From Lachnospiraceae bacterium (GTDB taxonomy: Bacteria; Bacillota; Clostridia; Lachnospirales; Lachnospiraceae), in NCBI GenBank assembly GCA_017472605.1, contig JAFUPV010000007.1, forward strand, positions 1 through 43,328: a DNA stretch of 43,328 bases, given 5' to 3'. A program made the position numbers and the translations under genes. A model generated the notes under the pieces. That model saw nothing but the letters and a program-made list of their open reading frames with translations. It searched no databases and was not told the origin of the DNA. This document shows positions 1-43,328 of this stretch, piece after piece. Position 1 is the stretch's first letter, and every line of letters begins with the position of its first letter.

Positions 1-1
1 C

Positions 2-937
2 GTTGTCATTTTAGCGGCAACCAACCGTCCGGAGTCGCTGGACCCGGCGCTGCTCCGTCCGGGACGGTTTGACCGCCGAATCCCGGTGGAACTGCCGGAT
101 CTGCAGGGCCGTGTGGACATTCTGAAAGTCCATGCAGCAAAGATCAAGATTGCGGACAACGTTGATTTTGATGCCATTGCCAGAATGGCTGCCGGTGCGT
201 CCGGCGCAGAGCTGGCGAACATTGTAAATGAAGGTGCTCTTCGTGCCGTCCGTGACGGACGCCGGTTTGCCACCCAGGCGGACCTGATGGAGAGTGTGGA
301 AGTTGTCATTGCCGGATACCAGAAGAAAAACCGGATTTTGTCCAACAAGGAAAAGATGATCGTTGCCTACCATGAGGTCGGCCATGCGCTTGTAGCCGCG
401 CTCCAGACCAATTCGGCTCCTGTGCAGAAAATCACGATCATTCCGCGAACCTCCGGTGCGCTTGGATACACCATGCAGGTAGATGACGGTGAGCACTATC
501 TGATGTCCAAGACAGAACTGGAGAACAAGATTGCCACCTTTACCGGCGGCCGCGCGGCTGAAGATCTGGTTTTCGGTGAGATCACGACCGGCGCGTCCAA
601 CGACATTGAGCAGGCAACAAAGCTTGCCCGCGGTATGATCACCCGCTATGGAATGAGCAGGGAATTTGGAATGGTAGCGATGGAAACGGTTCAGAACATG
701 TATCTGGGCGGAGACACCAGCCTTTCCTGCTCCGCAGACACGCAGGCAAAAATCGATAATCTGGTTGTGGAGCTGGTTCACAAACAGTACATCAAGGCAA
801 AACAGCTGCTGTCGGATAACAAAGATAAGCTCCATGAACTGGCAAAGTATCTTTACGAGAACGAAACCATTACCGGTGAGGAGTTCATGGCAATTCTGAT
901 GGCACGCAAGGAAATCGGAATGAATACAGCGGAATAA
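2..937 (+). CDS. ftsH: ATP-dependent zinc metalloprotease FtsH, C-terminal part
   Basis: Membrane-anchored AAA+ protease that degrades misfolded and short-lived proteins. The gene enters the window already open. The first residues (AATNRP, then LLRPGRFDR) are the second region of homology of the AAA ATPase, including the arginine finger. The lid helices follow, then the M41 peptidase with the zinc site HEVGH near base 373 and a downstream Asp in the usual ASNDIEQAT segment that supplies the third zinc ligand. The N-terminal membrane segments and Walker A lie outside the window. The end is intact: the protein stops shortly after the last helix (EEFMAILM) without the long charged tail seen in some homologues. 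A rho-independent terminator follows directly, so this is the last gene of its operon. The family call is very secure. Confidence 0.96.
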   Translation, partial: VVILAATNRPESLDPALLRPGRFDRRIPVELPDLQGRVDILKVHAAKIKIADNVDFDAIARMAAGASGAELANIVNEGALRAVRDGRRFATQADLMESVEVVIAGYQKKNRILSNKEKMIVAYHEVGHALVAALQTNSAPVQKITIIPRTSGALGYTMQVDDGEHYLMSKTELENKIATFTGGRAAEDLVFGEITTGASNDIEQATKLARGMITRYGMSREFGMVAMETVQNMYLGGDTSLSCSADTQAKIDNLVVELVHKQYIKAKQLLSDNKDKLHELAKYLYENETITGEEFMAILMARKEIGMNTAE

Positions 938-955
938 AAGAAGCATTCGATGAAG

Positions 956-1002
956 GCAGTCCGTTTCAGGGAGGAATGAATCCTGGAACGGGCTGTTTTT
1001 TT
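956..1002 (+). terminator. Rho-independent terminator after ftsH
   Basis: A 15-nt arm at 956-970 pairs with 982-996 (one G-T and a few wobble pairs) around an 11-nt loop and is followed by a run of seven T residues. It ends the ftsH transcript about 20 bases after the stop codon. Confidence 0.85.
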
Positions 1003-1012
1003 GTAAAAAGGC

Positions 1013-1043
1013 TTGACTGTAAAGGGACTTTATACTTTATAAT
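1013..1043 (+). promoter_or_regulatory. MerR-type promoter with 19-bp spacer and dyad operator
   Basis: TTGACT at 1013-1018 and TATAAT at 1038-1043 are 19 bp apart, the over-long spacing typical of MerR-activated promoters. Within the spacer TAAAG-GGA-CTTTA forms a perfect 5-3-5 dyad. It lies about 145 bases upstream of the MerR gene, so the simplest reading is autoregulation by that protein. Confidence 0.82.
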
Positions 1044-1189
1044 TAGTATGACACCGGGGAAAAAAGTCATGTGTTTCATGGATAGGTGAAAGAAGATGAC
1101 TTTGAGATCTGTAACCCATGGAAAATGTAACTCATGAAAGATTAATCTGCGCGGGATCGCGTTTGCAGATTTTGTAAGGAGGCATGCAT

Positions 1190-2725
1190 ATGAATATAAA
1201 GGAAATCGAAGAACGTTCCGGACTGACCCGTGCCAACATCCGCTATTATGAGAAGGAAGGCCTGCTGGAATGTGAGCGCAGAGACAACGGATACCGTGAT
1301 TATACGCAAGAAAATCTGGAACAGCTGAAGAAGATTCGTCTTCTGAGAGAGCTGGGATGTTCGCTGGAAGAGATCCGGACACTGCAGGTGAATCCGGACC
1401 GACTCTGTGAATTCATGGAGCAGCATGCAGCTGCGATTGAGCGGCAGACAACGCAGCTGGGAAACGCGAAGACTGTGTGGACGGAAATCCGGCAGGAAGG
1501 GGTTACATACAGCCAGATCAATGCGGACCGGTACTTGTATCGTCTGGAAGAACTGGCAAGGGAGCGAAGCGGAAGCAGTTATAGTTATGGTGGCATGACG
1601 GCACCAGTCCAGCCGGCGGCGACCAGTGGGGACGGGGAACCGGAAGCTCCTCATCCATGGCGAAGATTCTTTGCCCGCGGACTGGACTATTCCCTGTATC
1701 AGCTGATTTTGACAATCGTCTGGGAAGGTGTTCTTCATCAGATGACGGCAGACAGCTTTCTGTACAGCTGCGGCCGTACAATTCTTACAATTGTGCTCAT
1801 GCTTCTGATCGAACCGATCCTTCTCCACTTCTTTGGAACCACCTTCGGCAAGTGGATTTTTGGAATTTATCTTTCGGACATGGACGGCAGCCGTCTGCGT
1901 TACCGTGCGGCACGGATGCGTACCTGGCAGGTACTCTGGCAGGGAGAGGCGCTCTATGTGCCGGTGCTGGCACTGATCTGCAATTACCGCAGCCATAAGA
2001 AATATCTGGAATGGGGAAAAACCGACTGGGATACGGAATATGATGTGGACTATCAGTTCCGTGATCGAAAGCCGGCCGTTTATACCGGTTGCTGGATCCT
2101 GGCGGTTGCTGTCATGGCTTTTTTCACTGTGGTTTTGGATGAATACCAGTATATTCCCCCAAACCGCGGCGCCCTGACCGTGGAAGAGTTTGCGGAGAAT
2201 TATAACTGGTATGTGAAGAAACTGTCTCTGGTGAACGGTTCCTCCCCGGATTCTTCCAGTTATCTGAACGCACAGGCACAATATCAGCCCCAAACGGAAG
2301 AACCGGGCGTGGTTGTCATCGACCTCTTTTCGCAAGAGCATGTGAAGCCGGAATTTCGGTTTGAAACGGAGGGAGATGCCATTTTGTCCGTGTCGTTTGG
2401 CGGCTCACACATCCTGGAACCGGAAGAATGGTTCAGCGGCTATTACCCGGAAACGGTCTATGCAGTCATGGCGTTAGCCGGTGCGCAGGAGGACATCTCA
2501 CCGTGGAATTTTGGATTCCGACGTTTTCTTCAGAGGATGGACGCGATTGGATTTGAAAAACTGCTCAATTCATATGATGTGGAAGAAGCGGGACTGCATC
2601 TGGTAAACGACGTGCAATACAATGCAGACTGGCTTTCCTTTTTGGAGGGGACGGGAGTGCTGATTAATACAAATTCGGCGGAGGTGGAATTTTCGATTCA
2701 GTTTCGGGCGGAAGTGGTGGAATGA
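1190..2725 (+). CDS. MerR-family regulator fused to an RDD-like membrane domain
   Basis: I start this at the second ATG (1190): AAGGAGG at 1176-1182 is 7 bases from it but only 1 base from the ATG at 1184. The first 70 residues are a MerR winged helix (MNIKEIEERSGLTRANIRYY, then EGLLE), followed by a helical dimerisation segment to about residue 110. From about 150 to 310 the protein is hydrophobic with the Arg/Asp pattern of RDD membrane proteins (RRFFARGLDY) and three or four likely membrane helices. The last 190 residues are soluble and unrecognised. At 511 residues it is about four times a normal MerR protein. Known: MerR proteins twist long-spacer promoters. Inferred: a membrane-tethered one-component sensor acting on its own promoter. 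The side of the membrane on which the tail lies depends on whether there are three or four helices. Confidence 0.88.
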   Translation: MNIKEIEERSGLTRANIRYYEKEGLLECERRDNGYRDYTQENLEQLKKIRLLRELGCSLEEIRTLQVNPDRLCEFMEQHAAAIERQTTQLGNAKTVWTEIRQEGVTYSQINADRYLYRLEELARERSGSSYSYGGMTAPVQPAATSGDGEPEAPHPWRRFFARGLDYSLYQLILTIVWEGVLHQMTADSFLYSCGRTILTIVLMLLIEPILLHFFGTTFGKWIFGIYLSDMDGSRLRYRAARMRTWQVLWQGEALYVPVLALICNYRSHKKYLEWGKTDWDTEYDVDYQFRDRKPAVYTGCWILAVAVMAFFTVVLDEYQYIPPNRGALTVEEFAENYNWYVKKLSLVNGSSPDSSSYLNAQAQYQPQTEEPGVVVIDLFSQEHVKPEFRFETEGDAILSVSFGGSHILEPEEWFSGYYPETVYAVMALAGAQEDISPWNFGFRRFLQRMDAIGFEKLLNSYDVEEAGLHLVNDVQYNADWLSFLEGTGVLINTNSAEVEFSIQFRAEVVE

Positions 2726-2737
2726 CAGGCGGCGCGT

Positions 2738-3688
2738 TCAGTGCCGTTCCTGCAGCATCCGGTAAATCATTTCCACATCGTAGTCCGGCGCACATTCCTT
2801 TGCTGCGGCAATGATGTCAGCAATTTCCTGTGGTTCTGTTTCCAGCGCATCTGCAATCGCTTCCAAGGAGTCACCGCGGGCAAGCTTGCGGCAGCAAAGG
2901 GAGATTTTTCCTAATAACAGTCCTTTTTCGATTCCATCTTCCATTGCTTCTTCTCTCTGTACCTCAATATCTGTCTTATAGTCATATTCAGCAATCAGCA
3001 TATTTCTCACCTCACTTGCCTTTCTGTCTAAATATTCTTTTAGTATGTTCTGCTCCATGCACTGTGCAATTGCTTTGCGGATCGGATCCGGTTCGCCATT
3101 GTTTCTGTGATTCCGCACACATTCCACAAAAAGGAAATACTCACGTAAAACAGGGCACTTTTCAAGGATCGGGTGTTTCTTTTCCGGATTGATGTTGATG
3201 ATCTTCACCTTCAGCTCCAGCGCCGCATCCTCTCCCTTTATTTTGTAGGAATCCGACAGCTTTAATACCTGTTCCAGCGGATAATCTTCGATTCCGTTAT
3301 AGAAAACATAAAATTCCGGAGCGGGAATTTGTGCCAGCTTTTTCGAATAACGTTTCCGAACCGGCACAATCTGCTCGTAGGCTCTGCCGGAGTACAGAAG
3401 CGCGCGAAGACACATGTTGGGGTTCACGGTGCTCTGATGCTCTGCGAAGAGCATAAATTTGTTCTGGACATGAAAGGAGATATCGTTTTTGAAATTCATG
3501 TACAGAATCTGTTCAACTTTGATCCGGTCAATCTGGATGCTGTCTCTGGCGTAATTTGTGTCGTGAAGTGCGTTGAAGAGGGAGAGTTCATTGTCGTAAG
3601 CGGTACAGTCGGAGAAGAAAAGATCAACAAAGACGCTGTCCTTATACTCACGATTTTCTCTGGAGGTATCAGTTGCTTCATAGTCCAT
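2738..3688 (-). CDS. Rpn-family nuclease / putative transposase (PD-(D/E)XK)
   Basis: A 316-residue protein of the Rpn (recombination-promoting nuclease, formerly YhgA-like transposase) type. Near the N terminus KDSVFVDLFF matches the family's first conserved segment. The core FMLFAEHQS with a following RALLYSGRAYEQ has the ExQ-type catalytic strand and helix of this restriction-like fold. The last 80 residues are the usual charged tail with a helix reading AMEDGIEKG. Family members such as RpnA cleave DNA and promote RecA-independent recombination. ATG 3688 is preceded on the reverse strand by AAAGGCGG at a fitting distance. The gene is convergent with the MerR gene (12 bases apart) and has its own promoter, with a tandem repeat array as leader. 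Despite the transposase name there are no inverted terminal repeats. Confidence 0.85.
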   Translation of the reverse strand: MDYEATDTSRENREYKDSVFVDLFFSDCTAYDNELSLFNALHDTNYARDSIQIDRIKVEQILYMNFKNDISFHVQNKFMLFAEHQSTVNPNMCLRALLYSGRAYEQIVPVRKRYSKKLAQIPAPEFYVFYNGIEDYPLEQVLKLSDSYKIKGEDAALELKVKIININPEKKHPILEKCPVLREYFLFVECVRNHRNNGEPDPIRKAIAQCMEQNILKEYLDRKASEVRNMLIAEYDYKTDIEVQREEAMEDGIEKGLLLGKISLCCRKLARGDSLEAIADALETEPQEIADIIAAAKECAPDYDVEMIYRMLQERH

Positions 3689-3755
3689 TTGCGTTTCCGC
3701 CTTTCTGTATCATATTCAGGATTGCTGCGGTTATCTTTCGTAATGCAAATGGTGG

Positions 3756-3886
3756 GTTCGCCATATGAGTGTGCAGGCACCCTCGCACGACTCACTGTTT
3801 ACACACATCCAGAACTGCGTTCTGGATCGTGACGTTCGTCGTATGAGTGTGCAAGCACCCTCGCACGACTCACTGTTTACACGAAC
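3756..3886 (-). repeat. Tandem 78-bp structured repeat in leader of the Rpn gene
   Basis: Read on the reverse strand, one full unit (about 3808-3885) and one partial unit (3756-3807) repeat with a 78-bp period, as seen from CACTGTTT at 3793 and again at 3871. Each has a GTGC...GCAC hairpin extended by GAGT...ACTC, and the full unit has a perfect 9-bp hairpin (ATCCAGAAC, loop TGC, 3807-3827). It is homologous to the array at 32568-32772. Confidence 0.85.
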
Positions 3887-3915
3887 ATTATACCACAGAG
3901 GAAAGGGGAAGGCAA
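3887..3915 (-). promoter_or_regulatory. Promoter of the Rpn gene
   Basis: On the reverse strand TTGCCT (3915-3910), 17 bp, then TATAAT (3892-3887). The repeat array begins directly after the -10 box, so the repeats are transcribed as 5' leader of about 190 bases. Confidence 0.7.
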
Positions 3916-3941
3916 GAAAACCGGGAAAATAATACTTTTTG

Positions 3942-4022
3942 TGTGAATAAAGGCATACGAAAATGCATAGTAATGTGGATAACAAAATGTGGATAAGTAT
4001 TGTGAATATATCGTGTGGGTAA
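3942..4022 (+). other. Cluster of DnaA boxes
   Basis: TGTGGATAA (complement of the DnaA box TTATCCACA) occurs perfectly at 3974-3982 and 3988-3996. One-mismatch copies lie at 3942-3950 (TGTGAATAA) and 4014-4022 (TGTGGGTAA), and a two-mismatch copy lies at 4001-4009. All five have the same orientation in an A+T-rich 80-bp stretch. No dnaA, dnaN or other origin genes are near. Confidence 0.6.
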
Positions 4023-4102
4023 AGTGGAAAATCGGATATTCCGGAAATGAATTAATTCCCTTTTCGTTTTCTGTCGGTTATGATAAAATGATGCTGGAGT
4101 TG

Positions 4103-4137
4103 AAAATCCTCTCACAGGCAAGCCTGTGTCGGATTTT
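4103..4137 (+). terminator. Terminator-like hairpin in the leader of the FAH gene
   Basis: AAAATCC (4103-4109) pairs with GGATTTT (4131-4137), and inside it CACAGGC (4113-4119) pairs with GCCTGTG (4122-4128) around a 2-nt loop. The T run follows. It stands 58 bases before the FAH start codon, with a TATGAT-like -10 at 4079-4084, so it may be an attenuator, or a terminator for transcripts reading in from either side. Confidence 0.5.
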
Positions 4138-4195
4138 TGAACGTTTGACTCTGGTATCATAAAATCATTGGAAAAAGAAACGGGGGAATTACGAT

Positions 4196-5125
4196 ATGAA
4201 GCTTTACACTGCAGTGATTAACGAAAGGGAAGAACTGCTGGCAGGGATGTCCGACGGGATTCATGCCTTCCTGTTATCCAGCATTGGACTTCATTTTTCG
4301 GATATGAATGATCTGATCAGCCACATGACTGCAGAGCAGCGGGATGCAATTGAGAAGCAGGCGGCTATTGAGTTGACGGATGAAGCCACAGCTGCGGAGT
4401 GGAAAAATCAGGAGAATAACCCTGCGATTGTTGCGCTGGAATCAATAACGCTATGCGCGCCAATTCCCCGTCCGCGCCAGGATGTGATCTGTCTTGGAAT
4501 CAACTATGATGAGCATGCTGCAGAAGCCGGACGGTTTTCCGAGGAGGCCTTTGGCGGAGAACGTCCTTATACCATCTATTTTTCCAAACGTGTCAGCCGC
4601 GCTGCTGCGCCGGGAGAGACAATTCCCTCCTATCAGGGACTGGTTGACAGCCTGGATTACGAAGCGGAGCTTGGGGTTGTCCTTGGAAAAGACGCAAAAA
4701 ATGTGTCGGCAGAGGAGGCAAAAGACTATATCTTCGGCTATACAATCATTAATGATATCAGTGCCAGAAATCTGCAGACCCGCCACAAGCAGTGGTATCT
4801 CGGAAAGAGTCTGGATGGCTTCACACCAATGGGCCCCTGCCTTGTAACGGCAGATGAGATTCCTGATGTGCAGAATCTGGATATCCGCTGCTTTGTCAAC
4901 GGAGAAAAGCGGCAAAGCAGCAATACCCGTTACATGATCCAGACCGTGCAGGGGGCAATTGCGGAGCTTTCCGCGGGAATGACCCTGCAGGCAGGAACCA
5001 TCATTGCCACCGGAACTCCAGCCGGCGTGGGAATGGGAATGACGCCGCCCACGTTTTTACAGCCGGGTGACACAGTGACCTGTCAGATTGAGGGAATTGG
5101 GACGCTTACGAATCGGATTTGCTGA
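4196..5125 (+). CDS. Fumarylacetoacetate hydrolase family protein
   Basis: A 309-residue member of the FAH superfamily, which includes acylpyruvate hydrolases, 2-oxo-acid hydratases and decarboxylases that need Mg2+ or Mn2+. The short N-terminal domain (to about residue 95) leads into the conserved DVICLGINY segment. The metal-binding acidic residues are in SLDYEAELGVVLGK and IINDISARN, and the family end GTIIATGTPAGVG is complete. GGGGG lies about 10 bases before ATG 4196. The next genes are for aryl pyruvate and aryl acetate metabolism, so a role on a related oxo acid is possible, but a separate promoter and a terminator lie between them. The exact substrate cannot be told from sequence. 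Confidence 0.9.
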   Translation: MKLYTAVINEREELLAGMSDGIHAFLLSSIGLHFSDMNDLISHMTAEQRDAIEKQAAIELTDEATAAEWKNQENNPAIVALESITLCAPIPRPRQDVICLGINYDEHAAEAGRFSEEAFGGERPYTIYFSKRVSRAAAPGETIPSYQGLVDSLDYEAELGVVLGKDAKNVSAEEAKDYIFGYTIINDISARNLQTRHKQWYLGKSLDGFTPMGPCLVTADEIPDVQNLDIRCFVNGEKRQSSNTRYMIQTVQGAIAELSAGMTLQAGTIIATGTPAGVGMGMTPPTFLQPGDTVTCQIEGIGTLTNRIC

Positions 5126-5277
5126 TCCGGTACCAGGCAGAAGGAACGTGCCTCTGCTCCATATAGAATATGACCATCCGGATTCGTTCGTGCATGAAAT
5201 TGTGCATAAGTCAGGTGGCACAAGGAATAGCAGAAAAATTGGTCGGATTGACGGTAGAATTTCCGCAGCATTTTGTG

Positions 5278-5412
5278 TATAATATCGATCAGAGACCGGA
5301 CAGGACGCCAGTACTGTTACCAGTGTTCCAGTCCGGTAAAGACTATGGAGCAGAACAACGTTTTGCGCCCCTCAGCATGCCGCTCAAAGATGAGATCGCT
5401 GAGGGCTATTTT
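5278..5412 (+). ncRNA. Possible short structured transcript or attenuated leader before iorA
   Basis: A consensus TATAAT stands at 5278-5283; the best spaced -35 (TAGAAT, 5255-5260) is weak. Downstream CCGGAC and GTCCGG can close a hairpin, followed by a strong terminator ending near 5412. A transcript from about 5290 would be about 120 nt with no clear reading frame. I do not recognise it as a known riboswitch: no T-box, THF, ZTP or guanidine core was found. It could be a small RNA or an attenuator for the ior operon. Confidence 0.35.
5368..5412 (+). terminator. Rho-independent terminator upstream of iorA
   Basis: CCCTCAGC (5368-5375) pairs with GCTGAGGG (5398-5405), with a nested CTCA/TGAG pairing in the loop, followed by a T-rich run. 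Confidence 0.75.
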
Positions 5413-5437
5413 TGTTTATTTATATGTCTGGGCAAAT

Positions 5438-5518
5438 ATGCCGGTGACGCGTTCTGCTGGATTGCATCCAGCCAGGCGAAGCACCAGTGACATGCCGGTG
5501 ACGCGTTCTGTTGGATGT
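5438..5518 (+). repeat. 54-bp direct repeat upstream of iorA
   Basis: ATGCCGGTGACGCGTTCTG occurs at 5438 and again at 5492, a 54-bp period with one and a half units. Between the copies CTGGAT-TGC-ATCCAG (5457-5471) is a perfect hairpin. It ends about 18 bases before the iorA start codon, inside the leader. Confidence 0.7.
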
Positions 5519-5536
5519 TTTTAGAGGTGACTACAT

Positions 5537-7417
5537 ATGCATAAAGAATTTTTAATGGGAAATGAGGCAATTGCCCTCGGTGCGATTGCCGCTGGTGTGA
5601 ATCTGGTGACCGGATACCCGGGAACACCTTCCAGTGAGGTGCTGGAAACGGTGGCAAAGCGCCGCCCGGAAGATACCTATGTGGAATGGTCGGTAAATGA
5701 GAAGGCAGCCATGGAAGTGGCAGCGGGAGCCGCATACTCCGGTGCCCGTGTCATGGTAACGATGAAGCAGGTAGGCTTAAACGTGGCTTCCGATCCGCTG
5801 ATGAGTCTGGAATATATCGGTGTCAAGGGCGGAATGGTCGTTCTGGTGGCAGATGACCCGGGACCAATCTCTTCCCAGACGGAACAGGATACCAGACATT
5901 TTGCAGCGTTCTCCAAGCTGCCCTGCTTCGATCCGTCTTCCGCACAGGAAGCCTATGAGATGGTTCAGGAAGCCTTTGCCTTTTCAGAGCAGTACGGCAC
6001 ACCGGTGTTCCTTCGTCCGACAACAAGAGTCTGTCATGGCTATGCGTCTGTGACGGTAAAGGATGCGGAAGAATATACTGTACATAAACCGGAAGGATTC
6101 GAAAAGGATTCCTCCCGCTGGGTGATTTTCCCGCGGCTTTCCTTTGCGAACCACAAAAAAATTGAGGAAAGAAATGAGAAGCTGGCGGATGTGTTTTCCG
6201 GCTATGAACGAAATCAGATCCTGCCTCCGTGTGAGGAAAACAGCGGGCTGAAAAAAGGCATTGCTGCCGGCGGCATCAGCTATACCTATGCCATGGAAGC
6301 CATGAAAGCGACAGGAATGGCAAAGACGCTGAAAGTGGCAACTCCGTTCCCCTTCCCGGAAGCGCTTGCCGTGGAGTTTCTGCAGGGGCTGGATGAGGTT
6401 CTCTGTCTGGAAGAACTGGATCCGGTCATCGAAAAAGAACTGGTCTATGTATGTGGAAAATACCATCTGTCTACAAAAATAATGGGAAAACTGACCCACG
6501 ATGTGAAAAACGCGGGAGAGAACAGCAGAGACAGTGTTGCGGAAACCATTACCGCCTTTCTGTCAGATTTGGGAAACGATGAAAGCTGCAGCGAAGGCGA
6601 AACAAATACCGGAGCATCGGAGCAGGAAACATCCGCTTCCTCCCGGACTGCAGAACCGCCTGCTCTCCCGGTGCGGCCGCCGGTTCTCTGCGCCGGATGT
6701 CCTCACCGCGCTTCCTTCTATGCGGTAAAACAGGCAATGAAAGGAAAAAAGAGCGTGTTCTGCGGTGATATCGGCTGCTACACGCTGGGTAATGCCATGC
6801 CTCTTGACATGGTAGACACCTGCCTCTGCATGGGTGCGGGAGTGACCATCGGTCAGGGAATTACAAAAATAGAACCAGACACCACCTGCTTTGGCTTTGT
6901 CGGTGATTCCACGTTCTTTGCGTCAGCAATCACCGGTGTTGTCAATGCCGTTTACAATCAGGCAAACATGGTTCTGGTGGTTCTGGATAACTCCACCACA
7001 GCCATGACCGGTCATCAGCCCCATCCGGGTACCGGCCGCACCATGATGGGGGAAATCGTTTCAAAGATAAATATCGAAGCCGTTCTCAGAGGAATCGGAC
7101 TGACAACGGTAGAGACCGTAAATCCGCTGGAGCTGGACAAGGCCGTTTCCACGGTACAGCGTGTTGCTGCCGAGTCTGGGGTGAAAGCAATCATCTTCAA
7201 ATCCCCGTGCATCGCAGTGGTAAAACCGTCCGGAGCGCTTCATGTGGATCCCAGCCGCTGCATCGGCTGTCAGAAATGCATCCGTCAGCTGGGATGTCCG
7301 GCTGTCACGCTGCAGGATGGAATGGTACGCATCGATGAAGGGCTCTGCACCGGCTGCACCCTCTGCAGTCAGGTTTGCCCAGTCAATGCCATTGTGGGAG
7401 GTGACAATCATGAATAA
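5537..7417 (+). CDS. iorA: Indolepyruvate:ferredoxin oxidoreductase, alpha subunit
   Basis: Large subunit of the cytoplasmic enzyme that oxidatively decarboxylates aryl pyruvates (from Trp, Phe, Tyr) to aryl acetyl-CoA, reducing ferredoxin. The 626 residues match the family's full length. The N-terminal pyrimidine-binding domain shows GYPGTPSSEVLE. The C-terminal thiamine diphosphate domain shows CAGCPHR (about 387), GDIGCY (about 410) and GDSTFF (about 455) with DNSTTAMTGHQ. Two 4Fe-4S motifs close the protein, CIGCQKC from residue 575 and CTGCTLC from 604. A Ser/Glu/Thr-rich linker sits at about 350-385. GAGGTG is 7 bases before ATG 5537. It overlaps iorB by 8 bases, so the subunits are co-translated. 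Confidence 0.96.
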   Translation: MHKEFLMGNEAIALGAIAAGVNLVTGYPGTPSSEVLETVAKRRPEDTYVEWSVNEKAAMEVAAGAAYSGARVMVTMKQVGLNVASDPLMSLEYIGVKGGMVVLVADDPGPISSQTEQDTRHFAAFSKLPCFDPSSAQEAYEMVQEAFAFSEQYGTPVFLRPTTRVCHGYASVTVKDAEEYTVHKPEGFEKDSSRWVIFPRLSFANHKKIEERNEKLADVFSGYERNQILPPCEENSGLKKGIAAGGISYTYAMEAMKATGMAKTLKVATPFPFPEALAVEFLQGLDEVLCLEELDPVIEKELVYVCGKYHLSTKIMGKLTHDVKNAGENSRDSVAETITAFLSDLGNDESCSEGETNTGASEQETSASSRTAEPPALPVRPPVLCAGCPHRASFYAVKQAMKGKKSVFCGDIGCYTLGNAMPLDMVDTCLCMGAGVTIGQGITKIEPDTTCFGFVGDSTFFASAITGVVNAVYNQANMVLVVLDNSTTAMTGHQPHPGTGRTMMGEIVSKINIEAVLRGIGLTTVETVNPLELDKAVSTVQRVAAESGVKAIIFKSPCIAVVKPSGALHVDPSRCIGCQKCIRQLGCPAVTLQDGMVRIDEGLCTGCTLCSQVCPVNAIVGGDNHE

Positions 7418-7988
7418 AAACATCGTATTATGCGGCGTAGGCGGTCAGGGAACGGTACTGGCCTCCAAGCTGCTGGCGGCAGCCGCAATGGAGCGGGAGA
7501 TTCCGGTCATGAGCGCGGAGACCATTGGAATGGCACAGCGCGGAGGCAGTGTGTTCAGTCACCTGCGCATGGGCGACGATCTCTATTCACCGATGATCGG
7601 CAGCGGCAGTGCCGACGTGATCATCGGCTTTGAACCGGGAGAAACGGTGCGCATGCTCCCCTATCTGAAAAAAGGAGGTCATGTCATTGTAAGCAGCCGT
7701 GCCATCATGCCGGTAACGGCCTCCCTGAGCAAATCTTCCTACAGCAGTGAAACCATGCTTTCCTACCTGAAGGAACAGGTGAAAAATCTGACCATCGTAG
7801 ACGGAGATCTGGCCTGTCAGCAGATCGGCTCACCAAAAGTTCTGAACATGGTTCTTCTGGGAGCAGCGGCAAAGACAGGAGAGCTCGGCGTGACGCTGGA
7901 TGAGATTAAAGAAGTGATGAAAAAGAGACTGGCACCGAAGTTTCATGAGAAAAACCTGCAGGCGCTGGACTGGTATCAAAAGAATTAA
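7410..7988 (+). CDS. iorB: Indolepyruvate:ferredoxin oxidoreductase, beta subunit
   Basis: The 192-residue gamma-domain subunit of 2-oxoacid:ferredoxin oxidoreductases, which pairs with IorA. It opens with the family's nucleotide-like fold, MNKNIVLCGVGGQGT, and has AETIGMAQRGGSVFSHLR, the conserved segment contacting the active site. The frame is open further upstream inside iorA, but GGGAGGTG about 7 bases before ATG 7410 fixes the start, giving an 8-base overlap with the iorA stop. The gene is followed after 21 bases by the acyl-CoA ligase in the same operon. Confidence 0.95.
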   Translation: MNKNIVLCGVGGQGTVLASKLLAAAAMEREIPVMSAETIGMAQRGGSVFSHLRMGDDLYSPMIGSGSADVIIGFEPGETVRMLPYLKKGGHVIVSSRAIMPVTASLSKSSYSSETMLSYLKEQVKNLTIVDGDLACQQIGSPKVLNMVLLGAAAKTGELGVTLDEIKEVMKKRLAPKFHEKNLQALDWYQKN

Positions 7989-8009
7989 CGGACAGAAAGG
8001 ACGACAGCA

Positions 8010-9245
8010 ATGAGAATTTCAGAAGAACAGATCAGACAGGTAAACAAACAGATCGATGCTCTGGTATCTTCCGGCAGTTTCTACGGAAAAAAGCTGAAGG
8101 AAGCAGGAATTGAGCACATTTCAAGTTCCGAAGATTTTGAGAATCTTCCGTTTTCCGAGAAGAATGACCTGCGGGATGCCTATCCCCTCGGTCTGATGAC
8201 CGCACCGGAGAAGGATATTGTGCGAATCCATTCCTCTTCCGGAACAACAGGACTTCCGGTCATCATCCCCTACACAGCCAAGGACGTGGACGACTGGGCG
8301 ATCATGTTTAAGCGCTGCTACGAGATGGCCGGCATCACCAACATGGACCGCATTCAGGTAACGCCGGGCTATGGTCTCTGGACTGCCGGAATCGGTTTCC
8401 AGAACGGCGCAGAAAAGCTGGGCGCCATGGTAATCCCCATGGGACCGGGAAACACAGACAAACAGCTGCAGATGATGATGGACATGAAGAGCACGGTTCT
8501 CTGTTCCACCTCCTCCTATGCGTTGCTGCTGGCAGAGGAAATCGAAAAGCGAGGAATCAAGGATCAGATCCACTTGAAGAAGGGCGTGATCGGTTCGGAG
8601 CGCTGGGGCGAGAAGATGCGCCAGCGGATTTCCAATGAGCTGGGAATTGAACTTTATGATATCTATGGCCTGACCGAGATCTATGGACCGGGTATTGGAA
8701 TCAGCTGTAAGCACGACTGCGGCATGCACTACTGGGATGACTACATTTACATCGAAATCATCGACCCGAAGACGGGAAAGAATGTACCGGATGGTGAATT
8801 CGGTGAGGTCGTAATCACCACACTGGTAAAGGAAGGCGCGCCGCTGATCCGCTACCGCACCCATGACATGTCCCGCATCATTCCCGGAACCTGTCCATGC
8901 GGAAGTCCGTTCCCGCGCCTTGATGTGATTGCGGGAAGAACCGATGACATGATGAAGATCAAAGGTGTTAATGTGTTCCCGAACCAGATCGAAGAGATTC
9001 TTGCCGGCTTCCCGGAGGTATCCAGTGAGTATCAGATCCGCATCTCCCACCTAGACGGAAAGGACACCATGCGTATCTATGTCGAGACCAACGGAAGCGT
9101 TGATTTCCAGGATTTGGCAAAGCGGATTGCAGCCACTGTCAAGAGTAAGATCGGATTTACGCCGCTTGTTAAGGTAGTCGAAATCGGTCTGCTGCCAAGA
9201 AGCGAAAAGAAGACGAAGCGCGTCATCGACGAGCGTTACGAATAA
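8010..9245 (+). CDS. paaK: Phenylacetate-CoA ligase (aryl acetate-CoA ligase)
   Basis: An adenylate-forming enzyme joining phenylacetate (or indoleacetate and related aryl acetates) to CoA with ATP. The phosphate-binding loop HSSSGTTGLP lies at about residues 74-83. YDIYGLTEIYGPG is the adenine-binding motif and RYRTHDMS with GRTDDMMKIKGVNVFP is the hinge and C-terminal PaaK domain. At 411 residues it is slightly shorter than the usual 430. Next to iorAB it makes sense as the reversible partner: IorAB yields aryl acetyl-CoA and the ligase, running backwards, could release aryl acetate and make ATP. That direction is inference; substrate specificity is not visible. Confidence 0.93.
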   Translation: MRISEEQIRQVNKQIDALVSSGSFYGKKLKEAGIEHISSSEDFENLPFSEKNDLRDAYPLGLMTAPEKDIVRIHSSSGTTGLPVIIPYTAKDVDDWAIMFKRCYEMAGITNMDRIQVTPGYGLWTAGIGFQNGAEKLGAMVIPMGPGNTDKQLQMMMDMKSTVLCSTSSYALLLAEEIEKRGIKDQIHLKKGVIGSERWGEKMRQRISNELGIELYDIYGLTEIYGPGIGISCKHDCGMHYWDDYIYIEIIDPKTGKNVPDGEFGEVVITTLVKEGAPLIRYRTHDMSRIIPGTCPCGSPFPRLDVIAGRTDDMMKIKGVNVFPNQIEEILAGFPEVSSEYQIRISHLDGKDTMRIYVETNGSVDFQDLAKRIAATVKSKIGFTPLVKVVEIGLLPRSEKKTKRVIDERYE

Positions 9246-9332
9246 GCTTCTGTGTGATGGACGCAGATTGCAAAAGAGCAGGACTGCGGCAGCTCTGCAG
9301 AAATACATTCACAGAGCGCAGGAAAAGGAAGT

Positions 9333-9381
9333 ACAGTGCAGGCTATAACGATTCACAATAGCCTGCACTGTTTTTCTTTTT
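9333..9381 (+). terminator. Rho-independent terminator of the ior-paaK operon
   Basis: ACAGTGCAGGCTAT and its exact complement at 9358-9371 enclose an 11-nt loop and are followed by TTTTTCTTTTT. The remaining sequence to 9530 holds nothing I recognise. Confidence 0.95.
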
Positions 9382-9534
9382 CCGGAGCGTTCCGCATAAA
9401 TGACAGCAACGGCGAATGATTTCGGAACTGTCACCCGGCCTCCAGTGAAAGACAGGATATGGCTGGTTATTCCCATCATCCGCTGGATATTTTCAGAACG
9501 GACGGATAGGATAGACAGACGGAAGGAATTTTGA

Positions 9535-9563
9535 TTTACACATGATCTCAGGTGCGCTATAAT
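9535..9563 (+). promoter_or_regulatory. Promoter of the acyltransferase gene
   Basis: TTTACA (9535-9540), 17 bp, TATAAT (9558-9563). Transcription should start near 9570, which rules out the upstream in-frame start at 9552 for the next gene. Confidence 0.8.
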
Positions 9564-9620
9564 GAGAACATGCTGCATGATGCCGGACAATTGGTGCAGA
9601 AACGGGAGGAGAAGCAGAAG

Positions 9621-10499
9621 ATGAAATTATATATCAGTGAAATTTGCCGGGAACTGGAATTTCCGCAGGAGGCTGCCGAGGCGATGCTGTCCGCATGGGA
9701 TGCGCTGGAACAGTGCGGACAGTCTGAGGTCTACCGCAGAATTCTGGCGGAATACGAACAGGATTACAACAGAAATCTTCGAAGCGGAATCAAAGAAGTG
9801 GATGAGGCAGCAGCAGCGGCAAAGGTAAACCGCTATACGGCGGAACTGCTTCTGTTTCTGCTCCTGACCAGACCGCTTCGTATCTACTATGAAAATCGTG
9901 GAATTCCAATGGAAATCTGGCATGATTCCTGCATGGATCTTCACTGGAAGCTGATGGAATGCAGGCAGATTCATGGAGTCTGGGGCAGCTTTGTCGCATG
10001 GTGGTTCCCCGGCTTTTTTGATCTGACCCGATTTGCCCTTGGCCGTTTCCAGTTTGAACTGATTGATTTCCCTGCCGAATATGAAGCTTCGGGCAGAACG
10101 AAGCCGGAAGGAATGACCAGAGCAATCAATGTTCACATCCCGTCCTGCGGTCCGCTGAAGCGGGAGGAATGTCTGGAGTCCTACCATCAGGCTGCGGAAT
10201 TTTTTGCCGATGCGTTTCCCGGTGAGAACGTGGCCTTCTGCTGCGAGTCATGGCTGCTGTTTGAACCGCACCGGGAATTTCTTGCAGCGGATTCCGGAAT
10301 TGTTACATTCATGAATGACTATGATATTTTCCTGCAGGAGAAGAGTGATGACGACCTGTGGCGCGTCTTCCACTGTGAGTACCATGGAGAGCCGGAAACA
10401 CTGCCGGAAGATACACAGCTGCAGAAAGCCTATAAAGCCTGGCTGGCAGCCGGGAAAGAGCCCGGATACGGGTATGGAATATTCTACAAAAATAAGTGA
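9621..10499 (+). CDS. Acyltransferase-domain protein (NAT_N / GNAT_C type)
   Basis: A 292-residue cytoplasmic protein of a family common in Lachnospiraceae that pairs an N-terminal helical domain (NAT_N) with a GNAT-like C-terminal domain. Recognisable segments are WHDSCMDLHWKL, GSFVAWWFPGFFDLTRFALGR in the middle, then NVHIPSCGPL and CESWLLFEPHREFL, which are the usual GNAT_C strand and helix. Acyl donor and acceptor are unknown for the family. GGAGGA at 9605 precedes ATG 9621 at a fitting distance and the promoter lies just upstream. A pyrophosphatase-like gene follows after 24 bases, so the two are probably co-transcribed. Confidence 0.8.
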   Translation: MKLYISEICRELEFPQEAAEAMLSAWDALEQCGQSEVYRRILAEYEQDYNRNLRSGIKEVDEAAAAAKVNRYTAELLLFLLLTRPLRIYYENRGIPMEIWHDSCMDLHWKLMECRQIHGVWGSFVAWWFPGFFDLTRFALGRFQFELIDFPAEYEASGRTKPEGMTRAINVHIPSCGPLKREECLESYHQAAEFFADAFPGENVAFCCESWLLFEPHREFLAADSGIVTFMNDYDIFLQEKSDDDLWRVFHCEYHGEPETLPEDTQLQKAYKAWLAAGKEPGYGYGIFYKNK

Positions 10500-10523
10500 T
10501 AGGAACAGAAATCCGGGGGGCGA

Positions 10524-10925
10524 TTGGAAGTGAAACTGAAGGAATGCGCAAAGGAAGAAGAAAGCACAAAGACAGAAGGAAAACAGAATCCGGAGTTCTG
10601 GAAGATGCTGGATTATCTGGTGCAGGATTCAGAACTTGTCATTGACCGTCCGAAGGGATCTGCTCATCCCAGATATCCGGACTTTATCTATCCGCTGGAC
10701 TATGGATATCTGAAAAATACCGCTTCCATGGATGGAGACGGAATTGATGTCTGGGTCGGCTCCATGGGGGAGCGGCAGATTGATGCAGTCATGTGTATTG
10801 TTGATCAGGCGAAAAGGGATTCGGAGATAAAGATTCTGATTGGGTGTACAGAGGAAGAGAAGGAAATGGTATATCGGACGCATAATGAGACGGAATATAT
10901 GAAAGGGATTATGATTCGGAGGTAA
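10524..10925 (+). CDS. Inorganic pyrophosphatase-like protein
   Basis: A 133-residue protein resembling family I inorganic pyrophosphatases but shorter than the usual 170-220 residues. Visible family features are DRPKGSAHPRYPDFIYPLDY (substrate-binding Lys/Arg and Tyr) and DGDGIDVWVG, which has the DxDxxD metal ligands. The C-terminal part, with another Asp/Lys site in full-length enzymes, is reduced. The start is uncertain: TTG 10524 lies very close to GGGGGG at 10515-10520, while GTG 10530 has better spacing. It follows the acyltransferase by 24 bases. Hydrolysis of pyrophosphate is the family role; a hydrolase of another phosphate ester is possible. Confidence 0.72.
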   Translation: MEVKLKECAKEEESTKTEGKQNPEFWKMLDYLVQDSELVIDRPKGSAHPRYPDFIYPLDYGYLKNTASMDGDGIDVWVGSMGERQIDAVMCIVDQAKRDSEIKILIGCTEEEKEMVYRTHNETEYMKGIMIRR

Positions 10926-10963
10926 CCAGACTGCTGCGGATACATGAGATGGGGACAGATATG

Positions 10964-11170
10964 GGTATATATATTTTGACAAGCATGTTTCCAGGTGGAT
11001 TCAATCAGGAAACCGCCGACCTGTTTCGCAAATGGATAATAAAGAGAAAGAAGTTTGCATTTGCAGCGTCAGAGTTTGAAAAAATTCACGAGAAAACGGA
11101 CCGTTATTTCGAATTCTTTCGAAAAATATTTCAAGAATTAACAAAGGAAAAGGATAATTATGGAGATTAA
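10964..11170 (+). pseudogene. Truncated type 1 glutamine amidotransferase-like (peptidase S51) gene
   Basis: From ATG 10964 about 68 residues can be read. MGIYILTSMFPGGF, KKFAFAASEFEKIHEKTDRY and a following helix resemble the N-terminal third of the peptidase E / type 1 glutamine amidotransferase-like family as found in related gut clostridia. The reading frame then stops inside the start of the next gene. The catalytic Ser region and everything after it are missing. An 11-base overlap with the GH113-like gene suggests that a deletion joined the remnant to its present neighbour. It may still be translated and couple translation to the downstream gene. Confidence 0.55.
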
Positions 11171-12143
11171 AGGTTTTACTTATGGATATGATGGAACAAG
11201 GGGCGATTTTCGCTCAGAGGGCGGCATTCGGTCGCAGGAGCTTTTGTATCAGACGGGAGTAAACTGGATCTGTCTGGCTGTTGTCTTCAATCAGGAGACC
11301 GCCCACAGCACTTCCATCGAGTTTGATTTCGCAAACAGCATCACGGACCGGGATATTATTGCTGCCGTGGAGCGGGCGCATCAGAACGGCGTGAAGGTGT
11401 GCTTAAAGCCCATGGTGAACTGCAAGGACGGTGTGTGGCGTGCTTACATTAATTTCGCAGATGCAGATTTTGACGGAAATGATCTTTACTGGGATAAGTG
11501 GTTCAAAAGCTATGGCGATTACATGAAATATTATGCGGAACTGGCAGAAGAGACCGGCTGCGAGATGCTCTGCATTGGCTGCGAGATGTGCGGAACAGAG
11601 CGGAAGGAAAAGCACTGGAGAAAGCTGATCGCCGAGATCCGAGCCATTTACTCCGGAAAGCTGATTTATAACACCAATCACGGCCATGAGGATGATGTGA
11701 AGTGGTTTGACGCGGTGGACTATGTGGGTACCAGTGCATATTTCCCGGTGGCGCAGGAAGGCGGCGCTTCGGTGGAGACGATGAAGGCGAGATGGGAAGC
11801 AATCCGTGAGGAAATGTATCAGGTGCATCAGAAATGGAACAAGCAGATCGTTTTTATTGAAATCGGCTGCCGCAGCGCGTTTGGCTGTGCGACGATGCCG
11901 TGGGATTTTTCACACAAGAATCTGCCGCATGATGAAGAGGAGCAGGCGAACTTCTATGAATCCTGTCTGTCCGTGTTCGCAGATGAACCCTGGTTTGCCG
12001 GCGCGTTCTGGTGGGACTGGAGCACCTTCATTTATGATACGAGGGAAGAAGCCGCGGCGGATCATGGATTTAATATCCATTTGAAGAAGGCGGAAGAGGT
12101 GCTGAAGAAGTGGTATGCGAAGAAATCTCCGTCCTTTTCGTAA
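11160..12143 (+). CDS. Glycoside hydrolase, GH113-like (beta-mannanase/mannosidase)
   Basis: A 327-residue TIM-barrel glycosidase without signal peptide, so cytoplasmic. The opening KGFTYGY and the pattern GVKVCLKPMV, then CIGCEM and IVFIEIGCRS, fit family GH113 of clan GH-A. The likely acid/base is Glu142 (in GCEM) and the nucleophile Glu234 (in FIEIG). FAGAFWWDWS is the usual last barrel strand. Many homologues are labelled 1,4-beta-xylanase, but GH113 members studied act on beta-mannan and manno-oligosaccharides. The ATG at 11160 lies in AAGGATAATTATGG after a weak ribosome site. Its last 74 bases overlap the convergent 4Fe-4S gene. Confidence 0.82.
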   Translation: MEIKGFTYGYDGTRGDFRSEGGIRSQELLYQTGVNWICLAVVFNQETAHSTSIEFDFANSITDRDIIAAVERAHQNGVKVCLKPMVNCKDGVWRAYINFADADFDGNDLYWDKWFKSYGDYMKYYAELAEETGCEMLCIGCEMCGTERKEKHWRKLIAEIRAIYSGKLIYNTNHGHEDDVKWFDAVDYVGTSAYFPVAQEGGASVETMKARWEAIREEMYQVHQKWNKQIVFIEIGCRSAFGCATMPWDFSHKNLPHDEEEQANFYESCLSVFADEPWFAGAFWWDWSTFIYDTREEAAADHGFNIHLKKAEEVLKKWYAKKSPSFS

Positions 12144-13011
12144 AGGTATGTGACAACGCCTGCGCAGGACAGGCTTTGATACATGCGCCGCACCGGATGC
12201 ATTCGGCGGAATTGGGATTCTTTGCCGGATTGACGTTCATCGGGCAGATGTGGGCGCAGAGTCTGCACTCCGTACACCGTTTGGGATCGACCCGGTGACG
12301 GAAAATCGCCACCCGGTTGAAGAAGGAATAAATCGCGCCAAGCGGGCAGATGAATTTGCAGAAGGGGCGGTAGATCAGGATGGACGCAAGGATTGTAAGG
12401 ATCAGAATCGCGTTTTTCCATGCATAGAGAAAACCGATGGTGTTCTGCAGGGCTTCGTTCAGAAAGACAAGGGGCAGTCCGCCTTCCAGTGTACCGGCAG
12501 GGCAGATCAGCTTGCAGAACCAGGGGGAGCCCTGGCCCAGGATGTCAACTGCGTACAGCGGAAGAAGGATTACAAAAATCAGAAGAATCAGGTATTTCAG
12601 TTTGACAAGAACCTTTTCTCCCGGTACATATCGGATTTTTTTAAAAAATGGAATCTTGTGAAGCAGCTCCTGAATCAGACCGAAGGGACAGAGGAAACCG
12701 CAGACGAAGCGGCCCATGAGAGCTCCGATCAGGAGAAAAAATCCTGCCAGATAGAAGGAAAATTTGAAGTTCCGGCTGCCAAGGACGGCCTGCAGGGCGC
12801 CGATGGGGCAGGAGCCGAGGGCGCCGGGGCAGGAGTAGCAGTTGAGTCCGGGGACGCAGAGCTGTTTCAGCTTTCCGGTATAGATTTTTCCGTAGAGGAA
12901 ACCGGTCAGATAGCTGTTGGTCAGCAGAGCCCAGACAAGCTGTATGGCATGACGTTTCTTTTGTGTGGTATGGTGCGTTTTTGCACCGTGTTTTTTCTTA
13001 TCCAATTCCAA
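12070..13011 (-). CDS. 4Fe-4S membrane protein (NapH/YccM/CcdA-partner type)
   Basis: A 313-residue integral membrane ferredoxin. About five hydrophobic segments carry the paired cysteine motifs typical of NapH/NosR/YccM proteins: NCYSCPGALGSCPIGA, FVCGFLCPFG, FCKLICPAG and FCKFICPLGA. Two ferredoxin sites follow, CTECRLCAHICP and CIRCGACIKACP. The start is TTG 13011, inside the end of the CXXC mini-gene, with GGAG four bases upstream. Proteins of this type pass electrons between the membrane and redox partners. Together with the thioredoxin-like lipoprotein upstream this suggests electron supply for thiol or peroxide reduction outside the membrane. The C-terminal end overlaps the GH113-like gene tail to tail. 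Confidence 0.9.
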   Translation of the reverse strand: MELDKKKHGAKTHHTTQKKRHAIQLVWALLTNSYLTGFLYGKIYTGKLKQLCVPGLNCYSCPGALGSCPIGALQAVLGSRNFKFSFYLAGFFLLIGALMGRFVCGFLCPFGLIQELLHKIPFFKKIRYVPGEKVLVKLKYLILLIFVILLPLYAVDILGQGSPWFCKLICPAGTLEGGLPLVFLNEALQNTIGFLYAWKNAILILTILASILIYRPFCKFICPLGAIYSFFNRVAIFRHRVDPKRCTECRLCAHICPMNVNPAKNPNSAECIRCGACIKACPAQALSHTFTKRTEISSHTTSSAPLPPSSNGY

Positions 13012-13147
13012 TACACTCCAGACAGATGCGGATTGCTTTTTCCAGAACGACTTCGTGTTCGCCGCGAAGGAGCGTTCCGGTCAGCAGGAAGACGAGGGAA
13101 ACAGCGAGGAGAACCAGAGCGGTTCGATGTTCTTTCAGCCGGTTCAT
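12998..13147 (-). CDS. CD1871A-type CXXC mini-protein
   Basis: A 49-residue protein. One membrane helix (ALVLLAVSLVFLLTG) near the N terminus is followed by LRGEHEVVLEKAIRICLEC and the end IGIG. The pattern of a short membrane anchor, an acidic stretch ending in VVLEKAI and the final CLECIG matches the CD1871A family of CXXC-motif proteins of clostridia. Its ATG overlaps the stop of the thioredoxin-like gene (ATGA), and its end overlaps the TTG start of the 4Fe-4S gene by 14 bases, so the three are translationally coupled. A membrane dithiol relay between the other two is a reasonable inference. Confidence 0.78.
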   Translation of the reverse strand: MNRLKEHRTALVLLAVSLVFLLTGTLLRGEHEVVLEKAIRICLECIGIG

Positions 13148-13989
13148 TGCAGGGACTCCTTTTCCGTTGCGGTTGGTTTTGCAGAATCTGCCGCATCAGG
13201 GGTTGGTTTTGCGGAATCTGCCGCATCAGGGGTTGATTTTGCGGAATCCGCCGCATTCGATTGTGATTCTGCCGATTCCGCTGCCGATGCTTCTGCGTTT
13301 ACAGGCGTTTCAGCGGAAGTGGAACGGACATTGGATAGTTCTTTTTCGATGATTGCCTGCCACTGCTCTTTGTCACGGCTGCCGACGTAGGAATCGCCGA
13401 CGATGACGCCGTTTTTGTCAACAAAGAAGGTTTCCGGGATGGAATAGACGTCCATGAGAACGCTGAGATACAAATTGACATCCGGCATGATGAAGGGGTA
13501 CTCCGCGCCGGTCAGTTCCGCCAGCGTCAGAGCAAGCTCCAGCCGCTCCTGATTGATTTCGCCGGTTTCGTTGACATCCAGAATGATTCCGACAATCTGA
13601 AATTCTTCCGGGTCATATTCCTTATCCAGCTCGGCCAGGTGCGGAATTTCATTGATACATGGGCCGCACCAGGTGGCAAAGATGTTCACCATGGTCAGTT
13701 CGGAGTTGGCAAAAATTTCTTCGGTAACCGGATTGCCGTTCACATCACAGGTGGAGAAGGCGCCGATGGTTTCAGGTTCCGGGACTGGTTCGGAGGTTGC
13801 TTCAAAAGAAAGCTCTTCTGCCGAAGACTCTTCGGCAGTTGACGGAACGGAACTGGTTTCCAGCCGTGAAGTTTCTTTGGAATCTGTATTTTTACTGCCG
13901 CATCCGGTCAGCAGACTGGTGCAGAGCAGTCCGACACAGAGCGAAGCGGCGGCTGTGATTCGAATGGAACGATGATTTCTGTTTCTCAT
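13144..13989 (-). CDS. TlpA-like thioredoxin-fold lipoprotein with C-terminal repeats
   Basis: A 281-residue exported redox protein. ATG 13989 is preferred over 14022 because AGGAG stands 8 bases before it. Residues 1-30 form a lipoprotein signal (LLTGC, modified Cys30), followed by a Ser/Glu-rich linker. The AhpC/TlpA-type thioredoxin domain has the active site TWCGPC (Cys108, Cys111) and the cis-Pro region SIPETFFVDKNG. The tail after about residue 240 is three near-identical 10-residue Ala/Asp/Ser/Lys/Pro repeats. It is the first gene of a three-gene operon with the CXXC mini-protein and 4Fe-4S protein, a likely extracytoplasmic thiol-reduction system. Confidence 0.9.
   Translation of the reverse strand: MRNRNHRSIRITAAASLCVGLLCTSLLTGCGSKNTDSKETSRLETSSVPSTAEESSAEELSFEATSEPVPEPETIGAFSTCDVNGNPVTEEIFANSELTMVNIFATWCGPCINEIPHLAELDKEYDPEEFQIVGIILDVNETGEINQERLELALTLAELTGAEYPFIMPDVNLYLSVLMDVYSIPETFFVDKNGVIVGDSYVGSRDKEQWQAIIEKELSNVRSTSAETPVNAEASAAESAESQSNAADSAKSTPDAADSAKPTPDAADSAKPTATEKESLQ
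13166..13257 (-). repeat. Three 30-bp tandem repeats in the TlpA-like gene
   Basis: Three in-frame 30-bp units encode AADSAKPTPD-like decapeptides at the C terminus. The first two units differ at one base and the third is more diverged. They probably form a flexible wall-spanning tail; copy number is likely to vary between strains. Confidence 0.85.
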
Positions 13990-14047
13990 AAATGGAATCT
14001 CCTGTTGTTCTTCTTCTGCCATGCGGCTGCATCGCAGACCTGAAAAC

Positions 14048-14057
14048 AGTATACCAT
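14048..14057 (-). promoter_or_regulatory. Extended -10 promoter of the redox operon
   Basis: On the reverse strand TGGTATACT, a TGn-extended -10 box, with no good -35. It lies about 60 bases upstream of the lipoprotein start. Confidence 0.5.
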
Positions 14058-14213
14058 AGATTGGTGAAATTTGAGTGAAGAAATTTTAACCAGTCCATCC
14101 TTTTGAAAAGAAGAAATCCGGTTTGCCAGGGGACAGGCAGATGACAGGCGAATCCGCAAAAAGAGGATGGACAGGGGCTGTTTACAAAAGAAAAGGAAGC
14201 GAGGGTATTTTGC

Positions 14214-16352
14214 TTGAAGCTGTACAGTCAGAAATATATGTTGGATTATCCCAGAACAATCACACCAATGGGTAAGATTGCCGGATATCCGGTGCGCCCG
14301 GGCATGTTTGATGTCAATGGCGCAATGGCACTGCCATGCGGTGTCAATTTTACGGTTCATACGCATAACGGAACGTCGTGTGAACTGCTTCTGTTTCGCC
14401 GGGGGGCGGAGGAACCCTATGCGGTTCTGCCGTTTCCGGAGGCCTATAAGATCGGTGACGTCTATTCCATGATCGTGTTCGGACTGAACATCGAGGATTT
14501 TGAATATGCATACCGGGTAGACGGCCCCTACGATCCGGAAAACGGCCATCTGTTTGACCGCAGCCAGGTTCTTCTGGATCCCTATGCCCGCGCAGTGACA
14601 AGACCGGGAAAATGGGGAAAGCGGAAAAAGGGAAATTATCATGGACGCATTGTGAAGGATACCTTTGACTGGGGAGACATGCCGCAGTCAAACCGGGAGA
14701 TGTGCGACCTGGTCATCTATGAGCTTCATGTCAGAGGGTTTACAAAGCACAGTTCGTCCGGTGTGAAACACAAGGGAACCTTTGCCGGACTGAAAGAGAA
14801 GATTCCTTATTTAAAGGAACTGGGAATCAATGCGGTGGAGCTGATGCCGATCTGTGAGTTTGATGAACAGATGGATGTCAGAGAACATGACGGAAAGCAG
14901 CTTTGCGATTACTGGGGCTACAATACGGTTGGCTTCTTTGCGCCGAACGCGGATTATGCGTCCACAAAGGAGCATAACCATGAGGGAACGGAGCTGAAAG
15001 AGCTGATCAAGGCGCTTCATGAGAATGGAATTGAAGTAATTCTTGACGTGGTGTTCAACCATACGGCTGAGGGAAACGAGAAGGGACCGGTGTTCAGCTT
15101 CAAGGGATTTGACAATCAGATTTACTACATGCTGATGCCGGACGGATCCTACTTCAATTTCAGCGGCTGCGGAAACACACTGAACTGCAACCATCCCATT
15201 GTGCGCCAGATGATTCTGGAGTGTCTGCGCTACTGGACGGTGAACTATCGGGTGGATGGGTTCCGCTTCGATCTGGCAAGCATCCTCGGACGGAATGCGG
15301 ACGGTTCGCCGCTGAACAATCCGCCGCTTCTGGAGCTGCTGGCCTATGACCCGGTTTTGAGCAATGTAAAGCTGATCGCGGAAGCATGGGATGCCGGAGG
15401 CATGTATCAGGTCGGCCGTTTTCCTGCCAACAGACGCTGGGCGGAATGGAACGGACGGTACCGGGATGCCATGCGCGAATTTCTGAAAGGCGGCGGCTGG
15501 GAAGCGTGGAACGCTGCCTGGAGCATGTGCGGCTCCGGTGACATGTACGGCGGCTTCTATTCGGAGACAAACGGAAACTATGCCGGTTACAATTCCTGCG
15601 TGAATTTCCTGACCTGTCATGACGGCTTCACGCTGTATGACCTCTATTCCTATAATGAAAAGCACAACGAAAGCAATGGCTGGAACAACACGGACGGATC
15701 CAACGACAACCGGAGCTGGAACTGCGGCGCGGAAGGTGAGACGAAGGATCCGGAGGTTCTGAAACTCCGTTACCGCATGATCCGCAATGCCTGTGCCGTT
15801 CTGATGTGCAGCCGGGGAACGCCCATGTTTCTTGCCGGGGATGAGTTCGGAAACACGCAGTTCGGAAATAACAACTGTTATTGTCATGACGATGAATTGT
15901 CGTGGCTGGACTGGCGGCTGCTGAAAAAGAACCGGGAGCTGTTTGAATTTTTCCGCTTCATGATTGCCTTTCGTCAGGAACACCGGATCATCCGCGAAAA
16001 GCTGCCGGATGCCGTCTGCGGAGTGGAATCTCTCCATGCCCATGACCGGAATGCCGGGCTGACAAACATTCCACAGGACACACTGTATTTTGCAGTCAGC
16101 TTTGTGGGACATGATGAGAGGAAAGGCAGGGATGATCTTGTCTATGTGGCGGTGAACGCGCACTGGGAGGAATGCACGATTACGCTGCCGGATCTGGCCT
16201 GCAGCGGCAAATGGTATCTGAGCGTGGATACCTATGGCGATGAGAACGGACAGTTCTGTTTTCCGGACGGAACGGAGCGCGTGATTGACGGTGAATATGT
16301 GATGCGGCCGCGGACTGTTGCCGTGTTTACCGGACGGATTGATAAACAATAA
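14214..16352 (+). CDS. glgX: Glycogen debranching enzyme, GlgX/isoamylase type (GH13)
   Basis: A 712-residue cytoplasmic alpha-1,6-glucosidase that removes branches from glycogen or related glucans. A CBM48-like N-terminal domain (PVRPGMFDVNGAMALPCGVN, CELLLFRRG) is followed by the GH13 barrel. Region I is DVVFNHTAEG, region II FRFDLAS with nucleophile Asp353, region III IAEAWD with acid/base Glu390, and region IV FLTCHDGF with Asp470. FLAGDEFGNTQFGNNN is typical of the GlgX/isoamylase group. The TTG at 14214 is used as start because GAGGG lies about 8 bases upstream; ATG 14238 is the alternative. It is monocistronic, ending in a strong terminator. Confidence 0.93.
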   Translation: MKLYSQKYMLDYPRTITPMGKIAGYPVRPGMFDVNGAMALPCGVNFTVHTHNGTSCELLLFRRGAEEPYAVLPFPEAYKIGDVYSMIVFGLNIEDFEYAYRVDGPYDPENGHLFDRSQVLLDPYARAVTRPGKWGKRKKGNYHGRIVKDTFDWGDMPQSNREMCDLVIYELHVRGFTKHSSSGVKHKGTFAGLKEKIPYLKELGINAVELMPICEFDEQMDVREHDGKQLCDYWGYNTVGFFAPNADYASTKEHNHEGTELKELIKALHENGIEVILDVVFNHTAEGNEKGPVFSFKGFDNQIYYMLMPDGSYFNFSGCGNTLNCNHPIVRQMILECLRYWTVNYRVDGFRFDLASILGRNADGSPLNNPPLLELLAYDPVLSNVKLIAEAWDAGGMYQVGRFPANRRWAEWNGRYRDAMREFLKGGGWEAWNAAWSMCGSGDMYGGFYSETNGNYAGYNSCVNFLTCHDGFTLYDLYSYNEKHNESNGWNNTDGSNDNRSWNCGAEGETKDPEVLKLRYRMIRNACAVLMCSRGTPMFLAGDEFGNTQFGNNNCYCHDDELSWLDWRLLKKNRELFEFFRFMIAFRQEHRIIREKLPDAVCGVESLHAHDRNAGLTNIPQDTLYFAVSFVGHDERKGRDDLVYVAVNAHWEECTITLPDLACSGKWYLSVDTYGDENGQFCFPDGTERVIDGEYVMRPRTVAVFTGRIDKQ

Positions 16353-16495
16353 TTCAAGAAAAGGTCAGAAACACGTCATAAAACGTACACATTTATGCCG
16401 TAAAGTAGGAAGCGGTCAGGGAAACACACCTGGCTGAACATCATACATTTTTTTCATAATCGGTGTAAAACACCGGTATCCCTCCCCTTTTATGA

Positions 16496-16527
16496 AAAAG
16501 CCCCGCCTGCAGCGGGGCTTTTTTGTA
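16496..16527 (+). terminator. Rho-independent terminator of the debranching gene
   Basis: AAAAGCCCCGC (16496-16506) and GCGGGGCTTTT (16512-16522) form a perfect stem with a five-base loop and a T run. Between the stop codon and this point there is only a small CGGTGT-AAA-ACACCG hairpin and no gene. Confidence 0.95.
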
Positions 16528-16602
16528 AGTTACGCAAAAAAAAAAGAAAACTACCCGTTTTGGGAGTGGTATTTCAGAAAGGAATGAATTATAATGGAAA
16601 AA

Positions 16603-16642
16603 ATGACTTATTATGTGAATGGGATTTCTTGAAATAAGTCAT
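16603..16642 (+). promoter_or_regulatory. Perfect 10-bp hairpin touching the surface-protein ribosome site
   Basis: ATGACTTATT (16603-16612) and AATAAGTCAT (16633-16642) are exact complements with a 20-nt loop. The ribosome site AAAGGAGG begins at the next base. A TATAAT at 16590-16595 could be the -10. The hairpin could shield or stabilise the start of the long mRNA. Confidence 0.6.
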
Positions 16643-16659
16643 AAAGGAGGTAAAGAAGT

Positions 16660-19600
16660 ATGTTTTATCGGAAAAGTAAATGGTTGAGTTTGATACTGAC
16701 TCTGAGTCTGATACTGACATCCATTTCGTTTCCGGTGCCGATTTCGGCGGAGAATGCCGGGACAGAGGAGACTTATGAGGCATCGGTGACGATCGGTGAG
16801 GAAACCCAATCGTACAAAACGTTCGAAGAAGCGTGGGCGGCGGCAGTTGCCGATGACCAGACATTAAATGCGTTGATTACGTTGCTTTCAGATGTGGTGT
16901 TTGAAGCGAATTTATCGGATTACGATACGCATACAAATGCGACAGTAACGGTAGATCTCGATGGGCATAAATTAACAGGAGGAACACTTGGAACAAATGC
17001 CCGGTCACTGACGCTTCAAAATGGAATTGCAGACGCTGATCTATATAATCCTGCTACGGATGGTAATGCTGTATTGACTCTGAATTCGGTTACTGTAACG
17101 GCAGAAAATCTTGACTGGTATGCCGGATGTGCAGGCAGAAAAAAAGGCGGAGTGTATCTGGAGAATGCCAGTGTTTTGAATATTACCGGAAGACTTGCCA
17201 TTCAACGGATTTTGCTGGATAAGACTTGTAAGATTGAATTAAAGAACGCAGGACAGTGGAATTATGGAGATGAGGATGTGGATTTGTCTGCACTGACAGA
17301 TTACCTGCCTGAGGGGTATTCTATCGGCAAGGGTACCGACTCAGAAGGAAATCTGCTGGAAGGAACTCTGATATGCAAACCGGATGGGACATGTGCTGAG
17401 AATGTGATTTTGAAATACCGCAAGAGCCTTTCCGATCTTGATAAGGCGGGTGGAATCACGCTTGCTCTCTCCCATACCTACACCGGCAGCGCGATTACGC
17501 CTGCTGTCACAGTGACAGATACAGCGGCAAATTATACCCTTGTTCCGAGCAGCAATGGGCTGAGCACTGATTACAAGGTGGCTTACGATAACAATGTTAA
17601 TGTCGGTGACAATACCGCAACGGTAACGATTACAGCAACCGGAACAAACGGAGATCCAAATTATGCGAACTACAAAGGCAGTGCGACAAAAACGTTCTCA
17701 ATCACGCCTGCGTCGAATTCAATTATAAATGTGAACTATCCGGTCAGCTATACTTACACCGCGTCTCCCATCCAGACACCTTTGACAGCGAATTTCACGT
17801 CCGCGTCCGGCGGTGAGCTGTCCTTTGTCTGGCTGGATGCAAATGGAAATCAGCTGAATGCCAATTCTGCTCCGTCCGCAGTTGGCAATTATACACTGCA
17901 GGTGAATGCAGCCGCGGCAGGAAATTATGGGGCGGGTTGTGCCAAGTTTCCGGTGACTATTTCCTGGCTGGAAGCGGATGCGCCGGTAACGGTGATTGGA
18001 ACAACTGCAGATGCGTCGAGCGGGTACACGGCAGCGACGGGCGTGTACACTTCAGTAGACGGTCTGAGGGTTGGAAATGGTTTCAAGATTTCAACGGATG
18101 ATAAACCGGAAAACTTTTTGATCTCCTGTTACTGGGATACGGAGACAACATCCGGAACTTATACAAAAACGTATTATCTGATGAATGAAAATGGCGAGAT
18201 TACCGGACCAAAAACAATTTCATATGTCATTGACAATCCGGCAACGCTCATCCTTACATTATGTGGTTTCGGAGATAGTGGGGAATTGTGTGACTGGAGC
18301 GATGAACTGGTTTTGGCCTTTGCGGATGGTGTTACGCTGAATGTATTAAGCGGCGACCGGGAGAGTGAATCTCTGAAGGTGGATTATCAGATCGGTGCGC
18401 TGAATGCGGCTGCATGTGATCCGGGCGGAAGCTGGGTACCTCTTACTCAGACTGATTTCTATCCTGCGTCTTCTTCCAGCCCGTTGAACGGGTGGAGCTT
18501 TTCCGCTCCTATCACGCTAAGTGGTTGGACTGGAAGCGCAGATGGGACTGCCACTGTGTGGGTTCGTGTAACTGATTCTGCAGGAAATCAGACGGTGAAA
18601 TGTTTTCATACACTGCTGTATGCTTCGCCGATATTGAAATCAGAGATTTTTTATACAAAGCAGCTCACAGACGAAACCAGCGTGATCAGCCTGGGAACGC
18701 TGAATAATGGAACGAAAGCAACTGATCTGTACCTGATAACGGAGAATGGCAGCGAGGATGCGATTCCCTACAAGGTGGAAGACGATAATACCGTGACTGT
18801 TGCTTCCAGTGTATTGAATCAATATCCTTCAGGTAAGTATACGCTGAAGCTGTATGTAAAACCAGCCGTATCGGAATCCATTGAGGAGCTGCTTGCGGGA
18901 ACGGACTCGCTGTCCCGCACCGTACCGCTGACAATCAGTACCCAGTCCGGCAGCTGCCCGGTTACGGTTACAGATAAGACATGGGATGGAAATGCGATTG
19001 TACCGAACATTGATACAACACAATACGCAGAGAGTGATCTGAGCATTTCCTATAAGAAATGGGATGAAGAAGCGGGAACATACGAGAAGATAAGTTCAGC
19101 TCCCAGTGACGCAGGCAAATATCAGATCTGCGTCGAAGCCAAAGCAAACGATAACTATGCGGCGGGAAGCTGGACAGATGAATTTTTGATTAAGGCGGCA
19201 GTTTCAAAGCTGACCGTTACGACCAATGCTGCTGTTTTTACTGATTCGGGCACCGGAGTGTGGACATATGGCGATACCGCGCAGATTACCGTTTCTGTTG
19301 GCATCACCCCGACAGGAAGCGGACAGACAGAGGGGCTTGTTCCCTGTCAGGAAGGCCGGGTTGAGCTGTGGTACGGAGAGGAAAAGCTGGATGCAGTGTC
19401 TGTAACGGACGGAAAGGCTGTGCTGTCCATTGACACGACGAAGAAACTCCTGCCGGTGGGAAGCAGCACGCTGCGTGTGGAATATGTGGGAAGTGATTCG
19501 GAGGAAAAACGCAATGTAAACAATAAATCGCAGACGGTGGAGCTGGAGCTTCTGAAAAAGGAACTGACAGTTATTGCAAAACCTGTTGTTCTGACTTATG

Positions 19601-22600
19601 GTGATGCGCTGACTAACGATGGTGTGACCTGGAGCGGATTTGTGGGAACAGATGACGAAGCGACAGCGGGAATCTTTAACGAATCCCTGACCAATCTGAG
19701 TTATGTATCCAATTATACACAGTATGATCCGGTGGAAAGTGAAACGCCGTATACGATTACGCCGACAGGACTGACCAGCGATTATTATGAAATCAGCTGG
19801 CAGCCGGGAACACTGACTGTGAATCCGCTGACGGTAGAACTGGAGTGGGTAAACGGCGGAGCACCTTCCTACACGGGAATTCCCGGTCAGGTGACAGCGA
19901 ACATAACAAATCTGGTAAATGAAGATGAGGTATCGGTTGTTGTAAGCGGCGGTGTGGAAACGGAAGCCGGAACTTACAGCGCATCTGCTGTTTCTCTGAC
20001 GGGAGAGGATGCATCCAACTATGTGCTGCCTCCGCAGGGAAGCGAAAGCCTGACCTACAGCTATTCCATCGATGAGGCAACACCGCAGCTGTCCGTTTCT
20101 TCCAATCAGGAAGACGGCACCTGGACCTATGGCGAGACGATCGTTGTTGATGTAACGGTTTCGCTGGATGGAACACAGGAGCAGGGATCGATTAATACGG
20201 CGCTTGGAATGGTGAGCCTGTATGCGGGTGAGACGCTTCTTGGAACTGCTGAGAGCAGCGAAGGTCTCTTCACATTGGAAATTGATACGACAAAGAAGCA
20301 GCTGGCAGTTGGTACACACGAACTGGAGGTTGTATATTCCGGATCAGGAACAAACATTGCCGGAGCGCAGACAACGCTTCCTGTAACGATTGAAAAGCGC
20401 CCGCTGACTGTGACCGCCGGTAACGCGGCTCTGACCTATGGCGACGCGTTCAGCAAGGCATTGGATCAGATGAGAGTGACCTACAGCGGATTTGCCGGTG
20501 GAGATAATGAAACGACAGCAGGTCTCTTTACCGGAACACTGGGATATTCTTCGGAGTATGATCAGTATGATCCGGTCAAAAACTATCCGATTACAGCGGG
20601 AGGACTGACCAGCGATTATTATGAACTCAGCTGGCAGCCCGGAACGCTGACTGTGAACCCACTGACGGTACAGCTGGAGTGGGTAAACGGCGGAACCATT
20701 TCCTACACAGGAGAGGCAAGCCAGGTAACTGCCAACATAACAAATCTGGTAAATGGAGATGAAGTATCGGTTACCGTAAACGGCGGTACCGAAACCGAAG
20801 CAGGTACTTATACGGTATCCGCAGAGGAACTGACCGGAGAGGATGCAGGCAACTATGTGCTTCCGGACAACGATTCGGAAACGTCCTCCAGCTATTCAAT
20901 TGTTCAGACAACGCCGGAACTGACAGCCAATATCACAGGCGTCTGCGAATATGGAAACGTGATTACCATATCTGCAGAGGTTGTGCTTGGTCAGACAGCG
21001 GATGGCGCAAAGATCGGCGCGAAGTCCGGTACGGTTGAACTGTATGAGGGAACGAATCTTCTTGGAACGTTCGAAAGTCTGGGCAATGGCGCATACAGTC
21101 TGGAGATTGATACCGCGAAGAAGCTTCTGACAGGGGGCGAACATGTGCTGACGGTTGTATATTCCGGCGCAGGGGACAATGTGGCAAAGGCGGAAACCAC
21201 CCTGAACCTTTCCCTTGCAAAGCGTGCGCTGACGATAACGGCGGAGGATGTTACCGTTATCTACGGAGATCCGCTGACCAGCAAAGGCGTTTCCTATGAC
21301 GGACTGCTGGAGGCAGATGCTTCCGATGAGGCAGCATGGAGTGCCGGAGAATTAACCTATACCTGGAGCTATGTGCCGGGAGAAAGTACGGTTGGAGAGT
21401 ATTCGATCACGGCGAGCGGTTTGTCCAGTGATTACTATGAGATCAGTTATGAACCGGCCGTATATACGGTGAATCCGCGTGAGGTGGTTCTGAGATGGAT
21501 GGGTACAGAGACAAGAACCTATAATGCTCTGCCTTCCGGTGTATTTGCGGAGGTTGCAAACCAGGCAGAATACGATTGGATCACTGTCGTTGTGGAAGGC
21601 GGAGATCAGACCCATGTTGGTGTTCACACGGCAGAGGCGGTGCAGCTGGAAGGAACCAACAGTTCCTGCTACTACATCGGCGAAGCGGATTCCTGTTCCT
21701 ATGAAATTGTGGCAGCAGAATCGTCCATGTCTGTTGAGGTCAATTCCGGTACGAATACCTGTACATATGGAGGTCGTGTTGATGTTGCAGTCAGTGTCAA
21801 CTACGATTCCGAAGGAAACGGACAGGCAGAAGACATGCTGCCATGCGAGGAAGGTGTGGTGGAACTGTGGTACAAAGATACGCTTCTGGACAGCGCAGAG
21901 GTGGCAGGCGGTGTTGCTGTGCTTTGCTATGACACAGCAGAACGGCAGATGACTGCAGGCGAGCATGAATGGAAGGTAATCTATGTGGGAACCGACAATA
22001 TTACAGGTACTTCCCGGACGGAACCGATCACGATTCAGAAGCAGAAACTGACGGTTATCGCAGAGGATGTTGTGCTGACCTATGGCGATGAACTGACAGG
22101 AAACGGTGTTCGCTACAACGGATTCCTGGAAGGAGAGGATGAGACAACGGAAGGTCTTCTCGGCGGAACGCTGGGTTATACTTCCAATTATTCCCGGTAT
22201 GATTCCATTGGCACCTATGAGATCACACCAATGGGACTGACCAGCGACTATTACGAGATTACATATGAATCCGGCTCGCTGCTCGTAAATCCGCTGGTGG
22301 CTGAGCTGGAATGGAAGAACGCAGAAACACGTGCGTATGACGGAACAGAATCCAACGTGACATCCGTTGTGGCAAACGCGCAGAACGGGGACGAGCTTAC
22401 CGTTGTTGTGGAGCTCGGTACGAACATGTTCGTGGGAACACATACCGCATATGCGTCCAGTATCGAAGGTCCGCAGGCTGATAATTACAGTCTGCCCGAT
22501 GTTATAACTCAGGATTACACGATTGTGCGTGGTAAGTCGGCATTTGTTTCAATTTTGAAAGACAGCGAAAGCTATGTTTATGGAGATACCATTTGTGTAA

Positions 22601-23925
22601 CTGCTCAGGTGACAGCGACAGGTGAAGCTGCTGAGGAAGAAGTTGTAGTAACGGCTGGTGTAGAGGAAGATATGGAAACGTTTGTTGAGGATCAGATGAT
22701 TCTTTACTACGGAGAAACCCGGATTGGTACTCCGGTAAGTGTGACAGATGGTCAGGCAGAGATGAACTATGATACAATCGCTAAAGTTCTTACGGTTGGA
22801 GAGCATGTTCTTACTGTTGTCTATACCGGCAACAGCGACTTGAAGGGAACAACTGGAACGATTACGGTTGTGGTACAGCCGAAGCCGGTTACTGTGGCAG
22901 CAGATGATCAGAATAAGCAGGAAGGCGAAGCGGATCCAGAGCTGACATGGCGTGAGTACGATGTCGTGGAAGGCGACGAGCTGGCAGTTTCCATTTCCCG
23001 TGAGGAGGGAGAGGAAGTCGGTGAATATGCGATCATCGTCAGTGAGGAAGAAGGAGAGAATCCGTTCTATGACATTACATTTGAGAATGGTATCCTGACC
23101 ATTGAAGAGGTGGAAACTACTGAGGAAGAGACGGAAGAAGTGACTACCGAAGTAGTAACACCGGAAGAGACGCCGGAAGAAACAACCGAGGAAGTGACAA
23201 CGGAGGAAGTAACGACGGAGGAAGTGACAACCGAGGAAGTAACGACGGAAGAAGTGACAACCGAGGAAGTAACAACCGAGGAAGTAACAACTGAGGAAGA
23301 GACGACTGAGGAAGAGACGACGGAAGAAGTAACGACCGAAGAAGAGACGACTGAGGAAGTAACAATCGAGGAAGAGACGACGGAGGAAGTAACAACCGAG
23401 GAAGAGACGACGGAAGAAGTAACGACCGAAGAAGAGACGACTGAGGAAGTAACAATCGAGGAAGAGACGACGGAGGAAGTAACAACCGAGGAAGAGACGA
23501 CTGAGGAAGAAACGACTGAGGAAGTAACAACCGAGGAAGAGACGTCTGAGGAAGTAACAACCGAGGAAGAGACGACTGAGAAAGTAACGACCGAAGAGGC
23601 AACCACCGAGGAAGTAACGACCGAAGAGGCGACAACTGCGGAAGCAACCACTGCGGAGGCGACAACTGCGGAAGCAACCACTGCGGAGGCGACAACTGCG
23701 GAAGCAACCACCGCGGAAACGACAACTGCGGAAGCTGCCACAGAGGGAACAACTGCTGCAGCGGAGACAACTACCGCCGCAGAGCGGATGGAAGAGCCGA
23801 TTCTCGGAATTGAGGATCATGCCGGTGCTGTGGGAATGTTCCTGCTGGCATCAGGCGGACTTCTTCTTGCAGTGGCATTCTGGCTGCAGATGACCATGGG
23901 AAGAAGAAAAGAAGAGAACGAATAA
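16660..23925 (+). CDS. Giant modular surface protein with Ig-like and MBG-type repeats
   Basis: A 2421-residue exported protein. The signal peptide (KSKWLSLILTLSLILTSISF, cut after ISA) is followed by about 220 residues I cannot place, then several Ig-like segments. From residue about 847 five modules of about 270 residues repeat, starting near residues 847, 1143, 1420, 1689 and 1961. Each has an Ig-like half (TWTYGETIVV..., ending KRPLTVTA) and an MBG/YDG-like half (LTYGDAL, GLTSDYYEISWQPGTLTVNPL). A short last MBG domain leads to a Thr/Glu tract (about 2152-2377), then a membrane helix from about 2389 and GRRKEENE. I see no LPXTG. This is a stalk-like adhesin or wall protein; its ligand is unknown. 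Confidence 0.9.
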   Translation: MFYRKSKWLSLILTLSLILTSISFPVPISAENAGTEETYEASVTIGEETQSYKTFEEAWAAAVADDQTLNALITLLSDVVFEANLSDYDTHTNATVTVDLDGHKLTGGTLGTNARSLTLQNGIADADLYNPATDGNAVLTLNSVTVTAENLDWYAGCAGRKKGGVYLENASVLNITGRLAIQRILLDKTCKIELKNAGQWNYGDEDVDLSALTDYLPEGYSIGKGTDSEGNLLEGTLICKPDGTCAENVILKYRKSLSDLDKAGGITLALSHTYTGSAITPAVTVTDTAANYTLVPSSNGLSTDYKVAYDNNVNVGDNTATVTITATGTNGDPNYANYKGSATKTFSITPASNSIINVNYPVSYTYTASPIQTPLTANFTSASGGELSFVWLDANGNQLNANSAPSAVGNYTLQVNAAAAGNYGAGCAKFPVTISWLEADAPVTVIGTTADASSGYTAATGVYTSVDGLRVGNGFKISTDDKPENFLISCYWDTETTSGTYTKTYYLMNENGEITGPKTISYVIDNPATLILTLCGFGDSGELCDWSDELVLAFADGVTLNVLSGDRESESLKVDYQIGALNAAACDPGGSWVPLTQTDFYPASSSSPLNGWSFSAPITLSGWTGSADGTATVWVRVTDSAGNQTVKCFHTLLYASPILKSEIFYTKQLTDETSVISLGTLNNGTKATDLYLITENGSEDAIPYKVEDDNTVTVASSVLNQYPSGKYTLKLYVKPAVSESIEELLAGTDSLSRTVPLTISTQSGSCPVTVTDKTWDGNAIVPNIDTTQYAESDLSISYKKWDEEAGTYEKISSAPSDAGKYQICVEAKANDNYAAGSWTDEFLIKAAVSKLTVTTNAAVFTDSGTGVWTYGDTAQITVSVGITPTGSGQTEGLVPCQEGRVELWYGEEKLDAVSVTDGKAVLSIDTTKKLLPVGSSTLRVEYVGSDSEEKRNVNNKSQTVELELLKKELTVIAKPVVLTYGDALTNDGVTWSGFVGTDDEATAGIFNESLTNLSYVSNYTQYDPVESETPYTITPTGLTSDYYEISWQPGTLTVNPLTVELEWVNGGAPSYTGIPGQVTANITNLVNEDEVSVVVSGGVETEAGTYSASAVSLTGEDASNYVLPPQGSESLTYSYSIDEATPQLSVSSNQEDGTWTYGETIVVDVTVSLDGTQEQGSINTALGMVSLYAGETLLGTAESSEGLFTLEIDTTKKQLAVGTHELEVVYSGSGTNIAGAQTTLPVTIEKRPLTVTAGNAALTYGDAFSKALDQMRVTYSGFAGGDNETTAGLFTGTLGYSSEYDQYDPVKNYPITAGGLTSDYYELSWQPGTLTVNPLTVQLEWVNGGTISYTGEASQVTANITNLVNGDEVSVTVNGGTETEAGTYTVSAEELTGEDAGNYVLPDNDSETSSSYSIVQTTPELTANITGVCEYGNVITISAEVVLGQTADGAKIGAKSGTVELYEGTNLLGTFESLGNGAYSLEIDTAKKLLTGGEHVLTVVYSGAGDNVAKAETTLNLSLAKRALTITAEDVTVIYGDPLTSKGVSYDGLLEADASDEAAWSAGELTYTWSYVPGESTVGEYSITASGLSSDYYEISYEPAVYTVNPREVVLRWMGTETRTYNALPSGVFAEVANQAEYDWITVVVEGGDQTHVGVHTAEAVQLEGTNSSCYYIGEADSCSYEIVAAESSMSVEVNSGTNTCTYGGRVDVAVSVNYDSEGNGQAEDMLPCEEGVVELWYKDTLLDSAEVAGGVAVLCYDTAERQMTAGEHEWKVIYVGTDNITGTSRTEPITIQKQKLTVIAEDVVLTYGDELTGNGVRYNGFLEGEDETTEGLLGGTLGYTSNYSRYDSIGTYEITPMGLTSDYYEITYESGSLLVNPLVAELEWKNAETRAYDGTESNVTSVVANAQNGDELTVVVELGTNMFVGTHTAYASSIEGPQADNYSLPDVITQDYTIVRGKSAFVSILKDSESYVYGDTICVTAQVTATGEAAEEEVVVTAGVEEDMETFVEDQMILYYGETRIGTPVSVTDGQAEMNYDTIAKVLTVGEHVLTVVYTGNSDLKGTTGTITVVVQPKPVTVAADDQNKQEGEADPELTWREYDVVEGDELAVSISREEGEEVGEYAIIVSEEEGENPFYDITFENGILTIEEVETTEEETEEVTTEVVTPEETPEETTEEVTTEEVTTEEVTTEEVTTEEVTTEEVTTEEVTTEEETTEEETTEEVTTEEETTEEVTIEEETTEEVTTEEETTEEVTTEEETTEEVTIEEETTEEVTTEEETTEEETTEEVTTEEETSEEVTTEEETTEKVTTEEATTEEVTTEEATTAEATTAEATTAEATTAEATTAEATTAETTTAEAATEGTTAAAETTTAAERMEEPILGIEDHAGAVGMFLLASGGLLLAVAFWLQMTMGRRKEENE
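19200..22900 (+). repeat. Five ~820-bp coding modules in the surface protein gene
   Basis: Homologous modules begin near 19200, 20088, 20918, 21724 and 22540. The second and third MBG halves are the most alike (both contain GLTSDYYE, SWQPGTLTVNPLTV and LEWVNGG), indicating recent duplication. Confidence 0.85.
23113..23780 (+). repeat. Low-complexity Thr/Glu then Thr/Ala repeat tract
   Basis: About 220 codons built from TTEEV and TTEEE pentapeptides (15-bp units, some 30- and 60-bp higher-order blocks), turning near 23625 into TTAEA units. The period is a multiple of three, so length changes would keep the frame. Long open frames on the opposite strand are by-products of this bias. Confidence 0.95.
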
Positions 23926-23962
23926 AACAGCTTTTCCCGGCGTCAGGCCGGGATGAGGAAAT

Positions 23963-23998
23963 GGGGAAAGTGAGGTGAAACTGACTTTCCCCTTTTTT
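23963..23998 (+). terminator. Rho-independent terminator of the surface protein gene
   Basis: GGGGAAAGT (23963-23971) pairs with ACTTTCCCC (23984-23992), followed by six T residues. Confidence 0.9.
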
Positions 23999-24042
23999 CA
24001 TTCATTTCTCCGGCACAGAACCGAATGCAGAAAGATTCCTGA

Positions 24043-24071
24043 TTGTCAACAGACTTTGTTTCCTGTATAAT
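24043..24071 (+). promoter_or_regulatory. Promoter of the DUF362 gene
   Basis: TTGTCA (24043-24048), 17 bp, TATAAT (24066-24071). It overlaps the upstream open frame, showing that the true start codon is the later ATG 24157. Confidence 0.85.
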
Positions 24072-24156
24072 CAAATCAGAAGAAAGCGCACTGAGCCCGG
24101 CTGTGAAAGGGAAGAAGAAGACAGTGTCGCTTCGCAGGATAGGAGGAGGCAGAAGC

Positions 24157-25023
24157 ATGGCATCAAAGGTTTATTTTTCAAAGACAATTACACCAGAAAA
24201 GGTTTTGGAGCTGTATCAGCTGCTGGGAAAGGAACTTGTGGGAAAGGTTGCAGTAAAGGTTCATTCCGGAGAAGTGGGAAACCAGAATTTCTTAAAGCCG
24301 GATTTCTGGAAACCGGTAATTGACGCGGTTGGCGGAACGGTAACGGAGTGCAATACGGCATATAAAGGGGAGAGAAACACTACCCAGAAGCATCTTCTTA
24401 CCATGAAGAAGCACAAATGGAGTGAATATTTCCCTGTGGATCTGCTGGATGCGGAAGGACCGGATCTGGAACTGGCAATTCCGGACGGAGCTGTGATCAA
24501 AAAGAATTTTGTCGGCAAGAATCTGGCGAATTACGATTCCATGCTGGTGCTGTCCCACTTTAAAGGCCACCCCATGGGCGGATACGGCGGAGCGCTCAAG
24601 CAGCTTTCCATCGGTGTTGCCTCTTCCTTTGGCAAGGCATACATCCATGGAGCCGGAATCCCGGAAGAAATCTGGACTGCGGATCATGATCAGTTCCTGC
24701 GCTCCATGGCCGATGCGGCATCCTCGGTTGTGGACTATTTCAAAGGCAACATTGCCTATGTGAATGTGATGAAAAACATGTCCGTGGACTGCGACTGCTG
24801 TTCTGTTGCAGAAGACCCATGCATGAAGGACATCGGCATTCTGGTATCTCTGGATCCCATCGCCATTGATCAGGCATGTCTGGATCTGGTGTATGCGTCA
24901 GACGACCCGGGCAGAGACCATCTGGTAGAGCGGATTGAGTCACGGAATGGTGTGCTGACCATTGAGGCTGCTGCTGCGCTGGGGTATGGGTCGAGGGAGT
25001 ATGAGCTGGTGACGGTGGAGTAA
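24157..25023 (+). CDS. DUF362 domain-containing protein
   Basis: A 288-residue cytoplasmic protein of the DUF362 family, whose function is not settled; many relatives carry ferredoxin domains, this one does not. Family features are VAVKVHSGE near the start, LVLSHFKGHPMGGYGGALKQLSIG in the middle, and CDCCSVAEDPCMKDIGIL with DPIAIDQACLDLV near the end. The Cys-rich CDCC...C segment may bind a metal or cluster. AGGAGGAGG precedes ATG 24157 and the consensus promoter lies 85 bases upstream. The methyltransferase gene follows after 19 bases, likely as an operon. Confidence 0.88.
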   Translation: MASKVYFSKTITPEKVLELYQLLGKELVGKVAVKVHSGEVGNQNFLKPDFWKPVIDAVGGTVTECNTAYKGERNTTQKHLLTMKKHKWSEYFPVDLLDAEGPDLELAIPDGAVIKKNFVGKNLANYDSMLVLSHFKGHPMGGYGGALKQLSIGVASSFGKAYIHGAGIPEEIWTADHDQFLRSMADAASSVVDYFKGNIAYVNVMKNMSVDCDCCSVAEDPCMKDIGILVSLDPIAIDQACLDLVYASDDPGRDHLVERIESRNGVLTIEAAAALGYGSREYELVTVE

Positions 25024-25042
25024 GCGGTAAATGGAGTGAACC

Positions 25043-25648
25043 ATGTACGAAACATTTTATGAGGATTCTCCGGTAGGAAGAATCCGTATGACAAGTGACG
25101 GAGAAAGCCTGACCGGTTTGTGGATAGAAGGACAGTCCGGCTTTGCGATTGACAGAGAGCAGAACGGGGATGAACGGAAATTAGATCATGAAGACTGCAA
25201 ATCAGACCGGTCAGATTTGATAGAAAAGCCAGATCTCCCGGTTTTTGTGCAGACAAAGGACTGGCTGAACCGCTTTTTTTCCGGTCAGAAACCACAGGTT
25301 GGAGAAATCCCTCTTGCACCGGCAGGAAGCCCGTTTCGTCAGGAGGTCTGGAGCCTGCTTTGCGAGATTCCCTGGGGACAGGTGGTTACTTATGGGGATA
25401 TCGCAAAGAAAATCAAAGAACGCGGTGGAAAACCTCACATGTCTGCCCAGGCGGTAGGAGGTGCAGTGGGACATAATCCCATTTCCATCGTGATTCCCTG
25501 CCACCGGGTGGTTGGCGGCGGAGGAAATCTGACCGGATATGGCGGCGGACTGGCGAAGAAAATCAGGCTTCTGGAGCTGGAAGGCGTAGATCTGAGCGGC
25601 TATTCCCTTCCGAAAAATCTGGGAAGTTCGCCGCGGACCAGTTTGTAA
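25043..25648 (+). CDS. ogt: Methylated-DNA--protein-cysteine methyltransferase
   Basis: Suicide DNA repair enzyme that transfers methyl groups from O6-methylguanine to its own cysteine. The 201 residues have an N-terminal ribonuclease-H-like domain (MYETFYEDSPVGRIRMTSD) with an unusually charged loop at residues 35-65, then the helix-turn-helix segment VTYGDIAKKI and the active site NPISIVIPCHRVVGGGG, with the acceptor Cys in PCHRV. GGAG lies before ATG 25043. It sits in a run of short same-strand genes (DUF362, MBL, HIT). The highly conserved active site makes the call secure. Confidence 0.95.
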   Translation: MYETFYEDSPVGRIRMTSDGESLTGLWIEGQSGFAIDREQNGDERKLDHEDCKSDRSDLIEKPDLPVFVQTKDWLNRFFSGQKPQVGEIPLAPAGSPFRQEVWSLLCEIPWGQVVTYGDIAKKIKERGGKPHMSAQAVGGAVGHNPISIVIPCHRVVGGGGNLTGYGGGLAKKIRLLELEGVDLSGYSLPKNLGSSPRTSL

Positions 25649-25740
25649 AGGAAAAGGAGCAAGAGGAATCCGGAAATGGTTTTCGATGGAAAGAGCTGGC
25701 TTTTGAATAGAAGCCGATTTGAAAGGAAGGAGCGACACAT

Positions 25741-26352
25741 ATGATTCAGATTCAGTGGCTTGGACATTCCTGTATGAAAATTATGTGGGATGAATATACA
25801 GTGGTAATTGATCCGTTTGCGGACGGCTATGTACCGGGCTTGCGAAACATTCGTGAGAAGGCGGATCTGGTTCTCTGCAGTCATGGACACGGCGACCATA
25901 ACGCGGCAGAGCTGGTGCAGATTCAGAAGGGAAAGCAGGCGCCTTTTGAACTGCTGAAGATTTCCACCTGCCATGATGACAAGAATGGAACGCTTCGCGG
26001 CATGAATACTGTTTTTCTTCTTCAGGGCAGCGGGTTTAAGCTGGTTCACATGGGTGATATTGGCTGCCCGTTGACGAAAGAGCAGGTTGACCTTCTGAAG
26101 GGAGCAGATGTGGTGATGACACCGGTTGGTGGATTCTACACGGCGGAACCGGATGTGATCAAAGGGATGATGGACGAAATGAAAGCAAAGGTTGTCATTC
26201 CGATGCATTATCGCAGCGAGACCTTTGGATTTGATGTGCTGAAACCGGTGTCCGTGTATGCCGGGCTCTGTGGAAATGTAGTGAGATATTCTGAGGATAC
26301 GCTGGAAATCACAAAGGAAATGAAGCCGCAGACGGCAATACTTACCTATTGA
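25741..26352 (+). CDS. MBL-fold metal-dependent hydrolase
   Basis: A 203-residue member of the metallo-beta-lactamase fold, close to the UPF0173/YtkL/UlaG-like group. It has MIQIQWLGHSCMKI at the start, the zinc motif HGHGDH at about residues 43-48, VHMGDIG with the bridging Asp, and IPMHYRSETFGFDV with the last His. Proteins of this group hydrolyse phosphoester or lactone substrates in the cytoplasm; the specific one is unknown. AAGGAAGGAG stands before ATG 25741. It is 16 bases from the HIT gene and probably co-transcribed with it. Confidence 0.9.
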   Translation: MIQIQWLGHSCMKIMWDEYTVVIDPFADGYVPGLRNIREKADLVLCSHGHGDHNAAELVQIQKGKQAPFELLKISTCHDDKNGTLRGMNTVFLLQGSGFKLVHMGDIGCPLTKEQVDLLKGADVVMTPVGGFYTAEPDVIKGMMDEMKAKVVIPMHYRSETFGFDVLKPVSVYAGLCGNVVRYSEDTLEITKEMKPQTAILTY

Positions 26353-26368
26353 TCAGGAGGCTGAGAGA

Positions 26369-26830
26369 ATGAGCGAATGCGGAGTATGTAAAAGAATTGA
26401 GAAGATAAAGCGCGGGGAGAATCCATATTTTGTCCGCGAATTAAAATCCGGATATGTGGTAATCGGGGATTATCAGCGGTTTTGGGGCTATACGGTGTTT
26501 ATCTGCAAGGAGCATTCAGTGGAGCTCCATGAACTGGAACCGGAATTCCGTACCCTGTTTTTGCAGGAAATGGCACTGGTGGCAGAAGCGGTATATCGCG
26601 CATTTCAGCCGGAGAAACTTAACTATGAGCTTCTGGGCGTCGGAAACAATGTACACATGCACTGGCACATTTTCCCGCGGCACGCCGGGGACACACCAAA
26701 GCCGGGGCCGGTGTGGCGGATTGGTTCAGAAGAGATGTACCATGAACAGTATCTTCCGTCCGCAAATGAGCTGGAGCAGCTGAAACAGACATTGGATCGG
26801 GAACTTGAGAAGCTGCTGGAAACCGCGTAA
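26369..26830 (+). CDS. HIT-family hydrolase
   Basis: A 153-residue histidine-triad protein. The triad HMHWHIFPRH (about residues 91-100) is complete; most relatives act as nucleotidyl hydrolases or transferases on dinucleoside polyphosphates or AMP conjugates. The N terminus has two Cys (ECGVC) that in some HIT proteins hold a structural zinc. AGGAGG stands ahead of ATG 26369. It is followed after 28 bases by the LytTR regulator gene; whether this spacing means an operon is not clear. Confidence 0.92.
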   Translation: MSECGVCKRIEKIKRGENPYFVRELKSGYVVIGDYQRFWGYTVFICKEHSVELHELEPEFRTLFLQEMALVAEAVYRAFQPEKLNYELLGVGNNVHMHWHIFPRHAGDTPKPGPVWRIGSEEMYHEQYLPSANELEQLKQTLDRELEKLLETA

Positions 26831-26858
26831 TACAGTTTGAAAAGCAGGAAGCAACAGG

Positions 26859-27560
26859 ATGATATACAAAATAGCAATCACGGATGACTGCAGCACCGAG
26901 CGGGAATACGTTGCGGCGATTACCCGCAGCTGGGCAGAGAAACGGGAGGATTCGGTTCGGATCGAGCAGTTTTCTTCTGCGGAGGCATTTCTGTTTCACT
27001 ATGAAGAAAAGAAGGACTATGAGATTCTCCTGCTGGACATTGAAATGGGCGGAATCAACGGCGTGGAGCTGGCGAAGAAAATCCGGCAGGAAAACAATGC
27101 GCTGCAGATCATTTTCATCACCGGGTTCCCGGATTTCATGGAGGAAGGGTTCGAGGTGTCCGCGCTTCATTACCTGATGAAGCCGGTGTCTGCGGACAGG
27201 CTGCAGGCCGTTCTGGACAGAGCGGTGACAAATCTTGGAAAGAAGGAGAAACGTCTTCCAATTCCATTTGACCGGGAGACCGAATTTGTTCCGCTGAGCC
27301 GGATTCTGTACCTGGAAGCCCAGAAGCAGTATGTGCGGATCCGCACGGTTGACCGGGAATACCGCATGAAAGCAACGCTGGCAGAAACGGAGGAGCAGCT
27401 GGACGAGTTCTTTTTCAAATGCCAGCGGTCCTTTGTGGTGAATCTGAGTTTTGTAACACGGGTGAAGAATGACTGTGTGGTGCTGAAGAACGGAGAAGAG
27501 ATTCCCATCAGCCGCGGAATGAACCAGAAGATCGGGAAGGAAATTATCCGGTTGTTCTGA
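26859..27560 (+). CDS. LytTR-family response regulator
   Basis: A 233-residue two-component regulator. The receiver domain (residues 1-120) has the acidic pair DD9-10, phospho-acceptor Asp60 in LLLDIEMGG, and Lys in YLMKPV. The C-terminal LytTR DNA-binding domain (from about 135) shows VPLSRILYLEAQKQYVRI and KCQRSFVVNLSFVTRV. Such regulators bind paired 9-10 bp direct repeats about 21 bp apart. A matching pair lies 860 bases downstream before the ABC exporter genes. The histidine kinase gene follows. No own promoter is obvious, so it may be transcribed from further upstream. Confidence 0.95.
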   Translation: MIYKIAITDDCSTEREYVAAITRSWAEKREDSVRIEQFSSAEAFLFHYEEKKDYEILLLDIEMGGINGVELAKKIRQENNALQIIFITGFPDFMEEGFEVSALHYLMKPVSADRLQAVLDRAVTNLGKKEKRLPIPFDRETEFVPLSRILYLEAQKQYVRIRTVDREYRMKATLAETEEQLDEFFFKCQRSFVVNLSFVTRVKNDCVVLKNGEEIPISRGMNQKIGKEIIRLF

Positions 27561-27668
27561 ACGTGATGCCGTGAAGGAACCGGAGGATGACCCAGAAAAG
27601 AGAAAATCAGAAACCGCAGGGAGCGGATGAGGTGGGAACGGTAAAAGGTCAGGAGGAATTACGCAAGG

Positions 27669-28364
27669 ATGTTCTGGAATCGCTGGATTGATAAACGGAT
27701 TGAAGCCTATCAGAGCGATCTGATGAAGAAATATTGCGATGAAGTGGAGAGCATGTACACGAAGATGCGTGGCTGGCGGCATGATTATCACAACCACATT
27801 CAGGCGATGCAGGCAAGCATGGCGTTAGGAAAGTATGAGGAAGTGAATGCCTATCTCCGTCAGCTGAACGATGATCTGACCAGTGTGGATACGGTGATCA
27901 AAACGGGACGGGTCATGGTTGATGCCATTCTCAATGGAAAGATCAACATTGCCGCCCAGAATGAAATCCCGGTTCACGCAAAGGCAAAGATTCCGGAGGA
28001 AACGGCCATTCATGATGTGGATCTTTGTGTGATCATTGGAAATCTGCTGGATAACGCCATCGAAGAAAACAGGAAGCTGCCGGAAGCAGACCGGTTTATC
28101 CGGATCTACATGGGCACGAAAAATACGCAGCTTTACATTGCCGTCACCAATGCTGCAGGAAAGAAGCAGAAAAAGCTGGGAAGCCTGTTTCTTTCGTCCA
28201 AGGGTCAGCAGCACGGATTCGGCCTTGCCCGGGTGGAAAGCATTGTGAAAAAATATGACGGGCTGTTTTCGGCAGACAGTGAGGACGGCGGATTTACGGC
28301 GGAGATTCTGCTACCGCTGACCAATACTGTGCGCACGCGCAATGATTCCGGCGAAGCGGTCTGA
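27669..28364 (+). CDS. Short GHKL histidine kinase without membrane domain
   Basis: A 231-residue kinase of the LytS/AgrC-like HPK10 group, reduced to the catalytic part. After a 30-residue amphipathic start, the phospho-acceptor segment GWRHDYHNHIQ (His38) leads to the ATP-binding domain with NLLDNAIEEN (N box) and HGFGLARV (G box). Relatives normally carry five to six membrane helices in front; here none precede the start, and the frame closes upstream. ATG 27669 is 12 bases from AGGAGG, a long spacing. It may sense a cytoplasmic signal or partner with the ABC proteins. A 34-codon frame at 27587-27691 overlaps its start. Confidence 0.88.
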   Translation: MFWNRWIDKRIEAYQSDLMKKYCDEVESMYTKMRGWRHDYHNHIQAMQASMALGKYEEVNAYLRQLNDDLTSVDTVIKTGRVMVDAILNGKINIAAQNEIPVHAKAKIPEETAIHDVDLCVIIGNLLDNAIEENRKLPEADRFIRIYMGTKNTQLYIAVTNAAGKKQKKLGSLFLSSKGQQHGFGLARVESIVKKYDGLFSADSEDGGFTAEILLPLTNTVRTRNDSGEAV

Positions 28365-28422
28365 AATGCCGGTCGCTGGCGGTAAAATCGATGATATATT
28401 TTACAATGCATTTCGGAAACTG

Positions 28423-28489
28423 CATTTCGTTCACCAGAAATCACATTTGGTTAACGGAACGCAGTTTTTTTCATGGAATATGGTATGAT
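28423..28489 (+). promoter_or_regulatory. LytTR-type direct repeat and promoter of the ABC operon
   Basis: CATTTCGTTCAC (28423-28434) and CATTTGGTTAAC (28444-28455) are 21 bp apart, the helical spacing of LytTR operators; a weaker CATTTCGGAAAC is at 28409-28420. The -10 TATGAT is at 28484-28489, which places the second repeat 5 bp upstream of the expected, non-consensus -35. This is the layout of an activator-dependent promoter. Confidence 0.65.
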
Positions 28490-28530
28490 GCAGCTGTGAT
28501 ACACGGAATCCTTCGTCTGGCTGGTGGTTC

Positions 28531-28671
28531 AAGCCTGTTGCATGACAGAAAACTGCCAGGCAGTCCAGGTCTGTTGCGTGTCGGAAAACAGTCCGGCATC
28601 CCAGGCCTGTCATGGGCAGGAATTTCGTCCGGCAGCCAGACCCGGTATCATGCGAATTCCCGGATTGTCGG
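28531..28671 (+). repeat. Four imperfect 36-bp repeats in the ABC operon leader
   Basis: Units begin at 28531, 28567, 28603 and about 28638. They share AGGCCTGTTG-like starts and a CCGGCAT-like end, with increasing divergence. They lie between the promoter and the first ABC gene, so they are part of the leader RNA. No start codon with a ribosome site opens a frame across them. Confidence 0.65.
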
Positions 28672-28707
28672 GGAAGAATTTGTGAATACATCAAGTAAGA
28701 GGTGCCT

Positions 28708-30564
28708 ATGTCAAAGGAAAAAGAACAAAAACGAAAGCCGAAATATGGCATGTTTTCAAGTGTTGCCTGGATGTACCGGCTGCTGTGGAAGAACGAACGC
28801 AGTCTGGCGTGGCTGGGAATCGTTACGGTTCCGGTGTCAGTCGCCATGGCAGCGCTGACCCTGTATCTGCCCTCCATTGTCCTTCATTATCTGGAAACTT
28901 CGGATCAGTTTTGCACGATTGCGCTTGTGATTACAGGACTGCTGCTTGCCCAGCTGCTGACAACGCTGGCAAACACGGTAATTGAAATACGAACCGACCT
29001 GGCAGAGCATTTTACGCTGATGTATCTGCGGTACATGAGGCTGGAACGGGAACATGACCGGGACTGGTATCATGAGTATGATCCAAAGGTGAAAGAACTG
29101 GATGAGCGGGTCGAAAATGCGATACAGAACAACCATACCAATGCCGTCCATTTTCCGCTGGATTTTGCTTCTATGGCTGCGTCAGTCATTCAGTTTTTCC
29201 TGTTTGGAGCGGTGGTTTCCGGATTGAATCCCTGGATTGTTCTGCTGCTTGTTGTGGGCTGTGTGATCAATTCCTGCATGTCACAGTGGGAGATTCGCCG
29301 CAACTATGAAACACAGGATCAGCGGAACATTCTCGGGAAAAAGATCAGCTATGTGGCGTTCCGTCTGTCAAGAGATTACGAGTTTGGAAAGGACATCCGT
29401 CTCTACAATTTCCGGGATTACCTGAATCTTCTGGCGAAAAAGCTGATGAAAGAGGACATGGAAGCGCGGCGCGATGTGACCAGACGCTCCATTGCTGTGG
29501 GTCTGGTCAGCTTTCTGATCGTGATGGTCCGTGATGGAGTTGCCTATCTGTTTCTGATTTCAAAAGCGGTATCCGGCGAGATCGATGCGTCTCAGTTTGT
29601 CCTGTACTTCTCAGCAATTACCTCGTTATCCACGTTTCTCTCTGATATTCTTGGAAAATGGTCAAAAATTACAGATGGAGCCATGGGCATTTCCGATTTC
29701 AGAGAAGTGCTGGAAGTGAATGATAAAAATAACCGGGGAGAAGGAATCCCCCTTCCGGACGGCGCGTTTTCCATCGAATTCCGGGATGTTTCCTATCAGT
29801 ATCCGAAGGGGGAAAAGAAGGTGCTGGATCATGTTAGTTTTCGGATTAAAGCCGGAGAGAAAATCGCTCTTGTGGGATTAAACGGTGCCGGTAAAACAAC
29901 GTTGACCAGGCTGATGTGCGGTCTGCTGCTTCCCGATGAAGGGGAGATTCTGCTGGATGGTCATTCGCTGCAGGAATATAACCGGGATGAAATGTATACC
30001 CTGTTCGGTGTTGTCCCTCAGGATTATCATCTGATGCCTGTTTCCATTGCACAGAACATCGCAGTCACGGTACATGATGAGGAGATTGACAGAGAAAAGC
30101 TGGAACGCTGCATTGAGATGGCGGGTCTGAAGGAGAAGATTGAAACGCTGCCTCAGGGTGTTGATACGATGCTGAACCGTCAGGTAAACCGGGAGGGAAT
30201 TGATCTTTCCGGAGGAGAGACCCAGAAGCTTCTGATGGCGCGTCTTCTGTATCACAGTCCGAAGTGCATGATTCTGGACGAGCCGACGGCAGCTCTTGAT
30301 CCGATTGCGGAGGACCGCATGTATCGCAGATACAGTGAAATTACCGATCAGACGACATCGATCTTCATTTCCCATCGTCTTGCTTCGACCCGTTTCTGCG
30401 ACCGGATTTTTCTGCTGGACGGAGCCGCATTTGCGGAGGAGGGAACCCATGACGAGCTGATGGCTGCCGGAAAAAAATATCGGGAGCTGTTTGAAATTCA
30501 GAGTAAATATTACAGAGAAGACGGCAGTTTTGCACAGGAGCCGGAGGAAGGAGGCAGCAGATGA
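28708..30564 (+). CDS. ABC exporter half-transporter 1 (fused permease/ATPase)
   Basis: A 618-residue half-transporter. ATG 28708, 5 bases after TAAGAGG, is better than the GTG at 28702. About six membrane helices (residues 30-320) form an exporter-type permease. The ATPase has Walker A GLNGAGKTT, a Q loop (VVPQDYH), signature LSGGETQK and Walker B CMILDEPTAALDP, followed by the switch His in SIFISHRLAS. It overlaps the second half-transporter by 4 bases (ATGA), so the two almost surely form a heterodimer. The substrate may be a peptide, drug or signalling molecule, judging from the LytTR/GHKL neighbours; it is not readable from sequence. Confidence 0.93.
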   Translation: MSKEKEQKRKPKYGMFSSVAWMYRLLWKNERSLAWLGIVTVPVSVAMAALTLYLPSIVLHYLETSDQFCTIALVITGLLLAQLLTTLANTVIEIRTDLAEHFTLMYLRYMRLEREHDRDWYHEYDPKVKELDERVENAIQNNHTNAVHFPLDFASMAASVIQFFLFGAVVSGLNPWIVLLLVVGCVINSCMSQWEIRRNYETQDQRNILGKKISYVAFRLSRDYEFGKDIRLYNFRDYLNLLAKKLMKEDMEARRDVTRRSIAVGLVSFLIVMVRDGVAYLFLISKAVSGEIDASQFVLYFSAITSLSTFLSDILGKWSKITDGAMGISDFREVLEVNDKNNRGEGIPLPDGAFSIEFRDVSYQYPKGEKKVLDHVSFRIKAGEKIALVGLNGAGKTTLTRLMCGLLLPDEGEILLDGHSLQEYNRDEMYTLFGVVPQDYHLMPVSIAQNIAVTVHDEEIDREKLERCIEMAGLKEKIETLPQGVDTMLNRQVNREGIDLSGGETQKLLMARLLYHSPKCMILDEPTAALDPIAEDRMYRRYSEITDQTTSIFISHRLASTRFCDRIFLLDGAAFAEEGTHDELMAAGKKYRELFEIQSKYYREDGSFAQEPEEGGSR

Positions 30565-32411
30565 GCAGTGAAAAAAGAACCTGGAAACAGGATGGAAGGA
30601 CACTTGCGCGGGGAATAAAGCTTGCGTACCGGATTTGTCCGACAGCAATGATTTACCAGATTGCTCACGGGTTTGTCGGAGCGATTTCCCCGTACTTTTC
30701 TTTGTACATGTCATCGCTGCTGGTGAACGGACTGGCGGCAGGCGCACCGGCGAAGGAGCTGTTGAAGCTGGCCGCTGTCAGCGTGACTGGTCTGTTTTCC
30801 ATCGGCATGGGAAATCATGTTCTGGCAAAGAAGAATGAAGTATGGTTCCGTACCTGGTGGATCAGTTCCAGATGGTATTTTGCCGAGGCGCAGAACCGGA
30901 TGAAGTTTGCGCATCTGGAAAACCCGGATGTGATTCTGCTTCGGGAGGAAATTGACGCGGCGGAAAACGCCACTGGTGCAGGTGTGCATATGTTTCAATG
31001 GAGTCTTGTGGATATCATGGGACACCTGTTTGGCCTGCTCCTGTCGCTGCCACTGGTCTGCTCCATGTTTTTCACATCAGCAAAAGGCTCGTTTGGAGGC
31101 TTTTCAGGTTTTGTCAATTCGCCGTATGCATCGATTCTGCTGATTCTTTTGATTGCGGCAGATGCGGTCATTGCCGTCCGTCTGACCAACCGCAAGACAG
31201 AGCTGACTCAGAAGGAATGGGAGCATCTGGCGGAATCCAATACGCGGAACTTTGCGTTTGAGGAGCTGCGCGGCAGTGATGTCATTATGTTCAACATGAA
31301 ACGGGTGATTCTCCATGTGATGAAGGAAGTAATCCGTCCGCAGTATGTTCAGAATGTCCAGAAAATCAGCAGCCGTTATGACTGCCTGCTGGCGCTTCTG
31401 AAATCGGTTCTGAATCTGGCTGTCTTTCTTTTTACAGCTGGCAGAGCGTTTGTCGGGGCATTTGGAATCGGCAATTTCATCCTGTATCAGGGAACGGTCA
31501 GCCGGTTTGTGGGTTCTGCTGCCGGATTATCAGCTTATCTTGGAATGCTGCGCCATAACAGCCGGTATCTGGAAAAACAATATGAATTTCTGGACCTGCC
31601 CAATGACATGTATCAGGGAAAACTGGCTGTGGAGAAGCGGGATGACATTGACTATGAGATTGAATTCCGTGATGTCAGCTTCCGGTACCCGCGTTCCGAA
31701 ACCTGGGTGCTGCGTCATGTGAATATGAAATTTAAAATCGGAGACCGGCTGGCCATCGTCGGTGAGAACGGTTCCGGAAAAACCACGTTTATCAAGCTTC
31801 TCTGCCGTCTCTATGACCCGACAGAAGGAACGATTTTATTAAACGGAATTGACATCACACGTTACCGTCACGATGAATATATGGCTCTGTTCTCTGTTGT
31901 ATTTCAGGATTATAAGCTGTTTCCGTTCTCTCTTGCCGCCAATGTCACGGCTTCCCATGAATATGATGCGGAGAAGGCAGAGGACTGTCTGAGACGGGCC
32001 GGCCTTGCAAAGTGCCTGTCATCCCTGGAACGGGGGATAGAAACAGCCATCGGCCGCCAGTATGAAAATGACGGAATCGATCTTTCAGGTGGAGAGGCTC
32101 AGAAGGTCGCTCTTGCAAGAGCGCTCTATAAAGACGCACCATTTGTCGTTCTGGATGAACCGACAGTTGCCCTTGACCCCATTGCGGAGGCAGCCGTTTA
32201 TGAAAGCTTCAACCAGATTCTGGAAAACAAAACTTCGATTTTTATCAGCCACCGGCTGTCCAGCTGCCGGTTCTGTGATGAAATCGCTGTGTTTGAGAAC
32301 GGACAGATCGTTCAGCGGGGCACCCATGAAGCCCTGGTGGAAGCAGACGGAAAATACAGAGAGCTGTGGAACGCGCAGGCTCAGTATTATCGGGAGGAAG
32401 AACCGGCGTAA
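30561..32411 (+). CDS. ABC exporter half-transporter 2 (fused permease/ATPase)
   Basis: A 616-residue partner of the preceding half-transporter. It has a hydrophobic N-terminal half, then Walker A GENGSGKTT, Q loop SVVFQDYKLF, signature LSGGEAQKV, Walker B FVVLDEPTVALDP and SIFISHRLSS. The Glu after Walker B Asp is present in both halves, so both ATP sites could be catalytic. The start ATG 30561 overlaps the previous stop and has GGAGGCAG just upstream. A terminator follows, so this closes the operon. Confidence 0.93.
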   Translation: MSSEKRTWKQDGRTLARGIKLAYRICPTAMIYQIAHGFVGAISPYFSLYMSSLLVNGLAAGAPAKELLKLAAVSVTGLFSIGMGNHVLAKKNEVWFRTWWISSRWYFAEAQNRMKFAHLENPDVILLREEIDAAENATGAGVHMFQWSLVDIMGHLFGLLLSLPLVCSMFFTSAKGSFGGFSGFVNSPYASILLILLIAADAVIAVRLTNRKTELTQKEWEHLAESNTRNFAFEELRGSDVIMFNMKRVILHVMKEVIRPQYVQNVQKISSRYDCLLALLKSVLNLAVFLFTAGRAFVGAFGIGNFILYQGTVSRFVGSAAGLSAYLGMLRHNSRYLEKQYEFLDLPNDMYQGKLAVEKRDDIDYEIEFRDVSFRYPRSETWVLRHVNMKFKIGDRLAIVGENGSGKTTFIKLLCRLYDPTEGTILLNGIDITRYRHDEYMALFSVVFQDYKLFPFSLAANVTASHEYDAEKAEDCLRRAGLAKCLSSLERGIETAIGRQYENDGIDLSGGEAQKVALARALYKDAPFVVLDEPTVALDPIAEAAVYESFNQILENKTSIFISHRLSSCRFCDEIAVFENGQIVQRGTHEALVEADGKYRELWNAQAQYYREEEPA

Positions 32412-32450
32412 ACACGCGGGAAGGAATCGGCTGCCTGAAATGGTCGGAGG

Positions 32451-32497
32451 AAAATCGCTGTATCATAGTGGAGAGCGCTGTGGTATGGCGATTTTTT
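32451..32497 (+). terminator. Rho-independent terminator of the ABC operon
   Basis: AAAATCGC (32451-32458) pairs with GCGATTTT, and the inner arms pair by wobble and Watson-Crick bases; six T residues follow. Confidence 0.75.
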
Positions 32498-32536
32498 CAA
32501 TATTTCAGAAAATATACCTATAAAGAAACACCCCGA

Positions 32537-32565
32537 TTTACACCACCATCAAAATAGGGTATAAT
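32537..32565 (+). promoter_or_regulatory. Promoter of the P-loop kinase gene
   Basis: TTTACA (32537-32542), 17 bp, TATAAT (32560-32565). The repeat array starts three bases further on, so the leader consists almost wholly of repeats. Confidence 0.85.
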
Positions 32566-32567
32566 GT

Positions 32568-32772
32568 GCGGGAAGCAGAGAGCCGCGCGAGGGCGCTTGC
32601 GCACTCATGCGGCGAACGCCACGATCCGGAACGTAGTTCCGGTTGCGGGAAGCAGAGAGCCGCGCGAGGGCGCTTGCGCACTCATGCGGCGAACGCCACG
32701 ATCCGGAACGTAGTTCCGGTTGCGGGAAGCAGAGAGCCGCGCGAGGGCGCTTGCGCACTCATGCGGCGAACG
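32568..32772 (+). repeat. Three tandem copies of the 77-bp structured repeat
   Basis: Units start at 32568, 32645 and 32722 (77-bp period). The first two are identical; the third is cut after GCGGCGAACG, 18 bases before the start codon. Each unit contains GCGC...GCGC around GAGGGCGCTT, and full units also have the hairpin CCGGAAC-GTA-GTTCCGG (32626-32642 in unit 1). The same family lies in opposite orientation at 3756-3886. Confidence 0.95.
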
Positions 32773-32790
32773 GAAAGGAAAAGAATAATC

Positions 32791-33285
32791 ATGATCATTT
32801 TAATTTGTGGAAAAATCTGCAGCGGAAAAACATGGTACACAAATCAGCTTCTGAAAACACATCGTGCCATCTGCTTATCCTGTGATGAGCTGATGCTGAC
32901 GCTGAACAGCAGCGGTCTGTTTGGCGACAAACATGATGAGATTGCATCCAGAGTGCAGCAGTATCTTCTGAAGAAAGCGGAGGAGCTGACAGCGCTGGAT
33001 GTGGATGTAATCCTTGAGTGGGGATTCTGGACAAGAGAAGGAAGAAAGCAGATGAGGGAATATTTTCAGGAGAAAGGAATTCCCTGTCAGTGGCATTATC
33101 TTGACATCAGTGAGGAAGACTGGATGGCGAATATTGAGCAGCGGAATGAGGAAATTCTGGCTGGAAGAACCGATGCTTATTTCATGGATGAAGGGCTGAT
33201 GGAGAAGCTGAAACGCCTGTTTGAAGAACCGGACAGGGACGAGATGGATGTCTGGTATCCGGTCCGCAGAGAGAAGATAAAGTAG
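32791..33285 (+). CDS. P-loop kinase-like ATPase (AAA_33 / zeta-toxin-like)
   Basis: A 164-residue nucleotide-binding protein. Walker A GKICSGKTW lies at residues 7-15 and LSCDELML holds the catalytic or base Asp. VDVILEWGFWTREGR has the Walker B-like strand and an Arg-rich lid follows. It resembles AAA_33 kinases (phosphotransferases for small molecules or nucleotides, including zeta-like proteins); the substrate is unknown. The frame is open further upstream through the repeats, but AAAGGA is 10 bases before ATG 32791 and the protein fold begins there. It has its own promoter with the 77-bp repeat array as leader. Confidence 0.85.
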   Translation: MIILICGKICSGKTWYTNQLLKTHRAICLSCDELMLTLNSSGLFGDKHDEIASRVQQYLLKKAEELTALDVDVILEWGFWTREGRKQMREYFQEKGIPCQWHYLDISEEDWMANIEQRNEEILAGRTDAYFMDEGLMEKLKRLFEEPDRDEMDVWYPVRREKIK

Positions 33286-33359
33286 GAAGAATATAGTATC
33301 CCGGGAACAGAGCGGATGGGGATACAGCATGGAATGAGTGGGAAGGATGGAAAACGGAG

Positions 33360-34448
33360 ATGGATGAACAGACAAAGGCTCAGCTATTCAGACGTAATGA
33401 GCAGATTATTGAAGCGGTGAAAAAGAAAGCACAGATTGTGTGTCCGGGAGCAGTGGATCTGATTGCCATAGCCGGTTCCTTTGCAAACGGCGATTACTGG
33501 GAAAAATCCGATCTGGATCTGCTGATTGTGATTAACAGCGGGGAAGGATGGAAAATCGGTACCTGTTTTATCCTGGGGGATGTTGCCCATGACATTTACT
33601 GCCATACATGGGAATGTCTGGAGCAGATGGCCGAGTACCGGGATCCACATGTAATTAAGCTGGTTTCCGTTGAGATGGTCTACTGTGCCAGTGATGCCGT
33701 GCGCATGCGTTATGAGAAACTGAAGGAGAAGATGCGAAAGACGCTGGCAAAGCCTCTTTGCAGCGAAGATTTGCCGAAAATCAGAGCGCACTATGACCAG
33801 GCGTTGCAGTATTTCGCAAAAATGAGTCTGGCAGAATCCTTTGGCCCCTGCAAGTATGTGTCGGCTGGTGTGCTGGTTGAGTTGGAGTCGGTACTGTATC
33901 TGCTGAATAAGAGCTATATTGCGCATGGAATCAAAGGGATCCCCAGTGAAATCTGCGGACTGGAACGCCTGCCTGAATTGTTTGAAGTGCGGTATCAGGC
34001 ACTGATTCAGGCGGATTCGATGGAGTCGGCACAAAGGGCGGCACGGGATCTGCTGAGAGCGGTGGATGCGCTGCTGAAACAGGTGGAGTCAGAATTAAAT
34101 TTCAAACAGGAAGCGACAGCAGATGCGCTTCGCGGTACCTACGAGGAAATTTTCTCCAACTGGAGAAATAAAATGAATTACGCGGCAAAGAATCAGGACC
34201 GGTATCTGGCCTTTATGAGTACAGCCAGCTGCCAGGCAATGTACGATGAGCTGCAGGAAGCGATTGATATGCCGGTTCATGATCTGTTTGCCGGGTTTGA
34301 CGGGAAGGATCTGGATGCGGCAGAGGTAAATTTTGTTTGCGTCATGGAGGAATATCGGAAGCTGTATCAGGCGGCAGGGCTGGAGGTCAGCAGATTTGAC
34401 ACCGTGGAAGAATTTGCTGCGTGGTATCTGGAAGAAACCAAATCATAA
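33360..34448 (+). CDS. Nucleotidyltransferase-domain protein
   Basis: A 362-residue cytoplasmic protein with an N-terminal DNA-polymerase-beta-type nucleotidyltransferase domain. GSFANGDYWEKSDLDLLIV (residues 37-55) has the GS(x)nG motif and the DxD metal pair. Beyond about residue 130 the protein is mostly helical, with a segment like the C-terminal helical domain of aminoglycoside adenylyltransferases (ALQYFAKMSLAESFGPCKYV). It may adenylylate a small molecule, but a resistance role is not supported by context. The start ATG 33360 has GGAG just upstream; no strong alternative. It is 74 bases from the kinase gene, possibly in the same transcript. Confidence 0.85.
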   Translation: MDEQTKAQLFRRNEQIIEAVKKKAQIVCPGAVDLIAIAGSFANGDYWEKSDLDLLIVINSGEGWKIGTCFILGDVAHDIYCHTWECLEQMAEYRDPHVIKLVSVEMVYCASDAVRMRYEKLKEKMRKTLAKPLCSEDLPKIRAHYDQALQYFAKMSLAESFGPCKYVSAGVLVELESVLYLLNKSYIAHGIKGIPSEICGLERLPELFEVRYQALIQADSMESAQRAARDLLRAVDALLKQVESELNFKQEATADALRGTYEEIFSNWRNKMNYAAKNQDRYLAFMSTASCQAMYDELQEAIDMPVHDLFAGFDGKDLDAAEVNFVCVMEEYRKLYQAAGLEVSRFDTVEEFAAWYLEETKS

Positions 34449-34515
34449 TTCGGAAATCTGTGGCTGCAGTGGCAGGTTCGTATGTGTCTGGTCAGATCAT
34501 ATAATAGGATCATCA

Positions 34516-34728
34516 TGGATAGAGAAAGAAACAATATCAATTGTGTTGGGTCTGTTTGCTTCAAAGACCGTGACGTTGGAGAAAGCAGCAGAACTTACAG
34601 GAAAAAGTGTGTGGGATTTTATGGACTTATTGCAGCAGCTTGGAATAACATGGGGAGAATATACGGAGGAAGAATTAAGTTTCGATGAGAGGTCATTCAA
34701 TCGGTTATTAGGAGAGGATTATGAGTGA
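34516..34728 (+). pseudogene. UPF0175-type antitoxin remnant (N-terminally truncated)
   Basis: A frame with no ATG reads ISIVLGLFASKTVTLEKAAELT, then GKSVWDFMDLLQQLGITWGEY and an acidic end. This resembles the ribbon-helix / HTH-like UPF0175 antitoxin family (SLGKAAELAG, FLELLKERGI), lacking the first 25 or so residues. No partner toxin gene is near. The frame continues without a break into the previous gene's 3' region, so it may be decayed or use a non-ATG start. Confidence 0.5.
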
Positions 34729-34737
34729 ACGGAGCAG

Positions 34738-34804
34738 GCACGCATTGAAAAAGTCGGCATTTTCAGAAAAGAATGCTTGACATATTTTCAATGCGTGCTA
34801 TAAT
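34738..34804 (+). promoter_or_regulatory. Promoter of the metal operon with a 14-bp inverted repeat
   Basis: TTGACA (34777-34782) and TATAAT (34799-34804), 16 bp apart. GCACGCATTGAAAA (34738-34751) and TTTTCAATGCGTGC (34785-34798) are exact complements; the right arm fills the promoter spacer from its third base to its end. A smaller stem (GCATTTT/AAAAGAATGC) lies between them. Confidence 0.85.
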
Positions 34805-34813
34805 AAATTTAAA

Positions 34814-34835
34814 CATATGAATAATTGTTCATATG
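34814..34835 (+). promoter_or_regulatory. ArsR/CadC-type operator
   Basis: CATATGAA-TAATTG-TTCATATG is a perfect 8-6-8 dyad, resembling the operators of SmtB/CadC repressors (ATGAA...TTCAT). It lies just downstream of the -10 box, where a bound repressor would block transcription. The likely ligand-responsive repressor is the ArsR gene at the end of the operon. Confidence 0.82.
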
Positions 34836-34862
34836 AATGGACGAGGAAAGGTTGGTAAGGAC

Positions 34863-35081
34863 ATGAAAAAGACTTACAAGATTGATGTGGACTGCGCAAA
34901 TTGTGCAAATAAGATGGAGGAAGCAGCGCGCAGAACTGCCGGCGTTGCCAATGCGGTTGTGAATTTCATGACACTGAAGATGTCAGTTGAATTTGAGGAA
35001 GGAGCAGATCCAAAGGCAGTGATGCAGGATGTGCTGAAAAACTGTAAGAAAGTGGAAAGCGACTGCGAGATTTTCCTGTAA
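34863..35081 (+). CDS. Free heavy-metal-associated (HMA) domain protein
   Basis: A 72-residue ferredoxin-like metal-binding protein (CopZ-like fold). MKKTYKIDVDCANCANKMEE contains the CxxC pair (CANC) and the rest has the expected beta-alpha-beta pattern. ATG 34863 is preferred over 34833 because AAGG stands before it and the upstream start falls in the operator. The next gene encodes the ATPase lacking an N-terminal HMA domain, so this is probably its detached metal-delivery domain. The motif with D before the first Cys fits a Zn/Cd partner better than copper, as does the CadC-like repressor. Confidence 0.85.
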   Translation: MKKTYKIDVDCANCANKMEEAARRTAGVANAVVNFMTLKMSVEFEEGADPKAVMQDVLKNCKKVESDCEIFL

Positions 35082-35118
35082 AGCGGTGGGGAGAAGCAGT
35101 TTGCTGTTTTCGTAAATT

Positions 35119-35147
35119 CTGAAAGCCGGAAACACTCCGGCTTTCAG
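35119..35147 (+). promoter_or_regulatory. Strong intercistronic hairpin without T-tract
   Basis: CTGAAAGCCGGA and TCCGGCTTTCAG (12-bp perfect stem, loop AACAC) lie between the HMA and ATPase genes. It lacks the T-run of a terminator, so RNA processing or stability control is more likely. Confidence 0.75.
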
Positions 35148-35177
35148 CAATCAGGCAGAAGTTCGGAGGGAATGGGT

Positions 35178-37052
35178 ATGAATAAAAAACAGAAAAAGGT
35201 TCTGATGCGGATTGTGGCTGCCGCTGGGCTGATGATTGTGCTGAGTCTTGTGCCAATTTCAATTGACTGGCTTCGTGCGGCTCTTTTCATGGTTCCATAT
35301 CTGATTATTGGCTATGATATTCTTCGGAAGGCGTGGAAGGGAATTTTGAATCGCCAGGTGTTTGATGAAAATTTCCTGATGGCAGTGGCAACTGTTGGAG
35401 CGATTCTTCTTGGTGAGTATACGGAAGGCGTTGCAGTTATGCTGTTCTATCAGATCGGTGAGCTGTTCCAGAGCTATGCGGTGGGAAAGAGCCGCAGAAA
35501 CATCAGCGAGCTGATGGATATTCGCCCGGATTACGCCAATGTGGAAACAGAAAGCGGAGACCTTGAATCGTTGGATCCGGATGAGGTTGAAATCGGAACG
35601 GTTATCGTTGTAAAGCCGGGTGAAAAAATTCCGATTGATGGTGTCATTGTGGAAGGCCGGACTACTCTGAATACCAGTGCGCTGACCGGCGAAAGCGTTC
35701 CCCGTGAGGTGGAAGCAGGAGATGAGGTAATCAGCGGCTGCATTAACATGACAGGTCTTCTGAAAATTCGTACAACAAGGGAGTTTGGGGAGTCCACTGT
35801 ATCAAAGATTCTGGAGCTGGTGGAAAATGCGAGCTCCAGAAAGTCGAAATCCGAGAACTTTATTTCCAAATTTGCCCGCTTCTACACGCCGGCTGTCTGC
35901 TATGGAGCGGTTGCTCTTGCAGTTCTTCCCCCGGTTGTCCGGCTGCTGGTTCTGCAGACAACGCCTCAGTGGGGTGAGTGGATTTTCCGCGCCCTGACCT
36001 TTCTTGTAATCAGCTGTCCCTGCGCGCTGGTAATCAGCATTCCGCTGAGCTTCTTTGCCGGAATCGGCGGAGCAGGGAATGCAGGTGTGCTGGTGAAAGG
36101 CTCCAACTATCTGGAGGCGCTGGCAGACACAAAATATGTTGTGTTTGATAAGACCGGAACCATGACAAAAGGTGTTTTTGAAGTCAGCGGCATTCATCAC
36201 AACACGATGCCGGAAGAGAAACTGCTGGAATATGCGGCTCTGGCAGAAAGCTATTCCACCCATCCGATCAGTAAAAGCCTTCGTCAGGCTTACGGAAAAC
36301 CAATCGATAAAAATCGTGTTTCCGATGTAAAGGAAATCAGCGGAAATGGTGTGACAGCGATGGTGGATGGAGCGGCAGTGGCAGCCGGCAATGATAAGCT
36401 GATGAAGAGCCTTGGAATTGCCTATACAGACTGCAGCCATGCCGGAACCATTGTTCATGTGGCTGTGGACGGTGTTTTTGCCGGACATATTCTGATCGCG
36501 GATCAGATGAAGCAAAATGCAAAGGTGTCCATTGCGGCGCTGAAAGAGGTCGGTATCCGCCGCACGGTGATGCTGACCGGTGACCGGACAGAAGCGGCAG
36601 AAGCGGTTGCTGCAGAACTTGGAATTGACGAGGTTTACAGTGAACTTCTCCCGGGAGATAAGGTGGAAAAGGTAGAAGCGCTCCTGGAGAAAAAGAGTGC
36701 GAAAGAAAAGCTGGTGTTTGTAGGAGACGGAATCAACGATGCGCCTGTGCTTTCCAGAGCGGATATCGGTATCGCCATGGGCGCGCTGGGATCGGATGCG
36801 GCCATTGAAGCGGCTGATGTGGTTCTGATGGACGACGATCCGCTGAAAATCGCAAAAGCAATCAAAATCTCACGGAAATGTATGCGGATTGTATATCAGA
36901 ATATCTATTTTGCAATCGGCGTGAAATTTCTGTGCCTGCTTCTTGGCGCAGTCGGCATTGCAAACATGTGGCTGGCGATTTTCGCGGATGTTGGCGTGAT
37001 GGTTCTGGCTGTTCTCAATGCGATCCGGGCATTGTCGGTGAAGGATCTGTGA
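35178..37052 (+). CDS. Heavy metal-translocating P1B-type ATPase (Zn/Cd exporter type)
   Basis: A 624-residue membrane pump exporting Zn2+/Cd2+ or similar. ATG 35178 is used (GGAGGG 7 bases upstream; ATG 35172 is too close). The order is: membrane helices, phosphatase/actuator motif TGESVP, the metal-site helix SCPCALVIS with CPC, phosphorylation site DKTGTMTKG, THPISKS (HP motif), and GDGINDAPVLSRADIGIAMG. An N-terminal HMA domain is absent and present separately upstream. The CPC plus CadC-like regulator suggests the ZntA/CadA group; copper transporters can also have CPC, so specificity is inferred. Confidence 0.93.
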   Translation: MNKKQKKVLMRIVAAAGLMIVLSLVPISIDWLRAALFMVPYLIIGYDILRKAWKGILNRQVFDENFLMAVATVGAILLGEYTEGVAVMLFYQIGELFQSYAVGKSRRNISELMDIRPDYANVETESGDLESLDPDEVEIGTVIVVKPGEKIPIDGVIVEGRTTLNTSALTGESVPREVEAGDEVISGCINMTGLLKIRTTREFGESTVSKILELVENASSRKSKSENFISKFARFYTPAVCYGAVALAVLPPVVRLLVLQTTPQWGEWIFRALTFLVISCPCALVISIPLSFFAGIGGAGNAGVLVKGSNYLEALADTKYVVFDKTGTMTKGVFEVSGIHHNTMPEEKLLEYAALAESYSTHPISKSLRQAYGKPIDKNRVSDVKEISGNGVTAMVDGAAVAAGNDKLMKSLGIAYTDCSHAGTIVHVAVDGVFAGHILIADQMKQNAKVSIAALKEVGIRRTVMLTGDRTEAAEAVAAELGIDEVYSELLPGDKVEKVEALLEKKSAKEKLVFVGDGINDAPVLSRADIGIAMGALGSDAAIEAADVVLMDDDPLKIAKAIKISRKCMRIVYQNIYFAIGVKFLCLLLGAVGIANMWLAIFADVGVMVLAVLNAIRALSVKDL

Positions 37053-37084
37053 TTCGGGTGAAAAAAGAAGGGTAGGAGATGTTT

Positions 37085-37453
37085 GTGAAGAAACTGGAAC
37101 TTGAATGCTGTGATGCGCAGGAAATTCATCCTGGTCTGCTGAAGGAGATCAATGAAAAAATGCCTCAGGAGGAGGAACTTTATGATCTGGCGGAATTGTT
37201 TAAAATCTTTGGCGATTCCACCAGAATACGGATTCTTTTTGTCCTGTTTGAGGCAGAGGTATGTGTCTGCGATCTGGCGGAAACGCTGAACATGACCCAG
37301 TCTGCGGTATCCCATCAGCTGCGGATTCTGAAGCAGAATAAGCTGGTGAAGAGCAGGAGAGAGGGAAAATCCATTTTCTATTCACTGGCAGATGAACATG
37401 TCCGAATGATCATTGATCAGGGAATGGATCATGTCAGAGAGGACGGGGAATAG
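37085..37453 (+). CDS. ArsR-family metal-responsive repressor (CadC/SmtB-like)
   Basis: A 122-residue winged-helix repressor. The ORF can start at ATG 37079, but the ribosome site TAGGAG touches it, while GTG 37085 has a 6-base gap. Metal ligands are visible: Cys8-Cys9 at the N terminus and CVC (Cys60, Cys62) in the helix ELEVCVCDLAE position used by CadC. The last helix has Asp/His residues (DEHVRMIIDQGMDH) like the alpha5 zinc site of SmtB. The recognition helix is MTQSAVSHQLRILKQ. It likely binds the dyad at 34814 and is released by metal. It ends the operon. Confidence 0.93.
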   Translation: MKKLELECCDAQEIHPGLLKEINEKMPQEEELYDLAELFKIFGDSTRIRILFVLFEAEVCVCDLAETLNMTQSAVSHQLRILKQNKLVKSRREGKSIFYSLADEHVRMIIDQGMDHVREDGE

Positions 37454-37497
37454 AGGGAATCAGGAAGTTTGATTCGGTCTGATGGATAGACAACGGG

Positions 37498-37542
37498 AAA
37501 GCCCGCATCTTTTGCAGGAATTGCACAGGATGCGGACTTTTT
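37498..37542 (+). terminator. Rho-independent terminator of the metal operon
   Basis: AAAGCCCGCATC pairs with GATGCGGACTTT (one mismatch) around an 18-nt loop; a T run follows. Confidence 0.8.
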
Positions 37543-37610
37543 ATATGGCTTTCATAAATGATTACAAATAAAGAAAAAGAATCTTTTTTGCGCCGATATG
37601 GTGTGGAAAA

Positions 37611-38576
37611 TTATTCAGCGGCAGCTGCGTGCAGTTCCTTCTCAAAGGAAGCCACAGGCACACCCAGCTGTTTTGCAGCCTGTTCGGCGGTGAGCAGTTC
37701 CTGCTGAACCAGCTGAACTAACAGAGAGATGGTGGTGCTTTCGGTATTCTTTTTCACAGCTTCAGCAACCGCCTTCTGCTTAATCTCTTCTACTTCTGGT
37801 GCCATCAGTCGAAGTAATGCTTCACACATAGTTCCACCTGCTTTCTTCAATCTTTCAAAAATTTCCGGATTAGCATCCATGACGACACTGAGCATTGCGT
37901 CTGCATGGATGCGGTCATCGCTGTCTGTCAGCTGGTTGGCAGCTTCGACAAGGGTGCGGGCGGTTTTCACCTCAAGCTTTCGCGTCAGCGATGTCAGCCA
38001 GAGATGTTTGCCCGGATCCAGTTCCCGGATCACGATGACCTGTGTTGCAAACACCACGTTTCTCTTAACATAGTATACGCCGGGATACTTCTCTTCAATC
38101 ACATAGTTATGGTTTCGTAACCAGCGGAAGAATTTGTGCGGTTTCGCCTTTCTGATGAGGGAAATCGTTACATCTTCCACGTGAATCGAATCAACACCGC
38201 GCTCCCCGTTGGACTTAAAGAGGCAGGCATTGCCAAGGGTCTTGAAGTATGTATCCACGGACAGAGAATCGTCCGGGGACTTGTACTCCACAATGTTATA
38301 CTTGCGGAATAGCTTGCCAAGCTCGTTGTGGATTACGGAGTCATCCGATTCTTTTGTTACGAGTAAGTCGATCTGCAGCGGCTTTCTGGTCAGGTTGTAC
38401 TCCTGCTGGTAATGGAGCGCATTCTTGCAGTGCTTCATCTCCAGGCGAAAGGTGGAGCAGAATCCCGGGTGCCACTGAACCGCGGGAACATCAACTCCAG
38501 GAACCGGCTGATCGGTATCGTTCATCGGTCTGCCGGCAGCGACAGGCGCGATGACTTCTGCGAATTCTTCTTTCAT
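37611..38576 (-). CDS. Rpn-like (PD-(D/E)XK) protein of unknown function
   Basis: About 321 residues. I use ATG 38576 because GTGAGG precedes it by 5 bases; the frame is open to 38600. The core LQIDLLVTKE and FRKYNIVEYKSPDDSL have the spacing of a restriction-like fold, Asp then ExK, and YFKTLGNACLFK follows. A helical tail (EEIKQKAVAEAVKKNT) is typical of Rpn-like proteins, and the last 40 residues contain a helix-turn-helix-like AEQAAKQLGVPVASF. Related proteins are widespread multi-copy genes of Lachnospiraceae, so nuclease activity is inferred. It has its own promoter and an unusual dyad in a long leader (38577-38820). Confidence 0.75.
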   Translation of the reverse strand: MKEEFAEVIAPVAAGRPMNDTDQPVPGVDVPAVQWHPGFCSTFRLEMKHCKNALHYQQEYNLTRKPLQIDLLVTKESDDSVIHNELGKLFRKYNIVEYKSPDDSLSVDTYFKTLGNACLFKSNGERGVDSIHVEDVTISLIRKAKPHKFFRWLRNHNYVIEEKYPGVYYVKRNVVFATQVIVIRELDPGKHLWLTSLTRKLEVKTARTLVEAANQLTDSDDRIHADAMLSVVMDANPEIFERLKKAGGTMCEALLRLMAPEVEEIKQKAVAEAVKKNTESTTISLLVQLVQQELLTAEQAAKQLGVPVASFEKELHAAAAE

Positions 38577-38787
38577 TTCATCCTCACTTCCCTGTTTCAT
38601 GCAATTCGGATAGGTTTTCTTTCATAAAAGCTTTGGTACAGAAAGGAATTTGGTTCATTCCTCTTTCTCTTAGTGAAATTCTCTCCTCCCACAGGGAATT
38701 AATTCGGATTGTTTCTACATCCTGGCGGACTTTCTCATCTGTAAACACCCATCACAGAATCTGTGATGTGCTGGGACCTCCTTTTTG

Positions 38788-38818
38788 GCAAATGAAAGCA
38801 AACGTTTTTTTCATTTGC
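38788..38818 (-). promoter_or_regulatory. Large dyad operator or hairpin in the leader of the Rpn-like gene
   Basis: GCAAATGAAA (38788-38797) and TTTCATTTGC (38809-38818) are exact complements and share their centre with AAACGTTT. It lies just after the promoter, at about +5 to +35. A LacI/CcpA-like repressor site or an RNA hairpin is possible. Confidence 0.6.
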
Positions 38819-38824
38819 ATCTTC

Positions 38825-38853
38825 AGTATACTGCTTCATCGCGTAAATTGCAA
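38825..38853 (-). promoter_or_regulatory. Promoter of the Rpn-like gene
   Basis: On the reverse strand TTGCAA (38853-38848), 17 bp, TATACT (38830-38825). The leader of about 240 bases contains an AAGGAGG at about 38780 with no start codon following, and a CATCACAG-AAT-CTGTGATG hairpin (38750-38768). Confidence 0.65.
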
Positions 38854-38948
38854 GCGCGGAACGGGAAATGGTACAATGTGTACAGAAAGTGTAAACCAAT
38901 CCGACCGGGCATGCCACGGGCACGTTTGTTGGAATGAATAGACAACGA

Positions 38949-38979
38949 AGGACAACCATCGAGTGAAGATGGTTGTCCT
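38949..38979 (-). terminator. Hairpin downstream of the LacI gene
   Basis: AGGACAACCATC and GATGGTTGTCCT form a perfect 12-bp stem with a 7-nt loop. It lies about 34 bases after the regulator's stop codon; the T-tract is weak, so the terminator call is provisional. Confidence 0.55.
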
Positions 38980-39012
38980 GAAAATATGAAACATGGTGTT
39001 ATGAAAATCAAA

Positions 39013-40044
39013 TCATTCGTCAGGACCAATCTGCCGGGTAGAATTGCGCAGAATCAGTTTCGGTGAAATGACAGCTTCGATATGCTGCGTATTGTTTTTG
39101 CTGTTAATTAAATCAAACATAATCTTCGCGGATTGCTTGCCAATCTTATAGGGGAGGATATCGACCGTTGTCAGGGTGGGGAATGTCATATCCGAATATT
39201 CATTGTTATCATAACCAATAACAGAAAGATCCTCCGGAATCCGCAGATTATATTTTGAAATCGCAGAGTACACGCCATAAGCAACATAATCACTGAAACA
39301 GAAAATCGCTGTGGCGCTTGGATGATGAAGATCGCTTTGCTGCTCCAGCCAGTTTCTGGTCACCTTATAGCCGCCGGTTCTTGTACTGTCGCATTCCAGA
39401 ATCTGTACCGATGATTCAGCCAGGTTCTGTTCCTTTAAATAGGCCATAAAACCGTTATAGCGGTCCTGGGCAGAAGAGATGTACATCGGTGCGGATATGT
39501 ACAGAAAGCTGCGGTGACCAAGCTGATATAAATGCTGGGCCGCCAGATAGCCGCCTTCAAAGTCATTGCTCTGCACAAAATTGGCAGAGAGTCCGGGAAA
39601 TTTACGCTGCAGGATAACATAGGGAACATTGGCGTTCTCCAATTGGGTGTGAGACTGGGTATTTTTCATGCCGGGAACCAGAAAGATACCATCTACACCG
39701 TGGTCAAGCATGTTACTGAGCACAGCGCTTTCCTCATCCGGGTTTCCGTTTGAGTTTCCGAGCATGAGTGTATAGCTTGTTCTTGTGCAGATTTCTTCAA
39801 TTCCTTTATACATATATGAGAAAACCGGGTTGCAGATATCCGGAACAACGATGCCAAGCATCATTGATTTTGTGGTCTTCAGATAGCTGGCTGCCAGGTT
39901 TTTTCGATAACCGAGGCGGGCAGCGGTTTCTTTTACAAGGTTGGTGGTTTCCTGACCGATATCCGGCATGTCGCGAAGCGCACGGGAAACCGTATTAACC
40001 GAGACGTTTAATTCTTCGGCAATGTCTTTCAGTGTGATGGGCAC
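39013..40044 (-). CDS. LacI-family sugar-responsive repressor
   Basis: A 343-residue regulator. The helix-turn-helix MPITLKDIAEELNVSVNTVS at the N terminus and the hinge helix (RKNLAASYLK) are typical. The periplasmic-binding-like core shows LGIVVPDICNPVFSYMYKGIE, GVDGIFLVPG and FSDYVAYGVYSAI. The start is GTG 40044, with GGAGG 8 bases upstream. It is divergent from an isomerase and arabinofuranosidase cluster, which it probably represses in the absence of a pentose or arabino-oligosaccharide. ATTAACG-centred dyads stand just after the -10 of the isomerase promoter and before the arabinofuranosidase gene. Confidence 0.93.
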   Translation of the reverse strand: MPITLKDIAEELNVSVNTVSRALRDMPDIGQETTNLVKETAARLGYRKNLAASYLKTTKSMMLGIVVPDICNPVFSYMYKGIEEICTRTSYTLMLGNSNGNPDEESAVLSNMLDHGVDGIFLVPGMKNTQSHTQLENANVPYVILQRKFPGLSANFVQSNDFEGGYLAAQHLYQLGHRSFLYISAPMYISSAQDRYNGFMAYLKEQNLAESSVQILECDSTRTGGYKVTRNWLEQQSDLHHPSATAIFCFSDYVAYGVYSAISKYNLRIPEDLSVIGYDNNEYSDMTFPTLTTVDILPYKIGKQSAKIMFDLINSKNNTQHIEAVISPKLILRNSTRQIGPDE

Positions 40045-40086
40045 GTTACTTTCCTCCAGTATAACATGATTTCATGAATTAGTAAT

Positions 40087-40115
40087 ATTATACAATTGAT
40101 AATCGTCTCTGTCAA
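40087..40115 (-). promoter_or_regulatory. Consensus promoter of the LacI gene
   Basis: On the reverse strand TTGACA (40115-40110), 17 bp, TATAAT (40092-40087): full consensus in both boxes. Confidence 0.9.
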
Positions 40116-40165
40116 AAACAAATGAAGCTTGTATGGAAAAATTTTGAAGACGTATGTTTTAGGTA

Positions 40166-40210
40166 TTGACAAGCAATAGAAATGATGCTATCATTACATT
40201 AACGATAATG
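40166..40210 (+). promoter_or_regulatory. Promoter and LacI-type operator of the sugar operon
   Basis: TTGACA (40166-40171), 17 bp, TATCAT (40189-40194), then CATTAACGATAATG (40197-40210), a near-perfect dyad with central CG covering the expected start of transcription. It is the likely operator for the divergent LacI regulator. Confidence 0.82.
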
Positions 40211-40233
40211 TTACAAAAAAGAGGAGGAAAAGT

Positions 40234-43169
<2,936 letters not shown>

Positions 43170-43244
43170 GACTGGAAAGGAAAGCAGAAAGAAGCAGTCA
43201 TGGCAGACTCATGACCGCAGATGAAGGAAAGGAGATAAGAGAAT

Positions 43245-43328
43245 ATGAATAAACTGGGTATTTTCATGAATTTCTGGGAAAAGGGCTGGGCGGCTGATCA
43301 TAAGAAATACATAAAAAAAGCAGCGGAC
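43245..43328 (+). CDS. Start of a sugar phosphate isomerase/epimerase family gene
   Basis: The first 28 residues, MNKLGIFMNFWEKGWAADH then KKYIKKAAD, resemble the N terminus of TIM-barrel isomerases/epimerases (D-psicose/D-tagatose 3-epimerase group). AAAGGAG is 10 bases before ATG 43245. The gene runs out of the window and continues the sugar operon, fitting an isomerisation step after arabinofuranosidase release. Confidence 0.7.
   Translation, partial: MNKLGIFMNFWEKGWAADHKKYIKKAAD

Follow-up and report, generated by a model that had tools for sequence, protein, structure and literature searches.

Hairpin arrays at two promoter-like sequences of a Lachnospiraceae bacterium are probably tandem copies of a short mobile repeat

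Results

Two arrays of the same hairpin repeat lie in opposite orientation

The window analysed here, a stretch of 43,328 nucleotides from a Lachnospiraceae genome (the own genome below), carries two arrays of hairpin repeats, each between a promoter-like sequence and an open reading frame (ORF). Their features are as follows.

3915-3887, minus strand: promoter-like TTGCCT-17 nt-TATAAT, with TG before the -10 box (consensus scan, 10/12)
3756-3883, minus strand: array of hairpin repeats, layout A-B-A, tandem copies of one unit
3883-3827, minus strand: hairpin A, first copy (R1 match, 71.3 bits, E 1.2e-13)
3826-3806, minus strand: hairpin B, CCAGAAC gca GTTCTGG (direct reading; unit fold; arms compared across loci)
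3805-3749, minus strand: hairpin A, second copy, conserved part ending at 3756 (R1 match, 62.4 bits)
2738-3688, minus strand: downstream ORF, 316 aa, weakly Transposase_31/Rpn-like (PF04754, E 0.035, below its cut-off)
32537-32565, plus strand: promoter-like TTTACA-17-TATAAT (consensus scan, 11/12)
32568-32771, plus strand: array of hairpin repeats, layout A-B-A-B-A, identical 77-bp units
32568-32624, plus strand: hairpin A, copy 1 (R1 match, 76.6 bits)
32625-32644, plus strand: hairpin B, copy 1, CCGGAAC gta GTTCCGG (direct reading; arms compared across loci)
32645-32701, plus strand: hairpin A, copy 2 (R1 match, 76.6 bits)
32702-32721, plus strand: hairpin B, copy 2 (identical 77-bp unit)
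32722-32778, plus strand: hairpin A, copy 3, conserved part ending at 32771 (R1 match, 70.3 bits)
32791-33285, plus strand: downstream gene, P-loop protein, AAA_33 (Pfam, E 2.6e-18 for 32794-33285)

A preliminary description had placed at 3756..3915 the same element as at 32.5 kb, in opposite orientation and just after a TATAAT box, and direct reading of both arrays bore this out. The exchanges that it listed between the arrays, CCGGAAC/GTTCCGG to CCAGAAC/GTTCTGG and GCGC/GCGC to GTGC/GCAC, were both found. Its alignment through the -10 box held for TATAATG only, whereas the spacer and the -35 region looked unrelated by eye, and the promoter scan at the 3.8-kb array returned one promoter against 1.2 expected in shuffles of the region. 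The label of Rpn gene given to the ORF behind that array proved weak, with the Transposase_31 match falling below its cut-off and no NCBIfam match at E 0.1. PADLOC returned no match for the proteins downstream of the two window arrays.

The repeat unit consists of a bulged hairpin A of about 60 nt (~57 nt), with conserved unpaired bases, and a hairpin B of ~20 nt whose sequence is variable and which was self-complementary in the copies compared. A single 3.8-kb unit folded better than its shuffles (z -3.89), and the result was less clear for the 32.5-kb unit (z -1.78, 11/200 shuffles as good). In the lowest-energy fold of the whole 3.8-kb array, the two A copies paired with each other and did not fold separately. 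An open frame of 239 codons (32566-33285) spans the entire 32.5-kb array and runs into the AAA_33 gene; it is probably a chance product of the GC-rich repeat. Elsewhere in the window, at 16660-23925, lies an open frame of 2421 codons. A terminator scan of both array regions found no intrinsic terminator inside either array and one terminator at 32476-32490, upstream of the 32.5-kb promoter. With no intrinsic terminator between promoter and gene at either window array, we rejected an attenuator leader.

The repeat is a discrete element with many copies

The core pattern of hairpin A was present at 34 places in the own genome with three mismatches or fewer, the window's five included, compared to none for the reversed control. 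A covariance model built from 29 copies, for which 150 of the 676 candidates were scored, gave 58 matches there at E 0.01 or better (weakest, E 0.009). A broader model, for which just 13 candidates per genome were scored, detected the repeat at E 1e-4 or better in 175 of 397 Lachnospiraceae genomes. Two of these genomes agree exactly over long stretches with named records, one being Catenibacillus scindens, a Lachnospiraceae, which places the set in that family. The commoner core occurred in at least 120 stretches of named genomes; among the 80 matches listed, most came from named Lachnospiraceae (Dorea, Blautia, Acetatifactor, Lacrimispora, Catenibacillus) and some were titled only 'Eubacteriales', 'Firmicutes' or 'Bacterium'. 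The own-genome core had no match in the genome collection, where the own genome or near genomes may be left out.

Flanks were tabulated for 57 of the 58 own-genome model matches. Copies with the commoner core had a sharp left edge: across 78 left flanks, information did not exceed 0.16 bits and then rose at TTTATT to 1.15-2.0 bits. Their right edge was TTTGACT, with no conservation beyond it in 59 right ends selected by TTTGACT. Visual inspection gave a 5' foot of TTTATT-CCCGCGAG or TATAAT-GT..., and some copies keep the right end yet retain almost no hairpin B. Seven promoter-seated copies of genome G088 were 94% identical inside, compared to 32% and 29% in their 60-bp flanks; one pair had the right flank in common. 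Between rpmA and obg, two genes identified by eye, the element was present in the own genome and absent in both same-genus genomes, where the flanks are too diverged for the absence to count as a base-exact empty site; none of the fetched loci provided such a site. No longer, autonomous copy was recognised by eye among the printed copies. The sharp edges and the near-identical copies at unrelated sites show that the repeat is a discrete element, and it is dispersed and probably mobile.

The repeat occurs in two forms that differ in their upstream hexamer

The T form sits 3' of TTTATT, in the own genome mostly after terminator-like sequence. There, a strict rule, passed by 1.8% of random windows, classed 25 of 37 non-promoter left flanks as terminator-like; a loose rule, passed by 17%, classed 31 as such. 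Some T copies in other genomes lie antisense, just before a start region, as judged by eye.

Both window arrays are of the P form, which has TATAAT at a fixed distance upstream. Nine own-genome loci carried TATAAT or TAAAAT 9-10 nt before a conserved RCAR and a tenth came from the pattern search, so that the ten consist of eight pattern-search loci and two TAAAAT loci; either box stood at the P-form distance from 0.084% of random positions. Over the 397 genomes the P pattern was found at 40 places in 19 genomes (eight places in the own genome), compared to two for the reversed control. Two of these 40 (one in G286, one in G331) are known as matched strings only, and 35 places in 14 genomes were kept after five without the element were dropped. 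For model R2, copies of both forms were taken from the own genome and T copies from other genomes; at E 0.02 or better it recognised 15 of the 22 P loci presented to it but not one of five chance loci. Read in this way, the P form is seated exactly between the putative -10 box and the expected transcription start.

P-type arrays also lie at contig ends of genome G000 (the end of C47, both ends of C49 and the start of C24), and are therefore probably longer than assembled. In G286, a P-type element (L336, about 1531) has a 6S RNA match (1600-1778, 69.6 bits) immediately upstream in the same orientation.

All nine sense ORFs chosen downstream of P copies matched Pfam families. In other genera these were tRNA pseudouridine synthase, class II FBP aldolase, MreB and Tex, and in the own genome a LytTR regulator, FMN reductase, the phosphomethylpyrimidine kinase family, AAA-ATPase_like and an APH-family phosphotransferase. 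In a hand count of 37 P rows, an ORF lay within 400 nt in sense in 33 and divergently in 28, numbers that do not prove orientation.

The 3' end of P copies differed between genomes. TATAAT recurred there at 11 of 20 places in the five genomes with the close P subfamily, all 11 in G088, G124 and G402. The left side was also TATAAT in nine of these, another lay at a contig start, and the last, L365, had a different left flank. The right TATAAT of L365 is thus not a plain copy of the left one, with the proviso that this is a single case whose left flank may have mutated later. In array L366 the motif recurs in each unit in decayed form. No further TATAAT was found within 250 nt of the own-genome P copies (8/8 complete loci); judging from this layout, the first hairpin is the predicted start of transcription in the own genome, where the P array would form the 5' leader of the mRNA.

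Paired changes support the hairpin fold

The preliminary description took its two paired changes as a sign of selection on structure, to be doubted if changes on one side of a stem proved as frequent as compensated ones. In the hairpin B arms, 5 of 49 pairs were changed on both sides and none on one side only; this comparison covered seven of the ten own-genome P loci, the other three having no complete B or an unrelated one. For hairpin A in the own genome, 32 cells (one pair in one copy) showed two-sided change, compared to 12.4 in shuffles, with none of 500 shuffles as high. Further pair types were not above shuffles (212/500 as high). Pairing was intact in 77.5% of own-genome cells and in 58% of those in the outer helix, so broken pairs are not rare and fall chiefly there.

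A broader set of 33 hairpin A copies from five genera, with a structure of 23 pairs, gave 116 two-sided cells against 40.8 in shuffles (0/500 as high). In this set 83.4% of cells pair, and the covariation score was 0.406 compared to 0.184 in shuffles (0/500). Pairs with any two-sided change numbered 15 against 12.3 in shuffles (24/500 as high); for further pair types the numbers were 38 and 38.3 (326/500). Sliding the pair partners lowered every covariation measure, the structure having been chosen on these very sequences, which favours that result. Mismatches in the inner helix were G.T (14) more often than A.C (6). Selection on structure is thus well supported by covariation, while the repeat on which it acts is not confined to the two arrays but dispersed through genomes.

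RAYT and Y1 transposase genes, phages and plasmids show no clear link to the repeat

The own genome, of 95% completeness, had no Y1 transposase or REP-associated tyrosine transposase (RAYT) that reached E 0.001. RAYT genes were present in 29 of 175 repeat-positive and 45 of 222 repeat-negative genomes (Fisher p 0.37) at a score limit near E 1e-12 that was set in this analysis; over the curated cut-off they were present in only 24 of 397. Among 30 Y1 loci from high-copy genomes there was no convincing hairpin A within 1.5 kb, the sole match having E 0.12, and the end hairpins of the IS200-like copies inspected in G009 and G021 were different ones. Both RAYT and Y1 transposases were therefore rejected as the mobiliser, and the search of their loci linked no transposase to the repeat. 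Lachnospiraceae RAYT proteins of 250-261 aa (NF047646) without a nearby hairpin A are encoded at L141:1117-1869 and L142:1450-2235.

Spread by phages or plasmids was likewise rejected: there was no plasmid match and one weak phage record, and viral contigs gave one match for the T core and none for the P core. With almost no copies in phages, plasmids and viral contigs, movement between replicons was not seen. In the IMG/VR scan, L381 (8364-8404) was alone among viral contigs in matching the T core pattern exactly.

Discussion

Resemblance to known repeats and RNAs

The best functional parallel, likened by description, is the pneumococcal BOX repeat. BOX, RUP and SPRITE are composite intergenic stem-loop repeats with tandem inner modules that affect their neighbours and are judged parasitic in the available part of their description (PMC3049150). 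They belong to another bacterial order, and 'TATAAT' is absent from the main text of that paper (PMC3049150).

REP elements share with the repeat their short intergenic hairpins and many copies. An available passage on REPs defines them by a GTAG or GTGG tetranucleotide 0-2 nt 5' of the hairpin (PMC6006769). By eye we saw no conserved GTAG/GTGG at the hairpin foot, GTGG lying near the foot only at C62:85021 of the own genome, and found no RAYT gene flanked by the repeat. The repeat therefore differs from REP elements with RAYT in having no tag and no linked transposase, and in arrays that are direct rather than inverted. CGTC-tagged REPs are also said, in the excerpt available, to be without a dedicated transposase (PMC3733652).

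Among RNA families, Rfam gave no gathering-level match in the window, Clostridiales-1 RNA included, and nothing relevant on 11 loci of the repeat. One P locus, L338 (434-554), matched the whole Clostridiales-1 RNA model (RF01699) with 46.2 bits (E 1.4e-7 to 5.2e-7), below the gathering cut-off of 48 bits. It was the only match in sets of 4 and 20 loci, both of which contain it, and its fold is a longer, multi-helix version. Clostridiales-1 RNA resembles the repeat in its occurrence (Clostridiales and human gut) and in a long hairpin with a GCUUGC loop followed by further hairpins. The available part of the 2010 report tabulates it as probably an RNA and probably not cis-regulatory, and does not mention mobility (PMC2864571). 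Kinship of the two families is possible on this sequence likeness, though not established.

The ends of IS200/IS605 elements combine insertion 3' of a short motif, a hairpin at the end and no clear duplication. The repeat may resemble them in these respects, and differs in that hairpin A was not seen at the end of any Y1 transposase locus inspected. We found no description of the repeat family in the literature searched, the scope of which did not extend to preprints and most subscription papers. A study of thousands of candidate structured RNAs in human microbiomes reportedly exists and could include the family.

Origin of the arrays

We consider it probable that a short, non-coding mobile repeat of Lachnospiraceae, comprising two hairpins, makes up both arrays as tandem copies; its P form is found at promoters. 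The repeat is dispersed, and most of the copies read lie away from -10 boxes; selection may therefore maintain the hairpin fold for mobilisation as single-stranded DNA or RNA instead of a role in gene regulation. The opposite emphasis, a host cis-regulatory RNA in which a tandem structured leader binds a protein or ligand and has spread mainly through its usefulness, seems unlikely to us. It would account for the conserved fold and for P copies between a -10 box and a real gene, as the nine Pfam matches indicate. Most own-genome copies are not such leaders, however, given the terminator-like sequence at 25 of the 37 non-promoter left flanks, and the antisense position of some T copies elsewhere (by eye), the lack of a function common to the downstream genes and the lack of intrinsic terminators within the window arrays also speak against regulation.

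Mobility in itself could come about in more than one way. A REP element moved by a RAYT would explain the many short intergenic hairpins, the preference for one side of a target and the lack of inverted termini, and RAYTs do exist in the family; we regard it as improbable in view of the own genome without RAYT or Y1 at E 0.001, the lack of co-distribution, the single poor hairpin A match at 30 Y1 loci and the missing GTAG tag. Still less probable is a MITE of the classical kind, with a DDE transposase, terminal inverted repeats and a target-site duplication whose sequence would by coincidence be TATAAT. Nine P copies flanked by TATAAT on both sides fit such a duplication, but the sides are unequal in L365, the two sides of T copies differ (TTTATT and TTTGACT), and no terminal inverted repeats were seen by eye (left, TTTATTCCCGCG; right, TTTGACT). 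A chance likeness between two palindromic, GC-rich stretches might have been entertained while only the few copies in the window were visible; the 34 core places against none in the control, and the 175 genomes, refute it and leave it a negligible probability.

For the mobile repeat that we favour, an enzyme acting in trans would recognise single-stranded hairpin A and join the repeat 3' of an A/T-rich hexamer. The P form would use the -10 box of a promoter as its site, and in three other genera would supply a new TATAAT at its 3' end, leaving the downstream gene with a -10 box. The simplest reading of that layout is that the element carries a -10 box at its 3' end and may thereby restore the box split on insertion. 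Any effect of an array on expression is predicted to be secondary. A more specific version, which we put forward tentatively and think doubtful as a whole, is a promoter-homing element that would enter the single-stranded DNA of the open bubble 3' of the -10 box, be transcribed from its first bases onward by the captured promoter and bring a fresh TATAAT at its far end that would keep the host gene on, the T form, which follows terminators in the own genome, being a sister that targets the other end of transcription units.

The two-hairpin repeat represents a large structured-repeat family in a main family of gut bacteria, apparently undescribed in the literature searched. Its P form would change the start points of transcripts and the make-up of their leaders, and the split-and-restore layout makes the target choice of a mobile element directly testable. 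Clostridiales-1 RNA may in turn be recast as part of a mobile family.
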